Origin: Prevotella sp.
GTDB lineage: Bacteria; Bacteroidota; Bacteroidia; Bacteroidales; Bacteroidaceae
Reading direction: 5' to 3'
NCBI GenBank assembly: GCA_017449025.1
Contig: JAFSKJ010000031.1
Span: forward strand, 1-64,000
Length of the DNA: 64,000 nt
A program made the position numbers and the translations under genes. The notes beneath the pieces are model-generated. The model searched no databases, was not told where the DNA came from, and saw only the letters and a program-made list of their open reading frames with translations. Shown piece by piece: positions 1 through 64,000 of this stretch (position 1 is its first letter; the number at the start of each line of letters is the position of its first letter).

Positions 1-137
1 GTGGTACGAAAGCGGAAATCATATAGTGTCATACATGAGGACACAGCCCGTCAGGCGTGGCCGATTGACTTTACGGAAACTGAGTGGCACTTAGAGCGTA
101 AAGACCATTGTCATACCTGTCACCCTCCTGTCACCCT

Positions 138-341
138 CTGTCACCCTCAAACAGGGTGCAAACGCTTTGCAGTAGGGCATTCTGTCACCCTGACACCCTA
201 TTTTCAAAAAAAACTGTTATATCACCTTTGGTCCGTGTCGGTCACTACCACTATTTACAATGCAAAGGAAATCATAATTCATTGTACCGACAAACCTTTT
301 GCACTGAGCTACGGTTGAAAAAAGAGACGCTGAAGCGTCTT
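138..341 (+). repeat. dispersed repeat element, copy 1
   Basis: A block of about 200 bases that recurs at 18378-18618 in the same orientation. The first 32 bases are identical in the two copies (138-169 and 18378-18409), and the match continues without an indel to the GCAAAGG at 262 (18502 in copy 2). It holds a hairpin (CACCCT, loop, AGGGTG at 141-157), a tandem of TGTCACCC units that extends upstream to about 115, and near its 3' end a second hairpin GACGC-TGAA-GCGTC. An open frame of 105 codons covers 1-318, but I see no known protein in it. The stretch 1-137 shows nothing else recognisable except a GTGGCACT-containing hairpin near 70-103, similar to motifs at 41.2 kb. Confidence 0.75.
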
Positions 342-398
342 CGCTCAACTTTTTTGATGTTTTTTACAAAAAAAGTGATGAAATCCATCTTTTTTACT

Positions 399-406
399 TA
401 CCTTTG
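399..406 (+). promoter_or_regulatory. probable metK promoter -7 element
   Basis: TACCTTTG matches the Bacteroidetes -7 consensus TAnnTTTG and lies 72 bases before the chosen metK start. No clear TTTG -33 element is at the expected distance, so this rests on the -7 box and its position alone. Confidence 0.5.
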
Positions 407-478
407 CAGCGGTTTTCCAACCAAGGGTGGGAAAAGCACCATTATTATTACCGTTCACACAGACAAGAAAAAAAAGAC

Positions 479-1735
479 ATGTCATACCTATTCTCATCAG
501 AATCAGTGTCGGAGGGACATCCCGACAAAGTGGCCGACCAGATCAGCGATGCCATTCTCGACCAGTTCTTAGCATACGACCCCAACGCCCATGTGGCCTG
601 CGAGACCTTCGTCACCACAGGCCAGGTGGTGCTCATGGGCGAAGTGAGCAGCGAGGTGTATATAGACCTTCAGACCATTGCCCGCAACACCATCAAGCGC
701 ATAGGATACACCAAGGCCGAGTACCAGTTCGACGGCAACTCCTGTGGCATTCTTAGCGCCATACATGAGCAGAGCCAGGACATCAGCCGCGGCGTTAACC
801 GTGCCGACGAGGCCGAGCAGGGTGCCGGCGACCAGGGCATGATGTTCGGCTACGCCACCAACGAGACGGAGAACCTAATGCCGGTTTCGCTGGACCTGGC
901 CCACCTCATCATGCGCACCCTGGCAGACATCCGCAAGGAGGGCAGGCAGATGACTTACCTGCGGCCCGACGCCAAGAGCCAGGTGACGGTGCAATACTCT
1001 GACGATGGCATTCCCGAGCGCATAGACACCATTGTAGTGTCGACGCAGCACGATGAGTTTGCCGACGACGATGCCATGCATGAGCAGATATACAACGACG
1101 TGGTGAACATTCTCATTCCGAGGGTGAAGCAGCAGATACACTCGCAGAAGGTGCTCGACCTCTTCGGCCTTGACATAAAGTACTATGTGAACCCCACGGG
1201 CAAGTTCGTCATCGGCGGCCCTCATGGAGACACCGGCCTCACGGGGCGTAAGATAATCGTGGACACCTACGGAGGCAAGGGTGCCCATGGCGGAGGTGCC
1301 TTCTCGGGCAAAGACCCTTCGAAGGTAGACCGGTCGGCAGCATACGCCGCCCGCCACATAGCCAAGAACATGGTTGCCGCCGGCGTCAGCGACGAGATGC
1401 TGGTGCAGGTAAGCTATGCCATTGGCGTGGCCAAGCCGATGAACATATATGTTAACACCTACGGCCGCTCACGCGTTGAGATGAGCGACGGCGAGATAGC
1501 CCGTCGCATAGAGAAGCTCTTCGACCTGAGGCCCAAGGCCATAGAGCGCACGCTGAAGCTTCGCCAGCCCATCTACATGGAAACGGCTGCCTACGGCCAC
1601 ATGGGGCGCAAGCCGGAGGTGGTGAGCAAGACTTTCACCAGCCACTACCACGAGACGCGCACCATTGACGTGGAGCTTTTCACATGGGAGAAACTGGATA
1701 GGGTAGACGACATCAGGCGTGAGTTTGGACTATGA
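479..1735 (+). CDS. metK: S-adenosylmethionine synthetase
   Basis: Makes S-adenosylmethionine from methionine and ATP in the cytoplasm. The 418-residue product has the family landmarks: SEGHPDK with the catalytic His14, the ATP-binding [12 protein letters not shown] block, and [16 protein letters not shown] in the last third. The start ATG at 479 is chosen because family homology begins at [13 protein letters not shown]; an in-frame start at 404 would add 25 unrelated residues and overlap the promoter. The stop overlaps the next gene (ATGA at 1732-1735), so it is the first gene of a compact forward operon running to tyrS and beyond. Identification is secure. Confidence 0.97.
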
Positions 1736-2763
1736 CGCAAGAACCTGCTGACAGCATCTTAGCGGAACAGCTGGCCGACACGGCGCAGGCTTCCTTCTCC
1801 TCGGGAGGGACTGTGGGAAAGATCACCCCGTTCAAAGTGTTGCGCATGCTTCCTCCCGATGCCACTCCGGCGCAGCAAGACTCGGCCATACAGGCATGGT
1901 TCCAGCCAGGGGAGATACACTACAGCAACCGCCCTGACACGCTCCACCTGCCGGGTGAGGGCATAGGCCGCAACCTGAAGGAGGTGAACCTGCCCCAGTA
2001 CTACCGTGAGTCGTTTTTCTCCAAGGACAGCCTGCTACACCCAGAAATCAACGGCGGGCGCTACGGTGCCTTGGGCGACCCTGTGCCATATACACTCCAT
2101 TCCGACGATGTGGTAACGCTCTCGCTCCTCTTCTGTTTCATCATTGCCGCCGTGGCCTTTGCCAATTCGCGTCACTTCATATCCCGTGAGTTGAAGAATT
2201 TCTTCTACCTTTCTTCGGGCAGCGACAGCGGAAGCAGTGAGACGTGGAGCGAGGTGAGGTATCAGTTCTTCCTTGTGCTGCAGACGTGCATTCTCGTTTC
2301 CATCACCTTTTTCTTCTATGTCACCACCAGCATCACCAGCTCCTTCATTCTGCGTTCGCCATACCTGTTGGCGGGCATTTTCCTCGGAGTGTGCATTGCC
2401 TACCTGCTGGTGAAAGCCGGACTCTACACACTGGTGAACAATGTATTCTTCGATGGTAAAAAAAACCGACAATGGATGAAGAACATGCTCTTCATCACAG
2501 CGGCAGAAGGTGTGGTGATCTTCCCCGCTGTGGTTTTGCAGGTTTACTTCTACATGCCTGTTCAAAATGTATTATATTTTCTCGTATTTGCGCTAATATT
2601 CATCAAAATCCTCACTTTTTACAAGTGTTGGTCCATCTTTTTCCGCGAAAACTCTTTCTCTTTGCAGATTTTTTTGTACTTTTGTGCCCTCGAAGCAATT
2701 CCGCTGCTTGCCCTGTGGGGCATTTTGGGGGGAATCGTCAATGAATTGAAAATAAATTTTTAG
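1732..2763 (+). CDS. DUF4271 integral membrane protein
   Basis: A 343-residue membrane protein of the Bacteroidetes-specific DUF4271 family, whose function is unknown. The first 120 residues are hydrophilic. About six hydrophobic segments follow, the first near residues 123-146 and the last near 315-338. It overlaps metK by four bases and stops seven bases before hemD. The family is commonly found beside hemD in this phylum, which is why the name is used here; the assignment rests on that context and on topology rather than on any catalytic motif. I do not infer a reaction. Confidence 0.8.
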
Positions 2764-2770
2764 GACAACG

Positions 2771-3520
2771 ATGATAAAGAAAATTCTGGTTTCGCAGCCG
2801 AAGCCGTCAAGTGCAAAGTCACCCTACTTTGACATTGCAGAGAGATTTGGAGTTGAGCTGGTATTCAGACCTTTTATTAAGGTAGAGGCCATCACGGCAA
2901 AAGAGTTTCGCCAGCAGAAGGTAAACATTCTCGACCACACAGCCGTTGTGTTCACCTCACGCCATGCCATTGATCACTTCTTCACCCTGGCCAAGGAGTT
3001 GCGTGTGAACATTCCCGAGGACATGAAATATTTTTGCGTGACGGAAACCATCGCCCTTTACATACAGAAATATGTGCAGTACAGGAAGCGCAAGGTTTTC
3101 TTCGGAAGCACGGGAAAGATTGACGACCTGCTGCCCAGCATGGTAAAGCATAAGACGGAGAAGTATCTGGTGCCTATGAGCGACGTTCACAACGATGCCA
3201 TCAGCAACCTGCTCGACTCGAAAAAGCTCCAGCACCACGAGTGCGTGATGTACAAGACGGTGAGCAACGACTTCACCGCCGAGGAGGTGGACTCGTTCGA
3301 CTACGACATGCTCATCTTCTTCAGCCCCTCGGGAATAGAGTCGCTCACCAAGAACTTCCCCGACTTCAAGCAGGACACGGGGGCCGTGGCCACCTTCGGC
3401 CCATCCACGGCCAAGGCCGCCAAGGATGCCGGCCTTCATGTAGACCTTGAGGCTCCCACCGAGAAGTACCCCTCCATGACGGGAGCATTACAGCACTACC
3501 TTTTGGAGCAGGAGCCGTGA
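2771..3520 (+). CDS. hemD: uroporphyrinogen-III synthase
   Basis: Cyclises hydroxymethylbilane to uroporphyrinogen III, the branch point to haem, sirohaem and cobalamin. The 249-residue protein has the HemD two-lobe character: an N-terminal ILVSQPKPS segment, TAVVFTSRHAIDHF, and near the C-terminus the FFSPSGIESL and FGPSTAKAAKDAG segments typical of the family. HemD proteins lack strongly conserved catalytic residues, so the call rests on these segments, on length and on the DUF4271 neighbour. The stop overlaps the GTG start of rnpA (GTGA at 3517-3520). No other tetrapyrrole gene is adjacent. Confidence 0.88.
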   Translation: MIKKILVSQPKPSSAKSPYFDIAERFGVELVFRPFIKVEAITAKEFRQQKVNILDHTAVVFTSRHAIDHFFTLAKELRVNIPEDMKYFCVTETIALYIQKYVQYRKRKVFFGSTGKIDDLLPSMVKHKTEKYLVPMSDVHNDAISNLLDSKKLQHHECVMYKTVSNDFTAEEVDSFDYDMLIFFSPSGIESLTKNFPDFKQDTGAVATFGPSTAKAAKDAGLHVDLEAPTEKYPSMTGALQHYLLEQEP

Positions 3521-3939
3521 CGCCACGCCAGCACACCTTCGCCAAGCAAGAGCGGCTCTGTAGCCGTAAGCTCATAGAAAAGCTCTTTGGCTATGCAGGC
3601 AAGTCGTCGGTGGCTGTCTATCCGCTTCGGGCCGTCTTCGCCACGGTGGCCAAGGAGAAAGAAGACTCAGAGACGGTGATGGTGATGGTGAGCGTGTCGA
3701 AGAAGCACTTCAAGCACGCTGTGGACCGCAACCGCGTGAAGAGGCAGATACGCGAGGCCTACCGCCTGAACAAGGATGAGCTCCGCAGCACCTTGCAACA
3801 GCGCAACGCCGCCAACGCCGACGGGCAGCAGACACTTGTCGTGGCTTTCATCTGGATGACAGACCAGCATATAGACAGCAAAAGGGTTGCCGGCAGCATG
3901 AAAGAACTGTTGCGGCGCATAGAAGCTAAGCTACAGTGA
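3517..3939 (+). CDS. rnpA: ribonuclease P protein component
   Basis: Protein subunit of RNase P, which helps the catalytic RNA mature the 5' ends of tRNAs. The 140-residue basic protein carries the signature [13 protein letters not shown] in mid-protein, preceded by [11 protein letters not shown], and begins with the characteristic [12 protein letters not shown]. It starts at GTG 3517, overlapping the hemD stop, because no in-frame ATG lies before the conserved N-terminus. It is followed by yidD, the near-universal rnpA-yidD order of bacteria. It is a little longer than most RnpA proteins because of an insert around residues 95-110. Confidence 0.95.
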
Positions 3940-4199
3940 GATTGTCAATGCACCCAGTGAAGATACTGTTACAGTATATCGGTCGGGCTGTAAGCTGGCT
4001 GCTGGTGCTGCCCATCATCTTCTACCAGACCTGCATCTCGCCGCTGACACCGCCCTCATGCCGGTTTACCCCTACATGCAGCGAATATGCCAAGCAAGCG
4101 CTGAGAAAGCACGGTCCGGTGAAGGGACTCTACTTAGCTATCAGGCGCATCTTAAGATGCAACCCTTGGGGAGGGTCGGGCTATGACCCGGTGCCGTAG
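3936..4199 (+). CDS. yidD: membrane protein insertion efficiency factor YidD
   Basis: A small protein of up to 87 residues that assists YidC-dependent membrane insertion. It has an amphipathic or hydrophobic N-terminus (about residues 8-30) and the family core [15 protein letters not shown], then [18 protein letters not shown], which ends the protein as usual. The GTG at 3936 overlaps the rnpA stop in the style of the upstream junction. An ATG at 3948 would give 83 residues and is equally plausible. The gene lies between rnpA and tyrS in the same operon. Confidence 0.93.
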
Positions 4200-4240
4200 G
4201 AATTGATAACACCAAACGACCAAATAGACAATTGACAATT

Positions 4241-5539
4241 ATGATTAAGAACTTTGTTGAAGAACTGAAATGGCGCGGCATGCTGGCACAGATTATGCCG
4301 GGCACCGAGGAACTCCTGCAGAAGGAGATGGTTACCGCCTATTTAGGTACAGACCCGACAGCCGACTCACTCCACATAGGGCACTTGTGCGGCATCATGA
4401 TGCTCCGCCATCTGCAGCGCTGCGGACACAGGCCCATCATTCTCGTTGGCGGTGCCACAGGCATGATTGGCGACCCCTCAGGCAAGAGCCAGGAGCGCAA
4501 CCTACTGAACGACGAGACGCTGCGCCACAACCAGGAGTGCATAAAGCAGCAGGTGGCCAAATTCCTCGACTTCGAGTCGAAGGAGCCCAACGCTGCCATC
4601 TTGGTTAACAACTACGACTGGATGAAGGACTTCACCTTCCTTGACTTCGCGCGCGAGGTGGGCAAGCATATCACTGTCAACTACATGATGGCGAAGGAGT
4701 CTGTCCAGCAGCGCCTCAACGGCACCGCCCGCGACGGCCTGTCGTTCACTGAGTTCACCTATCAGCTGCTGCAGGGCTACGACTTCCTCTACCTCTACCA
4801 GCACTACGGCGTTAAGCTTCAGCTTGGCGGCAACGACCAGTGGGGCAACATGACCACCGGCACCGAGCTTATCCGCCGCACCTTGGGCAACGAGGTAGAA
4901 ACCTTTGCCCTCACCTGTCCGCTCATCACAAAGAGCGACGGCAAGAAGTTCGGAAAGACAGAGTCAGGCAATATCTGGCTCGACCCCAAGCGCACCACAC
5001 CCTACAAGTTCTACCAGTTCTGGCTCAACGTTAGCGACGAGGATGCCGAGCGCTACATCAAGATCTTCACGTCGCTCGACAAGGAAACCATCGATAGTCT
5101 CATTGCCGAGCACAATCAGGACCCCGGCCGCCGTGTGCTTCAGCGCCGCCTGGCCCAGGAGGTAACCGTGCTGGTGCACTCACAGTCCGACCTCGACACC
5201 GCCATCGAGGCCAGCAACATACTTTTCGGCAAGTCAACAAAGGAGGCTCTTGAGAAGCTTGACGAGCAGACATTCCTCGACGTGTTCGAAGGAGTGGAAC
5301 ACCACACCGTGGGCCTTGACCAGCTCGGCCAGCCAGCCATAGAGCTGCTCACCACTGCCGCACCCGTGTTCCCCTCGAAGGGTGAGATGCGAAAGATGGT
5401 GCAGGGCGGCGGTGTCTCGCTGAACAAGGAGAAGCTCACCGACGCTCAGCGCCCCGTCACTGCCAGCGACCTTATCGACGGCAAGTACCTCCTGGCCCAG
5501 AAGGGCAAGAAAAACTACTACCTGCTGATAGTGAAATAG
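4241..5539 (+). CDS. tyrS: tyrosyl-tRNA synthetase
   Basis: Charges tRNA-Tyr with tyrosine. The 432-residue class I enzyme has the HIGH motif at residues 45-48 (ADSLHIGHL), the tyrosine-binding GGNDQWGN, and KFGKT, the bacterial TyrRS form of KMSKS. A C-terminal S4-like RNA-binding segment ([10 protein letters not shown]) follows. The ATG at 4241 gives the expected N-terminus; a TTG at 4232 would add three residues. A 41-base gap separates it from yidD, and nine bases separate it from the metallophosphoesterase downstream. Confidence 0.97.
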
Positions 5540-5548
5540 CCGTCGGTC

Positions 5549-6637
5549 ATGATCTGGATGATGATATTCATGGTGCTACCCATCGTGGCCTTGGGCTACG
5601 TAGGGTGGCACTTTTGGTTGTTGCTCCCCCTTGCCGGAGTGTGGAAGACAGCAGTGATAGCCATTGGCGCCGCCTGCTTCCTGCTGCTGTTCCTCGACCT
5701 CGGCCGCAAGCTCGACAGCATGCCTCTCAGCGTGGCGCAGTGGCTCTACGAGATAGGCACGTCGTCGGTCATTGTGCTCATGTACATGGTGATGATTTTT
5801 CTCGTGGCCGACATCGGGAGGCTGATACACATAGTGCCGCGCCATCTTGTCTGCCACAGCTGGACGGGCACCCTCATCCTCGCCACCATCATAATCTCGC
5901 TCTTCACCTACGGCAACCTGCACTATCGCCACAAGTATCGCCAAGCCGTCAGCCTCACCACTGGCAAGGCTCTGCCGAGGAGCTACCGCTTCGTCATGGC
6001 CAGCGACCTGCACTTGGGCTACCACAATCCCCGCAAGGAGCTTGCCCGATGGGTTGACATGTTCAACGCAGAGAATGCCGATGCCATCTTCATTGCCGGC
6101 GACATTATCGACGTAAGCCTGCGCCCCCTGATTGAGGAAGACATGGCTGCCGAGTTCCGGCGGCTCAACGCCCCCGTCTACGCCTGTCTTGGCAACCATG
6201 AGTACTACAGCGGCCAGCCTGAGGCCATAAAGTTCTACCAGGCCGCAGGCATACACCTGCTGCGCGACGAGGCTGTCGTGATAGACAGTACGATAGTAGT
6301 TGTTGGCCGCGACGACCGTGCCAACATGCGCCGCAAGCCTCTGGGCCGTCTGGCAGGGAGCGTGGACAAAAGCAAATACATGATTCTTCTCGACCACCAG
6401 CCTTACAATCTTGAGCAGGCCGAGCGCGAAGGCTTCGACCTGCAGCTCAGCGGCCATACCCATCACGGACAGGTATGGCCCGCGTCGTGGATTACCGAGG
6501 CCATCTACGAGTGTGCCTGGGGCAAGCACCAGCGCGGCAACACCCACTACTACGTGTCGTCCGGCCTCGGCATCTGGGGCGGAAAGTTCCGCATTGGCAC
6601 TCGCTCGGAGTATGCTGTCATCACGGTGGGTAATTAA
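5549..6637 (+). CDS. membrane-anchored metallophosphoesterase
   Basis: A 362-residue protein with about four N-terminal membrane segments (roughly residues 5-24, 28-50, 70-95 and 107-128) followed by a calcineurin-like phosphoesterase domain. The metal-binding blocks appear in order: ASDLHLGY, FIAGDIID, CLGNHEYYSG, LLDHQP and LSGHTHHGQVWP. This architecture is shared with YkuE/YaeI-like enzymes, some of which act on lipid-linked substrates, but the substrate here cannot be read from sequence. It is the last gene of the metK operon. Its stop lies two bases from the stop of the convergent receptor gene, with no terminator between. Confidence 0.9.
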   Translation: MIWMMIFMVLPIVALGYVGWHFWLLLPLAGVWKTAVIAIGAACFLLLFLDLGRKLDSMPLSVAQWLYEIGTSSVIVLMYMVMIFLVADIGRLIHIVPRHLVCHSWTGTLILATIIISLFTYGNLHYRHKYRQAVSLTTGKALPRSYRFVMASDLHLGYHNPRKELARWVDMFNAENADAIFIAGDIIDVSLRPLIEEDMAAEFRRLNAPVYACLGNHEYYSGQPEAIKFYQAAGIHLLRDEAVVIDSTIVVVGRDDRANMRRKPLGRLAGSVDKSKYMILLDHQPYNLEQAEREGFDLQLSGHTHHGQVWPASWITEAIYECAWGKHQRGNTHYYVSSGLGIWGGKFRIGTRSEYAVITVGN

Positions 6638-6639
6638 GG

Positions 6640-8760
6640 CTACAGCAGCCTGACCTTCAGTCCTACTACCAGCATGCGTCCGGGCGAGTAGAGAGCGTAC
6701 TTGCGTACCGACGAGTCTATGCGGCGGTCAACGCGGTCGAAGATGTTGTCGATGCCGATGCTGGGTTCCAGAAGTGCCCACTTGGTGAAATCGAAGGTGT
6801 GGGTGGTGTGGATGTTCCAGAGTCCATATCCCGGTGCGTTCTCGTAGCTGCCCGTGTAGTAGGTCTTCGACTGTAGCCGTCCGTTGAGGTTGACATTCAG
6901 CCCATATTTTTTCCACGCATGGTGATAGTTGGCAGCGATGGTGGCGGCATGGCGTATGCTGCGCTCAAGGGGTAGCCATAGGTCAGGACTATCGGCAGAA
7001 CCGTCGGACACGCTCTTGGCGCGGGCGTAAGTGTAGGCGTAGTTGGCAGAGAGGTTGAAGCCGCTGAAGATGTTTGCTGAGACATTGAGCTGAACGCCCT
7101 TTACGTCGCCTTTGTCGCTGTTCTGGTAGAGGGCATAACTCACCATCTTGTCTGCCTGGTCCTGGGTCATCTCTGGAAATTCTTTCTTGAGCATCACCAA
7201 CGAGGCCTCATCAACGGTTACGTTTTGTTTCACCACCATATCGTTGACACGGTTAATGTAGCCTGTCAGGCTCACGGCAATCACGTCGTCGCGGTATTCG
7301 GCATTCAGCGAGAAGTAGTTGCTCTTCTCTGGCTTCAGGTTCTGGTTGCCGAAGCTAATCTGCGGCTTGCCTCTGTTGACGGAGAAGTAGTGGTAATAAA
7401 GCTCGTCAAGGCCGGGTGCCCGGAAGCCGGCAGAGTAGGTGGCACGGAGGTTTACGGAGCCGAGTGAATACATCAGCGTGGCTTTGGGTGTGAAGTGGTT
7501 GCCGAAGGTCTTGTGGTAGTCGTATCGGGCTCCGAGTGTTGCCGTGATTGAGCCGCAGCCCACTGCGAACCGTTGCTCATGCTGTGCGAAATATGCCAGT
7601 ATGTAGGATTCCTGGTCAATGTTTCCCGACGTTGCCACGAGCTTGTCCAACCGCCAGTCGTTGCCCACGATGGTTGTGCCCTGCGGCAACAGTCCCAATA
7701 TGGCTTTGACCTGACGCTCTATGGTGCGCTGCTTCTTCGACTGCACATAGTCGCCCACGGCGTTGGTCTTTGTTTCCACATCGTATTCCTTGCCGTATCT
7801 GAAGCGGTCCACGGTGTAGTCTATTTGAAGAGAGTTGCGAGCATCGAACTTGTAGATGGTTCCCACGTTCCAGCGCAGGCCTTTGTAGCGCATCTCGTAG
7901 TCGGTGCCTCCGGCGGGAGAGCCGCCGGGTACGGTGTTGGGGCGGTCGGTGATTTTATATGAGTAGTCCAAGCCCGCATTCAGTGCCAGATGCTGATTGG
8001 GGTTGTAGGTGAATTTCTGTCCGAGGATATTTGAGCGATAGCCGGTGAACAGGGGGGCTATGGTTTGTTGTGTCTCTGTATCAGAGCCTTTTACGTATTC
8101 AAGGTCTGTGGTCTGATAGCTGTTGGCACGGTCGTGGGTAAACGATGTGTAGGATGCGAAGCCGTTTTGGCTGATGTCGAGATTTACGGCCTCGGTCAAC
8201 ACTCCATGTCCGCTGACGTGGGTGTCGGAGGTGATTCCAACGGGGAAGCCGTTGGACTTGGTGGGTTGGTCGGTGATGATGTTGATGACACCGGCGATGG
8301 CGTCGGAGCCATAGAGCGACGATGCGGCTCCGTCGAGCACCTCTATACGTTTCACCCGGCTCATGTTGATGCGGTTCAGGTCGACGTTGTTCGAGATGTC
8401 GCCAGATAGTTTCTGTCCGTTGATGAGAATGAGGATGTATTTGTTGCCCAGTCCGTTCAGTCGGAGGAAGGTGCCCATGGAGTTAGGCGCCATCGACACC
8501 TGCGGCATCATGCGTGTCAGCGCGGCGTCGAAGGTGGTTATGCCCTGCTCGCGTATCTCCTGATTAGAAAGCACACGGACGGGTGTGGGCGTGGATTTCA
8601 GGCGCTGGTGATGGCCAGAGCCTGTTACCACCACTGGGTTCAGATTATAGCTGCGGTTAACTGCCGATGAGTCCTTGCGAACCATCGTGTGGATTTGTGG
8701 GAAAGCGGCACTCCCCGAGAGAAGTGCCGCAGTCAGCAATATTGACTTGATGTAACGCAT
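6640..8760 (-). CDS. TonB-dependent receptor, BtuB-like (second in B12 operon)
   Basis: A 706-residue outer-membrane beta-barrel transporter. A signal peptide (residues 1 to about 20) is followed by a plug beginning PVVVTGSG and containing ILILINGQKLSGD and SLYGSDAIAGVINIIT, and by a barrel that ends in the hydrophobic strand VVGLKVRLL. It starts at ATG 8760; the open frame continues upstream but has no homology there. It is ten bases after the chelatase-like gene and is the last gene of the riboswitch-led operon, so it most likely imports a corrinoid or a related tetrapyrrole. It is paralogous to the receptor at 9933-12080 through the plug. The substrate is inferred from context. Confidence 0.9.
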   Translation of the reverse strand: MRYIKSILLTAALLSGSAAFPQIHTMVRKDSSAVNRSYNLNPVVVTGSGHHQRLKSTPTPVRVLSNQEIREQGITTFDAALTRMMPQVSMAPNSMGTFLRLNGLGNKYILILINGQKLSGDISNNVDLNRINMSRVKRIEVLDGAASSLYGSDAIAGVINIITDQPTKSNGFPVGITSDTHVSGHGVLTEAVNLDISQNGFASYTSFTHDRANSYQTTDLEYVKGSDTETQQTIAPLFTGYRSNILGQKFTYNPNQHLALNAGLDYSYKITDRPNTVPGGSPAGGTDYEMRYKGLRWNVGTIYKFDARNSLQIDYTVDRFRYGKEYDVETKTNAVGDYVQSKKQRTIERQVKAILGLLPQGTTIVGNDWRLDKLVATSGNIDQESYILAYFAQHEQRFAVGCGSITATLGARYDYHKTFGNHFTPKATLMYSLGSVNLRATYSAGFRAPGLDELYYHYFSVNRGKPQISFGNQNLKPEKSNYFSLNAEYRDDVIAVSLTGYINRVNDMVVKQNVTVDEASLVMLKKEFPEMTQDQADKMVSYALYQNSDKGDVKGVQLNVSANIFSGFNLSANYAYTYARAKSVSDGSADSPDLWLPLERSIRHAATIAANYHHAWKKYGLNVNLNGRLQSKTYYTGSYENAPGYGLWNIHTTHTFDFTKWALLEPSIGIDNIFDRVDRRIDSSVRKYALYSPGRMLVVGLKVRLL

Positions 8761-8770
8761 AATAGATGGT

Positions 8771-9949
8771 TTAATCTTCAGAAGCTGTTGTTGGTGTGGA
8801 AAGTGCGTCCTCGGTGCCCAGTTTCCTGATGGCATAGTCGGTGTGCTGCATCCACAGCTTACGTACGGCGCTGCGCTCTGCCAGGCCAGGGATGTAATCA
8901 TCGCCACTCTTGTTCTTCTTCCAGCAAGCCTCGGTGAAGTTGGTCTCGTAGGCATTGGTCTCGATGCCGGCAGCATTGAACATGGAGTACCAGCTCTCCT
9001 CGTCCTCGTCGTCGGCCATGTCGTTGTGGGCATGGTCACCGGCGATAGACATCAGCGGATAGAGCTGAGCCTTCTTGGCAGTATTGGCAGAGCCGTAGTC
9101 GACGGGCACTGGCACGTCACCAACATAGAAGGTGAAGGCTCCACCCTCTTTAATATGTTCCAGAACGTCGTCGACATAGGTCTCGTCCATGTCAACAGTG
9201 CCTACATAATAGTTTGTGTTAAGGTCGCGGAGCTCTTTCTCTAACTGTAGGTAGCGGACGTTTCCTCCGTAGTAGTCATAACCCTCGGGGTTGCCATGCC
9301 CCATGAAGGCCACGATGCCCTCCTTTACAGCAGCACTGATGTCTTTCTCATTATTGAGTGTCTCGGCAAGTATCTTGGTGTCGCGCTCGTCGGCCAGCAG
9401 CGGTGTGCCGACAGCAACCTGCCGGTCGATGCTCTTCATGTAGGCATCGGTGAAGTCGCCGTTGCGGTTGTTCATGAAGTCCTTGACATAGCTGTCGCGC
9501 ACGCGGCGGTACTCCTCACCGGGAATGACCTGCAGCGACTGCACCACAATCTGCTTGTAGCCTGCCAGTCCGATGGCTGTGAGCCAGTGCTCGGGGTCGT
9601 AGTAGTCCTTGGGTGCCACATTCTCGCCGGCACGGGCATTGTTGATACAGATGGCCGAAGAGAAGGAGAGGTAGACATCCCATCCGGAGAAGCTAGCCTT
9701 GTAGTCGGCAACCACCTGGTCGAAGGTGTCGTAGGCCTGCTCCCATGTGGAACCGAATGCTACGAGCAGTATCACCTTGTCGCTCTTCTTCTGCGAGTTC
9801 ACGGTCTGGTTCACAGCCTGCTGATACTTCTCGTAGTTCGACTGCTTACTGTTGTTGTTGTCATCGTCGTCATCGCCACAGGCGATGAACGTGGCGCTGG
9901 CCACGAAAGCCATCATGGCCAGCATCAGAAATTTAATCTTGTTGATCAT
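8771..9949 (-). CDS. cbiK: exported CbiK-type cobaltochelatase lipoprotein
   Basis: A 392-residue homologue of class II sirohydrochlorin cobaltochelatase CbiK, here made as a lipoprotein. The lipobox ends at Cys24 (TFIAC) and is followed by GDDDDDNNN, an acidic tract of the kind that directs Bacteroidetes lipoproteins to the cell surface. The chelatase residues seem intact: VIPGEEY (the family Glu), FMGHGNPE (first His) and SIAGDHAHNDMA (second His). It lies between two BtuB-like receptors, overlapping the first by 17 bases, under a cobalamin riboswitch. The family inserts Co2+ into sirohydrochlorin in the cytoplasm. A surface copy suggests metal insertion into, or binding and handover of, an external tetrapyrrole. 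That role is inference. Confidence 0.88.
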   Translation of the reverse strand: MINKIKFLMLAMMAFVASATFIACGDDDDDNNNSKQSNYEKYQQAVNQTVNSQKKSDKVILLVAFGSTWEQAYDTFDQVVADYKASFSGWDVYLSFSSAICINNARAGENVAPKDYYDPEHWLTAIGLAGYKQIVVQSLQVIPGEEYRRVRDSYVKDFMNNRNGDFTDAYMKSIDRQVAVGTPLLADERDTKILAETLNNEKDISAAVKEGIVAFMGHGNPEGYDYYGGNVRYLQLEKELRDLNTNYYVGTVDMDETYVDDVLEHIKEGGAFTFYVGDVPVPVDYGSANTAKKAQLYPLMSIAGDHAHNDMADDEDEESWYSMFNAAGIETNAYETNFTEACWKKNKSGDDYIPGLAERSAVRKLWMQHTDYAIRKLGTEDALSTPTTASED

Positions 9950-12080
9950 TGTTGTTTGAATTTAAGTTAGACTTATATTTGTTTGTAAGCTTTTTGCCTT
10001 GGTTGAAGCGCACTGTCAACGTCGCATAGACAGTGCGGCCTGGGGTGGTGGTACCGAGATGCAAGCCATGGGGCGTACGGTCCACGTAGTTGAATATGTT
10101 GTCGATGCCGACATCAATGCGCCACATCTTTCCTATCTGATGGTTCGTGGAAAGGCGCCATAGCTGATAGCCCTTGCCGTTGCCGTCTGTCTGATAATAC
10201 CGTTTAGTAGACATGCGCCCATAGATGCCTATGCCCATGTTATAGTGTTTCGAGAAGTCGTGGTTCCACGTGGCATAGACATTGGCCTTGTGGTGTGCCA
10301 TACCGTCGATGGTCACGTGCTGCATGGTGTTGTTCTCCGAGTCATACTGGTTGGCCTCTGTGTCAAGGTAGCTGTAGGAGCCGCCTGCCGATAAGCTCTT
10401 TGTCTGGTAGCGCACAGTGAGGTCAACTCCGTAGGTCTTTGCGTCCTCCATGTTCTGATACTGGCGCACGCGGATGGGGTCGTATTTGGCAATCAACTCG
10501 CCGGGGGCTTCCTTCGTGGGTATGGTGACGAGGGTAATCATGTCGTTCACCTTATTATAATAAGGAGCCAGTGTCACCGTAAGATGGCCGATGGTGTATT
10601 CCCCGCTCACGCCGAAATAGTTGGAGGTCTGCGCCCTAAGGTTCTGGTTGCCCAAATAGAGATAGACGCCGTTCATGTTCTTGATATACTGGTAGTGCAG
10701 TTCCTTGGGGGTCGGGGTTTTGAAGCCCTGGCTCCATGTGGCCCTCAGTCGTAAGCCTCCCAGCTTCAACATCGCCGATATTTTTGGTGTCAGCCGTGTA
10801 CCAAAGCCTTCGTTTCTGGTCAGTCTCAAGCCAGCAGTGATGTAAAGTGGGTCAAGCAATCCTAACTCGTCCTGCACATACACAGCCTGAGTGTTGTCTG
10901 TCGCCTTGCCGCTTTCCACTCGCATGGGGGCTTTAAGCCAGTCGTAGCGGTAGTCGAGGCCTGCGCTGAGCCTCTGCTCGTATGGCAGCGTGAAGATGCC
11001 CTTCAGCGAGACGTTTGTCAGCCGCTGGTCGCTCTGCAGCTCCTTGTCGCCAGGGAAATAGGGGTAGTAGTTGGTGAATCGTCCGTTCACGTAGCCGTCT
11101 GTCAGCGTGGTGTCTGTATAGAAGTAGTTGTAGGCGTGGCGCTTCCAGTCGGCATCTATGGTAAAGATGTCTGTGCTGTTCAGCTTCCATTTTCCACCCA
11201 CAGATGCCGAGGCATTGTTGTACTGCAGGTCCCACGTCTTCACGTCAACGCCGGGATGGTGTCCGCAGGGGCGGTAGATGCGTTTCCAGTAGATGCTGCC
11301 GTCGGCATAGAGTTCCAGCTGTCTTGAGGCTTGTAAGGTGAGGCGCTCGGCCACCTGCCAGTTGGTGTGACGGTTCACTGTCTTGTTGCGTGAATCAGTT
11401 ATGTGATATTCAGTCTGGGAAAGAGCCTCTTCCGAAGTGTTCTGCCAGCCGTCGGAGTGCTGCAGCTGGAAGTTGGTGTAGCTCGACAGCTTGCCATAGT
11501 TCAAGGCGATGCCGTTGTGCTGACGTATATCGCCATACGAGCCTACACGCGTGGTGTTCTCCAGCATAGCCCCTTTCTCACGATGCTTCTTGGTTATGAT
11601 ATTTATTACGCCCGCTATGGCATCAGAGCCATAGAGGGCGCTCGAAGCTCCCTTCACAATCTCTATCTTCTCTATGTTATGAGGGTCGATGAGCGAGAGG
11701 TCGTTCTCGCCACCGTTGTCGCCGTGCAGCCGCCTGCCGTCAATCAGTATCAGTACATACGAGTTGCCCAGTCCGTTCATCTGCAAGCGCGAGCTCATGT
11801 CGTTCTCGCTGAAGTCGAAGCTGGCAGTCAGTCCGGAAAGAATGTCTTCGATGCTCTTGCCTGAATACTGCTGCAGCTGTTGGTGGCTGATTACCTCTGT
11901 CTGCACGGGCGCATCCTTCAGCAAGTGCTGCGTGCCAGTGCCCGTCACCACCACCTCCTGCAACTCCATATCAGGCAACGCTTTCAAGCGTTGCGAAGAT
12001 GTTGTTTCCTGGCTGTAAAGCATGGAAGCTTCACCCACCAAGCACAATGCCAGCAAACTCACTGTCAGCCTCTTTGTCAT
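9933..12080 (-). CDS. btuB: TonB-dependent receptor, BtuB-like (first in B12 operon)
   Basis: A 715-residue outer-membrane receptor, first gene after the cobalamin riboswitch and so probably the main corrinoid importer. Signal peptide about residues 1-23; TonB-box-like EVVVTGTG; plug blocks VLILIDGRRLHGD and ALYGSDAIAGVINIIT; then a barrel. The start at ATG 12080 fits the signal peptide; upstream codons run into the riboswitch. The barrel seems to end at ATLTVRF, but about 22 hydrophilic residues follow (N- and K-rich), an odd extension for a receptor, and its last codons overlap the chelatase gene. The name btuB is by regulation and family. Confidence 0.88.
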   Translation of the reverse strand: MTKRLTVSLLALCLVGEASMLYSQETTSSQRLKALPDMELQEVVVTGTGTQHLLKDAPVQTEVISHQQLQQYSGKSIEDILSGLTASFDFSENDMSSRLQMNGLGNSYVLILIDGRRLHGDNGGENDLSLIDPHNIEKIEIVKGASSALYGSDAIAGVINIITKKHREKGAMLENTTRVGSYGDIRQHNGIALNYGKLSSYTNFQLQHSDGWQNTSEEALSQTEYHITDSRNKTVNRHTNWQVAERLTLQASRQLELYADGSIYWKRIYRPCGHHPGVDVKTWDLQYNNASASVGGKWKLNSTDIFTIDADWKRHAYNYFYTDTTLTDGYVNGRFTNYYPYFPGDKELQSDQRLTNVSLKGIFTLPYEQRLSAGLDYRYDWLKAPMRVESGKATDNTQAVYVQDELGLLDPLYITAGLRLTRNEGFGTRLTPKISAMLKLGGLRLRATWSQGFKTPTPKELHYQYIKNMNGVYLYLGNQNLRAQTSNYFGVSGEYTIGHLTVTLAPYYNKVNDMITLVTIPTKEAPGELIAKYDPIRVRQYQNMEDAKTYGVDLTVRYQTKSLSAGGSYSYLDTEANQYDSENNTMQHVTIDGMAHHKANVYATWNHDFSKHYNMGIGIYGRMSTKRYYQTDGNGKGYQLWRLSTNHQIGKMWRIDVGIDNIFNYVDRTPHGLHLGTTTPGRTVYATLTVRFNQGKKLTNKYKSNLNSNNNDQQD

Positions 12081-12136
12081 ATCATCATCCTCTTTTCGTT
12101 TCCGCATTTCCCTGTGCGGGCGTAATTCTGTTATTT

Positions 12137-12168
12137 GGCAGGCTTGACCTTCGGTCGAGCCCTGCCCA
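12137..12168 (-). promoter_or_regulatory. hairpin between B12 riboswitch and receptor start (expression platform candidate)
   Basis: Read on the minus strand, GGCAGG...CCTGCC arms enclose an inner GACC-GAA-GGTC stem, giving a strong hairpin about 60 bases before the receptor start. Its 5' arm GGCAGG is also complementary to the CCTGCC of the upstream B12 box, so the two pairings would compete. There is no U-tract directly after it, so it may act on translation or as a switch intermediate rather than as a terminator. Confidence 0.45.
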
Positions 12169-12204
12169 CGCTCGGCAATGTTCAAGCAAGCTTGGCACTG
12201 CCCA

Positions 12205-12420
12205 TGCTTCTGGCAGGTCTTCTGGCTCTCCCCAGTCTGCTTTACCTTCCCGAACCCTTCCCTTTTTCCTCTCCCCTCCAAGTGGTGGAGCCGGAGATGG
12301 GGTGTTCAGTGGCGTCATACAAGCAGGCCATTCCAAGGGGGATTACAGCTGCAGGTACAGCTCCGGACTCTCACCGGATTCCCTTACGTCGAGGCGGCTG
12401 CAGCCGCCTGATTGCCCTTA
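12205..12420 (-). ncRNA. cobalamin (B12) riboswitch
   Basis: On the minus strand the leader of the receptor operon contains the conserved core: GGGAATCCGGTGAGAGTCCG, then GCTGTACCTGCAGCTGTAAT, then GCCACTG and GGGAAGG in the variable part, and the B12 box AGCCAGAAGACCTGCC at 12212-12227. A perfect GGCGGC-TGCA-GCCGCC stem sits near the 5' end (12394-12409). Together these match the AdoCbl-type cobalamin riboswitch family. It should lower expression of the two receptors and the chelatase when cobalamin is plentiful. The exact P1 pairing and outer limits are uncertain. The variable arm at 12271-12303 carries a GC-rich repeat seen elsewhere in the window. Confidence 0.93.
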
Positions 12421-12427
12421 TCGCATG

Positions 12428-12435
12428 CAAAGGTA
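12428..12435 (-). promoter_or_regulatory. probable promoter -7 element of the B12 operon
   Basis: On the minus strand this reads TACCTTTG, just before the riboswitch. Transcription would then begin near 12420. A TTTTG about 24 bases upstream is a slightly distant -33 candidate. The same spacer region also serves the divergent M16 protease gene, whose TAAATTTG box is at 12522-12529. Confidence 0.5.
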
Positions 12436-12560
12436 CGAATTATATAATACTTATTGGCACAAAAGATGTTAATAATTGTAGTTTTTTAGCTTTTGTTGCG
12501 TCTAATGAGTAAAACATTGTGTAAATTTGCACACTTGAACTAAATTATTTAATCAACAAG

Positions 12561-15377
12561 ATGAGAAGAATTAACAAGTTATTGACTATGATGTTGCTGG
12601 TGCTGGCCTCTGCCAGTACAGCAATGGCTCAGATGGAGATGCCTCTGGTGCCCGTGGACCCCGACGTACGCATTGGTAAGCTGGACAACGGCCTTACCTA
12701 TTACATCCGCCACAACAACTGGCCGGAGCAGCGTGCAGAATTCTATATTGCCCAGCGCGTAGGCTCTATCCAGGAGAACGACGACCAGCGCGGTCTGGCA
12801 CATTTCTTGGAGCACATGGCCTTCAACGGCTCGAAGCACTTCAAGGGAAACGAACTGCTGCGCTGGTGCGAGAGCATTGGCGTGAAGTTCGGTACCGACC
12901 TTAATGCCTACACTTCGATTGACCAGACTGTCTACAACATAAGCAACGTGCCCACAACCCGCGAGAGCATTGTAGACTCCTGCCTGCTGATACTCTACGA
13001 CTGGGCCGACGGCCTGCTGCTTGAGCAGGAGGAGATAGAGAAGGAGCGCGGAGTGATTCACGAGGAGTGGCGCCTGCGCACCTCGGCGCAGATGCGCATG
13101 CTTGAGCGCGACCTGCCCAAGCTCTACCCCGGCTCCAAGTACGGCTACCGCATGCCTATAGGCTTGATGGAGATTATCGACAACTTTGAGCGCCCCTTCC
13201 TGCAGCAGTACTACGAGAAGTGGTATCGCCCCGACAACCAGGCCATCATTGTGGTTGGCGACATTGATGTGGACCAGGTGGAGCAGAAGATAAAGACACT
13301 CTTCTCGCCAATAGTGCTGCAGGCCGATGCAGCACCGGTGGTGATGGAGCCTGTGCCCGACAATGCCGAGCCAATCATTGTCATCGACAAGGACAAGGAG
13401 CAGCAGTACAGTATTGTGGAAGTGATGATGAAGCACGAGTCGTTCCCCGACTCACTCAAGAACACCATGGTGTACATCATTGCCAACTACATGAAAGATG
13501 CTGCCATCACTATGCTCAACGACCGACTGAAGGAGTATGCCGAGAAGCCCGAAAGCCCGTTCCTACAGGCTTCTGCCAGCGACGGACAGTACCTGCTCTC
13601 GCGCAGCGTCGACGCCTTCAATGTTGGCATACTGCCCAAGGACGGACAGACAGAGGCCGCTGTAACCACCGTGCTCACCGAGGCTCGCCGCGCTGCCAAG
13701 TTCGGTTTCACCGCCACAGAGTACAGCCGCTATAAGGCCAACTACACCAGTGCCTTGGAGAAGCAGTACTCTAACAAGGACAAGCGCTACAACTCCAACT
13801 TCGTAGGCCAGTACGTTGAAAACTTCCTAAGCAAGGACCCCATTCCCAGCATTGACTATACTTACACCACCATGAAGCAGATTGTGCCCATGCTGCCCGT
13901 AGATGCCGTCAACCAGGTGATGAAGGAACTAGTGTCGGACAACGACAGCAACCTTGTGGTGATCAACTTCAACAACGAGAAGGAAGGAACCGTCTATCCC
14001 ACAGAGGACGGCTTGAAGAAAGCTGTTGCCGATGGCCGCAACGCACAGATCGAGGCATACGTAGACAATGTGAAGGACGAGCCGCTGATGACCACCCTGC
14101 CCAAACCGGGCAAGATAAAGAAGGAAGTCAAGAACGACGTGCTCGGATACACAGAGCTGACACTTTCCAACGGCGTCAAGGTGCTGCTGAAGCAGACCGA
14201 CCTGAAGAAAGACCAGGTGCTGCTGAGCGGCGAGGGCTTCGGCGGCTCATCGCTCTACGGCAATGAGGACCTGCCCAACCTGAAGATGTTCGACGACGTG
14301 GTGGAAGCCAGCGGACTGGGAAACTTCTCCCACACCGAGTTAGAGAAGGCTCTTGCCGGAAAGATTGCAAGCATGTCGCTCTCCATGAGCACCTACCGCC
14401 AGAACCTTACCGGAAGCTCCACGCCTAACGACGTAGAGACCATGCTCCAGCTGCTCTACCTCTACTTCACCAACATCAACAAGGACCAGAAGTCGTTCGA
14501 CAATCTTATGCAGACCACCGAGGTGGCACTTAAGAACCGCCTGCTGCAGCCAGAATCAGTGTTCAGCGACTCACTGCAGGCCACCCTCTCATGCCACAAC
14601 CCGCGCGTGAAGACTCTGGAGGTGGCCGAACTGCCGAAGGTGGACTACGACCGCATACTGCAGATAGCCAAGGAGCGTACAGCCAACGCCGCAGCATACA
14701 CCTTCACCATCTGCGGCAACTACAACGACTCACTAATACGGCCGCTCGTAGAGCAGTACATAGGGTCGCTGCCCGTAGAGAATAAAGTGGTGAAAGGCCC
14801 CGACGTGTCGAGCGACTTCAAGGGCGAGGTGGTAAACAGCTTCGTACACAAGGCAGAGACACCAAAAGCCATCGCCGTAATCTTCTGGTACTCCAAGGCA
14901 CTGCCCTACACCTTGGAGAACAGCGTCAAGGCAAACATTGCCGGACAGATACTGTCAATGGAATACCTGAAGAAGATACGCGAAGACGCCAGCGCAGCAT
15001 ACACCGTGTCGGCAGGCTCCACAGTCAGCCGCGATGACTTCGGAACCGATGCCACAGTTTTCGTCTATTGCCCCATGAAGCCCGAAAAAGCCGACACCGC
15101 CATCTTGATAATGCGCGACGAGGTGATGGCCATGGCCAAGAACTGCGATGCCGACAAGCTGCTGAAGGTGAAGGAGTATGTGCTCAAGAACCACAGCGAC
15201 CAGATGAAACAGAACAACTACTGGATAAACCAGATGAACAACTGGCGCAACTACGGCATAGACTTCCACACCGACTTCGAGAAAACCGTCAACGCGCAGA
15301 CACCTGAGAGCATTAGCGCATTCATTGCAGAGGTGCTCAAGGCCGGAAACCGAGCAGAGGTAATAATGATGCCATAA
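12561..15377 (+). CDS. secreted M16 family zinc metallopeptidase
   Basis: A 938-residue peptidase of the pitrilysin/insulinase family. A signal peptide ends near AMAQ (residues 21-24). The inverted zinc motif HFLEH is at residues 81-85, with the third ligand Glu162 in EKERGV at the spacing expected for the family. A second, inactive-looking M16 half begins around residue 530, so both domains of the clamshell lie on one chain, as in other Bacteroidetes periplasmic M16 enzymes. It probably degrades peptides in the periplasm. First gene of a forward group with a phytase-like gene 10 bases downstream. Confidence 0.93.
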   Translation: MRRINKLLTMMLLVLASASTAMAQMEMPLVPVDPDVRIGKLDNGLTYYIRHNNWPEQRAEFYIAQRVGSIQENDDQRGLAHFLEHMAFNGSKHFKGNELLRWCESIGVKFGTDLNAYTSIDQTVYNISNVPTTRESIVDSCLLILYDWADGLLLEQEEIEKERGVIHEEWRLRTSAQMRMLERDLPKLYPGSKYGYRMPIGLMEIIDNFERPFLQQYYEKWYRPDNQAIIVVGDIDVDQVEQKIKTLFSPIVLQADAAPVVMEPVPDNAEPIIVIDKDKEQQYSIVEVMMKHESFPDSLKNTMVYIIANYMKDAAITMLNDRLKEYAEKPESPFLQASASDGQYLLSRSVDAFNVGILPKDGQTEAAVTTVLTEARRAAKFGFTATEYSRYKANYTSALEKQYSNKDKRYNSNFVGQYVENFLSKDPIPSIDYTYTTMKQIVPMLPVDAVNQVMKELVSDNDSNLVVINFNNEKEGTVYPTEDGLKKAVADGRNAQIEAYVDNVKDEPLMTTLPKPGKIKKEVKNDVLGYTELTLSNGVKVLLKQTDLKKDQVLLSGEGFGGSSLYGNEDLPNLKMFDDVVEASGLGNFSHTELEKALAGKIASMSLSMSTYRQNLTGSSTPNDVETMLQLLYLYFTNINKDQKSFDNLMQTTEVALKNRLLQPESVFSDSLQATLSCHNPRVKTLEVAELPKVDYDRILQIAKERTANAAAYTFTICGNYNDSLIRPLVEQYIGSLPVENKVVKGPDVSSDFKGEVVNSFVHKAETPKAIAVIFWYSKALPYTLENSVKANIAGQILSMEYLKKIREDASAAYTVSAGSTVSRDDFGTDATVFVYCPMKPEKADTAILIMRDEVMAMAKNCDADKLLKVKEYVLKNHSDQMKQNNYWINQMNNWRNYGIDFHTDFEKTVNAQTPESISAFIAEVLKAGNRAEVIMMP

Positions 15378-15387
15378 CATACACCTG

Positions 15388-16683
15388 ATGAGAAGACAAC
15401 TGATAGCGCTCACCATAGCTGCCCAGCTGGCATCGGCCGGCTGGGCACAAACGGCGCGCGAGGAGATAAGAAACAACATACACCTCACGGCAAGCAACAC
15501 GCTGGCCTATCCCGGCCCGAAGCAGAAGCTCACACCAGCACCAAAGGGGAAGAAACCCTTCTACATAAGCCACTACGGCCGCCACGGCTCCCGCTATCTC
15601 ACAAACCGCCGCGACTATTACTATCCCTACGAGGCAATGATGCGGGCAGACACCATTGGCAAGCTCACACCTTTAGGACGCGAGGTGATGGAGCGGGTGA
15701 AACGAATTCTCGACGAAGCCGAAGGACGCACAGGCGAGCTAACACCATTAGGAGCACAACAGCTCAGGCAGATAGCAGCCCGCATGTACCAGCGCTTCCC
15801 CGAGGTGTTCAAGGGCGACGCCTACATCGATGCTCGCAGCACCACCGTGCTCAGATGCGTGCTCTCAATGGAAAACGCACTGCAGCAACTGCTAATCCTC
15901 AACCCCAAGCTGCGCATAAACCACGATGCCAGCAAAGCCGACATGGGATACATGAACATGCAGGACCGCCACCTCGTGGCCATACGCAACACACCCAGCG
16001 TGCAGACCGCCTTCGACAAGTTCAAAAACCGCGTGCCACCCACCGACCGACTGGTGCGCACACTCTTCAATGACACCCTCTACATCAAGCGCCACGTCAA
16101 TGCCGAGCGACTCACCTACTCACTCTTCAAGCTGGCATCGAACGTGCAGAGCACGGAACTGAGGCGACAGCTCACACTCTACGACATCTTCACCGACGAC
16201 GAGCTGTACAACCAGTGGGAAACCGACAACGCATACTGGTACATCTGGTTCGGGCCAAGCCCGCTCAACGGCAGCACACAGCCCTACAGCCAGAGACAGC
16301 TGCTGAGAACAATAATTGAGGAGGCCGACAGCTGCCTCAAGCTGCACAGCCCAGGAGCATCGCTGCGCTTCGGACATGAGACCATTGTGATGCCACTAAC
16401 ATGCCTGCTCGAGCTGAACGACTACGGACAGCAGATAGACGACCTGGCCAAGGTGGCTAAGCACGGGTGGCGCAACTACCGCATTTTCCCCATGGGTTGC
16501 AACCTGCAGATAGTGTTCTATCGCAGCGGTCCCGCCGACGACGACATACTGTTGAAGGTGCTGCTCAACGAGGACGAGATGTCGCTGCCGCTGAAAACCA
16601 ACCAGTGGCCATACTACAGCTGGAGCGACTTCCGCCAATACTACCTCAACAAGCTTGACGCATACGAAGAAGCCCCCCAATGA
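15388..16683 (+). CDS. histidine-type phosphatase, MINPP-like phytase
   Basis: A 431-residue secreted phosphatase of histidine acid phosphatase clan 2. The signal peptide ends near GWAQ (residues 18-21). The nucleophile motif is SHYGRHGSRY (His66), and the proton-donor position reads His330-Glu331 (GHETI). HE in place of HD is typical of MINPP (multiple inositol polyphosphate phosphatase) proteins, as described in Bacteroides. Phytate or another phosphomonoester in the periplasm is the likely substrate. It starts ten bases after the M16 gene and overlaps the hemolysin III gene by four. Confidence 0.85.
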   Translation: MRRQLIALTIAAQLASAGWAQTAREEIRNNIHLTASNTLAYPGPKQKLTPAPKGKKPFYISHYGRHGSRYLTNRRDYYYPYEAMMRADTIGKLTPLGREVMERVKRILDEAEGRTGELTPLGAQQLRQIAARMYQRFPEVFKGDAYIDARSTTVLRCVLSMENALQQLLILNPKLRINHDASKADMGYMNMQDRHLVAIRNTPSVQTAFDKFKNRVPPTDRLVRTLFNDTLYIKRHVNAERLTYSLFKLASNVQSTELRRQLTLYDIFTDDELYNQWETDNAYWYIWFGPSPLNGSTQPYSQRQLLRTIIEEADSCLKLHSPGASLRFGHETIVMPLTCLLELNDYGQQIDDLAKVAKHGWRNYRIFPMGCNLQIVFYRSGPADDDILLKVLLNEDEMSLPLKTNQWPYYSWSDFRQYYLNKLDAYEEAPQ

Positions 16684-17330
16684 GCATCCGCTATACAAGG
16701 AAAGAAGAGACATGGAACGTAGCCTCACACGCAGGAGGCATTGCCTTAGGCATTGTAATGGGCATACTGCTGACGGCCATGGTGGCAAGAGCCCACAATA
16801 ACTGGGCAGGAGCCGGCGTCAGCCTCTACCTCTTCGGAATGCTCGGCTCATACGTGGCCTCCACAGCCTATCATGCCACACCCATGCGCTCAAAATGGCG
16901 CGAGCGCCTGCGCCGATGGGACCACGCAGCCATCTACTGGCACATAGCAGGCTCATATTCGCCCCTTACACTCGTCGCACTGCGGCAGCAAGGCTACTGG
17001 GGCTGGGGGCTTTTCAGCTTCGTATGGCTGAGTGCCATTGCCGGCACCATAGTCAGCCTCATCAGATTAAAGGAGCATTCCAACGTAGAGACCATCTGCT
17101 TTGTCGCCATGGGACTGTCAGTGCTCGTAGCCTTCAAGCCACTGATGAACTCAGTGTCGACAGCAGCCGTAGTATGGCTCATAGCCGAAGGCGTGAGCTA
17201 CATCACAGGCGCACTGTTCTACAGCTTCCGCCGTCGCCGCTACATGCACTCCGTATTCCACTTCTTTGTTCTGGCCGGCTCCGTGTGCCACATCATTGCC
17301 GTCTGGGACGTACTCATGCAATACCTATAA
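16680..17330 (+). CDS. hemolysin III / PAQR family membrane protein
   Basis: A 216-residue polytopic membrane protein of the YqfA/hemolysin III branch of the PAQR superfamily. It begins EETWNVASHAGGIALG and has about seven membrane segments. Conserved family residues are visible: the first-helix Ser-His (NVASHAGG), STAYHATP and, near the end, HSVFHFFVLAGSVCH, which form the putative metal site. Despite the name, most family members are not proven haemolysins. The start overlaps the phytase stop (ATGA). Confidence 0.88.
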   Translation: MSIRYTRKEETWNVASHAGGIALGIVMGILLTAMVARAHNNWAGAGVSLYLFGMLGSYVASTAYHATPMRSKWRERLRRWDHAAIYWHIAGSYSPLTLVALRQQGYWGWGLFSFVWLSAIAGTIVSLIRLKEHSNVETICFVAMGLSVLVAFKPLMNSVSTAAVVWLIAEGVSYITGALFYSFRRRRYMHSVFHFFVLAGSVCHIIAVWDVLMQYL

Positions 17331-17337
17331 CAGCATA

Positions 17338-17598
17338 ATGAAAAAAAGATACCTCCACACCGTCAACACCATCCTCTCGCTCATCATCATCGGCTTAGGA
17401 TTCGGATCGTGCGCCGCCACCAAGCAGCTAAGGCGCGAAAACCAGCAGCTCAGAGAGGAAATAGAGCAGAAAGAGGCCGAAAACAGTGCCCTGCGCAACG
17501 AACTTGGCAACCGCGAAGCAGAAATCCAAGGGCTACGCGGACGCATCAAGGAGCTTTCAACGCCAAAGGTCGTTTACGGGCCGCCAGCAAGCTTCTAA
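17338..17598 (+). CDS. small coiled-coil lipoprotein
   Basis: An 86-residue predicted lipoprotein. The signal peptide ends with the lipobox GFGSC (Cys25). The mature part is almost entirely one Lys/Glu/Gln-rich heptad coiled coil (about residues 30-74), and the tail is STPKVVYGPPASF. In size and build it recalls Lpp-like or YgdR-like small lipoproteins, but there is no clear homology. ATG 17338 is chosen because upstream codons are in the preceding gene. It ends four bases from the stop of the convergent efp. Confidence 0.75.
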   Translation: MKKRYLHTVNTILSLIIIGLGFGSCAATKQLRRENQQLREEIEQKEAENSALRNELGNREAEIQGLRGRIKELSTPKVVYGPPASF

Positions 17599-17613
17599 GG
17601 AGTTACTCCTTAG
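17595..17613. terminator. hairpin over the convergent stop codons
   Basis: CTAAGGAG-TTA-CTCCTTAG is a perfect stem-loop that contains the stop codons of both the lipoprotein (17596-17598) and efp (17603-17605). It has no T-tract on either strand, so termination is possible but weakly supported. Confidence 0.4.
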
Positions 17614-18169
17614 CGCGTGCCAGATACGAGCCGTCACGAGTGTCAACCTGAATAAGGTCGCCCTCGTTGATGAACAGCGGAACGCGCACCTCCACACCAG
17701 TCTCAAGAGTGGCAGGCTTCAGAGTGTTAGTGGCCGTGTCGCCCTTGACACCCGGCTCAGAGTGAGTCACACGGAGAACAGTCTTCACCGGCATCTCTGC
17801 ATAGAGAATGGTTCCGTCGGTGGTGTCGCTTACAACCTCCACGATGTCGCTCTCCTTCATAAACTCATGCCCTATGACAAGCTCGTTGTCGATGGGAATC
17901 TGCTCGAACGTCTCCTGGTTCATGAAGATGCGCCCCGACTGATCCTCATAAAGATACTGATATGGGCGACGCTCTATCACAACATCCTCAAGCTTCTCAC
18001 CAATGTTGTAACGACGCTCAAGCACGCGGCCGTCGCTAACGTTCTTCACCTTGATGTTCATGATGGTGTTACCCTTACCCGGCTTGCGATGCTGGAAGTC
18101 TATGCAAACCCAAATGCCGCCGTCCATGCGGATGGCCGTTCCCTTCTTAATGTCTTGTGAGTTAATCAT
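17603..18169 (-). CDS. efp: elongation factor P
   Basis: Relieves ribosome stalling at proline stretches. The 188-residue protein has the three beta-barrel domains of EF-P. The domain I loop reads HRKPGKGNT, with Lys at the tip where many bacteria carry a modification; no EpmA-type modification gene is in the window. Domain III includes ATNTLKPATLETG and the usual FINEGDLIQVDTRDG near the end. The ATG at 18169 is chosen over an upstream in-frame start in AT-rich leader DNA. It is monocistronic and convergent with the lipoprotein gene. Confidence 0.96.
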   Translation of the reverse strand: MINSQDIKKGTAIRMDGGIWVCIDFQHRKPGKGNTIMNIKVKNVSDGRVLERRYNIGEKLEDVVIERRPYQYLYEDQSGRIFMNQETFEQIPIDNELVIGHEFMKESDIVEVVSDTTDGTILYAEMPVKTVLRVTHSEPGVKGDTATNTLKPATLETGVEVRVPLFINEGDLIQVDTRDGSYLARAKE

Positions 18170-18211
18170 AAAAAAAATATATATATATAAGATGTTTTCG
18201 CAATTCGCGTG

Positions 18212-18242
18212 CAAAGTTACGAATAAGTGAGCAAACCACAAA
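18212..18242 (-). promoter_or_regulatory. efp promoter
   Basis: On the minus strand TTTG (18239-18242), a 19-base spacer, then TAACTTTG (18212-18219): a full match to the Bacteroidetes housekeeping promoter. It lies about 45 bases before the efp start; the leader between contains an AT run at 18171-18190. Confidence 0.75.
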
Positions 18243-18288
18243 GAGAAAAACCGTTTTTTTTATGATTATCCGCTATCGTACCACCAAA

Positions 18289-18365
18289 GCCCCAAAGGGG
18301 CAACAGACCGCAGGCAGGGGTGCAACCCCTGCAAACGGTAGCGTATACAAAAGCCCTGAAAGGGC
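18289..18365. repeat. cluster of three short GC-rich hairpins
   Basis: Three perfect palindromes in 77 bases: GCCCC-AAA-GGGGC (18289-18301), CAGGGGT-GCA-ACCCCTG (18315-18331) and GCCCT-GAA-AGGGC (18353-18365). They resemble the palindromic units at 40.9-41.05 kb and lie directly before copy 2 of the dispersed element, in the gap between the efp promoter and the end of the GH127 gene. Confidence 0.6.
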
Positions 18366-18377
18366 GGCAGGATTCTT

Positions 18378-18618
18378 CTGTCACCCTCAAACAGGGTGCA
18401 AACGCTTTGTGGCAGGACATTCTGTCACCCTGACACCCTTTTTCATAAAATTATATATATATACCCTTTGGTCTGTGTCGGGCACGACCTCTTTTTACGT
18501 AGCAAAGGTAATCTTATTTTATGAGCCCACTTTAAAAAGTCAACTCATTCTTATTTCATTGTACTGACAAACTTTTTGAGCTGTGCGGTTGAAATGACGC
18601 TGAAAGCGTCTGCGCTCA
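18378..18618 (+). repeat. dispersed repeat element, copy 2
   Basis: Second copy of the element at 138-341, same orientation. The first 125 bases align without gaps. After GCAAAGG this copy has about 30 extra bases, then realigns at TTCATTGTAC and at the terminal hairpin, which here is GACGCT-GAA-AGCGTC. The hairpin keeps its pairing although its sequence differs by one base, which hints at selection on structure. Together with the hairpin cluster it fills the 540-base gap between efp and GH127. Confidence 0.75.
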
Positions 18619-18709
18619 GGACTCGATTTCTTGTTCGCTTGGCTTGTCCAAGAACCGCAGTGTCCGCAGGACCTGCGGCAGCAACCAGATGGATAGTAGT
18701 AATTATGGT

Positions 18710-21700
18710 TTACTTGATTATCTTTTTCTTGTTTTTGATGTATATTCCTTTGTGTGGTTGTGGAAGGCGGATGCCATGAAGGTTGTAGGTGTCGTGGTGG
18801 GTGTGTGGTGTTTGCATGGGTGGGGTGATGGGTGTGGTGGCTATGTAGTTGTCGATGTTTTCCACGAAGTTGATGTCGTGGATTTCGCATGTGCCGTCGC
18901 TGTTTGTCGAAGTGAGTCCGAAGATGGTCTGTCCCATGCAGAGGCTTGGGCGGTCGCCCGTGAAGTTGTCGTAGAGGCCGCTCTCTGTGATGTCCCATGC
19001 TATGAGGGTCTGCGCCTGCGAGCCTACGGCGATGGTTTTCTTTATGGTGGGTTCCACCTGTGTGCCCTTGTTCTTGCCGTTGAGCCACCAGAGGTAAGAT
19101 GCCCCTGGGGCGGTGCTGAGTGCTGTTCCGCGCACTATAAGGTATTTCTGGCTTTTGTCTATGTCGTAGTCCAGGTCTTGGTATTTCATGGTCAGGGCTA
19201 TGTTGTTTGCTCCCGCGCTCTTTGCCTTGATGGTGTTTTGCTGCGTGTTGTATGTTATGTTTGTGGCGGCAATGCGGTTGGGGTCGCCCGTTGTCCAGTC
19301 CTGTGCCTTGAACTGGTAGGCGTTGGCATTCTCTTTGTAGTCTTTCATGAGGCGCATATAGTAGAGTCCGGGGTTCATGGTGCCTTCGGTGGCTGCAAGC
19401 CTGACTTGGAACTGTGTCTTTACCATACCCTTGTCGTCTGTGACGAGCGAGGCGGGTATGGGGTATTCTGTGTTGTAGAAGCCGTTGTCGCTGTTTCGTG
19501 CGGACGACGGGATGGTGATGGCGGCTATCTTCACTCCGTCGACAAGCAGGGTGGCCTTGCGGCCGTTGTCGGCTGTGGTGAAGCGGCACATTATGGAGAG
19601 TGCGTCGCTGATGGCTTCTGTATTGAAAAGTGTGTACTGCACATATCCGCCGGCCTGTGCGTCGCGGTAGCTTTCGCCGTTGTAGTTGCCTTTGTTGGAA
19701 TCGGCGGAATAGTTGTATTCATGACCGGCCTCGCTTTGCTGTTCGCCGGGAGCCACGAAGTCGAGCGTTCGGGCTGTCAGGGCCTCGTTGGCTGCCTCTG
19801 TCTGTGCCATCGAGCTGTTGGCGAAGTTCTCAGCGGTCTGCTGATACCAGTAGCAGCAGTAGCGGGCATGGTGAATCTGATGGAAGGGAACCAGGCGTAG
19901 GGCCTTCCACTTGTAGGTTTCCACCCCCTCGCGGCTTACGTCGATGGAGAAGCATGGGTTGCCGTCGAGGTCTATTCGCTTGATGCGGTTGAGCACGTCT
20001 TTGCGCTCGCATATAAGCAGTGGAGCGGAGAGCAGGTTTTTCGACGATGCCATGGAGCCGGGGGCATGGTCCATGCGGCCTGCGCCGGCATACTCGTTCT
20101 GCATTGTCTCTGTGGGCAGGAAGGCTATGTCGTAGGGAGGGATTTCCGCGCCTTCGGCAATGTCGTACATGATGTCGTAGGGCTTGGTGGTCTGTGCTGA
20201 CAGGAGTATGGGGCCGAACTTGAAGGCTATGTAGTCGGAGTAGTTGGGGCACTCCTCGTAGCGCAGCTCCATGGGGAGCCATACTGTGATGATGTCGCCC
20301 TCTGCCCATGTTCGGTCTATGGTTACATAGGATGCAGTGCCCTGTGTTATGGCCGCATTAACGGCGACGCCGTTGACCGATACCTGGTATTCCTTGCCGG
20401 CCCATGCAGGATGTCGCACGGCAATCTTATAGGTGCCTGCTTTCTCTACCGTTATCGTGGTGGTTGCGGTGTTGGGTGTGGTAGGCGTGGTAGGTGTGGT
20501 AGGTGTGGTGCTGGGGAACATTGTTTCTTGTGTGACTGCGAAATCGCTGCTCACGAGTCGCGAGGGCGTGAAGAGGTTCACGTAGAGCGTCTCTTTGCCG
20601 TCGTGGGTATAGATGAAGTGCCCGTATTTGGAGTGGTTCTCCATGCCCGTACCCACACAGCACCACATGGCTTGGTTTGCCTGTGAATAGATGCGGTAGC
20701 CCTGTGGCCTGAGGGTGGTGAAGTAGACGTAACCGCCAGTGGTGGGGTCTTGTGTGGAGAGGATATGGTTCCACAGGGCCTGCTCATAGAAGTCTGCATA
20801 CTTGGCGTCTCCGGTGCGGTCGGCCATCATCTCGGTGAGCTTGAGCATGTTGTTGGTGTTGCATGTCTCGGGGCCGTCCAGATTGTCTATATACCTGTTG
20901 CTGTTGGCCTTTGCCAGGAAGTGCTCAGCCACTGAGTTGCCGCCGATGCATACGGTGCGGTTGGTGGCCACGTCGGTCCAGAAATTCTCTGCGGCTTTCT
21001 TGTAGGCGGTTGCCGTAGGGTCTTGCTCGAAGATGCGCTCCATGCCGATGTACTTAGGCACTTGGGTGTTGGCGTGACGATTGTCGAGGAAGGTGGTGTT
21101 GAGCGTCTGCATGCCGTTGAGCATTGTGTTGTGAGTAAAGCGCTTGGCTGCCGTGAGGTATTTGGCATGGCCGAAGAGCTGGTAGGCGTCGAGCAGCGAC
21201 TCGTTCATGCCGCCGTGCTCGCAGTCGAGGAAGCTCTGCAGGTCGCTGTCGCTCACCTTGCTGACAATGTTCACACTCCAGTCGGCCATTTTGCGGAACA
21301 CCTCTTTGGCATCAGCATTGCCGCCATAAAGATATGCATCGCGCAGGCCTGCCAGTATCTTGTGCTCGCAGTAGAAAGGCACCCATCCCCAATTGCCGCG
21401 GATGGTGGCGGTGTTGCCGGCATAGAGGTCTTTCCACGACTGGTTGATGGGCTGTCCGCCGATGAAGCCGTAGAGTCCCTCAGTGTTGTTGTCGTAGGCG
21501 CCCTGGCAGTCTTTCATCACACTGACCATATAGTCCATGCGTTCCTTCAGTCGGGCTTTCATGTCTGCCTCTCGACAGGCGGCGTATGCCAGCGAGAGGG
21601 CTGTCAGGTAGTGGCCGCCCACATGGCCGTCGAGATTGAAGTTGTCGCTGCCCCAGTTGGTGAACGACGGATGTTTCTGCTCCCAATGGTAGTAGCGGCT

Positions 21701-21937
21701 CTGGGTGTCGGTGGTGGAGGCGAGTCCCGACTGTCGCACGTATGGCGTCAGCAGCCGGTCTACATCGTATGCCATCAGCGTCTGGAAGTTCAGTTCCATC
21801 GCCGTCTTCATAGGACCGTCAAGCAGCGTCACCTCTTCCAAGTTGAAGTGCTTGGGATATAACAAGCTTTGTGCATGGCTGTCTGCGGATGTCATCAAGG
21901 CCGACACCAAGGCCATTGTTAGCAGTAGGTTTTTCAT
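18710..21937 (-). CDS. beta-L-arabinofuranosidase, GH127/GH146 type
   Basis: A 1075-residue secreted hydrolase that should release beta-L-arabinofuranose from plant glycans. Signal peptide about residues 1-22. The (alpha/alpha)6 domain carries the zinc-cysteine site of HypBA1-like enzymes: Glu357-Thr-Cys359 (GPETC) and Cys426-Cys427 (MWCCVGTG). Beta-sandwich domains follow, including a DUF4986-like segment (about 620-720) and a sugar-binding-like segment (about 770-880). The end, NLHGIRLPQPHKGIYIKN then a KKK run, matches a tail shared by other secreted proteins here. Odd: a TTPTTPTTP stretch at about 476-487, encoded by a 9-bp repeat. It follows the esterase gene by 27 bases. Confidence 0.88.
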   Translation of the reverse strand: MKNLLLTMALVSALMTSADSHAQSLLYPKHFNLEEVTLLDGPMKTAMELNFQTLMAYDVDRLLTPYVRQSGLASTTDTQSRYYHWEQKHPSFTNWGSDNFNLDGHVGGHYLTALSLAYAACREADMKARLKERMDYMVSVMKDCQGAYDNNTEGLYGFIGGQPINQSWKDLYAGNTATIRGNWGWVPFYCEHKILAGLRDAYLYGGNADAKEVFRKMADWSVNIVSKVSDSDLQSFLDCEHGGMNESLLDAYQLFGHAKYLTAAKRFTHNTMLNGMQTLNTTFLDNRHANTQVPKYIGMERIFEQDPTATAYKKAAENFWTDVATNRTVCIGGNSVAEHFLAKANSNRYIDNLDGPETCNTNNMLKLTEMMADRTGDAKYADFYEQALWNHILSTQDPTTGGYVYFTTLRPQGYRIYSQANQAMWCCVGTGMENHSKYGHFIYTHDGKETLYVNLFTPSRLVSSDFAVTQETMFPSTTPTTPTTPTTPNTATTTITVEKAGTYKIAVRHPAWAGKEYQVSVNGVAVNAAITQGTASYVTIDRTWAEGDIITVWLPMELRYEECPNYSDYIAFKFGPILLSAQTTKPYDIMYDIAEGAEIPPYDIAFLPTETMQNEYAGAGRMDHAPGSMASSKNLLSAPLLICERKDVLNRIKRIDLDGNPCFSIDVSREGVETYKWKALRLVPFHQIHHARYCCYWYQQTAENFANSSMAQTEAANEALTARTLDFVAPGEQQSEAGHEYNYSADSNKGNYNGESYRDAQAGGYVQYTLFNTEAISDALSIMCRFTTADNGRKATLLVDGVKIAAITIPSSARNSDNGFYNTEYPIPASLVTDDKGMVKTQFQVRLAATEGTMNPGLYYMRLMKDYKENANAYQFKAQDWTTGDPNRIAATNITYNTQQNTIKAKSAGANNIALTMKYQDLDYDIDKSQKYLIVRGTALSTAPGASYLWWLNGKNKGTQVEPTIKKTIAVGSQAQTLIAWDITESGLYDNFTGDRPSLCMGQTIFGLTSTNSDGTCEIHDINFVENIDNYIATTPITPPMQTPHTHHDTYNLHGIRLPQPHKGIYIKNKKKIIK
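20477..20512 (-). repeat. 9-bp minisatellite inside GH127 gene
   Basis: Four units of TGTGGTAGG type (three nearly identical, the last degenerate), read in frame on the minus strand as Thr-Thr-Pro. The same unit appears outside genes at 27923-27945 (CCTACCACA) and in related form at 56372-56416. Confidence 0.7.
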
Positions 21938-21964
21938 TTTCTGTTTTTCAGTTAAGTGTTGGTA

Positions 21965-23923
21965 CTAAGGGTGATTGACCTCCATCTGTAGGGGCGACAT
22001 GGGGAGGTTGTTCTTGCCGAAGACGTTGGCGCGCAAGGGGTTGTTTTTCCACGCATAGCGCAGAAGCTTCGGGCTGCTGATGCCTTTGGCGCTTACGGTG
22101 ATGCGGTTGCCCTGGCCTGTGGCCTTGGCATTTACGAAGCGTCCGTCGGCTCCGGCGAGCTCGAACTCAAAGAGTTCACCGTCGGTGAGCAGCGGCTGGT
22201 CGAGAGTGAGCAAGACGCTGCTGCCGTCGACCTTGGCTTCCGTCACCTGTGGCGACAGTGTCACCTTCTTGTTCCATATTATATGGTCGAAGCAGCGGGC
22301 TATGCGCTGTGCCACCTCTTGTTTTCTCAACGGGTGAATGTCTACTGTCTCGCCTAAGTCGATGATGCATGCCAGCTCGGCGTTGGGCAGCTTCTTTGCT
22401 GCAAGGCGCTGTGATTCGCGCACCTGCGACCATCCCGTGTCCTGCGGGCTGTCGGAGGGGTCCATGAAGTTGGCCAACTGCACCACCACGAAGGGCATGT
22501 CCGGCTCCTGCCACAACTGCCGCCAGCCCGTGATGAGGTGGGTAAGGTATTGTTCGTACCTGTATCCGTCGCCCGTGTTCGACTCTCCCTGATACCACAC
22601 CATTCCCGACAGGGCGTATGGTGCTAAGGGGTAGTGCATGGCATTGTAGAGCACCGACGGCAGGTTCTGCCCTCCGGCGTCGGCTGACGGGCACTGGGGC
22701 ATGCGCATGCCCTCGCGGCCTCGCCACTGTGGCGAGAGTGCCACCTCTGTGCCGTCGTCGAATATCAGCTTGTATGGCTTCTCCGGAATGAAGTGGGGCG
22801 CGCCGCCCTTTGTTACGAAGCGCACCGTCAGTGCATTGTCGCCTGCCACGAGCAGCCCTTCTGGAATGGTGTAACGGCGCGGAGGGTACTGGTATCCGGT
22901 GGAGCCCACCTGCTTGCCGTTGACGTAGGTCTGGTCGGCATCGTAGAGTGTGCCGACGAGCAGCCGTGCCTTCTGCCCGGCGTGTGCAGCGTCGATGGTG
23001 ACGTGCTGGCGCGCCCAGAACGAGCCGGTGTAGCGGAAGTCCTTGGTCAGGTTGTTGCTCAGTTGGCGGCCGCCCTTTGTGATGAAGGCGTCAAGTAGTG
23101 GCCATTGGCTGTCGTCGTAGTCGCGGGCCGTGAACCCCTCGGCAAACCCGGGGTCGGTGTCGGTGAGCATCTTCTGCCAGCGGTTCTGTGCCTGCATGTT
23201 GGCGCGCTGCAGCGAGCGCACCATGTCGTCGTCCTGGAAGAAGAGGGTGCGCTGGTACTCCTGCGGGTAGTATTGCCTGAGTGTGTCGGCATCAAGCCAT
23301 GCCTGAATGGGAGTGCCACCGACGCTGTTGACTATTATTCCCTGTGGCACTCCGGTCTTAGCGTACATCTCGCGCCCGAGGAAGTATCCGGCGGCAGAGA
23401 AGAGCCAAGCGTTCTGCCTGTTCACAGGCTTCCAGTTGATGGGTGTAGGCTTGATGTCGGCCTTGGGGCCGTGGGTGTCGGTGTCTGTCTGAACGCGGAA
23501 CATCCTTATCTCAGAATTCTCATATTCGTCGATGACCTTGCCGTATTGGGGGTATACTCGCTCTATGGTCACGTCGATGTTAGACTGTCCCGAACAGAGC
23601 CACACGTCGCCCACGAGCACATTGTCGAGGGTTATGGGCGAGCTGTCGTCACTATTGCCCTCAACCACGATGGTGTAGGGTCCGCCGGCTTTCTGCTTCA
23701 GCAGGTCTATGCGCCAGTGCCCCTGTGTGTCGGCAGTGGTCTCATATTTCTTCTTCCTGAAGGTTACGCTGACACTTTCGCCGGGGTTGGCGCTTCCCCA
23801 TATGGGTATGGGCTTGTTGCGCTGAACCACCATTCCCGACTGGAACATTTGCGGCATGGAGACTTTAGCCTCTGCCGCGAAGGTGCATAGGAGCACCACT
23901 GTTGTTGCAATGAATTTTCTCAT
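21965..23923 (-). CDS. sialate O-acetylesterase-type carbohydrate esterase
   Basis: A 652-residue secreted SGNH-hydrolase. Signal peptide about residues 1-19; an N-terminal beta-sandwich; then the catalytic parts VWLCSGQSN (Ser114 as nucleophile), VNSVGGTPIQAW, MVWYQGESNTG and the Asp/His block LGETVDIHPLRK near residue 540. A jelly-roll insert lies around residues 290-400. Although the family is named for sialic acid, Bacteroidetes members next to plant-glycan hydrolases often remove acetyl groups from xylan or pectin. Its operon partner is the arabinofuranosidase, so plant polysaccharide is the likelier substrate. ATG 23923 is chosen to begin the signal peptide. Confidence 0.85.
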   Translation of the reverse strand: MRKFIATTVVLLCTFAAEAKVSMPQMFQSGMVVQRNKPIPIWGSANPGESVSVTFRKKKYETTADTQGHWRIDLLKQKAGGPYTIVVEGNSDDSSPITLDNVLVGDVWLCSGQSNIDVTIERVYPQYGKVIDEYENSEIRMFRVQTDTDTHGPKADIKPTPINWKPVNRQNAWLFSAAGYFLGREMYAKTGVPQGIIVNSVGGTPIQAWLDADTLRQYYPQEYQRTLFFQDDDMVRSLQRANMQAQNRWQKMLTDTDPGFAEGFTARDYDDSQWPLLDAFITKGGRQLSNNLTKDFRYTGSFWARQHVTIDAAHAGQKARLLVGTLYDADQTYVNGKQVGSTGYQYPPRRYTIPEGLLVAGDNALTVRFVTKGGAPHFIPEKPYKLIFDDGTEVALSPQWRGREGMRMPQCPSADAGGQNLPSVLYNAMHYPLAPYALSGMVWYQGESNTGDGYRYEQYLTHLITGWRQLWQEPDMPFVVVQLANFMDPSDSPQDTGWSQVRESQRLAAKKLPNAELACIIDLGETVDIHPLRKQEVAQRIARCFDHIIWNKKVTLSPQVTEAKVDGSSVLLTLDQPLLTDGELFEFELAGADGRFVNAKATGQGNRITVSAKGISSPKLLRYAWKNNPLRANVFGKNNLPMSPLQMEVNHP

Positions 23924-23985
23924 GGCGTTGAAATGAATAATGTAATAATCCATGCTCGCTTTCGTTGTCTCGAACAAGTACGCTG

Positions 23986-24017
23986 CAAAGTTAATCAATA
24001 ATTCTTTAACGCCCAAA
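23986..24017 (-). promoter_or_regulatory. promoter of the esterase-GH127 operon
   Basis: On the minus strand TTTG (24014-24017), a 20-base spacer, then TAACTTTG (23986-23993), about 60 bases before the esterase start. Confidence 0.7.
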
Positions 24018-24082
24018 CAATCCCGACATTTATTTTTCAGTTACTTTTTTGGCCGCCCCAGAATGAAATTCCCTCCCTTTCC

Positions 24083-24114
24083 TTTGGCCGTTACGTTTTT
24101 TATTAGTACCTTTG
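24083..24114 (+). promoter_or_regulatory. gpmI promoter
   Basis: TTTG (24083-24086), a 20-base spacer, then TACCTTTG (24107-24114), about 30 bases before the gpmI start. It is divergent from the esterase promoter. Confidence 0.75.
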
Positions 24115-24146
24115 CCGCCTACTTGACATTTAACAATGATAAGATT

Positions 24147-25667
24147 ATGGCAAAGAAAGCACTTTTGATGATTCTCGACGGATGGGGAATCGGTAAGCAC
24201 GGTAAGGGTGATGTTATTTTCAACACTCCCACGCCTTATCTCGACCTTTTGTATGCAACGTCAGCTCACTCGCAGCTGCAGGCCTCTGGCGAAGACGTTG
24301 GCCTGCCCGACGGCCAGATGGGCAACTCTGAGGTTGGGCACCTTAATATCGGTGCCGGGCGCATAGTGTACCAGGACTTGGTGAAGATAAACCGCGCCTG
24401 CAAGGACGGTTCTATCGTAGATAACCCGCAGGTGAAGGCCGCTTACACATACGCCAAGGATAAGGGCAAGAAGCTGCACCTGATGGGGCTTTGCTCTGAC
24501 GGCGGCGTGCATTCAAGCCTTGAACACCTGTTCAAGCTGATTGAGGTGGGCAAGCACTACGGCCTGAAGAATCAGACCTTCGTGCACTGCTTCATGGACG
24601 GTCGCGACACCGACCCGCACTCCGGCAAGGGATTCATACAGCAGGTAAGCGACGTATGCGCCAAGAACGACGCTGCCATTGCATCGATAGTGGGCCGCTT
24701 CTATGCCATGGACCGCGACAAGCGCTGGGAGCGCGTCAAGGAGGGGTATGACCTAATTGTCAACGGAACGGGCAAGCAGGCCACCGACATGGTGCAGGCC
24801 ATGCAGGAATCGTACGACGAGGGCGTTACCGACGAGTTTATCAAACCCATACACAACACCACCGTCGATGGAACCATTAACGAGGGCGACGTGGTAATCT
24901 TCATCAACTTCCGTAACGACCGTGCCAAGGAGCTTACCATTGCCCTGACGCAGGAGGACATGCCTGAACAGGGCATGAAGACCATACCCGGCCTGCAGTA
25001 TTACTGCATGACTCCCTACGATGCCAAGTTCACGGGGGTAAACATACTCTTCCCAAAGGAGAACGTTGAGGACACCCTGGGCGAGTATCTTTCCAAACTT
25101 GGCAAGAAGCAACTGCACACCGCCGAGACCGAGAAATACGCCCACGTCACCTTCTTCTTCAACGGTGGGCGCGAACTGCCTTTTGAGGGTGAAGACCGAA
25201 TACTTGTGGCATCGCCAAAGGTGGCTACCTACGACCTGAAGCCGGAGATGTCGGCATACGAGGTGAAGGACAAACTCGTGGCTGCCATAGGCACACAGCA
25301 GTACGACTTCGTTGTGGTGAACTTCGCAAACGGCGACATGGTGGGCCACACTGGAGTCTACAATGCCATTGCCAAGGCCGTCCATGCTGTGGACAACTGC
25401 GTAAGAAGCGTGGTAGAGGCAGCCAAGCGCGCCGACTACGAGGTGATAATCATTGCCGACCACGGTAATGCCGACAATGCCATCAACCCCGACGGTACGC
25501 CTAACACCGCCCACTCGCTTAACCCCGTTCCATTCATCTATGTCACCAACAACAACTCTGCCACAGTGAAAGACGGACGGCTGGCCGACGTGGCCCCATC
25601 CATACTCCACATCTTGGGACTGGAGCAGCCCGCTGACATGACTGGCGAAAATCTGATTTCCGACTGA
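24147..25667 (+). CDS. gpmI: 2,3-bisphosphoglycerate-independent phosphoglycerate mutase
   Basis: Interconverts 3- and 2-phosphoglycerate in glycolysis. The 506-residue enzyme of the alkaline phosphatase superfamily shows LMILDGWG (metal site), the catalytic Ser61 in [16 protein letters not shown], and IIADHGNAD near the C-terminus. The ATG at 24147 is chosen because [14 protein letters not shown] is the family N-terminus; upstream in-frame codons overlap the promoter. The stop overlaps the start of the next gene by one base. Confidence 0.96.
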
Positions 25668-26581
25668 TGACATACGGTGTTATAGGCTCCGGAGCCATAG
25701 GCGGATACTATGGAGGCAGGCTACAGAAAGCTGGCTTCGAGGTACACTTCCTCTTCCGTTCCGACTACGACTACGTAAAGGAGCACGGCTTGCAGGTGGA
25801 CTCATGCAACGGGTCGTTCCACTTAGACAACGTCAACGCTTATTGCGACACTGCCGACATGCCACAGTGCGACGTGGTGTTTGTGTGCCTCAAGACGGTG
25901 AACAACGACAAGCTCTGCAAGCTGCTGCCCCCCCTGCTGCATGAAGGCACCATTGTGGTGCTGATACAGAACGGCATCGGCGTGGAGGCCGACGTGCAGA
26001 GTAACTTTCCCGACGTGCAGCTCTGTGCGGGACTGGCGTTCATCTGTTCGGCAAAGACAGAGCCGGGAAGGGTGAACCACCAGTGTTACGGCAGCATAAA
26101 CCTGGCCGACTACTCTTGTCGCGACAAGGAGTCGGTGCAGGCTGTGGCTACAGAAATGAGGTTGGCGGGCATAGAGGCTGGCATAGTGGAATATAATGAG
26201 GCGCGATGGAAGAAGGCGGTGTGGAACATGCCCTTCAACGGACTGACGGTGGCCTTGCATGCCCAGACCGACCAGCTGCTCGCCAACCCTGCTACACGGC
26301 GGTTAGTAAAAGAGATGATGATGGAGGTGGTGGGAGCAGCACAACACCTCGGGGTTAAGAATATTGACGAGACCTTCGTGGAGAAGATGATTGCCATGAC
26401 CGACGAGATGACACCCTACTCGCCGTCGATGCGCTTAGACTATGACTTCCACCGCCGTATGGAGATTGACTACCTCTATACACGCCCGATAGCCATGGCG
26501 CGTGAGGCAGGCTTCGCCATGCCAAAGTTAGAGATGCTCGAGGCAGAGCTAAGATTCCTCGAAGCCCCATTAGCCCATTAG
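25667..26581 (+). CDS. 2-dehydropantoate 2-reductase family protein
   Basis: A 304-residue NADPH-dependent reductase of the PanE/ApbA family. The Rossmann motif GVIGSGAIGGYYGGRL is at the N-terminus, LIQNGIG is the usual second block, and a helical C-terminal domain includes KKAVWNMPFNGLTVAL with the catalytic-type Lys. It may make pantoate for coenzyme A, but many family members are uncharacterised paralogues and no other pan gene is nearby, so no symbol is given. Its last codons and stop lie in a tandem array of CCCATTAG units. Confidence 0.85.
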   Translation: MTYGVIGSGAIGGYYGGRLQKAGFEVHFLFRSDYDYVKEHGLQVDSCNGSFHLDNVNAYCDTADMPQCDVVFVCLKTVNNDKLCKLLPPLLHEGTIVVLIQNGIGVEADVQSNFPDVQLCAGLAFICSAKTEPGRVNHQCYGSINLADYSCRDKESVQAVATEMRLAGIEAGIVEYNEARWKKAVWNMPFNGLTVALHAQTDQLLANPATRRLVKEMMMEVVGAAQHLGVKNIDETFVEKMIAMTDEMTPYSPSMRLDYDFHRRMEIDYLYTRPIAMAREAGFAMPKLEMLEAELRFLEAPLAH

Positions 26582-26612
26582 TCCCATTAGTCCTATTAGC
26601 CCTATTAGCCCC
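26565..26612 (+). repeat. 9-bp minisatellite (CCCATTAGT family), intergenic
   Basis: Five tandem units of CCCATTAG plus one base (8 or 9 bp each, with C/T variants) run from the last codons of the reductase gene to the base before the ung start codon. The reverse complement of the unit, ACTAATGGG, appears in tandem inside the pectin methylesterase gene at 48060-48104. Confidence 0.85.
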
Positions 26613-27278
26613 ATGAACGTAAAGATAGAGCCATCGTGGAAGCAGCAGCTGTTAGCAGAGTTTGAAAAACCTTACTTTCTGCAGCTGACTGACACCGTAA
26701 GGCAGGAGTACACCTCGACGACATGCTACCCTCCGGGACGGCTCATCTTCAACGCCTTCAACCTGTGCCCCTTTGACAAGGTGAAGGTGGTGATTATCGG
26801 GCAGGATCCCTACCACGAGCCAGGACAGGCCCACGGACTCAGCTTCTCGGTGCAGGATGGAGTAATGTTTCCCCCTTCGCTTCAGAACATCTTCAAGGAG
26901 ATAGAGCAAGACCTGGGCATCCCCGTACCTATGTCGGGCAACCTCACCCGATGGGCAGAACAGGGCGTGCTCTTGCTCAACGCCACACTCACCGTACGTG
27001 CACATTCAGCCAACAGCCACTCCGCCCTGGGCTGGCAGAAGTTCACCGATGCCGCTATTCAGGCATTAGCCTCGCAGCGCCATCACCTTGTATATATGCT
27101 GTGGGGCGGTTTCGCCCGCGGCAAGGCCTACATGATAGACCGCTCGCAAAACCTCGTGCTGGAGTCTGTGCATCCGTCGCCGCTGAGTGCCAACAAGGGC
27201 GGATGGTTCGGACAGCACCAGTTTTCGCGCTGTAATGATTATCTGAAACAGAATGGTATCAGCCCAATACAATGGTAG
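26613..27278 (+). CDS. ung: uracil-DNA glycosylase
   Basis: Removes uracil from DNA in base-excision repair. The 221-residue family 1 enzyme has the water-activating Asp65 in GQDPYHEPGQAHGLSFSV, LLLNATLTVR, and the DNA-intercalation loop HPSPLSA with His187. Length and motifs are standard. The gene begins directly after the 9-bp array and overlaps the DUF3109 gene by seven bases. Confidence 0.97.
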   Translation: MNVKIEPSWKQQLLAEFEKPYFLQLTDTVRQEYTSTTCYPPGRLIFNAFNLCPFDKVKVVIIGQDPYHEPGQAHGLSFSVQDGVMFPPSLQNIFKEIEQDLGIPVPMSGNLTRWAEQGVLLLNATLTVRAHSANSHSALGWQKFTDAAIQALASQRHHLVYMLWGGFARGKAYMIDRSQNLVLESVHPSPLSANKGGWFGQHQFSRCNDYLKQNGISPIQW

Positions 27279-27919
27279 CAGCCAATCATCTTCCTCCCAT
27301 ACTGCAGATAGGAGACGTGCTTATCTCCACGGAAATACTTACCGAGCACTTCTGCTGCGACTTGTCGAAATGCAAGGGCATCTGCTGCGTTGAGGGAGAT
27401 GCCGGTGCACCAGTCACACTCGACGAGATTGCTGGCATAGAAGAAGCCCTGCCTGCAGCGTGGCCCATGCTTTCGGCATCGGCACAAGCCGTCATCGACC
27501 GTCAGGGCGTGGCCTATACTGATGAGGAGGGCGACTTGGTGACAAGCATTGTCAACGGCAAGGACTGCGTGTTCACCTACTATGGCGACATTCACGACAG
27601 GGAGACACGCCAGCCCATAGCCCACTGCTGCCTGTGTGCCCTCGAAAAGGCATGCCGCGAAGGCAGGAGCAACTTCCAGAAGCCCATAAGCTGTGCACTC
27701 TATCCTATCCGCGAGAAGCACTTCCCCACGGCCGACGGCAATACTGTGGTGGCTTTGAACTACAACCGCTGGAAAGTTTGCGACCCCGCCCGTGATAAAG
27801 GCAAGCAGCTCGGCCTGCCGCTCTACCGCTTTCTAGAAGGTCCGCTTAAGCGCCGTTTCGGAAGCCAGTGGTATCAGGAGTTGTGCGAAGCCACCCGTGA
27901 ACTCGGTTTAACAACCTAA
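27272..27919 (+). CDS. DUF3109 family protein
   Basis: A 215-residue cytoplasmic protein of the DUF3109 family, common in Bacteroidetes and of unknown function. It is rich in conserved cysteines: HFCCDLSKCKGICCVEGDAG at residues 27-46, then HCCLCALEKAC and PISCALYPIR. The pattern suggests metal or Fe-S binding, as in the related YkgJ-type zinc/iron-chelating proteins, but that is inference. It overlaps ung by seven bases and ends the gpmI operon. Confidence 0.85.
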   Translation: MVAANHLPPILQIGDVLISTEILTEHFCCDLSKCKGICCVEGDAGAPVTLDEIAGIEEALPAAWPMLSASAQAVIDRQGVAYTDEEGDLVTSIVNGKDCVFTYYGDIHDRETRQPIAHCCLCALEKACREGRSNFQKPISCALYPIREKHFPTADGNTVVALNYNRWKVCDPARDKGKQLGLPLYRFLEGPLKRRFGSQWYQELCEATRELGLTT

Positions 27920-27922
27920 AAA

Positions 27923-27945
27923 CCTACCACACCTACCACACCTAC
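27923..27945 (+). repeat. 9-bp minisatellite (CCTACCACA family), intergenic
   Basis: Two perfect CCTACCACA units and a partial third directly after the DUF3109 stop codon. It belongs to the same family as the coding array in GH127 (20477-20512). Confidence 0.7.
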
Positions 27946-27985
27946 AAAAAACCCCGCAAGAAACCGAAGAACAGTCTCTTGCGGG
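27946..27985 (-). terminator. intrinsic terminator after tRNA-Arg
   Basis: CCCGCAAGA (27953-27961) pairs with TCTTGCGGG (27977-27985). On the minus strand the stem is followed by a T6 run, so it should end the tRNA transcript. On the plus strand it may also stop the gpmI operon, with only a TTT after the stem. Confidence 0.85.
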
Positions 27986-27996
27986 TTTACTCGCAG

Positions 27997-28070
27997 TGAT
28001 TCCGTTGGGACTCGAACCCAAGACCCACAGCTTAGAAGGCTGTTGCTCTATCCAGCTGAGCTACGGAACC
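27997..28070 (-). tRNA. tRNA-Arg (anticodon TCT)
   Basis: A 74-nt cloverleaf on the minus strand: acceptor GGTTCCG pairs with CGGAATC, D arm GCTC...GAGC, anticodon stem ACAGC/GCTGT with loop CTTCTAA (anticodon TCT, reads AGA/AGG), T-loop GGTTCGAGTCC, discriminator A. CCA is not encoded. A TAATTTTG box at 28092-28099 (minus strand) is a fitting promoter element. No integrase or duplicated tRNA end is nearby. Confidence 0.95.
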
Positions 28071-28179
28071 ATTGCACTACCTAATCTTTTGCAAAATTAG
28101 CAATAAAAAGCGTAATGGCCAAAAATCTGCCACCATCCCGCCGTTTTTTAGTGTTTTTTTACATTCACCCTGCTGTGCA

Positions 28180-29685
28180 TCAGAGCAGATGTAGCGTGCC
28201 CATGAGGTATAGCAGGCCGAAGCCGAGCACCATTGACAACACTCCGACAATAAGTCCGATGCGCGACATGTCCTTCTGCTGAACAAGGTTGGTGGCGTAT
28301 GCCAGGGCGTTCGGGGGAGTGGATATGGGCAGTACCATGGCGCTGGATGCTGCTATGGCCACGCCGATGAGCACCGTGGGTGTGCCTCCAATGGGTGCGA
28401 GCTTGTCGCCCATGGCTCCGCAGACGATGGCAAGGATGGGCATGAGCAGTGCTGCCGTGGCTGAGTTGGAGATGAAATTAGACAGGACATAGCAGATGAG
28501 GCCTCCAAGCAGCAGGATGAGCAGTGGCGGGAAGTCGCCGAAGGGTATGCTCTTCACGGCGTTGGCTGCCAGCCCGGAGGCGTTCAGGCCGTAGCCGAGG
28601 GCGAAGCCGCCGGCCACCATCCATATCACCGACCAGTTGATCTGCTCCAGGTCGCGCTTGTTGATGACTCCTGTGAGTGCGAAGACCACAAAGGGTATGA
28701 GTGCCACAGTATAGGAGTTGATGCCTGTGACGCGGTCGAGGAGCCACAGTACAACAGTGACACAGAAGGTAATCATGACCACGTAGGTGTGGAAGTCGCG
28801 CTTCAGCTCTCCGTCTATTTTCAGCTCTACTGTCTTCTGCGTGAAGGGGAACATGGTCTTGATGAGCCACCAGCTGATGAACAGCAGCACAAGCACTAAC
28901 GGGAACATGAACATCATCCACTGTCCGAAGCCGAGTCCCATGTTCAAGCCTTCAGGGTCGTTGAGATATTTCAGGGCGATGGTGTTCGGCGGTGTGCCTA
29001 TGGGCGTGCCCATGCCACCAAGGTTGGCGGCCACGGGTATCGACAATGCCATGGCTATGCGCCCCTTGCCCTCTGGCGGCAGCTGTCTGAACACAGGCGT
29101 AAGGAAGGTGAGCATCATGGCTGCCGTGGCTGTATTAGAGACGAACATAGAGAAGAGTCCGGTGATGAGCAGGAATCCAAGCAACACCATCTCGCTGCGC
29201 CTGCCGAAGGGCTTGAGCAGCGATTTTGCCAAGACGGCGTCAAGGCCGGTCTTGGTTGCTGCGATGGCCAGTATGAATCCGCCTATGAAGAGCATGATGA
29301 CCGGGTCGGCAAACGTGGCCATGATTCCCTTGTAGCTGAGCAACGCCCCTACCTCGTCGGGGTTGCACATCCACTTTATGCCGCTGTCGGAGGTGAAGAG
29401 CAGCATCAGCACAATGACGGCCACACTCGTGGCCCACGACGACACCACCTCGAAAATCCACATCAGCGTGGCGAAGGTGAAAATGGCAATAACGCGCTGC
29501 TGGACAACTGTGAGACCCTCGATGCCGAAACTGTCGGTGGGAAGGCACCATAGCAGCAGAGTAATGATAACGACGATGACAGCCTGGGCTGTCTTCTTGA
29601 ATCCGTCTGTGGGGTGGAACCTGCGAGCATGGCGCATGGAGTGGTATGCCTCGACAAGATCGTAACCCTTGTAAATATGAAACAT
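28180..29685 (-). CDS. SLC13/DASS family sodium:anion symporter
   Basis: A 501-residue inner-membrane transporter, probably for di- or tricarboxylates driven by sodium. The two SNT-type signature repeats are clear: SNTATAAMM and ISNSATAALLMPI, with the paired PIGTPPN and PISTPPNALAYATN motifs that form the substrate and sodium sites. About eleven membrane segments follow a basic N-terminus of about 30 residues. The exact anion (succinate, citrate or sulfate) cannot be read. It is monocistronic, with a promoter at 29772-29802. Confidence 0.9.
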   Translation of the reverse strand: MFHIYKGYDLVEAYHSMRHARRFHPTDGFKKTAQAVIVVIITLLLWCLPTDSFGIEGLTVVQQRVIAIFTFATLMWIFEVVSSWATSVAVIVLMLLFTSDSGIKWMCNPDEVGALLSYKGIMATFADPVIMLFIGGFILAIAATKTGLDAVLAKSLLKPFGRRSEMVLLGFLLITGLFSMFVSNTATAAMMLTFLTPVFRQLPPEGKGRIAMALSIPVAANLGGMGTPIGTPPNTIALKYLNDPEGLNMGLGFGQWMMFMFPLVLVLLFISWWLIKTMFPFTQKTVELKIDGELKRDFHTYVVMITFCVTVVLWLLDRVTGINSYTVALIPFVVFALTGVINKRDLEQINWSVIWMVAGGFALGYGLNASGLAANAVKSIPFGDFPPLLILLLGGLICYVLSNFISNSATAALLMPILAIVCGAMGDKLAPIGGTPTVLIGVAIAASSAMVLPISTPPNALAYATNLVQQKDMSRIGLIVGVLSMVLGFGLLYLMGTLHLL

Positions 29686-29771
29686 TTTGTTCTTATGGTT
29701 TTATTAAGTTGATAATGTTATCGCAATGATCTTTTTACCGTCGTAATTATATATAAAGAATTTAGCGGCTG

Positions 29772-29802
29772 CAAAGTTAGTAAAAAGAATACAGATGACC
29801 AA
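29772..29802 (-). promoter_or_regulatory. SLC13 transporter promoter
   Basis: On the minus strand TTG (29800-29802), a 20-base spacer, then TAACTTTG (29772-29779). Confidence 0.6.
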
Positions 29803-29851
29803 GGAAAAAGCCTTTTTTGTTGCTGTTGTCACAAAAAAAGGCACACTTCTC

Positions 29852-29882
29852 TTGGCTGGTATCTTTTTTTTTGCTATTTTTG
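29852..29882 (+). promoter_or_regulatory. M3 peptidase promoter
   Basis: TTG (29852-29854), a 20-base spacer, then TATTTTTG (29875-29882), 30 bases before the peptidase start. Confidence 0.65.
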
Positions 29883-29912
29883 CCGATGCAATACTAAAAC
29901 CCATCCTGAATT

Positions 29913-32051
29913 ATGAAAAAGACAAGACTCCTTCTTACCGCTGGCCTGGCATCAGTAGCCATCCAGTCTGGTGCCCTGAATAATAATGGCACGGAAGCCG
30001 CCGTCGAGCGCCAGAATCCCCTGCTGCAGGTCAGCACGTTGCCTTTCGGCGCTCCCGACTTCAGCAAGATTGAACCCACCGACTACATGCCAGCCCTGCT
30101 GACTGGCATTGAGCGCCAGCGCGAGGCCATCAAGCGCATTGTTGACAACAAGGAAACACCGACTTTCGTTAACACCATCCTGGAATTAGAGGAGAGCGGG
30201 CTGTTGCTCGACAGGGTGAGCAGTGTCTTCTCGGCTTTGGTGAGCGCCGACAAAACCCCTGAGATAGCCAAGACGGAGAAGGCCGTCAAGCCCCAGCTTA
30301 CTGCTCTCAGCAACGACATCACATTCAACAGGAAGCTGTTCGAGCGCATCAAATATGTCTACGACCACGAGCTGGTCACACTCACTGGCGAAGACCGTAA
30401 GCTGACGGAGGAGACCTACAAGCACTTTGTCCGTGCCGGCGCCCTCTTGCCCGCCGACAAGATGGCCCGGATGAAGCAGATCAACCTGCGCATATCCGAG
30501 TTGCAGCAGCAGTGGGGCGACATGTTGCCCGACGCCACTAACAATGCCGTGGTGTGGGTGCAGACCAAGGAAGAGCTGGCCGGGCTTAGCGACGCCGACA
30601 TCTCCCAGTGTGCCAAGGATGCGGCCTCGCGCGGCGGCAAAGCTCCCTACTGCATAGTGATTATCAACACAACCCAGCAGCCTATACTCACCAACTTGGA
30701 GAATCGCGACCTGCGGCGCCGCGTCTACGAAGCCTCTGTCCACAGAGCCGACGGCTCACGACAGTTCAACACATTCCCCATTGTTGTCGAGATAGCAAAG
30801 CTCAGGGCTGAGAAGGGCGAGATTATGGGCTACAAGAACTATGCCTCATACTCGTTGGAGAAGACCATGGCCAAGAACTCCGACAACGTCTACGCCTTCC
30901 TGCGCCAGCTCATCAGCGACTATACACCCAAGGCCGATGCCGAGACAAAGGCCATCGAGGAGTATGCCCGCCGCAGCATGGGAGCCGACTTCCATCTGCA
31001 GCCCTACGACCGCTTCTATTATTCGGCCAAGATGAAGAAAGAGCAGCTGAACATCTCTGACGACGAGGTGAAGCCCTACTTCAACATCGACAGCGTACAG
31101 GTGAACGGCGTGTTCTATGCCGCACAGCGCGTCTACGGCCTCAGCTTTGTGGAGCGCAAGGACATACCCACCTATCACCCCGACATGAAAGTGTTTGAGG
31201 TGCGCGACAAGGACGGCAGCCCCATAGCCCTTTTCTACAGCGACTTCTACCGCCGTCCCACCAAGCGCGGCGGTGCATGGATGAGCAGCTTTGCCAAGCA
31301 GAGCACACAGCGCGGACAGTTGCCAGTGATATACAATGTCACCAACTATGCCAAGGCTCCCGACGGCCAGCCCACGCTCATCACCTGGGACGAGGTGTGC
31401 ACACTGTTCCATGAGTTTGGACATGCCCTCCACGGCATACTCTCAAACTGCCGTTACAACACACTGAGCGGCACTGCCGTTGCCCGTGACTTTGTGGAGA
31501 TGCCCTCGCAGTTCAATGAGTCGTTTGCCACCATACCCGAAGTGTTCGACCACTACGCACGCCACACCGAGACCGGCCAGCCCATGCCCGCCGACCTTAA
31601 GGAGCGCATGCTTAAGTCCATCAACTTCCATTCCGCCTACGCCTTAGGCGAGAACCTGGCAGCCACCTGCCTTGACCTTGCCTGGCATCACCTCGGCACC
31701 GGCGACATTCCCACTGCCGACCGTGCAGCAGCCTTCGAGACAGAGGCCCTTAAGCAGATAGGGCTGCTCAACGCGCAGATACCTCCGCGCTATTCCACCT
31801 CCTATTTCAACCACGTGTGGGGTGGCGGATATGCCGCCGGCTACTACAGCTATCTCTGGACAGAAGTGCTGGCGGTGAACATTGCCGACTGCTTCGAGAA
31901 GCGCGGCGCCCTTAAACGTGAGACAGGACAGGACTTCCGCGACAAGATACTGAGCCGGGGCAACACCCGCGACCTCATGGAGTCGTTCACCGACTTCACA
32001 GGCATGAAGCAGCCCGACGCCTCCGCCCTGCTCAAAGCCCGCGGACTGTAG
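29913..32051 (+). CDS. dcp: M3 family peptidase, peptidyl-dipeptidase Dcp-like
   Basis: A 712-residue zinc oligopeptidase that probably removes C-terminal dipeptides from peptides. An N-terminal signal-like segment (MKKTRLLLTAGLASVAIQSG) suggests periplasmic or envelope location. The zinc motif is LFHEFGHALHG (His500, Glu501, His504), followed by VARDFVEMPSQFNE, which supplies the third ligand. The length fits Dcp rather than oligopeptidase A. A 21-base gap separates it from mutS. Confidence 0.93.
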   Translation: MKKTRLLLTAGLASVAIQSGALNNNGTEAAVERQNPLLQVSTLPFGAPDFSKIEPTDYMPALLTGIERQREAIKRIVDNKETPTFVNTILELEESGLLLDRVSSVFSALVSADKTPEIAKTEKAVKPQLTALSNDITFNRKLFERIKYVYDHELVTLTGEDRKLTEETYKHFVRAGALLPADKMARMKQINLRISELQQQWGDMLPDATNNAVVWVQTKEELAGLSDADISQCAKDAASRGGKAPYCIVIINTTQQPILTNLENRDLRRRVYEASVHRADGSRQFNTFPIVVEIAKLRAEKGEIMGYKNYASYSLEKTMAKNSDNVYAFLRQLISDYTPKADAETKAIEEYARRSMGADFHLQPYDRFYYSAKMKKEQLNISDDEVKPYFNIDSVQVNGVFYAAQRVYGLSFVERKDIPTYHPDMKVFEVRDKDGSPIALFYSDFYRRPTKRGGAWMSSFAKQSTQRGQLPVIYNVTNYAKAPDGQPTLITWDEVCTLFHEFGHALHGILSNCRYNTLSGTAVARDFVEMPSQFNESFATIPEVFDHYARHTETGQPMPADLKERMLKSINFHSAYALGENLAATCLDLAWHHLGTGDIPTADRAAAFETEALKQIGLLNAQIPPRYSTSYFNHVWGGGYAAGYYSYLWTEVLAVNIADCFEKRGALKRETGQDFRDKILSRGNTRDLMESFTDFTGMKQPDASALLKARGL

Positions 32052-32072
32052 GACAACACCTTTCCTTTAATA

Positions 32073-34703
32073 ATGGCGATGGCAAAGAAGAACGGGGAGC
32101 TGACCCCGATGATGAAACAGTTTTTCGACCTGAAGGCAAAGCACCCCGATGCTGTTTTGCTGTTCCGGTGCGGTGACTTCTACGAGACATACTGTGAAGA
32201 CGCGGTGACCGCCGCCGCCATTCTCGGCATTACCCTTACCCACCGCAACAACGGCAACGCGGGCAAGGGCGACGAGATGGCGGGCTTCCCCCATCATGCC
32301 CTCGACACCTACCTGCCCAAGCTTATCCGCGCCGGCAAGCGCGTGGCCATCTGCGACCAGCTTGAAGACCCCAAGCTGACGAAGAAGCTGGTGAAGCGCG
32401 GCATTACCGAGCTGGTGACCCCCGGCGTGGCTCTTTCCGACAACGTGCTCAACCACAAGGAGAACAACTTCCTTGCAGCCGTCTACTTCGGCAAGTCGGC
32501 ATGCGGGGTGAGCTTCCTCGACATCTCCACCGGCGAGTTCCTCACCAGCGAGGGGACGTACGACTACGTTGAGAAGCTGATGGGCAACCTGCAGCCTAAG
32601 GAGGTGCTACTGGACCGGAGCCGCAAGCGCGACTTCGAGCAGCATTTCGGGCAGCGCTACTTCACATACGAGATGGACGACTGGGTGTTCACCGAGCAGT
32701 CGGCAATGCAGAAGCTGCTGGCCCACTTCCACGTGAAGACCATGAAGGGCTTCGGCGTGGACCATCTCAAGAGCGGCATGGTGGCCGCAGGAGCCATACT
32801 CCAGTACTTAGAGCTGACACAGCACACACAGACAGGGCATATCATCCGCCTGCAGCGCATAGAGGAGGAGAAATACGTGCGCTTGGACAAGTTCACCATA
32901 CGCTCGCTCGAACTGCTGCAGCCCATGCAGGACGACGGGCGGTCGCTGCTCGACGTGGTCGACCGCACCGTCTCGCCGATGGGCAGCCGCCTGCTACGGC
33001 GCTGGCTGGTGTTCCCGCTGCTCGACGAACGAGCCATCAACGAGCGCTTGGACACTGTGGACTATTACTACCGCGAGCCGGACTTCCGCGAGTGCATCGA
33101 CGAGCAGCTGCAGCGCATGGGCGACTTGGAGCGCATAGTGTCGAAGGCGGCTGTAGGCCGCGTGTCGCCACGCGAGGTGGTACAGCTCAAGGTGGCCCTC
33201 GAGGCCCTGCAGCCCGTGAAGGAGGCGTGCCTTGCCGCCGACAATGAGGCTCTCAGGCGCATTGGAGGGCAGCTCAACCCGTGCGAGGAGCTGCGACAGC
33301 GCATAGCACGCGAACTGCGCAACGACCCTCCGCAACTGGTGCAGAAGGGTGGGGTGATTGCCGACGGTGTTAACGACGAGCTCGACGAGCTGCGGAACAT
33401 TGCCTACAGCGGCAAGGACTACCTGTTGCAGATACAGCAGCGCGAGGCTGAGCTTACGGGCATACAGTCGCTTAAGATAGGCTACAACAACGTGTTCGGC
33501 TACTACCTTGAGGTGCGCAACACCTACAAGGACAAAGTGCCGCCGGAGTGGGTGCGCAAGCAGACACTGGCACAGGCCGAGAGATACATCACACAGGAGC
33601 TGAAGGAGTATGAGGAGAAGATTCTCGGCGCCGAAGACAGGATTCTCGCGCTCGAAGCACGGCTCTTTGCCGACCTCGTGGCCTCCATGCAGACATTCAT
33701 AGCCCAGATACAGACCAACGCCGTGCTGCTGGCGCGCCTCGACTGCCTGCTGGCCTTTGCCAAGGCGGCTGAGGAGCACCACTACGTCAGGCCCGTCATC
33801 GACAGCTCCGGTGTGCTCGACATCAGGCAGGGGCGGCACCCCGTCATCGAGACGGAGATGCCCGTGGGCGAACCCTACGTGCCCAACGACATAATGCTCG
33901 ACAACGAGCGCCAGCAGATTGTCATCATCACCGGACCTAACATGGCCGGTAAGTCGGCATTGCTCCGACAGACGGCACTCATAGTGCTGCTGGCACAGGT
34001 GGGATGCTTCGTACCGGCAGAGGCGGCACACATCGGACTCGTGGACAAGATTTTCACGCGTGTGGGAGCCAGCGACAACATAGCCCTGGGCGAGTCGACG
34101 TTCATGGTAGAGATGACCGAGGCCTCCAACATACTGAACAACGTGTCGCCACGGTCGCTCGTACTCTTCGACGAGCTGGGGCGCGGCACATCTACCTACG
34201 ACGGCATATCCATAGCTTGGGCCATAGTGGAATACCTGCATGAGACGCCCAAGGCCCGTGCACGCACCCTCTTCGCCACACACTACCATGAGCTGAACGA
34301 GATGGAGAAGAGCTTCTCGCGGATAAAGAACTATAATGTCAGCGTGAGAGAGGCCGGAGGCAAGGTCATCTTCCTGCGCAAGTTAGAGCGAGGAGGCAGC
34401 GAGCACTCCTTCGGCATACACGTGGCAGAGATTGCGGGCATGCCCCGCTCTATAGTGAAGCGTGCCAACGCAATACTTAAACAGTTAGAAGCTGAGAACG
34501 CCCAGGTGGGAACGGTGGGCAAGCCAACAGCAGAGATAGCCTCTACACGCGAGGGCATGCAACTGTCATTCTTCCAGCTCGACGACCCCGTGCTCTGCCA
34601 GATACGCGACGAGATTCTCACCCTCGACATCAACAACCTGACACCTGTTGAGGCTCTCAACAAGCTCAACGACATTAAGCGGATAGTGAAGGGTAAGCAG
34701 TGA
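32073..34703 (+). CDS. mutS: DNA mismatch repair protein MutS
   Basis: Recognises mismatches and starts repair. The 876-residue protein has the mismatch-reading Phe-x-Glu in [11 protein letters not shown] (about residues 29-39), a long lever region, Walker [10 protein letters not shown] at 620-628, and [12 protein letters not shown]. The C-terminal helices end in a region like the MutS tetramerisation tail. A second ATG at 32079 is an alternative start. It is convergent with a lipoprotein gene; a hairpin at 34739-34763 lies between. Confidence 0.97.
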
Positions 34704-34738
34704 GTTAATCCACTGCGACCCTATATTATAAATAAGGT

Positions 34739-34763
34739 GTAGGTGTAAAGTTGTTACGCCTAC
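34739..34763. terminator. hairpin between mutS and the lipoprotein gene
   Basis: GTAGGTGTAA pairs with TTACGCCTAC (one G-T pair) and covers the stop of the minus-strand lipoprotein gene. There is no clear T-tract, so it is a candidate bidirectional terminator only. Confidence 0.4.
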
Positions 34764-36031
34764 CGCCTTACGCTCATATATTCGTTCTTCATCTTCTCGA
34801 TGCGCTTATTGCAGTTGGCAATGGCATCTTTGATGTTGTCGAAGCTGATGTTGCCGAAAATGTTAGTAAACATGTAGCTTGTGCCGTCGCTGAAGGAGAT
34901 GACGGGCTGTGCATCCCACACCTCTTTGCCAGTGGTCTGGTCGCGCTCGGCAACGGCCATGAGAATGACGTTGGCCATGCGCTCATCGCTGCCGTCGTAG
35001 TAGACACCTATGTTGAGGCAGCCGTTGGCCTTCTCAAGCGCGGCCTTGAAGGCCTGCTCGTTGGTGTCGTTCTGGCTGGCGTCGTTCAGGTAGTCGGTAA
35101 ATGTCTTCAGGTCGCTGATGGTGCCGTCGGCCACCACCTTTGCCAGCACGTCGACGTGCAACGTGGCGGGGTTGTTGGGGGCAACAACAATGGAGTCGGC
35201 CACCGTAGTGTCGTAGGCAAAGAGCTGCTTCTCGGTGGTCAGCGCCGACCTGATGGCATTGAGGGCGCCCTGCTTCAGTGTGGTGTTGATTTCGCAGCCC
35301 TGTCCGCCGCTGGCGTCTTTTTTCTCAATTATAATGTCGTAGGAGGTGGAACGCCACTTCATGGTGCCGGTAACGTCGTTGCCGAAGATGGCTCCCTGTC
35401 CGCCTTCGCTCTTCATCACGGGGTTGATGATCATCGTAGCCACCTGAGTGCCGCCGCGGGTGAGCGTGCCCTCAGCCTGCTTGGGAATGGCATAGACGCA
35501 AGGCATGCCGTTGAACTCTGATTTGTTGTCGTAGCGGTAGTAGTCCTTGGAACCTTTTATCATGAATGTGCACTGTACACCGTTCTCGTCGGGGAACGAC
35601 AGCTCCAAGGCATCGCTTTCGCCAGTAACCTCCCAGCCTTCCTTGGTGGCAGCCAGCTTGCCGTTGAACATAGGCAGCTGGAGGAAGTAGCCTCCGAAGT
35701 TGCCCAAGGTTGGGTCTGAGCAGTTGTACAAACCAATGTTATACTTTGCGTCAAGGGCTTCCAGGTTGTAGCCGTCGGCGGCGAAGTAGTTGTTCAGCGC
35801 GTGGGCCAGCAGGTTGGTAGCGTCGTTTATTTCCTCTGTCTTGAAGTTATCCCTCATCAGTTTTGCCACGTTGTCGAGCTTTGCCTTCTGCTCCTCAACA
35901 GTCATGCCCTTGGGCTGTTCTGGCTCCGTGCCGTTGTTGCTGTTGTTGTCGTCGTCACTGCTGCAAGATGGCATCACCATCATCATTGCGCATGATAAGA
36001 GTATCATGCATTTGTTGATCCTGTGAATCAT
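34760..36031 (-). CDS. surface-type lipoprotein of unknown function
   Basis: A 423-residue predicted lipoprotein. The lipobox ends at Cys23 (VMPSC), and SSDDDNN follows, an acidic tract consistent with surface export in Bacteroidetes. The mature part is a mixed, mainly beta-type sequence with GNFGGYFLQLPMFNG and YDIIIEKKDASG segments. It recalls DUF4925-like lipoproteins, but I am not certain of the family. It lies 61 bases downstream of the sensor kinase on the same strand and may belong to the lgt-kinase operon. Confidence 0.7.
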   Translation of the reverse strand: MIHRINKCMILLSCAMMMVMPSCSSDDDNNSNNGTEPEQPKGMTVEEQKAKLDNVAKLMRDNFKTEEINDATNLLAHALNNYFAADGYNLEALDAKYNIGLYNCSDPTLGNFGGYFLQLPMFNGKLAATKEGWEVTGESDALELSFPDENGVQCTFMIKGSKDYYRYDNKSEFNGMPCVYAIPKQAEGTLTRGGTQVATMIINPVMKSEGGQGAIFGNDVTGTMKWRSTSYDIIIEKKDASGGQGCEINTTLKQGALNAIRSALTTEKQLFAYDTTVADSIVVAPNNPATLHVDVLAKVVADGTISDLKTFTDYLNDASQNDTNEQAFKAALEKANGCLNIGVYYDGSDERMANVILMAVAERDQTTGKEVWDAQPVISFSDGTSYMFTNIFGNISFDNIKDAIANCNKRIEKMKNEYMSVRR

Positions 36032-36092
36032 AATTCCAATTTTTCTTTTTATTCCTGTTAATGTTTATGTTTTGTGATTCTTGTCTCTGTCT

Positions 36093-37901
36093 TTACTCTA
36101 TCGGCAGCGTGAGTACGAATCTGGACCCCTTGTCGTAGCTTTCGTCAAGGGTGAGGTCGCCGCCAAGCTTGTTGGCAATCTTCCTGCTCACGGTAAGTCC
36201 GAGGCCGATGCCCTGTTCGAAGTGGTCGCCCTTTACAAACTGGTCGAAGATTCTGTCGCGAATCTCGGGGCTTATTCCGCGCCCGGTGTCGCTGACGCTT
36301 ATTGAGAGCCACCGCTTGTCGTCGCTGGTGCTGCAGTGCATGTCAATATGTCCGCGTATGGTGAACTTGATGGCGTTCTGCACAATGTGGTTCAAGATTC
36401 TCTTCACCGACTCCTCGTTGGTCTTCAGCGTGAAGCGGTTTATCACGCCAGTGGTATAGTTAAGCTCTATGAGGGGGTTCACGCGGTCGCGGTAGCTGTA
36501 GAGCAGCTCCGAGAGCACCTTGTTGCACTGCATCTTGTCGTTTCTTGCATAGTATTCGCTGCTCTCATGGTCGGAAAGGTGCAGCATCTCGTCTACTATG
36601 TCGGTGATGGCCGTGGTGTTTTCCTTTATCCGCTTCACCAGGTCGTTTCTCTCCTCCTCGGAAAGGTGCATGTCGTCGTTGTTGAGCACGTCGTTAAAGC
36701 CGCTGATGGCGTTTAGCGGTGTCCTTATCTCGTGGCTCACCTGTCTCACAAACTCTGTTTTCATCTTGTCCGACTCCTCAGCCATCTTGAGAGCCGTGAG
36801 CAGCTCTTCGTTCTTCTTCATCAGTTTGGTGCGCATCTTCCTGTGACGGAAAATCCATACGGCGAGCATGACGATGGTGATGAGTGCCAGCACGATGATG
36901 ACCATCGACATGCGCTCCATCTGCTTCGATACCTTGCGCTTCTCCTGATAGTTGGTGAGCTGCGCGTTCACCTCGTTGATGTTGCTGAAAATCATGTCTG
37001 AGTTCAGCGAGTCGCGGTAGTTCCGGCGCGTGTTCGTCTCCTCCAAGGCTTCCTCGTACTTGCCTTCCATGAACAGGATTTTTATCCTCAGGTCCATGCC
37101 TGTTATCGGCAGTATGTCGTTGCGCTCCACAGCTTCGGGAATCATTGCCCTCGCCACGTCATAATTGCCGTCGGCAGCCTCCTTCATCAACTTCATTGTC
37201 TGCAGGCTGTAGTTGTCCAATGACTCGTTGTTGTCTTTGCGCAGCTTCATGTAGGTATTGTAGTCTGCCATGAAGCCCTTCAAGTCAGACTTATAGAACT
37301 TTATGCAGGCATCTATGAAGTAGTATATCTGCATAAACAGGGGACTGTCCTTGCATAGTGGCAAGCTCTTGTTGTTCCACTCCCTTGCTTTGTCGGGCTT
37401 TACGAACATGTTCAGCATGGCAATGCGCTGGTATGTGTTCACAAGCATGGAGATGTCGTCTTTCTTGGTGTTGCTCAGTGCAGCCTGATAGTAGTGCTCA
37501 GCCAGCCTCAGGTTGCCGCGACCCTCGTAGATGGAGCCTAACGCCACATACACTTTCTCCTGTTGGTTCACGCCGCGCGCCTTCATGTTGTTCATCATGT
37601 TGTTGGCCTTCTTGATGGCATCGAGCGGACGGCCGTGCTCGCTGTCGTAGATAGCCTCGTTGAGCAATATGACGTAGTACCCGTTTATGTTCTTCTTTTT
37701 CAAGTAGTACTCCTGCATGTGCTTCGACAGCTCGTAGAAGGCGGCGCTACCGTCCTTTTCGGAGTAGGCATTCTCGTACTTGCTGTAGAGGCTGGCAAAA
37801 GCCGAATCATTCTGCTCCTCGCCATGCGTTGGGAGCAGGACCACTGTCAGCAGCAAGATGGCTGACACAATCCTGGAGAAACCGTTTCTTATGCCTTTCA
37901 T
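36093..37901 (-). CDS. TPR-containing sensor histidine kinase
   Basis: A 602-residue membrane sensor kinase. Signal peptide about residues 1-27; a periplasmic region of TPR-like helices (about 60-300); one membrane segment (about 328-347, IIVLALITIVMLAVWIF); a coiled linker; HisKA with His390 in VSHEIRTPLN; and an HATPase with NHIVQNAIKFT, SDTGRGISPE and the GIGLGLTV lid. It has no receiver or DNA-binding domain, and no response regulator gene adjoins, so its partner is elsewhere. It starts 12 bases after lgt and is probably co-transcribed with it. Confidence 0.9.
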   Translation of the reverse strand: MKGIRNGFSRIVSAILLLTVVLLPTHGEEQNDSAFASLYSKYENAYSEKDGSAAFYELSKHMQEYYLKKKNINGYYVILLNEAIYDSEHGRPLDAIKKANNMMNNMKARGVNQQEKVYVALGSIYEGRGNLRLAEHYYQAALSNTKKDDISMLVNTYQRIAMLNMFVKPDKAREWNNKSLPLCKDSPLFMQIYYFIDACIKFYKSDLKGFMADYNTYMKLRKDNNESLDNYSLQTMKLMKEAADGNYDVARAMIPEAVERNDILPITGMDLRIKILFMEGKYEEALEETNTRRNYRDSLNSDMIFSNINEVNAQLTNYQEKRKVSKQMERMSMVIIVLALITIVMLAVWIFRHRKMRTKLMKKNEELLTALKMAEESDKMKTEFVRQVSHEIRTPLNAISGFNDVLNNDDMHLSEEERNDLVKRIKENTTAITDIVDEMLHLSDHESSEYYARNDKMQCNKVLSELLYSYRDRVNPLIELNYTTGVINRFTLKTNEESVKRILNHIVQNAIKFTIRGHIDMHCSTSDDKRWLSISVSDTGRGISPEIRDRIFDQFVKGDHFEQGIGLGLTVSRKIANKLGGDLTLDESYDKGSRFVLTLPIE

Positions 37902-37913
37902 GCCAATGAGTTA

Positions 37914-38762
37914 CTATTTGTTTGTTTCCAGTTTGCGCTTTGCATTCACCATGCACCATACACCTACCGCCACGAAAGGTATGCTCAGTATCTGTCCCAT
38001 GTCGATGGGCATCGAGGCCTCGAAGGCCTCCTGAATCTCCTTGGTGTACTCTATGAAGAACCGGAAGGTGAAGATATACGTCAGGCAAAGCCCGAAGTAC
38101 CACCCCGTGCCTATACGCTCCGGCATCCGCTTGTGCAGCATCCACATCAGCAGGAAAAGCACTGCGTAGGCAATGGCTTCGTACAGCTGTCCGGGATGTC
38201 GCGGCATGGTGTCCACGCGCTCGAAGATGAATGCCCAGGGCACGTCGGTTGTCTTGCCAATAATCTCTGAGTTCATCAGGTTGCCCAAGCGTATGAAGCA
38301 GGCCGTGGTGCCAGTGGCTATGGCAATGTTGTCCAATACCGTCCAGAGGCTCAGCTTGGTCTGCTTGCAGTAGATCCACAGTGCCAAAATCAGTCCGGCG
38401 GTGCCGCCGTGCGATGCTAAGCCTGCGTAGCCAGTCATCTTCCACCCGCCATCGGGAAGGAAATGTATGGGCAGCAGCATCTCTATGAAGTGCTTGCCGG
38501 AGGTGAGGAAATAGTCGGGCTGGTAGAACAGGCAGTGCCCCAGGCGGGCACCCACCAGAATGCCTATGAAGCAGTAGATGAACAAGGGGTCGAACAGCTC
38601 GTCCTTGATTTTCTGCTCCTTGTACAGCCTCTTCACCACAAAGTAGGCCAGCGCAAGACCTACAAGCCAGCACAAAGAGTACCAGCGGAACGTCATCGGA
38701 CCTATGGTGAACGCCTCTAACGAGGGGTTCCATAGAATATAAGCTAACAAACAGCTTGCCAT
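37914..38762 (-). CDS. lgt: prolipoprotein diacylglyceryl transferase
   Basis: Attaches diacylglycerol to the lipobox cysteine of prolipoproteins in the inner membrane. The 282-residue polytopic protein has the family blocks YSLCWLVGLALAYF, GARLGHCLFYQP and RLGNLMNSEIIGK, with HPGQLYEAIAY in the last third. The ATG at 38762 is chosen because the N-terminus is then MASCLLAYILWNPSLEAF; the upstream in-frame extension is non-homologous. It has its own promoter. Confidence 0.95.
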   Translation of the reverse strand: MASCLLAYILWNPSLEAFTIGPMTFRWYSLCWLVGLALAYFVVKRLYKEQKIKDELFDPLFIYCFIGILVGARLGHCLFYQPDYFLTSGKHFIEMLLPIHFLPDGGWKMTGYAGLASHGGTAGLILALWIYCKQTKLSLWTVLDNIAIATGTTACFIRLGNLMNSEIIGKTTDVPWAFIFERVDTMPRHPGQLYEAIAYAVLFLLMWMLHKRMPERIGTGWYFGLCLTYIFTFRFFIEYTKEIQEAFEASMPIDMGQILSIPFVAVGVWCMVNAKRKLETNK

Positions 38763-38801
38763 AGTTGTTTCTTCCTTGTTCTTTATTACTAAAATCGCGT
38801 G

Positions 38802-38833
38802 CAAAGTTACACCTATTTCTTCAAATAACCAAA
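38802..38833 (-). promoter_or_regulatory. lgt promoter
   Basis: On the minus strand TTTG (38830-38833), a 20-base spacer, then TAACTTTG (38802-38809). The rest of the 394-base gap to the dockerin gene holds only the divergent promoter at 39032-39062. Confidence 0.7.
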
Positions 38834-39031
38834 AAAAAACAGGAAGAATTATAGCAAAGCCCTTCTCGCCCCTCTCCCATCGCCATGCGGTAACAGCACG
38901 AAACGGGTAGGCAATGTGAGCCACAGGCCCGCAAGCACCTGCTTTTTGGGAAAAAAGATGGCAAATGGGAGCCGGAAACACTGGAAAAATGAATAAAATG
39001 ATGTGATTATAGAAAATTTTCCGCCTAAAGT

Positions 39032-39062
39032 TTTGCCGTTTCATCTTTTTTGTGTATCTTTG
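39032..39062 (+). promoter_or_regulatory. promoter of the dockerin-cohesin gene pair
   Basis: TTTG (39032-39035), a 19-base spacer, then TATCTTTG (39055-39062): a full consensus match. The leader to the first start codon is about 90 bases. Confidence 0.8.
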
Positions 39063-39156
39063 CCGCCGAGTCTGCACTAATGTTCCCACTATGGACGCTC
39101 GATGCAGAAGCTATACAAGATGAAAAAAAACGTTTAACTTAAACAGAACAATAATT

Positions 39157-39729
39157 ATGGAGACAAAAAGAATTAAGAGATTTGTGATTACTATGATGGC
39201 CGCTGCCATGCTGCTGCCATTACAGGTCTTGGCAGACGGAAATGTCAAGAAGGGTGTTATCATCAACAACATCGATCCCCCCACAGAGAAAGCTGCCACT
39301 CCTACGGCAAGCATCGCCACTGGTACGGAAGTAGAAAAGGGCACAACGGTAACGCTCTCTTGCACCACCGAAGATGCTATCATCTACTACACAACCGACG
39401 GCACCATTCCTACAGAAGACAATACGGCACGCCTGACCTACAGCGAGCCTATTGCCATCAATGCAGATGTTACCCTCAATGTTATGGCTTCAGCTCCCCT
39501 GTTTGCTGACAGTGAAATTGCTACATTTAGTTATACTGTGAAGGCTTCTTCAACATTAGCTGGCGACGTGAACGGTGACGGCGAGGTAAATGGAACTGAC
39601 ATTGTGGCTTTGGTGAACAGAATCATGAACGGTACAGAATACAATGGAAATCCCGACGTGAACGGCGACGGATCTGTTAACGGTACCGACATTGTGGCCT
39701 TGGTTAACATTATCATGGGAAATAATTAA
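39157..39729 (+). CDS. small secreted dockerin-type protein
   Basis: A 190-residue exported protein. Signal peptide about residues 1-27 (MMAAAMLLPLQVLA). A chitobiase-C-terminal-like beta domain (about 45-128) contains IYYTTDGTIPT. Two type I dockerin-like repeats end the protein: GDVNGDGEVNGTDIVALVN and PDVNGDGSVNGTDIVALVN, each with the calcium-loop pattern DxNxDGxxNxxD. There is no catalytic domain, so it could act as an adaptor. The next gene, 15 bases on, encodes two cohesin-like domains and has an almost identical signal peptide. Calcium-dependent docking between the two products is inference. Confidence 0.82.
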   Translation: METKRIKRFVITMMAAAMLLPLQVLADGNVKKGVIINNIDPPTEKAATPTASIATGTEVEKGTTVTLSCTTEDAIIYYTTDGTIPTEDNTARLTYSEPIAINADVTLNVMASAPLFADSEIATFSYTVKASSTLAGDVNGDGEVNGTDIVALVNRIMNGTEYNGNPDVNGDGSVNGTDIVALVNIIMGNN

Positions 39730-39744
39730 TAAAACATTAAGACA

Positions 39745-40770
39745 ATGAAAAGAACAATATTTGCAATGATGGTTGCAGCCATGCTGTTACCGTTGCAGGC
39801 TATGGCAGCTACTCTGAGTGTTGAAAAGTTTGAAATCAGTGAGAATGAGACAAAAGAATTGCTCATCGATGTCAACAACTCGGACATGGAGGTGACAATG
39901 GTGGAATTCTACATGACACTGCCTACAGGCCTGTCAGTTGTCACTGAAGACGACGAACTTGTTGTGGAGATAGCTGGACGTACCACATATAAGAAACATA
40001 GCCTTGAAGCTAAAGTTGAGAATGGTGTCCTGCACGTTCTGCTTTATTCCGGTAGCAACGCTGTATTATCTGGTACTGAGGGTGCTGTAATATCTATTAA
40101 GCTCACAGCAGATCCCAGCTATGCTGGTGGAAAACTTGTTTTCAAGGATCAAGTGCTGACGTCTCCTGACACTAAAGAGAGCAAACCAGCTGAATTTAGC
40201 TACAATCTCAGTGAAGATGAAGTCACCGCTTACCTGAGTCTTGAGAAGTTTGAGATTAATGCTAATGAGACAAAAGAATTGCTCATCGATGTCATCAACA
40301 CCGACATGGAGGTGACAATGGTGGAATTCTTCATGTCAATGCCTTCAGGCTTGACAGTTGCCACCGAAGACGATGAACTTGCTGTTGATATAGCCGGACG
40401 CACCACATATAAGAAACATAGCCTTGAAGCTAAAGTTGAGAATGGTGTCCTGCACGTTCTGCTTTATTCTGGTAGCAACGCTGTATTATCTGGTACTGAG
40501 GGTGCTGTAATATCTATTAAGCTCACAGCAGATGAAAACTATGCAGGCGGAGAACTTGGCTTCAAGAATATTGTCTTGACAGCTCCTGACACAAAAGAGA
40601 GCAAGCCCACTGACTTCAACTACAGTCTTATCGGCGAAGGCACTGGCATCGCTTCTGTCAAGCAGCAGGTAAGCGACAATGCTCCTGTCTACACCCTCGG
40701 CGGCCAGCTCGTTAAGGCTCCCACAAAGGGTATCTACGTAAGCCAGGGCAAGAAGTTTATAGTGAAGTAA
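39745..40770 (+). CDS. secreted protein with two tandem cohesin-like domains
   Basis: A 341-residue exported protein. Signal peptide about residues 1-22 (VAAMLLPLQAMA). Two copies of a beta-sandwich of about 140 residues follow (about 24-163 and 164-303), each with LLIDVxNxDMEVTMVEF and a GTEGAVISIKLTAD strand, a pattern like cohesin domains of scaffoldins. The end (VYTLGGQLV...KGIYVSQGKKFIVK) is the tail shared with other secreted proteins here. A 132-base stretch is identical in both copies but for one base, so the repeat was recently duplicated or homogenised. The assignment is by strand pattern, not by a profile search. Confidence 0.72.
   Translation: MKRTIFAMMVAAMLLPLQAMAATLSVEKFEISENETKELLIDVNNSDMEVTMVEFYMTLPTGLSVVTEDDELVVEIAGRTTYKKHSLEAKVENGVLHVLLYSGSNAVLSGTEGAVISIKLTADPSYAGGKLVFKDQVLTSPDTKESKPAEFSYNLSEDEVTAYLSLEKFEINANETKELLIDVINTDMEVTMVEFFMSMPSGLTVATEDDELAVDIAGRTTYKKHSLEAKVENGVLHVLLYSGSNAVLSGTEGAVISIKLTADENYAGGELGFKNIVLTAPDTKESKPTDFNYSLIGEGTGIASVKQQVSDNAPVYTLGGQLVKAPTKGIYVSQGKKFIVK
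39815..40650 (+). repeat. 420-bp tandem duplication inside the cohesin-like gene
   Basis: Two units of 420 bp. 39982-40113 and 40402-40533 differ by a single base (40050 C, 40470 T), while the flanks of the units have diverged considerably. Confidence 0.9.
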
Positions 40771-40818
40771 AATAATAGTCCTGTGACAGGACATGACATC
40801 GCTACTAATATTTTTTCG

Positions 40819-40846
40819 AGCCGAAAGTGCAAACTTTCGGCTTTTT
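40819..40846 (+). terminator. intrinsic terminator after the cohesin-like gene
   Basis: AGCCGAAAGT-GCAA-ACTTTCGGCT followed by TTTTT: a perfect 10-bp stem with a T-tract, 49 bases after the stop codon. Confidence 0.9.
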
Positions 40847-40871
40847 GTATTTAGGTGTTCTAAAGGAAGAC

Positions 40872-41052
40872 GATGCCGTAGGCATCAGATAGGGGTAGCC
40901 AGCCATACAGCCGTGCCAGAGGGTACGGCGAAATGGCTGGTATGGCTTGCTACCCCTATCATGCCCCTCTGGGGCATTGCCTTGCTGCCCCTATCAAGCC
41001 TCTCAGGGCCATTAGGCTTGTTGCCCCTATCAAGCCCCCCCTGGGGCATTAT
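40872..41052. repeat. cluster of palindromes with three 36-bp tandem units
   Basis: Begins with GATGCC-GTA-GGCATC. A long imperfect stem follows, in which GATAGGGGTAGC (40888-40899) pairs with GCTACCCCTATC (40949-40960) and the adjoining AGCCATAC/GTATGGCT extends it. From 40946 three direct units of 35-36 bp start CTTGCTACCCCTATC, CTTGCTGCCCCTATC and CTTGTTGCCCCTATC; each contains a short inner palindrome such as GCCCC...GGGGC. It has no coding potential. It fills the first part of the 763-base gap between the cohesin-like gene and GH43. Confidence 0.75.
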
Positions 41053-41202
41053 GCTGCGGACGGACAAAGGCGCGCGTGCGCGAAATGGCAAAGATAAGTT
41101 GTCCAAGTTGTTTAGGTTGTCGTTAACATACCTACGCTCGCGCGTACGAGATGACGCTTTTTTACTGACACCTCTGACACGTAAATTATTTACAAAAACG
41201 GC

Positions 41203-41323
41203 GTGAAACATTGGGGGCATTCGTAGAGTGGCACTTTACGACCGTAAAGTGGCACTTTTTTGAAATTAAGTGCCACTTTAGCTCCGTAGAGTGCCACTCT
41301 ACGGATGAGGCCCAATGTTTCAC
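41203..41323. repeat. 121-bp nested inverted repeat
   Basis: Three nested arm pairs: GTGAAACATTGGG (41203-41215) with CCCAATGTTTCAC (41311-41323); CGTAGAGTGGCACT (41222-41235) with AGTGCCACTCTACG (41290-41303); AAAGTGGCACTT (41246-41257) with AAGTGCCACTTT (41268-41279). The motif AGTGGCACT recurs on both arms. It could extrude as a cruciform or fold as RNA. 41053-41202 shows nothing recognisable. Confidence 0.85.
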
Positions 41324-41439
41324 GGCAGAAAAGTGTAAAAAAATCGTGGTGAGGTTGAAGTTTTTATAGAAACCACCTAATAGATATTCCCTATACAAAT
41401 AATAATCGTGAGAGATGTGGTTATTACAAAATAAATTCG

Positions 41440-41447
41440 TATCTTTG
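41440..41447 (+). promoter_or_regulatory. GH43 gene promoter -7 element
   Basis: TATCTTTG, 86 bases before the GH43 start; the -33 element is weak (TGTGG at the expected distance). Confidence 0.55.
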
Positions 41448-41533
41448 CAGGCAGATTGCGTGTCCCTATAGGAGAGTTTGGGATGCCGTCCATGCTGATT
41501 CTCGTAAAACCACTGAAAACGACATATAGAACT

Positions 41534-42607
41534 ATGAGAAAAACTATTCTACTGACAATGGCCGTCATGGCCGCCACCACTCTTACTGCACAGTCACCTG
41601 GCTCTGCCGCTCCGGCTGACAACCAACCTCGCCACCGTTGGCATCAGCGCGAGGCATTCCAGACCGACACTCCAATGGTTCACGACCCTGTAATGGCCAA
41701 GGAGGGTGACACATATTACATCTACGCAACGGGTATGGGTATTCAGCAGATGACCTCAAAGGACCGCAAGACATGGACGGTGGTGCCTCAGCCCGTCATG
41801 ACGGTCATTCCGGGATGGACCACCGACTCCGTTCCCGGCTTCAGCAGTCATGTGTGGGCACCCGACGTCATGCGGTGGCACGGCCGGTGGTGGCTTGCCT
41901 ACAGTTGCTCCACCTTCGGCAAGAACGGCTCTGCCATCGGTCTGCTCAGCAGTCGCTCGTTAGCTGCTAACCTGTGGAAGGACGAAGGGTGCATAGTCTG
42001 TTCACACGACTGGAAGAAGGACGGCGAGGGCAGGACTTCCGGTGATAACTGGAACGCCATCGACCCTAACTTTGTCATTGACGATGCAGACACACCTTGG
42101 CTTGTCTGGGGTTCCTTCTGGGATGGCATACAGATAGCGCGCTTAGACACCACCATGCACTTGGTCTCGAAACCAGTAACCGTGGCCCGTCGCTACCGTC
42201 CGGGCGACCCGGGTGCTGTCGAGAATCCCACCTCGCGCTTTGCCGGCCGCAATGCCATTGAGGCACCGTTCATCTTCCGTCACGGCGGTTTCTATTATCT
42301 CTTCGTGTCTTGGGACTACTGCTGCCGTGGTGCCAAGAGCAACTACCGAGTGGCCGTTGGTCGCAGCAAGCAGGTGAGCGGTCCCTACCTCGACCGCAAC
42401 GGCAAGGACATGCTCGAAGGCGGCGGAACGCTCTTCTTGGAGGGCGACAAGAAAGAATGGGAGGCTGCAGGCCACTGCGCTGCCTATACCTTCGACGGAG
42501 AGGATGTTTTTATCTGCCACGGCTACAGTGCCACACGGGGAGGAGCAGCCATGCTCATCCAGCGCCCCATCAGCTGGACTGCCGACGGATGGCCTGAGCT
42601 GAGATAG
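41534..42607 (+). CDS. GH43 family arabinanase-type glycoside hydrolase
   Basis: A 357-residue secreted five-bladed propeller hydrolase, most like endo-alpha-1,5-L-arabinanases that cut the arabinan side chains of pectin. Signal peptide about residues 1-20 (ATTLTAQ). The catalytic set is present: base Asp51 in MVHDPVMAKEGDTYY, the modulating Asp in NAIDPNFVIDD, and the acid Glu in NAIEAPFIFRHGG. HVWAPDV is the usual second-blade motif. ATG 41534 is chosen to begin the signal peptide; the upstream in-frame start at 41456 lies next to the promoter. It is monocistronic, with a terminator at 42646. Confidence 0.9.
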   Translation: MRKTILLTMAVMAATTLTAQSPGSAAPADNQPRHRWHQREAFQTDTPMVHDPVMAKEGDTYYIYATGMGIQQMTSKDRKTWTVVPQPVMTVIPGWTTDSVPGFSSHVWAPDVMRWHGRWWLAYSCSTFGKNGSAIGLLSSRSLAANLWKDEGCIVCSHDWKKDGEGRTSGDNWNAIDPNFVIDDADTPWLVWGSFWDGIQIARLDTTMHLVSKPVTVARRYRPGDPGAVENPTSRFAGRNAIEAPFIFRHGGFYYLFVSWDYCCRGAKSNYRVAVGRSKQVSGPYLDRNGKDMLEGGGTLFLEGDKKEWEAAGHCAAYTFDGEDVFICHGYSATRGGAAMLIQRPISWTADGWPELR

Positions 42608-42645
42608 TTCGTACTTTTCTTGCTTTCATGGGTGAAAAACAGGTC

Positions 42646-42671
42646 AAAATGCGCCTCTGACGCATTTTTAT
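42646..42671 (+). terminator. terminator after GH43
   Basis: AAAATGCG-CCTCTGA-CGCATTTT followed by T-rich DNA, 38 bases after the stop. Confidence 0.65.
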
Positions 42672-42715
42672 ACCCGTTTGGCTCATTTTTCCCCCTTTCA
42701 TTAAGGGTAAAGTTG

Positions 42716-42723
42716 TACTTTTG
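42716..42723 (+). promoter_or_regulatory. promoter -7 element of the CE12-CE8 operon
   Basis: TACTTTTG, 40 bases before the esterase start. A terminator lies just upstream, so CE12 and CE8 are probably transcribed separately from GH43. Confidence 0.6.
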
Positions 42724-42763
42724 CATCAGCAATTGAACAAGTAAAAATAACTAATTACCCAAA

Positions 42764-44650
42764 ATGAAATCAAAATTTATCTTTTTCCTTGCTTTGGCCT
42801 CGATACTCTTCACTGCATCGAACGCCAAGAAAGTGCACACGCTGGGCGACTCCACCATGGCACCTTACGATGAGAACGCTACCGTCACCCGAGGATGGGG
42901 CATGTATTTCGGAAACTTCCTGACCAACGGATGGACCAGCATCAACTATGCCAAGGGTGGTCGCGACTCGCGTGGCGGCTACAACGAGCTGTGGCAGACC
43001 GCCAAGAAAAATGTGGAGGCCGGCGACTACGTCATCATTACCTTCGGGCACAACGACGAGAAGAACGGCGGCATGGACGGCATTGAGCTCTACAACTATT
43101 ATATTAATAAAGGTGACGCCACGGCAGCGGCTGCCGTCGACCAGCGCGGCACCATCCCTACCACGACTTACAAGGAGAACTTAGGCAAGATTGTCGACGA
43201 GGCCATCGCCCTCGGCGCCACACCTGTCATCTGTTCGCCTGTATGCCGCAGCTACTTCAGTGGCGGAAAAATCCGCCGCAACGGCCGTCACGACCTTGGC
43301 GACTCGTTCAGCATACTTACCGAGAACGGCCCCACCGCCGGCCAAAGTGTTCCCGCCACCGACCACACGATGGACTACGCCTACCACTCTGAGCAATTAG
43401 CCAAGGAGAAGGGCGTGGCCTTCATCGACCTGACAAGCGCCACCGCCGACCTCTACGAGAGCTATGGCGACGCCAAGTGCCATGAGTACTTGTTCGACGG
43501 CGAGGGTTCAACCCATTTCAACACCACTGGTGCGCTGCTCGTGGCCCGTGAGTGTGCCCGCCTGATGAAGGCACAGGGCATCATGGCCGGCGACATAGTG
43601 CTGCCCACCGACCTCACCGTGACACCTGCCAGCGGCGACTTCGGCGAGGCTTACAAGGGACAGACGCTGACCAAGGAGTTCACGCTGAACGGCTTCGGCC
43701 TCTCGCCGGAGGAAGGCAGCGTGTCCATAACAGCCACTGACGGCATCACGCTCTCCACCGACAAGAAGACGTGGACCAACGCGCTGACCACCACCTACGC
43801 CGCCTCGACACTCGTGCAGACGTTCTACGCCCAGGTGACACTTACCGAGAACGGACAGTTCAGCGGCACCATCACCGTAAGCGTGTCAGGCGGTTCTGCC
43901 ATCGAGATTCCTGTCACCGCCACCGCCATAGTCCTTGAGGGTGGCACGGAGGTGAAAGCCTACTGGCGATTAGAGAAGGACGACAGCTACGAGCAGACGG
44001 GTCCCGCCACGGTAATCTCCGAAACATTCCAGGGCATGTACGTGCAGCGCTACTCCAACCCCAACGCCAACACCGTATGGCCCGAATGGACGGGCTACGA
44101 TGCTACCCGCAAGATGCAGCGCAACCTGCTCACCGGCGATGCCTGGCCTGCCGAAGAGATTGACGACAACCCCGACCGCTACATACAGTGGGGCATCAAG
44201 CCAGCCACTGGCATGACGTTGAGCATAGACGAGATAAGCCTTTTCGTTTCCGGTTGCGGCGGCAACGGCATGTGCTGCCACATCTACTACTCCACCGACA
44301 ACTTCGAGACACGCACCACCATCTTTGAGATGAAGAAGATGCCAGCCAATAATCCGCAGTATGTGGAGAGCAAGCCCGTCATCAAGCTCAGCGAGGGGCA
44401 GCAGCTGCTTGTGCGCGTCTATCCCTGGTATAACGGTGCTGCCACTGGCAAGACCATTTGCCTGAGCGACCTTACCATCCACGGCATGGCCCAGACTGCC
44501 GGCACTACAGGCATCCGCACCATTGACAGCCGTCAGAATGTACAGGCTACCGATTTTTTCTCCCTTGACGGACGACAGCAGCCGTCGCTCCGTCGTGGGC
44601 TGAACATCGTCCGCATGGCTGACGGAACAACAAAGAAAATCATCTACTAA
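42764..44650 (+). CDS. rhamnogalacturonan acetylesterase, CE12-like
   Basis: A 628-residue secreted SGNH esterase that should remove acetyl groups from rhamnogalacturonan. Signal peptide about residues 1-21. The catalytic domain (about 22-275) shows block I TLGDSTMA (Ser), INYAKGGRDSRGG, FGHNDEKNGG and the Asp-x-x-His-like EGSTHFN. Beta-sandwich domains follow (about 285-390 and 405-585). The C-terminus, FFSLDGRQQPSLRRGLNIVR followed by a TTKKIIY end, matches the shared tail. It lies 22 bases before the pectin methylesterase gene, a natural partner on pectin. Confidence 0.88.
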   Translation: MKSKFIFFLALASILFTASNAKKVHTLGDSTMAPYDENATVTRGWGMYFGNFLTNGWTSINYAKGGRDSRGGYNELWQTAKKNVEAGDYVIITFGHNDEKNGGMDGIELYNYYINKGDATAAAAVDQRGTIPTTTYKENLGKIVDEAIALGATPVICSPVCRSYFSGGKIRRNGRHDLGDSFSILTENGPTAGQSVPATDHTMDYAYHSEQLAKEKGVAFIDLTSATADLYESYGDAKCHEYLFDGEGSTHFNTTGALLVARECARLMKAQGIMAGDIVLPTDLTVTPASGDFGEAYKGQTLTKEFTLNGFGLSPEEGSVSITATDGITLSTDKKTWTNALTTTYAASTLVQTFYAQVTLTENGQFSGTITVSVSGGSAIEIPVTATAIVLEGGTEVKAYWRLEKDDSYEQTGPATVISETFQGMYVQRYSNPNANTVWPEWTGYDATRKMQRNLLTGDAWPAEEIDDNPDRYIQWGIKPATGMTLSIDEISLFVSGCGGNGMCCHIYYSTDNFETRTTIFEMKKMPANNPQYVESKPVIKLSEGQQLLVRVYPWYNGAATGKTICLSDLTIHGMAQTAGTTGIRTIDSRQNVQATDFFSLDGRQQPSLRRGLNIVRMADGTTKKIIY

Positions 44651-44672
44651 TTTAATAACTACTAATAATATT

Positions 44673-47600
44673 ATGCAAAACAAATCTATTCTTTCAAGAA
44701 TGTTGGTTGCACTACTCGCATTGCTGCCCTTCACGGCAGCAGCGCAGAGCGTGCAACTGGCCAGCTGGACGTTCGACACGGGCTACACTGTAGCAGAGAA
44801 CGTCTACACACCGAACTCGGATGCATACGCCGAGAGTGGTAACAAGTGGTTCAGTGACGGTACACCAGTCATTGTGGCCAATACGGCCATTGGTACCGTC
44901 AGCGACTATGTGATGTCCGGCAAGACATCGCGCTACTGGGCCTTGTGCAACGGATGGAACAACCAAGTGTTCCGCATCGTAAACGACACTGAGGCGAATG
45001 CCATTAGCGACCTGACTGACGCATCGCAGCACGACAACTACTATGAGGTACGTTTCCCCACCACGGGCTACAAGGACATCCAGATAGAGCTGGCCTGTGC
45101 CTACGGTGGCAACGCCTCGGCCACGCTCAACGCCGTCGTCTCAGTGGATGGCGGTCAGACGTGGTCAACGGCAGGAACTTATACAACTGCCTCCACATGG
45201 TGGACTTACGACAGTGGTACGCTGAAGATTTCCGCACAGAACAAGGAACAGGTCATCGTGCGCCTTATCTTCGGCAACGACTTTTCTTCTAACTGGAATC
45301 TGGAGCACTTGACCGTCAGCGGTGAGGCTGCCACCTCGTTTGTTGACATGTATGCACTCAATACAAGCATCGTTCCCGTAGGCGCAGGCTCTGTCTCCCG
45401 CAACCCGTCGGCTGCCGAGTATGAGGCTGGCACACTGGTCGAGCTGACAGCCACCGCCAACTTAGGCTACGCCTTTGCTTCCTGGCAGGATGCCGAAGGC
45501 AATGTGCTCTCTACCGAGAATCCCTATGCCGTCACCGTCAATGCTGCCACCAGCGTGGTAGCCGCTTTCGACGAGGCCGCCCTACCCGAGGGAACTGCCG
45601 TCGCACTGGCCGACTGGAACTTTGAGAATTCGGAGGATATAGCAGCCACATGGTTTGCAATAGGTGGAGCTCCAAAGATTGCTCCAGATGCCCAGATGGG
45701 CAATCCTGACAACTACAGTTTGACAGCATGGTCGGAGGCTCGCTACTGGCAGCTTTGCACTGGCTATAATAATAAGGTGGTGCGTATTGAAAACAGCGAG
45801 GCCAACAACATCACTGACTACACCGATGCCGCACAGCACAATGCCTACTACGAGATTCAGTTCCCCACCACGGGCTACAAGGATGTGTCTGTTGACTTCG
45901 CCTGTGCCTACGGTGCCAATGAAGTGGCTACGCTGGAGGCTGTCGTCTCTACCGACGGTGGTGAGACATGGTTTGATGCCGGTGCCTTTGAGACGATGGG
46001 TAACTGGTGGCTCTATAAAGACAACCACATTACGCTTTCTGCCAACAACAAGGAACAGGTCATTGTGCGACTGATAGCCGGAAACGGGTTTGCTTCTAAC
46101 TGGAATCTTGACTACGTGAGGGTGAATGCTGTCGTGGCTGCCGCTCCCGTATCGGAGGATGTCGACGAAAAGGACTTTACTGCTACCTGGGAACTCAAGT
46201 CGGCTGACGTCGAGACGAATGCCGTTACGTCAAAAGACGGGCTGTTCTCTGTTGCAGGTTTGTCATGGGGCGACAAGCTGACGGCTGCCGGTCTGCGTAC
46301 AGATGCTGGCGTCACCCGCCAGCAGTTCCAGCCTACTGAGACAGGTGAAGCCGGTGACGATGATCATGCGATTGTATTTACCCTGAAGCCCAAGAAGGCC
46401 CTGACATTCACGCCCAAGAGCCTCTCGTTCAATGCCAGCCGTGTAGGTACTAACGGCGGTAAGTTCGACGTTGTCGTTATCAGCGGTGACCAGTCGACAA
46501 AGGTGGGCGAGGGCATTACACCTCAATTGGCAAAGGAATCTCCCTACGTGTCTAACCACACTTTCGACCTGAGCAGTATTCCTGCCACCGACGACATCTT
46601 CTACGTCAAAATCTATATTTACAATCTGGCCAATAACAAGCAGTATGCCTTCAGTGATGTTGTCATCACAGGCGATGTAGAAGGTAAACTGGAGGCCGTT
46701 CCTGCTTATACTATGAATGTCAAGCTGGGTACCGAGGGCGCTGGTAAGGTGTCGAGCAACCCGGTAGGCAACGAGTTTGACGAGGGAACCACCATTACCG
46801 TGACGGCTACGGAGAATTTCGGCTACCACTTTGCTGCCTGGACTGACGCTGACGGTAACGAGGTGTCGACCAAGAACCCTTACTCTTTTGAGATCAAGGA
46901 GAACACCACCCTCGTGGCTACTTATACCAAGAACAATGTATACGCGCTGAACATCACCCGCTCTGAAGGTGCCAACGAGAATCTGGTACAGTTCTCGCCC
47001 GTGGGAAACTATGTTGACGGCGTTCACTACTATGAGGAGGGTACCGATGTGAAGCTGACCGCTATCAACAACCGCATCATGACCTTCACCGGCTGGGAAG
47101 ACAACACCACAGACGCTGAGCGTACTATCCGCATGGACGGCGAGAAGAACGTCACCGCAACGTTCTCGGCAGCTGATTATATCGTAGGTTGGGACCTTTA
47201 CTACGACCAGCCTGCCAAAGATCGTGTGGCCGACTACAAGGCCGACTCGGAGAATGCCGGTATGCTGAGTCTGCGTAAGGCTGACGGAACAACCAACGGC
47301 TGGCTCACACGTGGTGTGGGCAATGGTCAGGAAAATGGCAAGTATGCTGCACGCATCTGGAAATACCTCAGCGAGGAATGGTACTTTGAAATCAGCTTCT
47401 CGTCGAAGGGATATGAGAATCTCGTCATCTCCAGCTGTCTGGGCGACGACTACAACACCTACAGCATAAACAATGTGCAATACTCCGTTGACGGCGAGAA
47501 CTTCACCACCATAGGCACCTTCAACCCGCCAGCACGCGGATGGGACGGCCCGAAGGAGTTCAGCCTGCCTGCCGAGGCCAACGACCAGCAGCGAGTATGG

Positions 47601-49397
47601 ATTCGCTGGATGCCCGACCGCAGCAGCGACAAGGTGGGCGTGGCCAGCGACTACGACGGCACGTCGATAGCCGAGATCTTCGTACTGGCCGATGCCACCG
47701 GTGCTGCCGACCAGAAGGCAACACTCGTGAGCAGCAATCCCGCACAGAATGCCGCTGGTGTATCAGCCAATGGCAGTATCATCCTGACCTTCGACAACAA
47801 GGTGAAAGCCGGCAATGGCACCGCCAGTCTCGTGCTCGACGGTTCGCCCGTCGAGGAGCTGCAGCCCATTATCAGCGGTAAGAGTGCTGTCTTCAAATAC
47901 AGCGGCCTGAAGTATGCCACGGAGTACACCTTCACCATGCCCGAGGGCGTGCTTACCTCGCGCAGCGGCAATGCCGTGGCAGGAGTGAGCATCACGTTCA
48001 CCACCATGGAGCGCCAGCAGCCCAATGCCCGTCTCTATGATGCCATTGTCGATGCTGGGGCTAATGGGGCTTCTGGGACTAATGGGGCCAATGAGACTAA
48101 TGGGATTCCTGTGTATGGCTCTGTGCAGGCCGCCATCGATGCCGCTCCGGCACAGCGTGGCACACCGTGGCTCATCTTTGTGAAGAACGGACAGTACAAG
48201 GAGCATGTGGACATTCCCAAGACTAAACCCTATATCCACCTCATCGGACAGAACCGTGACAAGGCTGTCATCCTGAACGATGCCCTCTCTGGCGGTGAGA
48301 ATGCCGTACATGTCAGTGTGGGTGCTACCGTCACGGTGAATGCTGACAACTGCTTCTTCGAGAACATCACCTTGGAGAACAGCTACGGTCACGAGAAGCA
48401 GGCCGGTCCGCAGGCCTTGGCACTGAACACCGGTGGCGACCGCATCGCCCTGAACAACGTGGCACTGCTGAGCTATCAGGACACGTGGATCACCACCTCC
48501 ACATCGAACAACCGCCACTACATCAAGAACTCGCTCATCGAGGGTGCTGTGGACTTCATCTACAACTCAGGCAACGTCTACTTGGATGGCGACACACTGG
48601 AGATAAACCGTCCCTCAGGCGGCTACATCGTGGCTCCCAGCCATGCCGCTGACGTGAAGTGGGGTTACGTGTTCCAGAACAACATCATCCGTGCCCATAA
48701 GGGTGTCGACGTGAAGGATGTCTGGCTTGGCCGTCCCTGGCACAACGAACCCAAGACTGTGTTCATCAACACACAGACATTCATCAATCTCCCTGCCAAG
48801 GGCTGGTACAACACGATGGGTGGTCTGCCCGCACTCTGGGCAGAATACAACACGGTGGATGCCAACGGAAATCCCGTTGACCTGTCGCAGCGCGAGTCTT
48901 ACTACTACTATATGAACGGTGACCAGAAGGTGGAGAAGTTTGGTGTGAAGAACACCCTGACTGCTGAGGAGGCTGCTGAGTACACACTGAAGAACGTGGT
49001 GGGCGGCGACGACAACTGGCAGCCCGACCTGATGTGCGAGGCCTGCGACGCCCCCGTGGCAGTCAAGAAAGACGGCAAGATAACCTGGGGAGCCGTGCCC
49101 TACGCCATCTGCTATGTCGTCACAAAGGGCGACGAGGTTGTAGGCTTCACCACCGACTGTGAGTTCGACGCATACGCACAAGGCGACTACAAGGTACAGG
49201 CCGTGAATGAGTTCGGCGGACTGTCGAAGTACGGCGACGCCGTGAGCGGCACCACCGGCCTTGAGCTTAGGGAGGTCTCCCCAAGCCCCTCCCAAAGAGC
49301 AGTGTTCTCCATCGATGGCAAGCCCATCAAGACCATGCAGCGCGGAGTAAACATAGTGATGCTGCAGGACGGAAGCGCCCGCAAGGTGGTAAAGTGA
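44673..49397 (+). CDS. multidomain pectin methylesterase (CE8)
   Basis: A 1574-residue secreted protein that should remove methyl esters from homogalacturonan. Signal peptide about residues 1-24. Two related beta-sandwich modules (about 25-220 and 310-490) are each paired with an InlB/Listeria-Bacteroides-like repeat (GYAFASWQDAEGN and GYHFAAWTDADGN types). A third such repeat, an unknown module (about 840-1010) and a SbsA-like Ig domain (about 1015-1115) follow. The CE8 beta-helix (about 1145-1430) has YQDTW near 1269, GAVDFIYNSG near 1291 and WLGRPWHN near 1351. It ends with the shared tail (FSIDGKPIKTMQRGVNIVML). Odd: an in-frame 9-bp repeat at residues 1130-1144 and a GC-rich repeat just before the tail. 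Confidence 0.9.
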   Translation: MQNKSILSRMLVALLALLPFTAAAQSVQLASWTFDTGYTVAENVYTPNSDAYAESGNKWFSDGTPVIVANTAIGTVSDYVMSGKTSRYWALCNGWNNQVFRIVNDTEANAISDLTDASQHDNYYEVRFPTTGYKDIQIELACAYGGNASATLNAVVSVDGGQTWSTAGTYTTASTWWTYDSGTLKISAQNKEQVIVRLIFGNDFSSNWNLEHLTVSGEAATSFVDMYALNTSIVPVGAGSVSRNPSAAEYEAGTLVELTATANLGYAFASWQDAEGNVLSTENPYAVTVNAATSVVAAFDEAALPEGTAVALADWNFENSEDIAATWFAIGGAPKIAPDAQMGNPDNYSLTAWSEARYWQLCTGYNNKVVRIENSEANNITDYTDAAQHNAYYEIQFPTTGYKDVSVDFACAYGANEVATLEAVVSTDGGETWFDAGAFETMGNWWLYKDNHITLSANNKEQVIVRLIAGNGFASNWNLDYVRVNAVVAAAPVSEDVDEKDFTATWELKSADVETNAVTSKDGLFSVAGLSWGDKLTAAGLRTDAGVTRQQFQPTETGEAGDDDHAIVFTLKPKKALTFTPKSLSFNASRVGTNGGKFDVVVISGDQSTKVGEGITPQLAKESPYVSNHTFDLSSIPATDDIFYVKIYIYNLANNKQYAFSDVVITGDVEGKLEAVPAYTMNVKLGTEGAGKVSSNPVGNEFDEGTTITVTATENFGYHFAAWTDADGNEVSTKNPYSFEIKENTTLVATYTKNNVYALNITRSEGANENLVQFSPVGNYVDGVHYYEEGTDVKLTAINNRIMTFTGWEDNTTDAERTIRMDGEKNVTATFSAADYIVGWDLYYDQPAKDRVADYKADSENAGMLSLRKADGTTNGWLTRGVGNGQENGKYAARIWKYLSEEWYFEISFSSKGYENLVISSCLGDDYNTYSINNVQYSVDGENFTTIGTFNPPARGWDGPKEFSLPAEANDQQRVWIRWMPDRSSDKVGVASDYDGTSIAEIFVLADATGAADQKATLVSSNPAQNAAGVSANGSIILTFDNKVKAGNGTASLVLDGSPVEELQPIISGKSAVFKYSGLKYATEYTFTMPEGVLTSRSGNAVAGVSITFTTMERQQPNARLYDAIVDAGANGASGTNGANETNGIPVYGSVQAAIDAAPAQRGTPWLIFVKNGQYKEHVDIPKTKPYIHLIGQNRDKAVILNDALSGGENAVHVSVGATVTVNADNCFFENITLENSYGHEKQAGPQALALNTGGDRIALNNVALLSYQDTWITTSTSNNRHYIKNSLIEGAVDFIYNSGNVYLDGDTLEINRPSGGYIVAPSHAADVKWGYVFQNNIIRAHKGVDVKDVWLGRPWHNEPKTVFINTQTFINLPAKGWYNTMGGLPALWAEYNTVDANGNPVDLSQRESYYYYMNGDQKVEKFGVKNTLTAEEAAEYTLKNVVGGDDNWQPDLMCEACDAPVAVKKDGKITWGAVPYAICYVVTKGDEVVGFTTDCEFDAYAQGDYKVQAVNEFGGLSKYGDAVSGTTGLELREVSPSPSQRAVFSIDGKPIKTMQRGVNIVMLQDGSARKVVK
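48060..48104 (+). repeat. 9-bp minisatellite inside the pectin methylesterase gene
   Basis: Five tandem 9-bp units of ACTAATGGG type, read in frame as Ala-Asn-Gly, Ala-Ser-Gly, Thr-Asn-Gly, Ala-Asn-Glu, Thr-Asn-Gly. They sit in the linker between the Ig-like domain and the catalytic beta-helix. The unit is the reverse complement of the intergenic array at 26565-26612. Confidence 0.85.
49267..49297 (+). repeat. GC-rich palindromic repeat in the pectin methylesterase linker
   Basis: GGGAGGTCTCCCCAAGCCCC followed by TCCC, read in frame as REVSPSPSQ just before the C-terminal tail. Related sequence lies at 12271-12303 (riboswitch), 61001-61038 (in the BspA-like gene) and 61386-61413. Confidence 0.5.
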
Positions 49398-49414
49398 CAT
49401 TTATCGTAGGGACT

Positions 49415-49519
49415 GAATAATTGGAAAGAAATTGCCATAATTCACATAATTTTGGCTGCGCTAAGTAGCTGTCTCAAAGAATAATTATGGTAATTATGAC
49501 AATTTCTTTCCAATTATTC
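49415..49519. repeat. 105-bp inverted repeat between CE8 and the regulator gene
   Basis: GAATAATTGGAAAGAAATTG (49415-49434) is a perfect 20-bp reverse complement of 49500-49519. The pairing continues inward for about 19 more bases with four mismatches, leaving a loop of about 27 bases. A T-rich run follows directly, so it could end CE8 transcription; the regulator promoter begins eight bases later. Confidence 0.88.
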
Positions 49520-49526
49520 TTTTTTA

Positions 49527-49558
49527 TTTGCTTGTTTCCCAATAATGTTGTATTTTTG
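49527..49558 (+). promoter_or_regulatory. promoter of the membrane regulator gene
   Basis: TTTG (49527-49530), a 20-base spacer, then TATTTTTG (49551-49558). The -7 box ends only four bases before the chosen start codon, so the mRNA would be nearly leaderless. Confidence 0.75.
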
Positions 49559-49562
49559 CAAC

Positions 49563-51962
49563 ATGATAACAAGCAGACTACTGACAGCCCTCGCCTGCAT
49601 GGCTCCAATTGTAGTGGCAGCCCAGACGTTCAGCTTGGTGAAGCACTACGACGAGGAAAATGGCGTGCCGTCGCACCACATCACCCAGATGCTGCAAGAC
49701 AGCCACGGCTTCATGTGGTTCTCCACATGGAACGGGCTGTGTCGCTTCGACGGCTACGACTTCCAGACCTTCAAGCCAGAGGCAGGCGACGGTTGCACCA
49801 TGGCCAACGACCGCATCCGCAACATTGCCCTCCGCCCTGACGGCAAGATTATTTGCCAGGTGGAGGAAAACGAATACTATCTCTTCGACACCCGCACCTA
49901 TCGTTTCTGCGACATCCATTCAGACAGCAAGAACCAGGCCTCGGCCGACATGCAGCGTTACCGCCAGAGCAAGTCGGCAAAGGGCGAGAAGGCTGGCGAA
50001 ACCACCTTCACCCTTACCGATATGCAGGGCAACGAGTGGCGGCTCACCACCGGCAGCATAAGCCTTTACCGCAAGGCCGAGCAGCACGCCCAGCCCCTGT
50101 CCATCCAGCCCGCTGCAGAAGTGAAATGCCTGTTCAGCGACCGCCAAGGGCGCATCTGGCTCACCACCCGCGAAGATGCCGCTGTGCGCATCTATGATGC
50201 AGACATGCAGCCCATAGGATACCTTGGCCCCGACGGCAACATCCACAAGAGCTACACATCGTTCGGCGCAGCCATCTACTGCATGTGCCAAAGCAGCGAC
50301 GGCACACTCTGGCTCGGCTCCAAGCCCCACGGCCTTTTCCGCCTTACGCCCGCAGGCTCACAATACACCATCAGCCAGCCCGCAGCCATGAGTAGCGAGG
50401 ACATCTACAACATAAAGGAAGACAGCTTCGGCCGCCTGTGGATAGCCACCATGCGCCACGGACTCTACTACACCGACGACCACCACACCAAGTTTCTCAC
50501 CCCCAAGCACTACCCCCAAGAACGAGGCCAGCGCATACGCCTCCTGCACATCACCTCCCACGGCCTCCTGATAGCCGCGGCCACCGACGGCCTGTTTGCC
50601 GCCAAGATAGAGAAGAATGCCGACAGCATGCACTTCATACACCACCAGCGAGAGGCCAACCGCGAAGAGAGCCTGAGCAGCAGCGCCACCATGGACATAG
50701 CCGAGACCACAGGCGACCAACTGCTTGTCAGCACCGAGAGCGGGGGCGTGAACATAGTGGCCGCAAGCAGCCTGCTCACCCCACAGCCCCACTTCCGCCA
50801 CTTGAATGCTGCCAACCACGGCCTGCCTTCCGACATTGCCCTGTCGCTGGCACCCTTGGACGAGAACAGGGTGATGGTGACAAGCAGCCGCTTGGTGACC
50901 ATCCTTGACAGGCTCGAACACATACGCACACTCGACGCCCACCACTTTGCCCACAGCCTCCGCTTCGCCGATGCCCGTCCGCTGCCCATAGCCCACGGAC
51001 GCTGGCTCTTCGGCCTGAAGGATGGAGCCTTTGTCACATCGGCCGAGGAGATGCTCAAACCGCCGTACACGTCACCCATAGTGCTGACAAATATAGAGGT
51101 GAGAGGAGAGGGATGGGAGGTGAGAAGAGAGACGAGTGCAGAGTCGTTGGACACGTTAATGCTGCACCCCCAAGAGCGTAGCGTCACCATCCACTTCGCC
51201 GCCCTCGACTACTGTGCGCCCGAACGTATCAGCTACGCCTTCAGGCTCTGCACCGGCGACGACGGGGACAGCACACAGTGGAACCACATAGGTCACGACC
51301 GTTCCGCTACACTTCTCAACTTGCCGCCCGGCACCTACTGCTTAGAGGTGAGAGGAGAGAGATGGGAAGTGAGAGGCGAGGGCGCGCCCCGCACACGCAA
51401 GCTCACAATAATAGTGCAGCCCACATTCTGGGAAGCCTGGTACGGCCAGCTGCTCATCCTGCTGATGATTGTGGCCGCTGTGGCCGCTGTCGTTTCCACC
51501 TTATTATATATAAGGCGCATCAAGCGCCGCCAGCGCGAGACCTTAGAGGCCTATCTGGCTCTGATAGAGGTGAAGGACAACAGCCACCAACGTTCATCAG
51601 CCTCGGAAGCCCCGGAGGTCTCATTGCCCCCATCCGTTACTTCTGACCCTACTTTGGAGCGCATAATGAAGTTTGTAGAAGAAAACATCTCGAATGCCGA
51701 CATCGGCGTGGGCGACATGGCCGCTGCCGCTGCCGTCAGTCGTAGCGGCTTGCAGCGCAAGCTGAAGCAGACCATGGGCATCACACCCCTCGACCTGCTG
51801 CGCGAGGCTCGCATCAAGCATGCCTGCCAACTGCTGCAGCACTCTGACAACACCGTCGCTGAGACAGCCTTTGCCTGCGGCTTCACTGACCCAAAATACT
51901 TCAGCCGGTGCTTCAAGCAGACCACAGGTATGAGTCCTACAGAATATAAAATGAAAAAATGA
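49563..51962 (+). CDS. one-component membrane regulator: propeller, Y_Y_Y, TM, AraC-type HTH
   Basis: A 799-residue regulator built like a hybrid two-component system protein but without kinase or receiver. Signal peptide about residues 1-20; two-component-propeller repeats (HITQMLQDSHGFMWFSTWNG, later EDSFGRLWIATMRHGLYY) to about 500; a Y_Y_Y-like Ig domain (about 505-618); one membrane segment (about 630-652); then a cytoplasmic AraC-family HTH (about 705-798) with DMAAAAAVSRSGLQRKLKQ and ACGFTDPKYFSRCFKQTTG. It would sense a periplasmic ligand and bind DNA directly, plausibly controlling the pectin cluster. Its stop overlaps the next gene by four bases. Two 36-bp repeats encode EVRGE-type inserts at about 512 and 595. 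Confidence 0.85.
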   Translation: MITSRLLTALACMAPIVVAAQTFSLVKHYDEENGVPSHHITQMLQDSHGFMWFSTWNGLCRFDGYDFQTFKPEAGDGCTMANDRIRNIALRPDGKIICQVEENEYYLFDTRTYRFCDIHSDSKNQASADMQRYRQSKSAKGEKAGETTFTLTDMQGNEWRLTTGSISLYRKAEQHAQPLSIQPAAEVKCLFSDRQGRIWLTTREDAAVRIYDADMQPIGYLGPDGNIHKSYTSFGAAIYCMCQSSDGTLWLGSKPHGLFRLTPAGSQYTISQPAAMSSEDIYNIKEDSFGRLWIATMRHGLYYTDDHHTKFLTPKHYPQERGQRIRLLHITSHGLLIAAATDGLFAAKIEKNADSMHFIHHQREANREESLSSSATMDIAETTGDQLLVSTESGGVNIVAASSLLTPQPHFRHLNAANHGLPSDIALSLAPLDENRVMVTSSRLVTILDRLEHIRTLDAHHFAHSLRFADARPLPIAHGRWLFGLKDGAFVTSAEEMLKPPYTSPIVLTNIEVRGEGWEVRRETSAESLDTLMLHPQERSVTIHFAALDYCAPERISYAFRLCTGDDGDSTQWNHIGHDRSATLLNLPPGTYCLEVRGERWEVRGEGAPRTRKLTIIVQPTFWEAWYGQLLILLMIVAAVAAVVSTLLYIRRIKRRQRETLEAYLALIEVKDNSHQRSSASEAPEVSLPPSVTSDPTLERIMKFVEENISNADIGVGDMAAAAAVSRSGLQRKLKQTMGITPLDLLREARIKHACQLLQHSDNTVAETAFACGFTDPKYFSRCFKQTTGMSPTEYKMKK
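51096..51131 (+). repeat. 36-bp purine-rich repeat, copy 1, inside the regulator gene
   Basis: Starts GAGGTGAGAGGAGAGGGATG; reads in frame as EVRGEGWEVRRE in the Y_Y_Y-like domain. It differs from copy 2 (51345-51380) by only a few bases. Confidence 0.8.
51345..51380 (+). repeat. 36-bp purine-rich repeat, copy 2, inside the regulator gene
   Basis: Starts GAGGTGAGAGGAGAGAGATG; reads in frame as EVRGERWEVRGE just before the membrane segment. Confidence 0.8.
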
Positions 51963-54900
51963 TAAAGCGTATGAATGCAAGATCTTTCTTCCTTAGTTGC
52001 ATAGTGGCATTAATGACCGTGCAGACGGCTTTACCCTCGGTTGCACAAACAGACGTGACAAAGTATTTCTTGAAGAACTACGGCTTTGATTCCGATTTCG
52101 ACTACACGGCCTCCAGCACCGCCAAGGTTGCGCAGGAGATAAAGGAGATAGACGGGTGGACTCCTGTCTTGAGTGCCGACTACACCATAACGGGAGTCTA
52201 TGAGTTCGGATTCAAAGGAACGTTTAACGGGGCTACAGTGCCAGCCACGGGCTACAACGGAGAACCCGGTGGCGCCCTTGCCCTCTCCACAGGATGGGAA
52301 CAGACATTCTGCTATCAGCAGACCGTCACCCTGCCTGCAGGCACCTATACCATCAACGTGCCTACATACAACTCGAAAACCGTGACAGGAGGAAGTTCCC
52401 TGCTGTCGTGGATACCTAACAGCGGCACCACGGTTAGTTCATCGTTGAAAAGCTACAACGTAAAGGCATGGACGGTGGACAAGATAACCTTCACACTGAC
52501 ACGTCAGACAACAGGCAAATTGCAGATAGGCTATAAGGCTGTGGCAGGAGGAAGTGTAAACTCTGCCTGCCTGCTCATTGACTATGTCCAGATAATGGCT
52601 GAGAACATGGCCGTCAGCAAGGGTAAGCTTATTGTAGCCCTGAGGTCGGCCAACAGCCTCTATGGAAATGGCGACGGCATTGGTGCTTCTGGGCTGAAAG
52701 CCGCCATCGATGCCGCCCAGGCTGTTTGCGACAACGCGGAGGCAACGATGCCCGACGTGCTGGAAGCCACTTACGCGCTGAACGAGGCTATGGAAACCTT
52801 CAGCCAGGAGAATGCCTCAGACAACAATCCACTGGACCGCACAAGCCTGATACAGAACCCGTCGTTTGAGACCAACGGAACTGCGGGATGGACGGTGCAC
52901 AACATGAACACTCAGAGCAATACGGTGTTCGGCAAAAAGAAAGGCACCTATTACTTAGAGTCATGGGTGAGCATTGGGCAGCAGATAGGCGACGCATCGG
53001 TGGTGCAGACGCTTAAGAACCTGCCATGCGGACGCTACCGGCTGAAAGCCTCTGCACTGCACATACAGCAGACAGGCAACAACAGTACGACAAACAAGGG
53101 GACTGCACAGACGGGTGTTCAGCTGGTAGCCGGTACTACGAAGGCTGTGGTGACTGCCATGAACGACTACACGCTGCCCTTTGCCGTGCTCGACGAAAAG
53201 GAAGATGTTGAGATAGGCCTGAAGGCTGAACAGGCGACGGGCAACTATCTTTGTGTTGACAACTTCATACTGCAATACGTAGGCCAAGTGACACAGGCCG
53301 ACTACGCTCTTGAACTGCAGAAACTGTCAGACATGGGCCAACAGCTTTTAGATAAGGGCATTCAGCAGGAGGTGGCGAAAGGGCTTACTGCCGCCATTGG
53401 TAAGGCTGCGACGGCTCTGCAAGGGACGGGCACGGACAACGATGGAAACAAAACCTACGATGTAGACGCACTGAAGGCGGCACAGACAGAACTGCTACAG
53501 GCCATCAGTGAGGGTGAGGCATCGCTGGCTCTATACAACGGCCTGAAGAAACGCATTGCCTATGCAGAGAAGGTGGTTGGATGGTGGAAAGACTTAGAAA
53601 GCAAGGCAACAGCTCTTTCCGCCCTTCAGGTGGCATTAGAGACAGCCCGTCGGCAGGCGGCAGACTATACACTGACTACGGAACAGCTGACAGCAGCGGT
53701 GAACACACTGAACGAGCATATCAGTGCCGTAGACAAGAAGGTTTACTGCAGTACAAATGCGTGTGGCACTGACGCTCAATTGAAGAACAACGCAAATCAG
53801 TGGAGCTACGAACGGTCGCTACAGTCAAAGCACTGGATTCTGTTCTGGGAGGCGGGCTACGGAATGCAGACACCGCCGGCGGTGGAGACAATTCTGAGCA
53901 CTGCGGACAAAGTTTTCGAGTTTTACGCCGACGACCTGAAATTCATAACAACTAATGAGGGAAAGTCGAAGACGGACTCACTGAAAATGATCATACGCCT
54001 GCGATACACCGACGAATGGGAAGCAAGCGGAAGCGGCATCGACGACCAGATAGGCCTGCTTACACTCTCACGGTGGGCCTATACCTCACGCGACGGGCAG
54101 ACAGTGGCACACGAGATAGGACACTGCTTCCAGTACCAGACCCACTGCGACAACAACAACCAGAACGGTTGGATGTACAACTGGGGAACGTCTACCCTCA
54201 ACGTTTTTTGGGAGATGTGCGCGCAATGGCAGGCATATAAGTACTACCCGCAGATGCAGTTCAACAATGAGTGGTTTACGAATACGTTGAACGGCCTGCA
54301 CCGCCATCCGTTGTGTGTAGACCTGCGCTACAACAACTTCTTTATCCAGGATTATTTCTGCCATCGCCACGGCATTGACTTCATCGGGAAGATGTGGAAC
54401 AGCTGCGTAAGGCCCGAAGACCCGCTGCAAACGTACATGAGAATGACGATGAGCGGGAGTGCGACAGAGAAGCTGAATGAGCTGAATAATGAGATGTGGG
54501 AGTATGGAGCAAGGATGACAACCTTCGACCTGGACCCTATCCGTGAGAGTGGAAAGTCAAGCATTGGCAAACGTTCGCAGACGGCTCTTACGAGTGACAG
54601 CGAGGGGTTCTTCTCGCCTACACCTGCTGTCTGCATTGAGAACTTCGGTAACAATGCGATACGCCTAAACGTGCCGTCGGAGGAAAAGACGGTTTATGTT
54701 GAACTGGTGGGGGAGGCAGGTAAGAGCGGTTACACCACTTTGAACAAGATACGTGCAGGATGGAAATTCGGTTTCGTGGCACTGCAGAAAGACGGAACAC
54801 GCGTTTACGGCGACATCGGAACAGCGACATACAATGAGCCAGAAAAGCTGCTGGCTTTCGACTGTCCGGGGGGATGCTCTTACCTGTGGTTAGTGGTGAG

Positions 54901-55198
54901 CGGCGCGCCGACAATGTACTGGACCCGCAACTGGATAAGCTGGGAGAGCGAAAGCACGGCTGAGCAGTGGCCATATAAAGTGAAATTCTACAGGACGAAT
55001 GTCTATGGCAAGCCTACGAACGATGGTCTGCCGACGAGCGTTTCAGGCATCAACGACTGCTTCGCCGATAGCAGAACTCTACCGGCGAATAATGTCTACT
55101 CACTTGACGGTCGGCTGATAAGGGGCGGGAATGCCTCACTCGACGGTCTGCCGGCAGGTGTCTACATTGTGGGAGGCAGGAAGATAGTGGTGAGATAA
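51959..55198 (+). CDS. large secreted HEXXH metallopeptidase-like protein
   Basis: A 1079-residue exported protein of uncertain function, perhaps of the DUF6055 type. Signal peptide about residues 1-30. Two beta-sandwich modules that look carbohydrate-binding (about 35-220 and 300-440) alternate with helical FIVAR-like segments (about 225-285 and 445-600). The putative peptidase domain has TVAHEIGHCFQYQTH near residues 714-728 and FWEMCAQWQ about 30 residues later, a gluzincin-like HEXXH plus Glu arrangement. It ends with the shared tail (VYSLDGRLIRGG...GVYIVGGRKIVVR). It overlaps the regulator gene (ATGATAA), so the two are translationally coupled. The substrate is unknown. Confidence 0.7.
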   Translation: MIKRMNARSFFLSCIVALMTVQTALPSVAQTDVTKYFLKNYGFDSDFDYTASSTAKVAQEIKEIDGWTPVLSADYTITGVYEFGFKGTFNGATVPATGYNGEPGGALALSTGWEQTFCYQQTVTLPAGTYTINVPTYNSKTVTGGSSLLSWIPNSGTTVSSSLKSYNVKAWTVDKITFTLTRQTTGKLQIGYKAVAGGSVNSACLLIDYVQIMAENMAVSKGKLIVALRSANSLYGNGDGIGASGLKAAIDAAQAVCDNAEATMPDVLEATYALNEAMETFSQENASDNNPLDRTSLIQNPSFETNGTAGWTVHNMNTQSNTVFGKKKGTYYLESWVSIGQQIGDASVVQTLKNLPCGRYRLKASALHIQQTGNNSTTNKGTAQTGVQLVAGTTKAVVTAMNDYTLPFAVLDEKEDVEIGLKAEQATGNYLCVDNFILQYVGQVTQADYALELQKLSDMGQQLLDKGIQQEVAKGLTAAIGKAATALQGTGTDNDGNKTYDVDALKAAQTELLQAISEGEASLALYNGLKKRIAYAEKVVGWWKDLESKATALSALQVALETARRQAADYTLTTEQLTAAVNTLNEHISAVDKKVYCSTNACGTDAQLKNNANQWSYERSLQSKHWILFWEAGYGMQTPPAVETILSTADKVFEFYADDLKFITTNEGKSKTDSLKMIIRLRYTDEWEASGSGIDDQIGLLTLSRWAYTSRDGQTVAHEIGHCFQYQTHCDNNNQNGWMYNWGTSTLNVFWEMCAQWQAYKYYPQMQFNNEWFTNTLNGLHRHPLCVDLRYNNFFIQDYFCHRHGIDFIGKMWNSCVRPEDPLQTYMRMTMSGSATEKLNELNNEMWEYGARMTTFDLDPIRESGKSSIGKRSQTALTSDSEGFFSPTPAVCIENFGNNAIRLNVPSEEKTVYVELVGEAGKSGYTTLNKIRAGWKFGFVALQKDGTRVYGDIGTATYNEPEKLLAFDCPGGCSYLWLVVSGAPTMYWTRNWISWESESTAEQWPYKVKFYRTNVYGKPTNDGLPTSVSGINDCFADSRTLPANNVYSLDGRLIRGGNASLDGLPAGVYIVGGRKIVVR

Positions 55199-55216
55199 AC
55201 TTCTCCCCTTTTCTTG

Positions 55217-55723
55217 TTAGTTGGTCTTATAGTCGTATTTGATTTCGGCGAGCTGCGTGTTGGCTTTTTCAATTTTATCCTTGAGGGTGGTTTTGTAGTG
55301 GTGGAGCCGTTGGGCAAGGTTGTCGTCGGTGAGTGCGAGTATCTGCAGGGCGAGTATTGCTGCGTTTTGTGCTGCGTTTACACCTACGGTAGCTACTGGT
55401 ATGCCTGGTGGCATCTGCACTATTGAGAGGAGTGCGTCGAGTCCGTCGAGCATGCCTTTTATGGGTACTCCTATGACGGGGAGTGTGGTGTTGGCGGCTA
55501 TTACTCCGGGTAGTGCTGCGGCCATGCCTGCTGCTGCTATGATTACTTTTATGCCGCGTGCCTTGGCGGTGGTGGCAAACTTCTCGACAGCGTTGGGTGT
55601 GCGGTGGGCTGAGAGTGCGTTGACTTCGAAGGGCACCTGTAGCTCGTCGAGGAGCTTGCATGCTTTTTCCATGACGGGCAGGTCGGATGTGCTGCCCATG
55701 ATGATGCTTACTGTTGGTTTCAT
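55217..55723 (-). CDS. purE: N5-carboxyaminoimidazole ribonucleotide mutase
   Basis: Purine biosynthesis: converts N5-CAIR to CAIR. The 168-residue protein has the class I PurE signature: [16 protein letters not shown], then SAHRTP (catalytic His region), [15 protein letters not shown] and [20 protein letters not shown]. It is the last of a reverse group after rpoN and the PAP2-like gene, 25 bases from the latter. Confidence 0.96.
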
Positions 55724-55748
55724 TTTTTTTGAGGTTATGGGGTTTTTA

Positions 55749-56369
55749 TTAGTAGAAGAGCACTCCTACGGCTGTGCAGAGGGTGCCTATGAGGAATCCG
55801 CCGACGACTTGCGGGAGTGTGTGCTGGCGCAGTATGATGCGGGAGGAGCCGAGCAGCCCTGCAACAATGAGTATGAGGCAAAGGGGGTATATGGGGTTGA
55901 AGATGAAGATCTGGCTGAAGACGAGGAGTGCGCCTACGAGCCCGCCGATGGCTGCCATGTGTGTGGATATTTTCCACCACACGTTGATGATGGCGCATGC
56001 TACTTGCACGAGTAGTGCTGCTACGACTATGGCTGCCATGAGATGTGGCATGTGCATGTGGTGCATGATGTATGCGAGGCAGAGGTAGCTGAGAATGGAG
56101 ATGAGATAAGGTATGATGCGTCGCTCTCGTGCGCTGAGCTGGATGGGGCTCCATCCTTGGTAGCGGCGGTAGAGATGGATGAGGATGGTTGGAAGGAGTA
56201 TGGTGAAGAGGTAGACGAGTGTGAGCACCATGGTCTTATAGAGCCAGGGCAGGAGGCTGAGGTAAGTGAACATGAACAGGAGCAGCATGCCGAGGAGGGG
56301 GAGGTAGAAGGGTGTGAAGAGCAGGCTTATGACTTTTGCGGATAGTATTATCTGTTTCTCTCGTGTCAT
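55749..56369 (-). CDS. PAP2-like membrane protein
   Basis: A 206-residue polytopic membrane protein with about six segments. The C-terminal part, [20 protein letters not shown], matches the third motif of PAP2-type lipid phosphatases (S-R then H, with QVxxG). The first motif (K-x6-RP) is not evident and the second is reduced to STHMAAIGG, so activity is uncertain. ATG 56369 is chosen; an upstream in-frame extension would translate the 9-bp repeat (KTYKTYHTYKTYRTYK) and is rejected. Confidence 0.75.
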
Positions 56370-56371
56370 CT

Positions 56372-56416
56372 TGTAGGTTCTGTAGGTTTTGTAGGTGTGG
56401 TAGGTTTTGTAGGTTT
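56372..56416 (-). repeat. 9-bp minisatellite between rpoN and the PAP2-like gene
   Basis: Five tandem 9-bp units of TGTAGGTTT type, one reading GGTAGGTTT and one TGTAGGTGT. They fill exactly the space between the rpoN stop codon and the next start. Related to the units at 20477-20512 and 27923-27945. Confidence 0.8.
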
Positions 56417-57946
56417 TTACTGACGCCTGAGCCTGGCGACGGGTATTGAGAGTTGTTCGCGGTATTTGGCTACTGTCCGCCGGGCTATGGTGTATCCCTT
56501 GGCGTTGAGTGCTGCTGTCAGGTCCTCGTCGCTCAGTGGCTGTTGCTTGTCCTCGGTGTCGATTATGTCTCTGAGGGCGGCTTTTATCTTTCTTGTGGAG
56601 AGCTGCTGGCCGCTCTGGGTGACATAGCCGTCGCTGAAGAAATGGCGGAGTGGGAAGGTGCCCCATGGTGTCTGGGCGTACTTGGAGTTGCTTACACGCG
56701 AGATTGTTGACATGTCGAGTCCTGTTTTCTGGGCGACGTCCTTTAGGATCATGGGGCGGAGCGAGGCTTCGTCGCCGTCGAGGAAGAACTGGTGTTGCAA
56801 CTGTATTATTGCACGCATGGTGGTGGTTAGTGTTGCACGGCGTGTGCGGATGGCTTCTATGAATGCTTGTGCGGCGTCTACTTTCTGCTTGATGTAGAGC
56901 AGGGCTTGCTTGGACTGTGGGCTGAGGTTGTCGCGGTTTTGCTGGTACTCTCTGATGGAGTCTGCAAAGGACTGGGAAACCTTGAGTTCGGGCAGGTCGC
57001 TGCTGTTGAGGGTAAAGGTTACGGTGCCGTCGTCGTGTGTGTCGACAATGAAGTCGGGTGTGATGTGCTGTAGGGAGCGCCCTACGGCCTCGCCGAGTGC
57101 TGCTCCGGGCTTGGGGTTGAGGTGTCGTAGTTGGCTGATGACGCTGTCCATCTGTGCCTGGCTGATGCCCAGAGTGTTGCGTATGCGGCTCCAGTGCTTG
57201 TGTGTGAAGGCTTCGTAGTGTTTCTTTACTACTTGCTGCATGAGGTTGTCGATGGTGGTGTCGGTGCCTTGGTTACGGTGCTCGCTGCGCCTGCGTTCTA
57301 TCTGTAGGATGAGGCACTCCTGTAGTGTCCTTGCCCCAATGCCGGGGGGGTCGAACTGCTGCAGTTTGATGAGTACGTGCTCGAGCTCTTGTACGCTGAC
57401 ATCGATGTTCATGTAGACGGCCATTTCGTCGCTTATGGCTTGTAGGCTTTTGCGCAGAAAGCCGTCATCGTCGAGTGAGCCAATGAGGTATTCCATTATG
57501 GAGTGTTGACGGGGGGTAAGCTGGTGCTCTGCCATCTGCTCTTTAAGCTGGTCGTAGAAGGAGAGGGTTTGGCCGTAGACCATTTCCTCGTGTTCAGCGC
57601 CTACAGGGCTTCCTTGGCTGGTGTATACTGGCAGCTCCTCGTCGTCGCGTCCGATGCCCTCTAAGGCTGCATCGAGAGCGGACTGGCGGTCTTCGCGGTC
57701 GCGCTGGCTGTCAAAGTCTTCGTCTGTGGTGTCGCTGCCGTTGTCGTCCCACGGATCGCGGTCGTGGTCGTCGTCGGTGGTGGTCTCTAAGGCGGGGTTG
57801 TCGTTCATTTCTGTGCTGATTCGCTCCAGCAACTGTGCTAAGGGTAATTCTACGAGCTGTGCCTGTAGCAGCTGCTGCTGGGTAATGGTCTGCACTTGCC
57901 GTTGCTCCTGCTTCTGCTGTTGTATCTGCGCTAACCTGTCGTTCAT
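56417..57946 (-). CDS. rpoN: RNA polymerase sigma-54 factor
   Basis: The alternative sigma factor that needs enhancer-binding ATPases. The 509-residue protein has the Gln/Leu-rich region I (about 10-55: QQLLQAQLVELPLAQLLERI), an acidic region II (about 60-110), the core-binding and HTH regions (DMSTISRVSNSKYAQTPWG), and the RpoN box ARRTVAKYR near the C-terminus. It starts six bases after the upstream unknown gene and is followed by the PAP2-like gene. No enhancer-binding protein is encoded in the window. Confidence 0.96.
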   Translation of the reverse strand: MNDRLAQIQQQKQEQRQVQTITQQQLLQAQLVELPLAQLLERISTEMNDNPALETTTDDDHDRDPWDDNGSDTTDEDFDSQRDREDRQSALDAALEGIGRDDEELPVYTSQGSPVGAEHEEMVYGQTLSFYDQLKEQMAEHQLTPRQHSIMEYLIGSLDDDGFLRKSLQAISDEMAVYMNIDVSVQELEHVLIKLQQFDPPGIGARTLQECLILQIERRRSEHRNQGTDTTIDNLMQQVVKKHYEAFTHKHWSRIRNTLGISQAQMDSVISQLRHLNPKPGAALGEAVGRSLQHITPDFIVDTHDDGTVTFTLNSSDLPELKVSQSFADSIREYQQNRDNLSPQSKQALLYIKQKVDAAQAFIEAIRTRRATLTTTMRAIIQLQHQFFLDGDEASLRPMILKDVAQKTGLDMSTISRVSNSKYAQTPWGTFPLRHFFSDGYVTQSGQQLSTRKIKAALRDIIDTEDKQQPLSDEDLTAALNAKGYTIARRTVAKYREQLSIPVARLRRQ

Positions 57947-57952
57947 CTGCTG

Positions 57953-58597
57953 TTATTTATAGTATTCTGTGAGTTCCTTTGCCATTTGGTCGAGCTGTTC
58001 CACATCATTGCTGTATCGTTGCCATATCTGCATGCATGGTATCATAAGCGGCGAAAAAATCATCTCACGGCGTTTCAGGCAGGGGTCGCAGTAAATGTAG
58101 ATGTTCAGCAGCTCGGCCACCTCGTCAGGCGGTATTCGCAGCAACTTGGCTGTCTGAATGACCTCGGGCGTTACAGCCACCATGGTGGCTGGCGTCAGCT
58201 TGAAATACAGGTCGAGAATAATGATGAGGGCAGCGGGCGTCAGACGGCTGTCTTGATCCAAAGGTCGGAAGTCGAGTTCAAAGGTCTCGTTCACCTCCAC
58301 GCCGCTGTAGAATTCGTCGGCATTGCCAAAGCCTTTCATTTCTCGCAACAGCCGTACGGCACGGCTTAGCTTGTTGGGCTTATTGGCATAGGTGGCCATA
58401 AGCCTTTCTATTCGCGGCGTGTCGAGGCTTGCCAACTGTTGCATGCGCTGGCGCAGTTGCTGCGGGCTGATGTGCAGTTCTAAACTCAGCTCCACCATTC
58501 TTCGGCTGTAGAGAGGTTTCACTCCTACGGGTGAGCTGAGATACACCTGCATAAGCATTAGCCAATAGTCATCGTTCCATTTCGTTTTGCTCGCCAT
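57953..58597 (-). CDS. conserved hypothetical protein upstream of rpoN
   Basis: A 214-residue, largely helical soluble protein with no signal peptide. I do not recognise a family. Features: WNDDYWLMLMQVYLSSPVGVKPLYSR at the start and a possible HTH-like segment (LELHISPQQLRQRMQQL) near residues 45-62. Co-transcription with rpoN is very likely (six-base gap, shared promoter). ATG 58597 is chosen because upstream in-frame codons lie in AT-rich promoter DNA. Confidence 0.7.
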   Translation of the reverse strand: MASKTKWNDDYWLMLMQVYLSSPVGVKPLYSRRMVELSLELHISPQQLRQRMQQLASLDTPRIERLMATYANKPNKLSRAVRLLREMKGFGNADEFYSGVEVNETFELDFRPLDQDSRLTPAALIIILDLYFKLTPATMVAVTPEVIQTAKLLRIPPDEVAELLNIYIYCDPCLKRREMIFSPLMIPCMQIWQRYSNDVEQLDQMAKELTEYYK

Positions 58598-58615
58598 AAT
58601 ATCGCTATTTGGCAG

Positions 58616-58623
58616 CAAAGTTA
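58616..58623 (-). promoter_or_regulatory. promoter -7 element of the rpoN operon
   Basis: On the minus strand TAACTTTG, about 20 bases before the start of the unknown gene; a GTTG lies 22 bases further upstream. Confidence 0.6.
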
Positions 58624-58712
58624 CAACTTTTTTCGATAAAATGTTCAACATCTTGTTTTTTTTCACCATTAAAGTTGCATAAATGATATTTTTTTGCTTA
58701 CTTTGCAAGCCA

Positions 58713-61385
58713 ATGAAGAGAATAACGACTTTCTTCCTCCTGATGCTAAGCACGGGAGGGTATATGGCTGCCCACGATTTGGAGGTCGGGGGTATATATT
58801 ATAATGTGGTGAACCCAGGCGAGTTGTCTGTGACTTCTGGTGAGCGTGCATATATCGGCTCTGTGGCAATTCCGTCGACCGTAGAGGCGAATGGCAACAA
58901 GTACACGGTGACGGCAATTGGCGATGCTGCCTTCTACGGCTGTACGGAGTTGTACGCGCTGACGGTGCCTGCAACGGTGAAAGAGATTGGAAGCGAGGCC
59001 TTTGTGCGCTGCTCCTATCTCATGAGGTTTACCGTTGACCCCGCCAACACTGCCTATTGTGCCCCTGACGGGGTGTTGCTGGACAAGGGCATGAAGCATC
59101 TGGTGGCCTTTCCTGCAGGCTCTTCCACCACCTATAGCATACCTGAAGGCATAGAAACTGTGGACAAGTGGGCCTTCGCCCACTGCAAGCGCCTCTCGGA
59201 GGTTTCATTCCCCGCCTCCTTGCGTAGCATTGCCGACGCTGCCTTCTACGGCTGCACCTCGCTCAACAACTTCAAGCTGCCCAAGCAGCTCGCCAGCATA
59301 GGTGTGTGGGCGTTTTCCGAGTGCTCTAACCTGGGTGAGGTGACGCTGCCTGCCTCCGTGACTAATGTGGGCGACGGTGCCTTTAGCTTCTGTTCGTCGT
59401 TGAAGAACATTTTCGTTGCCAATGGCAACAGCTACTTCACTTCTGTCGACGGGGTGCTCACCGACAGTCAGCACCGCGTGTTGGTAGCCTTCCCTGGAGG
59501 CCGGGGTGGCGACTACCACCTGCCCTCTTCCATAGACTCCGTGAAAACCCAGGCGTTCTATGGTGCTGAGCACCTGCAGACAGTAACTCTACCGGCAAGC
59601 CTTTCTTCGGTCAAAGAGAGTCCGTTTGTGTTCTGTTCCAACCTCAAGGAGATTCTCGTAGACCAGAACAACAGTCAGTACACTTCTCGCGATGGTGTCC
59701 TCTTCAATAAGGATTGTACACAGTTGGTGTTTTTCCCAAATGGCAAGAGTGGCAACTATTCAGTACCCGACGGAGTCAGGGTCCTGAGCCATGGTCCCTT
59801 CCTGTGCAGTACGGCAGTAACGGGCATTGACATTCCAACAAGTGTTACTGCCATCGGCAACTGGACATTCCTGGGGTGTACAGGTCTCAGCGCTGTCAAC
59901 ATTCCTTACTCTGTGACATCCGTAGGCGAGCAGGCTTTCTCTGACTGTCAGTCGTTGCAAACCATTATCTGCAACGGCGAACCCCCAGCAGCGTCGGCAT
60001 TCGACGTGACCACGCAGCAAGGCACCATGCTCTACGTGCCACTTGGGCGCAAGAGCGAATACAAGGGAGCAGACGGATGGGGTAGCATCAGCAGCATTGA
60101 GGAATTCGGACTCTTTGCAGAAAGCCAGTCCATAGAGCGCGGACAGGTCTACAGGGTGCCCGTCTGTGTGACACGCACCATGCCTGTCACATCGGCAATG
60201 ATGGAAGTCACGCTGCCCGAGGGCATTGACATGGTCGCAGACTCGGGCGGCAAACCATTGGTAGAGATAAGCCAGGCAAATGCCAATACCCACACCGTGA
60301 GTTGTGTTGAAAAAGAGAAAGGAACCTTCCTTCTCACTGTCTCACCGTCTAACGACAATGCCGTTGCCACTTCCGACACGCTGCTTTACATGGCGCTGAA
60401 AGCTTCCACCAACATGCCTACAGGTGTCTACGACATTAGCCTGAAGAACCTCAGCTTCACCTACGACACAGGAGCAAACCGCGGCGAGGCACTCCAGGCC
60501 AATGCCATTGCAGGACTCAACATCAAGCTCTTTGTGGGCGATGTGAACAGGAACGGGCGCCTCAATGTGGCCGACGTGGTGGAGAGCGTTCGCTATATCA
60601 ACGGCATTGCCAACGACACATTCCACTTTGAAGAGGCAGACATAAACACCAACGGCGAGGTGAACAACGCCGATGCCGCACTCATAGTTGAGCGAATACA
60701 CGATATGGCTGGTAGAAGCCCACTAATCGTTAACGATATATGGCAGGCCGGCCTTTCCCCATCAAGCGACAATCTTACTGCCACTCCCGTCTCCGCTGAG
60801 GAAGGCAGTGACTTCATGCTTAACATAAACCTTGAAACGCAACATGGCGACCTCACGGCATACCAGTTCATTATGCCCCTGCCCAAGGGCTTCAGCCCGC
60901 GTGCAGATGACATGGGCGCCGTGCGCCCTCAGCTGCCACCACAATATGCCAATAGCGGCTGCTCCGTGTCGGCTACCATTATCCCTAACATCAATAAAAC
61001 CACCTCTTCACAGGGGGAGGAGTCGGGGATGGGGCTTAGTGTCGTGTGCACATCGTCCAGCTTAGCGCCACTCACTAATGGCTTGCTGCTCAGCCTGCCC
61101 ATGACCACCGAGCGCTTTACTCCCCTGGCCGACTATGAGATACCTTTGCAGCAGATAATCTTTGCCGATGTCTACGCCAACGAATACTATCTGGCAGACA
61201 GCAAAGCCAATGTCAAGATTACCGCTGCCGCCGGCATCAGCGACGTCTCCATATCCAGCCACAATGTCGCTGCACCTCCCATCTATGATATTGGCGGTAG
61301 GAAAGTCCACAACCAACAGAATGCCGGAAGAAAGCTCAACAAAGGCGTATATATCATAGAAGGCAAGAAAGTCGTCATCAGATAG
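58713..61385 (+). CDS. BspA-type leucine-rich repeat protein with cohesin-like and dockerin-like modules
   Basis: An 890-residue secreted protein. Signal peptide about residues 1-19. BspA-type (LRR_5) repeats run to about 460, with units such as AFYGCTELYALTVPATVKEI. Next come a cohesin-like beta-sandwich (about 470-610), a dockerin-like pair (GDVNRNGRLNVADVVESVRY and ADINTNGEVNNADAALIVER, about 615-670), a second cohesin-like domain (about 690-840) and the shared tail (IYDIGGRKV...KGVYIIEGKKVVIR). BspA-like proteins bind host proteins or other bacteria. The added modules suggest it can also join a surface assembly; that is inference. ATG 58713 begins the signal peptide. A GC-rich repeat lies inside at 61001-61038. 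Confidence 0.82.
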   Translation: MKRITTFFLLMLSTGGYMAAHDLEVGGIYYNVVNPGELSVTSGERAYIGSVAIPSTVEANGNKYTVTAIGDAAFYGCTELYALTVPATVKEIGSEAFVRCSYLMRFTVDPANTAYCAPDGVLLDKGMKHLVAFPAGSSTTYSIPEGIETVDKWAFAHCKRLSEVSFPASLRSIADAAFYGCTSLNNFKLPKQLASIGVWAFSECSNLGEVTLPASVTNVGDGAFSFCSSLKNIFVANGNSYFTSVDGVLTDSQHRVLVAFPGGRGGDYHLPSSIDSVKTQAFYGAEHLQTVTLPASLSSVKESPFVFCSNLKEILVDQNNSQYTSRDGVLFNKDCTQLVFFPNGKSGNYSVPDGVRVLSHGPFLCSTAVTGIDIPTSVTAIGNWTFLGCTGLSAVNIPYSVTSVGEQAFSDCQSLQTIICNGEPPAASAFDVTTQQGTMLYVPLGRKSEYKGADGWGSISSIEEFGLFAESQSIERGQVYRVPVCVTRTMPVTSAMMEVTLPEGIDMVADSGGKPLVEISQANANTHTVSCVEKEKGTFLLTVSPSNDNAVATSDTLLYMALKASTNMPTGVYDISLKNLSFTYDTGANRGEALQANAIAGLNIKLFVGDVNRNGRLNVADVVESVRYINGIANDTFHFEEADINTNGEVNNADAALIVERIHDMAGRSPLIVNDIWQAGLSPSSDNLTATPVSAEEGSDFMLNINLETQHGDLTAYQFIMPLPKGFSPRADDMGAVRPQLPPQYANSGCSVSATIIPNINKTTSSQGEESGMGLSVVCTSSSLAPLTNGLLLSLPMTTERFTPLADYEIPLQQIIFADVYANEYYLADSKANVKITAAAGISDVSISSHNVAAPPIYDIGGRKVHNQQNAGRKLNKGVYIIEGKKVVIR
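61001..61038 (+). repeat. GC-rich repeat inside the BspA-like gene
   Basis: Contains GGGGAGGAGTCGGGGATGGGG, which matches 17 of 21 positions of the riboswitch-arm repeat at 12283-12303. It reads in frame as SSQGEESGMGLS within the second cohesin-like domain. A related GC-rich stretch follows the gene at 61386-61413. Confidence 0.55.
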
Positions 61386-61413
61386 CCTCCACCTCCCTTA
61401 AGGGGGCAGGGGC

Positions 61414-61878
61414 TTACAGGGACAGGCTTTTCATCACAATGTCGTAGGTGAAGCCGCGTGATAATGCAAAGCGCACAAGCTTCTGGTTCAGTTCGTATGA
61501 ACTGGAGGCTCGCGTACATCGACGCTTCTGCTGTAGCAGCGGCCTTAGAGCAGCCACATAGTCGGCATCCGCCACCTCGTCAAGCACTCGCTGAGAGATT
61601 TCCTCGTCTATATGTTTCATCCAGAGTGCCTGCTCTATCTTGCGGCGTCCCCACTTGTTGTACGCCAACTTGTCGTGGACGAAAGCACGAGTATATCGCT
61701 CCTCGTCAACATATCGCTCACGCACCAAGCGCTCTACTACCCTCGCCTGAGCCTCCTCAGACATACCCCAGCGCCGCATCTTCTCCATCATGTCGTGCCG
61801 GCAGTGCTCCCCTCGGGCGCACAGTGAAGCCAACTGCATGTAAGCTCCCTCCTCCGTTATTTCCTTCTTCTGTATCAT
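61414..61878 (-). CDS. recX: regulatory protein RecX
   Basis: Modulates RecA filaments. The 154-residue helical protein shows the RecX three-helix repeats: CARGEHCRHDMMEKMRRWGM, RYVDEERYTRAFVHDKL, KWGRRKIEQALWMKHI and the C-terminal FALSRGFTYDIVMKSL. It starts three bases after the prmC stop. recA is not in the window. Confidence 0.92.
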   Translation of the reverse strand: MIQKKEITEEGAYMQLASLCARGEHCRHDMMEKMRRWGMSEEAQARVVERLVRERYVDEERYTRAFVHDKLAYNKWGRRKIEQALWMKHIDEEISQRVLDEVADADYVAALRPLLQQKRRCTRASSSYELNQKLVRFALSRGFTYDIVMKSLSL

Positions 61879-61881
61879 CCA

Positions 61882-62709
61882 TTAACCCTTTACTGCTCTC
61901 ACAAAGCGCTCCTTGCCAAAGCAGTCTCTCTTTGTCTCAACACCGCTAAACCCCATCTCCCTTAACAACCCTGCCGTGGCTTCGCAGCGGTACTCGCTCG
62001 TCTCGAAGAACAGTCGGCCGCCCCCCTTCAGCGCCTTCATCGCATAGGCGCCTATAGAGCGGTAGAAGAGCAGTGCGTCGTCGTCGGGAACAAAGAGCGC
62101 TATCGGCGGTTCATAGTCTCTTACGTTTCTGGCCATCTGCACCCTCTCACTCTCAGTTATGTATGGCGGGTTGCTCACCACAATGTCCCATACTCCCCCA
62201 TTCATGGGGCAGGAGGGCTTGCAGGCATCCATCTGTTCAAAGCATACGCTGACGTCAAGGCGCTCAGCATTGCCGCGGGCTGTTGTCAAAGCCTCGCTGC
62301 TCACGTCCCATCCCGTAACAACAGCCTCCGGCAGCTCTGCCGCCAACGTGCAGGCTATGCATCCGCTGCCAGTGCCTACGTCCAGAATGCTCATCCTGCC
62401 ACCCCCACCGATGCTGCCCAAAATCCACTTGCACAACTCCAATGTCTCCGGGCGCGGAATCAGTACGCCTGGCCTTACTTTGAACCACCTGCCGCCAAAC
62501 TCAGCCATACCCACCACGTACTGTACCGGCTCACCAGCCAACAGTCGCCGCTGAACAGCCCCAAGCTCCACGTCGTGCTTTAAGTCGCCACAGACAATGT
62601 CAGCCATTGACAGGCCATACATCACCTCCAGCACATACCTCGCCACAGCTCGAGCCTCACCGTCGCTGTATAGTGCCCTCAAGGGATGCCAAAACTCAGC
62701 GTATGTCAT
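61882..62709 (-). CDS. prmC: release factor glutamine methyltransferase
   Basis: Methylates the Gln of the GGQ motif in release factors RF1 and RF2. The 275-residue protein has the N-terminal helical domain, the SAM-binding ILDVGTGSGCIACTLA and the catalytic VVSNPPYI. The family's PVQYV segment is also present (GEPVQYVVG). It lies between the DUF3237 gene (19 bases upstream) and recX. Confidence 0.95.
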   Translation of the reverse strand: MTYAEFWHPLRALYSDGEARAVARYVLEVMYGLSMADIVCGDLKHDVELGAVQRRLLAGEPVQYVVGMAEFGGRWFKVRPGVLIPRPETLELCKWILGSIGGGGRMSILDVGTGSGCIACTLAAELPEAVVTGWDVSSEALTTARGNAERLDVSVCFEQMDACKPSCPMNGGVWDIVVSNPPYITESERVQMARNVRDYEPPIALFVPDDDALLFYRSIGAYAMKALKGGGRLFFETSEYRCEATAGLLREMGFSGVETKRDCFGKERFVRAVKG

Positions 62710-62728
62710 AAACCCTTTTCCTTTACAG

Positions 62729-63244
62729 TCACTTCACCTTCCACACATTGAGGACAATACCCTGGAAGCCTGGCGAGAAGTCGGGCGAACAGAGGAAGAG
62801 GGCGTTGTTCATCCAGCCGTATTTACTGTCGGAAGGTGCCTCAAACTGGGGCGCACAGCGGAAGTAGAAAGAGGGCTTGCCTTCTGCATCCTTACCGTTG
62901 GCAATGATGCCTCGGTTGCGCACGTGGATGTACACTCCGTCATCAGTCTTTATGCAATAGATGGCTTCCAGCTCAGTGCGTCCGTCAGCACCGTTCAGCT
63001 GGTAGTCGGCTCCGCCATTCATGATCGTGCCTTTCAGCTGTGGGCCTTCAAATGTTCCACCGGTAATGGGGATTACCGTACGGCGGCCATGCTGCGTGTT
63101 GTCGATGGAAAAGGCCTCTCCCAGTGTCACTCTCAGTTGCAAGGCAAACTCCAGTTGAGGAGCGTCATTAGGGGGATAGTTCTGGGCATGGGTACATAAA
63201 GCCAATAGTGCAAAGAGTACCGAAAGCAGTTCTTTCTTTAACAT
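62729..63244 (-). CDS. secreted DUF3237 family protein
   Basis: A 171-residue exported protein. Signal peptide about residues 1-20 (ALLALCTHAQ). The rest matches the DUF3237 beta-barrel family, with ITGGTFEGPQLKGTIMNGGA, then DDGVYIHVRNRG and the C-terminal NNALFLCSP. The function is unknown; one suggestion for the family is binding or processing of small aromatic compounds. It is probably co-transcribed with prmC and recX. Confidence 0.82.
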   Translation of the reverse strand: MLKKELLSVLFALLALCTHAQNYPPNDAPQLEFALQLRVTLGEAFSIDNTQHGRRTVIPITGGTFEGPQLKGTIMNGGADYQLNGADGRTELEAIYCIKTDDGVYIHVRNRGIIANGKDAEGKPSFYFRCAPQFEAPSDSKYGWMNNALFLCSPDFSPGFQGIVLNVWKVK

Positions 63245-63345
63245 AAGATTAATGATTTTTAGGTTTTCACTTCAGGTTAATGATTAATTGTGTGCAAATT
63301 TACAAACTTTTACCGAATAACTGTCACAAATTTGGAAAAAAGTTG

Positions 63346-63353
63346 TATCTTTG
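63346..63353 (+). promoter_or_regulatory. rubrerythrin promoter -7 element
   Basis: TATCTTTG, 38 bases before the start codon; no clear TTTG at -33. Confidence 0.6.
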
Positions 63354-63391
63354 CACTGACAATCCATCATTCACTACTAATAAATAACATT

Positions 63392-63937
63392 ATGAGCAAA
63401 GAATTAAAAGGAACAAAGACTGAGAAAAACCTGCAGGAAGCATTTGCCGGTGAGTCAATGGCCCGTAACAAGTACACCTACTGGGCATCAAAGGCCAAGA
63501 AGGACGGGTACGTCCAAATAGCCGCAATCTTTGAGGAGACGGCTGCCAATGAAAAGGAGCACGCCAAGATGTGGTTCAAGCTCCTCGAGGGCGGAGCAAT
63601 CAAGGACACTGCCGCCAACTTAGAGGCTGCAGCGGGAGGCGAGAACTTTGAGTGGACTGATATGTATGCCCGCATGGCTCGTGAGGCCCGAGAAGAGGGG
63701 TTCACCGAAATTGCCGAGAAGTTTGAGGGCGTGGCAGCCATTGAGAAAGCCCATGAGGAGCGTTACCGCAAGCTGTTGGACAATATCCGTCAGGAGCGCG
63801 TCTTCTCGAAAGACGGCGATGTCATCTGGCAGTGCAGCAACTGTGGCCACATCGTCATCGGGAAGAAAGCTCCCGACGAGTGTCCCGTCTGTAACCACCC
63901 GCAAGCGTTTTTCCAAGTAAAGGCCGAGAACTATTAA
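63392..63937 (+). CDS. rbr: rubrerythrin
   Basis: A non-haem diiron peroxidase that reduces hydrogen peroxide in anaerobes. The 181-residue protein has the four-helix diiron domain with ligands in [26 protein letters not shown] and [11 protein letters not shown], followed by a C-terminal rubredoxin domain with WQCSNCGHI and CPVCNHP. The ATG at 63392 gives the standard N-terminus ([18 protein letters not shown]). It is monocistronic within the window. Confidence 0.96.
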
Positions 63938-63978
63938 CGCCTTTGCGGGCGGGGGTGCCTGCAGTCCATGTGTAGTAG

Positions 63979-63998
63979 GTAAAGCATCCAAGCTTTAC
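63979..63998. other. short hairpin at the window end
   Basis: GTAAAGC-ATCCAA-GCTTTAC, 42 bases after rubrerythrin. It may be its terminator or part of a repeat; the window ends too soon to see a T-tract. Confidence 0.35.
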
Positions 63999-64000
63999 AT

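Follow-up and report, generated by a model that had tools for sequence, protein, structure and literature searches.

On the forward strand of the window (64,000 nucleotides, part of contig C64 of a Prevotella genome, G000, whose assembly comprises 3.5 Mb in 134 contigs and is 80.65% complete) two genes lie in close succession. By open reading frame and Pfam analysis, gene A (39157..39729) encodes 190 residues comprising a signal peptide, a CHB_HEX/Fn3-like domain and a terminal dockerin, without a tail. The open reading frame of gene B (39745..40770), which begins in the same frame 15 bases past the stop codon of A, encodes 341 residues with a signal peptide, two cohesins and a tail. A pattern search places a Bacteroidetes-type promoter (TTTG, a spacer, then TATCTTTG) ahead of A at 39032..39062 on the forward strand, a pattern that the window contains seven times where chance would give 0.33. 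On the 3' side of B, at 40818..40843 on the same strand, is a terminator-like hairpin with an 11-pair stem and a T-run behind it, a signal that is weak alone, as the 2.5-kb region contains five such sites against 2.1 in shuffles. Given the promoter ahead of A and the terminator-like hairpin behind B, the two genes most likely form one transcript. The initial annotation had described a promoter-led pair, and both genes and the promoter pattern bear it out; its description of the two signal peptides as almost identical was overstated, since a hand alignment gives 13 of 20 residues in common. The G+C content of the pair is 45.5%, compared with 54.5% for the window, and the pair may on this ground have been acquired from elsewhere.

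The dockerin of A occupies residues 135-186 of 190 (39559..39714, forward strand) and contains two DVNGDGxVNGTD repeats. It was recovered in the genome search, and in the Pfam scan PF00404 scores it at 47.6 bits where the cut-off is 22.9 (E 1.9e-12), in agreement with the repeats that had been read from the sequence by eye, and A matches dockerins in the PDB from E 3.8e-8. In an AlphaFold model of the dockerin joined to the first cohesin of B, a helix stands, at low confidence, behind each calcium loop. With two 22-residue calcium loop-helix repeats and a profile score above the cut-off, A carries a type I dockerin. Upstream of it, residues 56-123 (39322..39525, forward strand) form a CHB_HEX_C_1 / Fn3_assoc domain (PF13290, E 2.4e-15; PF13287, E 4.2e-12).

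Cohesins of the B type

Cohesin 1 of B (39808..40212) and cohesin 2 (40228..40632), both on the forward strand, are identical at 109 of 135 residues. An AlphaFold model of cohesin 1 (pLDDT 92.1, pTM 0.86) has the cohesin beta-sandwich fold, and a structure search with this model, which could have placed the domain in some other beta-sandwich family, returned cohesins as its best matches; the fold of cohesin 2 is inferred from that of cohesin 1. The two cohesin-like sandwiches proposed in the initial annotation are supported by these results, and together with the domain matches they uphold its central observation that, outside the Firmicutes, a gene for a dockerin protein adjoins one for a double cohesin. 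At the DNA level, the middles of the two cohesins (39988-40077 and 40408-40497) consist of two blocks identical at 45 of 45 and 44 of 45 bases, and divergence rises toward both ends, where 32-35 of 45 bases are identical, a pattern such as might be left after recent duplication or gene conversion.

Sequence searches place these domains at a considerable distance from known cohesins. PF00963 does not match protein B, and among 12 aligned domains of the B cohesin type it matches two (best E 1.5e-6); a profile of 15 such domains finds PDB cohesins with a best E of 3.5e-5 for the whole sequence and 0.01 for the best single stretch. A phmmer search of the PDB with B at E<=10 gave one chain only, the arabinanase 4kca (E 0.059), with the tail alone aligned. 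Pfam matches of B to YflT, DUF5001 and others fell below the cut-offs and were taken as chance. Among the closest known systems are the non-cellulosomal cohesins of glycoside hydrolases from Clostridium perfringens, namely NagJ (2jh2, 2w1n) and a family 33 enzyme (2vo8). Those modules are borne by enzymes of a Gram-positive bacterium, whereas here the modules are found on two side-by-side Bacteroidota proteins without a recognised enzyme domain, one of which has a shared C-terminal tail.

In G000 our profile identifies 17 cohesin-like domains, 15 of which went into its building, compared with two identified by Pfam. Over the same set of 30 genomes PF00963 gives 18 matches and our profile 65, or 16 and 48, respectively, when the genome used to build the profile is left out; some Pfam cohesin matches, for example in G021 and G022, are in turn missed by our profile. 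A scan of genome contigs with protein B alone found no relative, and one with a five-domain alignment found six loci, in metagenome-assembled genomes titled Prevotellaceae (five) or Prevotella (one).

Bin49, a rumen Bacteroidetes genome, is reported to contain 11 dockerins and 0 cohesins (PMC6071333), and in another set of rumen bins cohesins are described from Firmicutes_A only (PMC9177762). Dockerins have been noted in Prevotella metagenome-assembled genomes (PMC7480376), cohesins in certain Bacteroidetes (PMC6071333), and both modules have been assigned to rumen Bacteroidetes (PMC6071333, PMC4035507). Since cohesins and dockerins have already been reported from rumen Bacteroidetes, the modules themselves are not new; the new point is the layout, a dockerin and then a cohesin, in the next gene or in the same protein. 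The titles, abstract openings and passages of the literature that we covered, which do not include Peer et al. 2009, contain no adjacent dockerin-cohesin gene pairs in Bacteroidota and no mention of a cohesin family missed by Pfam or of a division between proteins with and without tails.

Recurrence of the dockerin-then-cohesin layout

Pfam identifies ten dockerins in G000, eight of which have a cohesin-like domain less than 1 kb downstream on the same strand, where 0.024 are expected; all eight cohesin-like domains are within 170 bases, in the next gene or in the same protein. Across 30 genomes, 19 of 122 dockerins have a downstream cohesin within 1 kb against 0.25 expected, an excess of about 76-fold relative to a random-placement model to which the parts of secreted proteins do not strictly conform. 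Each of the eight genomes holding both modules has at least one adjacent case, and the share of adjacent dockerins in individual genomes is, for example, 2/37 in G001, 2/38 in G020 and 2/17 in G009. This 30-genome census is the only sample unbiased for adjacency, because most other loci were fetched for holding a cohesin. Of 200 genomes sampled separately from the genus, ten, including G000, contain a match to protein B at E<=1e-15. Outside G000 these correspond to 11 distinct loci, and in ten of them a dockerin lies next to the cohesins or between them within short flanks; the short flanks of the remaining locus (L092, in G113) contain no dockerin, and one of the ten (G208:C24) is apparently the same as L047, with an identical dockerin sequence and an equally long contig.

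We also observed that a contig of G000 (L040 2154-7190, G000:C112) and one of G001 (L071 1-5037, G001:C8) have 5037 bases in common at 99.98% identity, including a dockerin-cohesin pair. The two assemblies are of different species, and the shared stretch either was transferred recently or sits on a contig assigned to the wrong bin; of the two G001 pairs, one is therefore not independent. The M6 peptidase gene on this stretch loses its frame ahead of its dockerin part.

The 37 pairs collected take two forms. In 17 of them (window 58683, L037, L039, L044, L046-L049, L072, L075, L077, L081, L088, L089, L091, L094 and L101) a single protein contains a dockerin, then one or two cohesins, then a tail, the last recognised by a strict motif in nine of the 12 tested and by eye in the others. 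Four (L047, L048, L049 and L088) have the order dockerin-cohesin-cohesin, an order that in the window is divided between A and B, and L047 has RCC1 repeats between the cohesins and the tail. In the two-gene form (20 of 37 pairs) the dockerin is terminal, with no more than 25 residues left, in 16 cases. The partners of these 16 have a tail, judged by eye, in 11 cases, the strict motif catching five of the 13 partners tested; of the others, three end in a dockerin (L045, L075, L090), one is lipoprotein-like (L085) and one is neither (L040). The cohesin begins at most 71 residues into the open frame of the partner in 15 of the 16, and at residue 388 in L045. By eye, three loci from three genomes (L050, L093, L095) have a similar first protein of about 400 residues and the same split.

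Longer arrangements of the modules are also found. At 58683-61385 on the forward strand, the window itself encodes a 900-residue protein with BspA-type leucine-rich repeats (LRRs), a cohesin-like domain, a dockerin, a second cohesin-like domain and a B-like tail in one chain. Adaptor-like chains, in which a dockerin gene is followed by a gene for one or more cohesins with a terminal dockerin and then, in L075 and L080, by a cohesin-plus-tail gene, occur at L075 12702-15237 (G009), L080 3225-9699 (G014) and L090 1312-3860 (G128).

The notion that a terminal dockerin always has a cohesin next door was rejected. Of 64 dockerins in three relatives (G001, G009 and G013), 55 have no cohesin detected within 1 kb (one broken match being omitted), and 42 of these 55 are also terminal; a dockerin protein without a tail can therefore occur with no adjacent gene for a partner. 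Among the 55, L157 is followed by a weak cohesin-like domain, and in L114 a cohesin-like domain precedes the dockerin in the same protein. The 42 unpaired terminal dockerins must use cohesins encoded elsewhere, cohesins missed by the profile, or something else. Internal dockerins of G001 (L103, L105, L112, L117, L124 and L130) are followed by some 210-235 residues with a common end motif, VRPV.P or VRAVLP, a different C-terminal module.

Co-variation of dockerins and adjacent cohesins

Mantel tests on identity distances, comparing dockerins with the next cohesin, gave r 0.71 for the 37 pairs and 0.55 for the 20 two-gene pairs (p 2e-4 in each case, the smallest value that 5,000 shuffles can give), and r 0.59 and 0.42 for 28 pairs and 16 two-gene pairs, respectively (p 5e-5 in each case, the smallest for 20,000 shuffles); for the eight G000 pairs r was 0.44 (p 0.01). 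L071, as a copy of L040, was left out of these tests, and L092, which has no dockerin in its flanks, and the repeats L097-L100 and L102 (L097 and L100 being repeats of L047) lie outside the 37 pairs. The tail served as a control in 20 of the 28 pairs, the eight whose partner lacks the tail motif being omitted: the correlation between dockerin and tail was 0.21 (p 0.04), that between cohesin and tail 0.42, and that between dockerin and cohesin given the tail 0.72. For the ten two-gene pairs among them the dockerin-tail correlation was -0.09 and the dockerin-cohesin correlation given the tail 0.45 (p 0.002), while for the ten one-gene pairs the dockerin-tail correlation was 0.57. For the G-type dockerins taken alone r falls to 0.32 (p 0.12), and for the remaining ones to 0.17 (p 0.04), and we conclude from this that much of the co-variation lies between the window type and the rest. 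The weak subsets, the cohesin-tail correlation of 0.42 and the one-gene dockerin-tail correlation of 0.57 together indicate that linked descent explains part of it. The co-variation fits matched specificities, and the pairs lack phylogenetic independence. An RT motif in the cohesin accompanies G-x recognition residues in 11 of 14 pairs, against 0 of the other 23; because these motifs were chosen after looking and at least two pairs are misassigned (L080, L089), nothing was rested on this rule.

The same data bear on the view that the two modules do not bind each other, the cohesin-like sandwich acting as an adhesive domain or passive stalk while the dockerin forms a calcium-stabilised C-terminal cap, with both travelling together only because surface-protein parts are shuffled. 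The joined AlphaFold model agrees with such a view insofar as it has no docking signal (pTM 0.57, with the dockerin at a pLDDT of about 60, from five sequences), as do the many terminal dockerins without a neighbouring cohesin and the part of the co-variation that linked descent could give. We nevertheless consider it improbable, given that the fold is that of dockerin-binding cohesins, that the co-variation persists with the tail held constant, and that the two-gene form keeps the pair together across a gene border in many genomes.

Client proteins, tails and attachment to the surface

Genes for a GH43 enzyme, a GDSL esterase and a pectinesterase lie just downstream of the pair; the initial annotation had proposed that A and B form a minimal surface scaffold, in effect a small cellulosome, that could hold these pectin enzymes or further dockerin proteins of the genome. 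We found no Pfam dockerin match in any of the three, and the esterase and pectinesterase have tails of their own, of the same kind. The initial annotation had also suggested listing the dockerin proteins of the genome; there are ten matches, and in the proteins of the eight that were scanned no glycoside hydrolase, polysaccharide lyase or carbohydrate esterase family exceeds its Pfam cut-off. That the pair serves the pectin enzymes is accordingly very unlikely, barring a contact that does not involve a dockerin. Nor does the locus resemble a cellulosome in other respects: B consists of two cohesins and a tail with no CBM match, where a scaffoldin would combine cohesins with a CBM, and no dockerin-bearing carbohydrate-active enzyme was found among eight of the ten dockerin proteins and the three pectin genes of an assembly that is 80.65% complete. 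The cellulosomes of Clostridium and Ruminococcus, with their type I-III cohesin-dockerin interactions, are built from the same module families and presumably share the binding principle; unlike them, the locus described here consists of a single dockerin gene adjoining a single gene with two cohesins; we found no CBM, nor any carbohydrate-active enzyme with a dockerin among the eight of ten scanned.

The scanned dockerin proteins of G000 instead carry BspA-type LRRs, InlB-type repeats, a C10 peptidase, the CHB_HEX domain or nothing assigned. Elsewhere, dockerin and cohesin proteins carry BspA-type LRR, InlB-type or MBG repeats or a C10 peptidase, and a piece of an M6 peptidase gene adjoins one of them. 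As these repeats and peptidases occur on the dockerin and cohesin proteins or beside them, the associated domains point to putative roles in adhesion and proteolysis rather than in pectin breakdown.

The tail of B (40633..40767, forward strand), which the initial annotation had flagged as a possible sorting tail, is by sequence matches common to many G000 proteins, with 33 further places in the genome matching at E<=0.05. The presence of a shared tail is thereby confirmed; its assignment to the type IX secretion system (T9SS) is inferred, since the T9SS tail model TIGR04183 does not match it. G000 does encode the T9SS translocon protein SprA (gene sprA; TIGR04189, 2656 bits). Protein A and the other terminal-dockerin proteins lack a B-like tail.

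From these observations, we hypothesize that A and B are probably a co-transcribed dockerin-cohesin pair, amounting to one surface protein made in two pieces, in which B tethers A. B would be exported and anchored through its C-terminal tail, and the dockerin of A would plug, with calcium, into one of the cohesins of B. In this way A, having a signal peptide and no tail, would be kept at the cell surface by B. With two cohesins, one molecule of B could take two copies of A, or A together with another dockerin protein. The second option borders on another explanation, in which B is a small general scaffold whose cohesins collect several dockerin proteins, for instance the LRR/C10-peptidase protein encoded on contig C50, and A is one client among them. 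The two cohesins of B are in keeping with this, as is the fact that A and the C50 protein both have a dockerin of the G-T type and closely similar cohesins; moreover, Ruminococcus albus is thought to anchor many dockerin enzymes by a single cohesin (PMC6118326). A general scaffold seems unlikely to us, however, as eight of the ten G000 dockerins already adjoin a cohesin-like domain and other loci have different residues at the G-T places. As in R. albus, the cohesin would act as a surface tether rather than as a large scaffold, with the difference that there one cohesin serves many enzymes (PMC6118326), whereas here most G000 dockerins have a private neighbour.

In G020, a genome from another family of the order with 38 dockerin matches, seven proteins were scanned (loci L083 8477-19738, L084 3622-14934, L085 5775-8935, L158 and L159, with cohesin-like domains and peptidases). 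Three C25 peptidases, one C10 and one S8 peptidase end in a dockerin, and an M14 peptidase has a dockerin together with a Por_Secre_tail; a five-cohesin protein also carries a Por_Secre_tail (PF18962), and proteins with eight and seven cohesins end in tails that are similar by eye. The set looks like a possible protein-degrading counterpart of the cellulosome in a Bacteroidales relative. Candidatus Stygibacter (Cloacimonadota) is similar in that it has C-terminal-dockerin enzymes, C25 and S8 peptidases included, and a cohesin protein whose C-terminal domain is said to attach to the cell surface; it differs in having one 3,755-residue scaffoldin with tandem cohesins and CBMs, and the parts of that report considered here describe no gene-by-gene pairing (PMC8542988).

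The dockerin-ended peptidases and tailed multi-cohesin proteins of G020 suggest that a dockerin may stand where a sorting tail would. It is conceivable, although we hold this with little confidence, that the dockerin replaces the T9SS sorting tail, with a tail-less protein binding the tailed cohesin protein of the next gene in the periplasm and crossing the outer membrane as its passenger.

A cohesin family mostly missed by the Pfam model adjoins part of the Bacteroidota dockerins, which offers a testable answer to what some of these dockerins bind, as well as natural candidate dockerin-cohesin pairs on which protein engineering could draw, and may link cohesin-dockerin binding to export by the T9SS. 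If the passenger route were true, cohesin-dockerin pairing would serve Bacteroidota as a hitch-hiking system for export and anchoring, arranged in gene pairs, which would include the adaptor chains of dockerin gene, cohesin-plus-dockerin gene and cohesin-plus-tail gene (L075) and the dockerin-ended C25, C10 and S8 peptidases that G020 encodes beside tailed multi-cohesin proteins.
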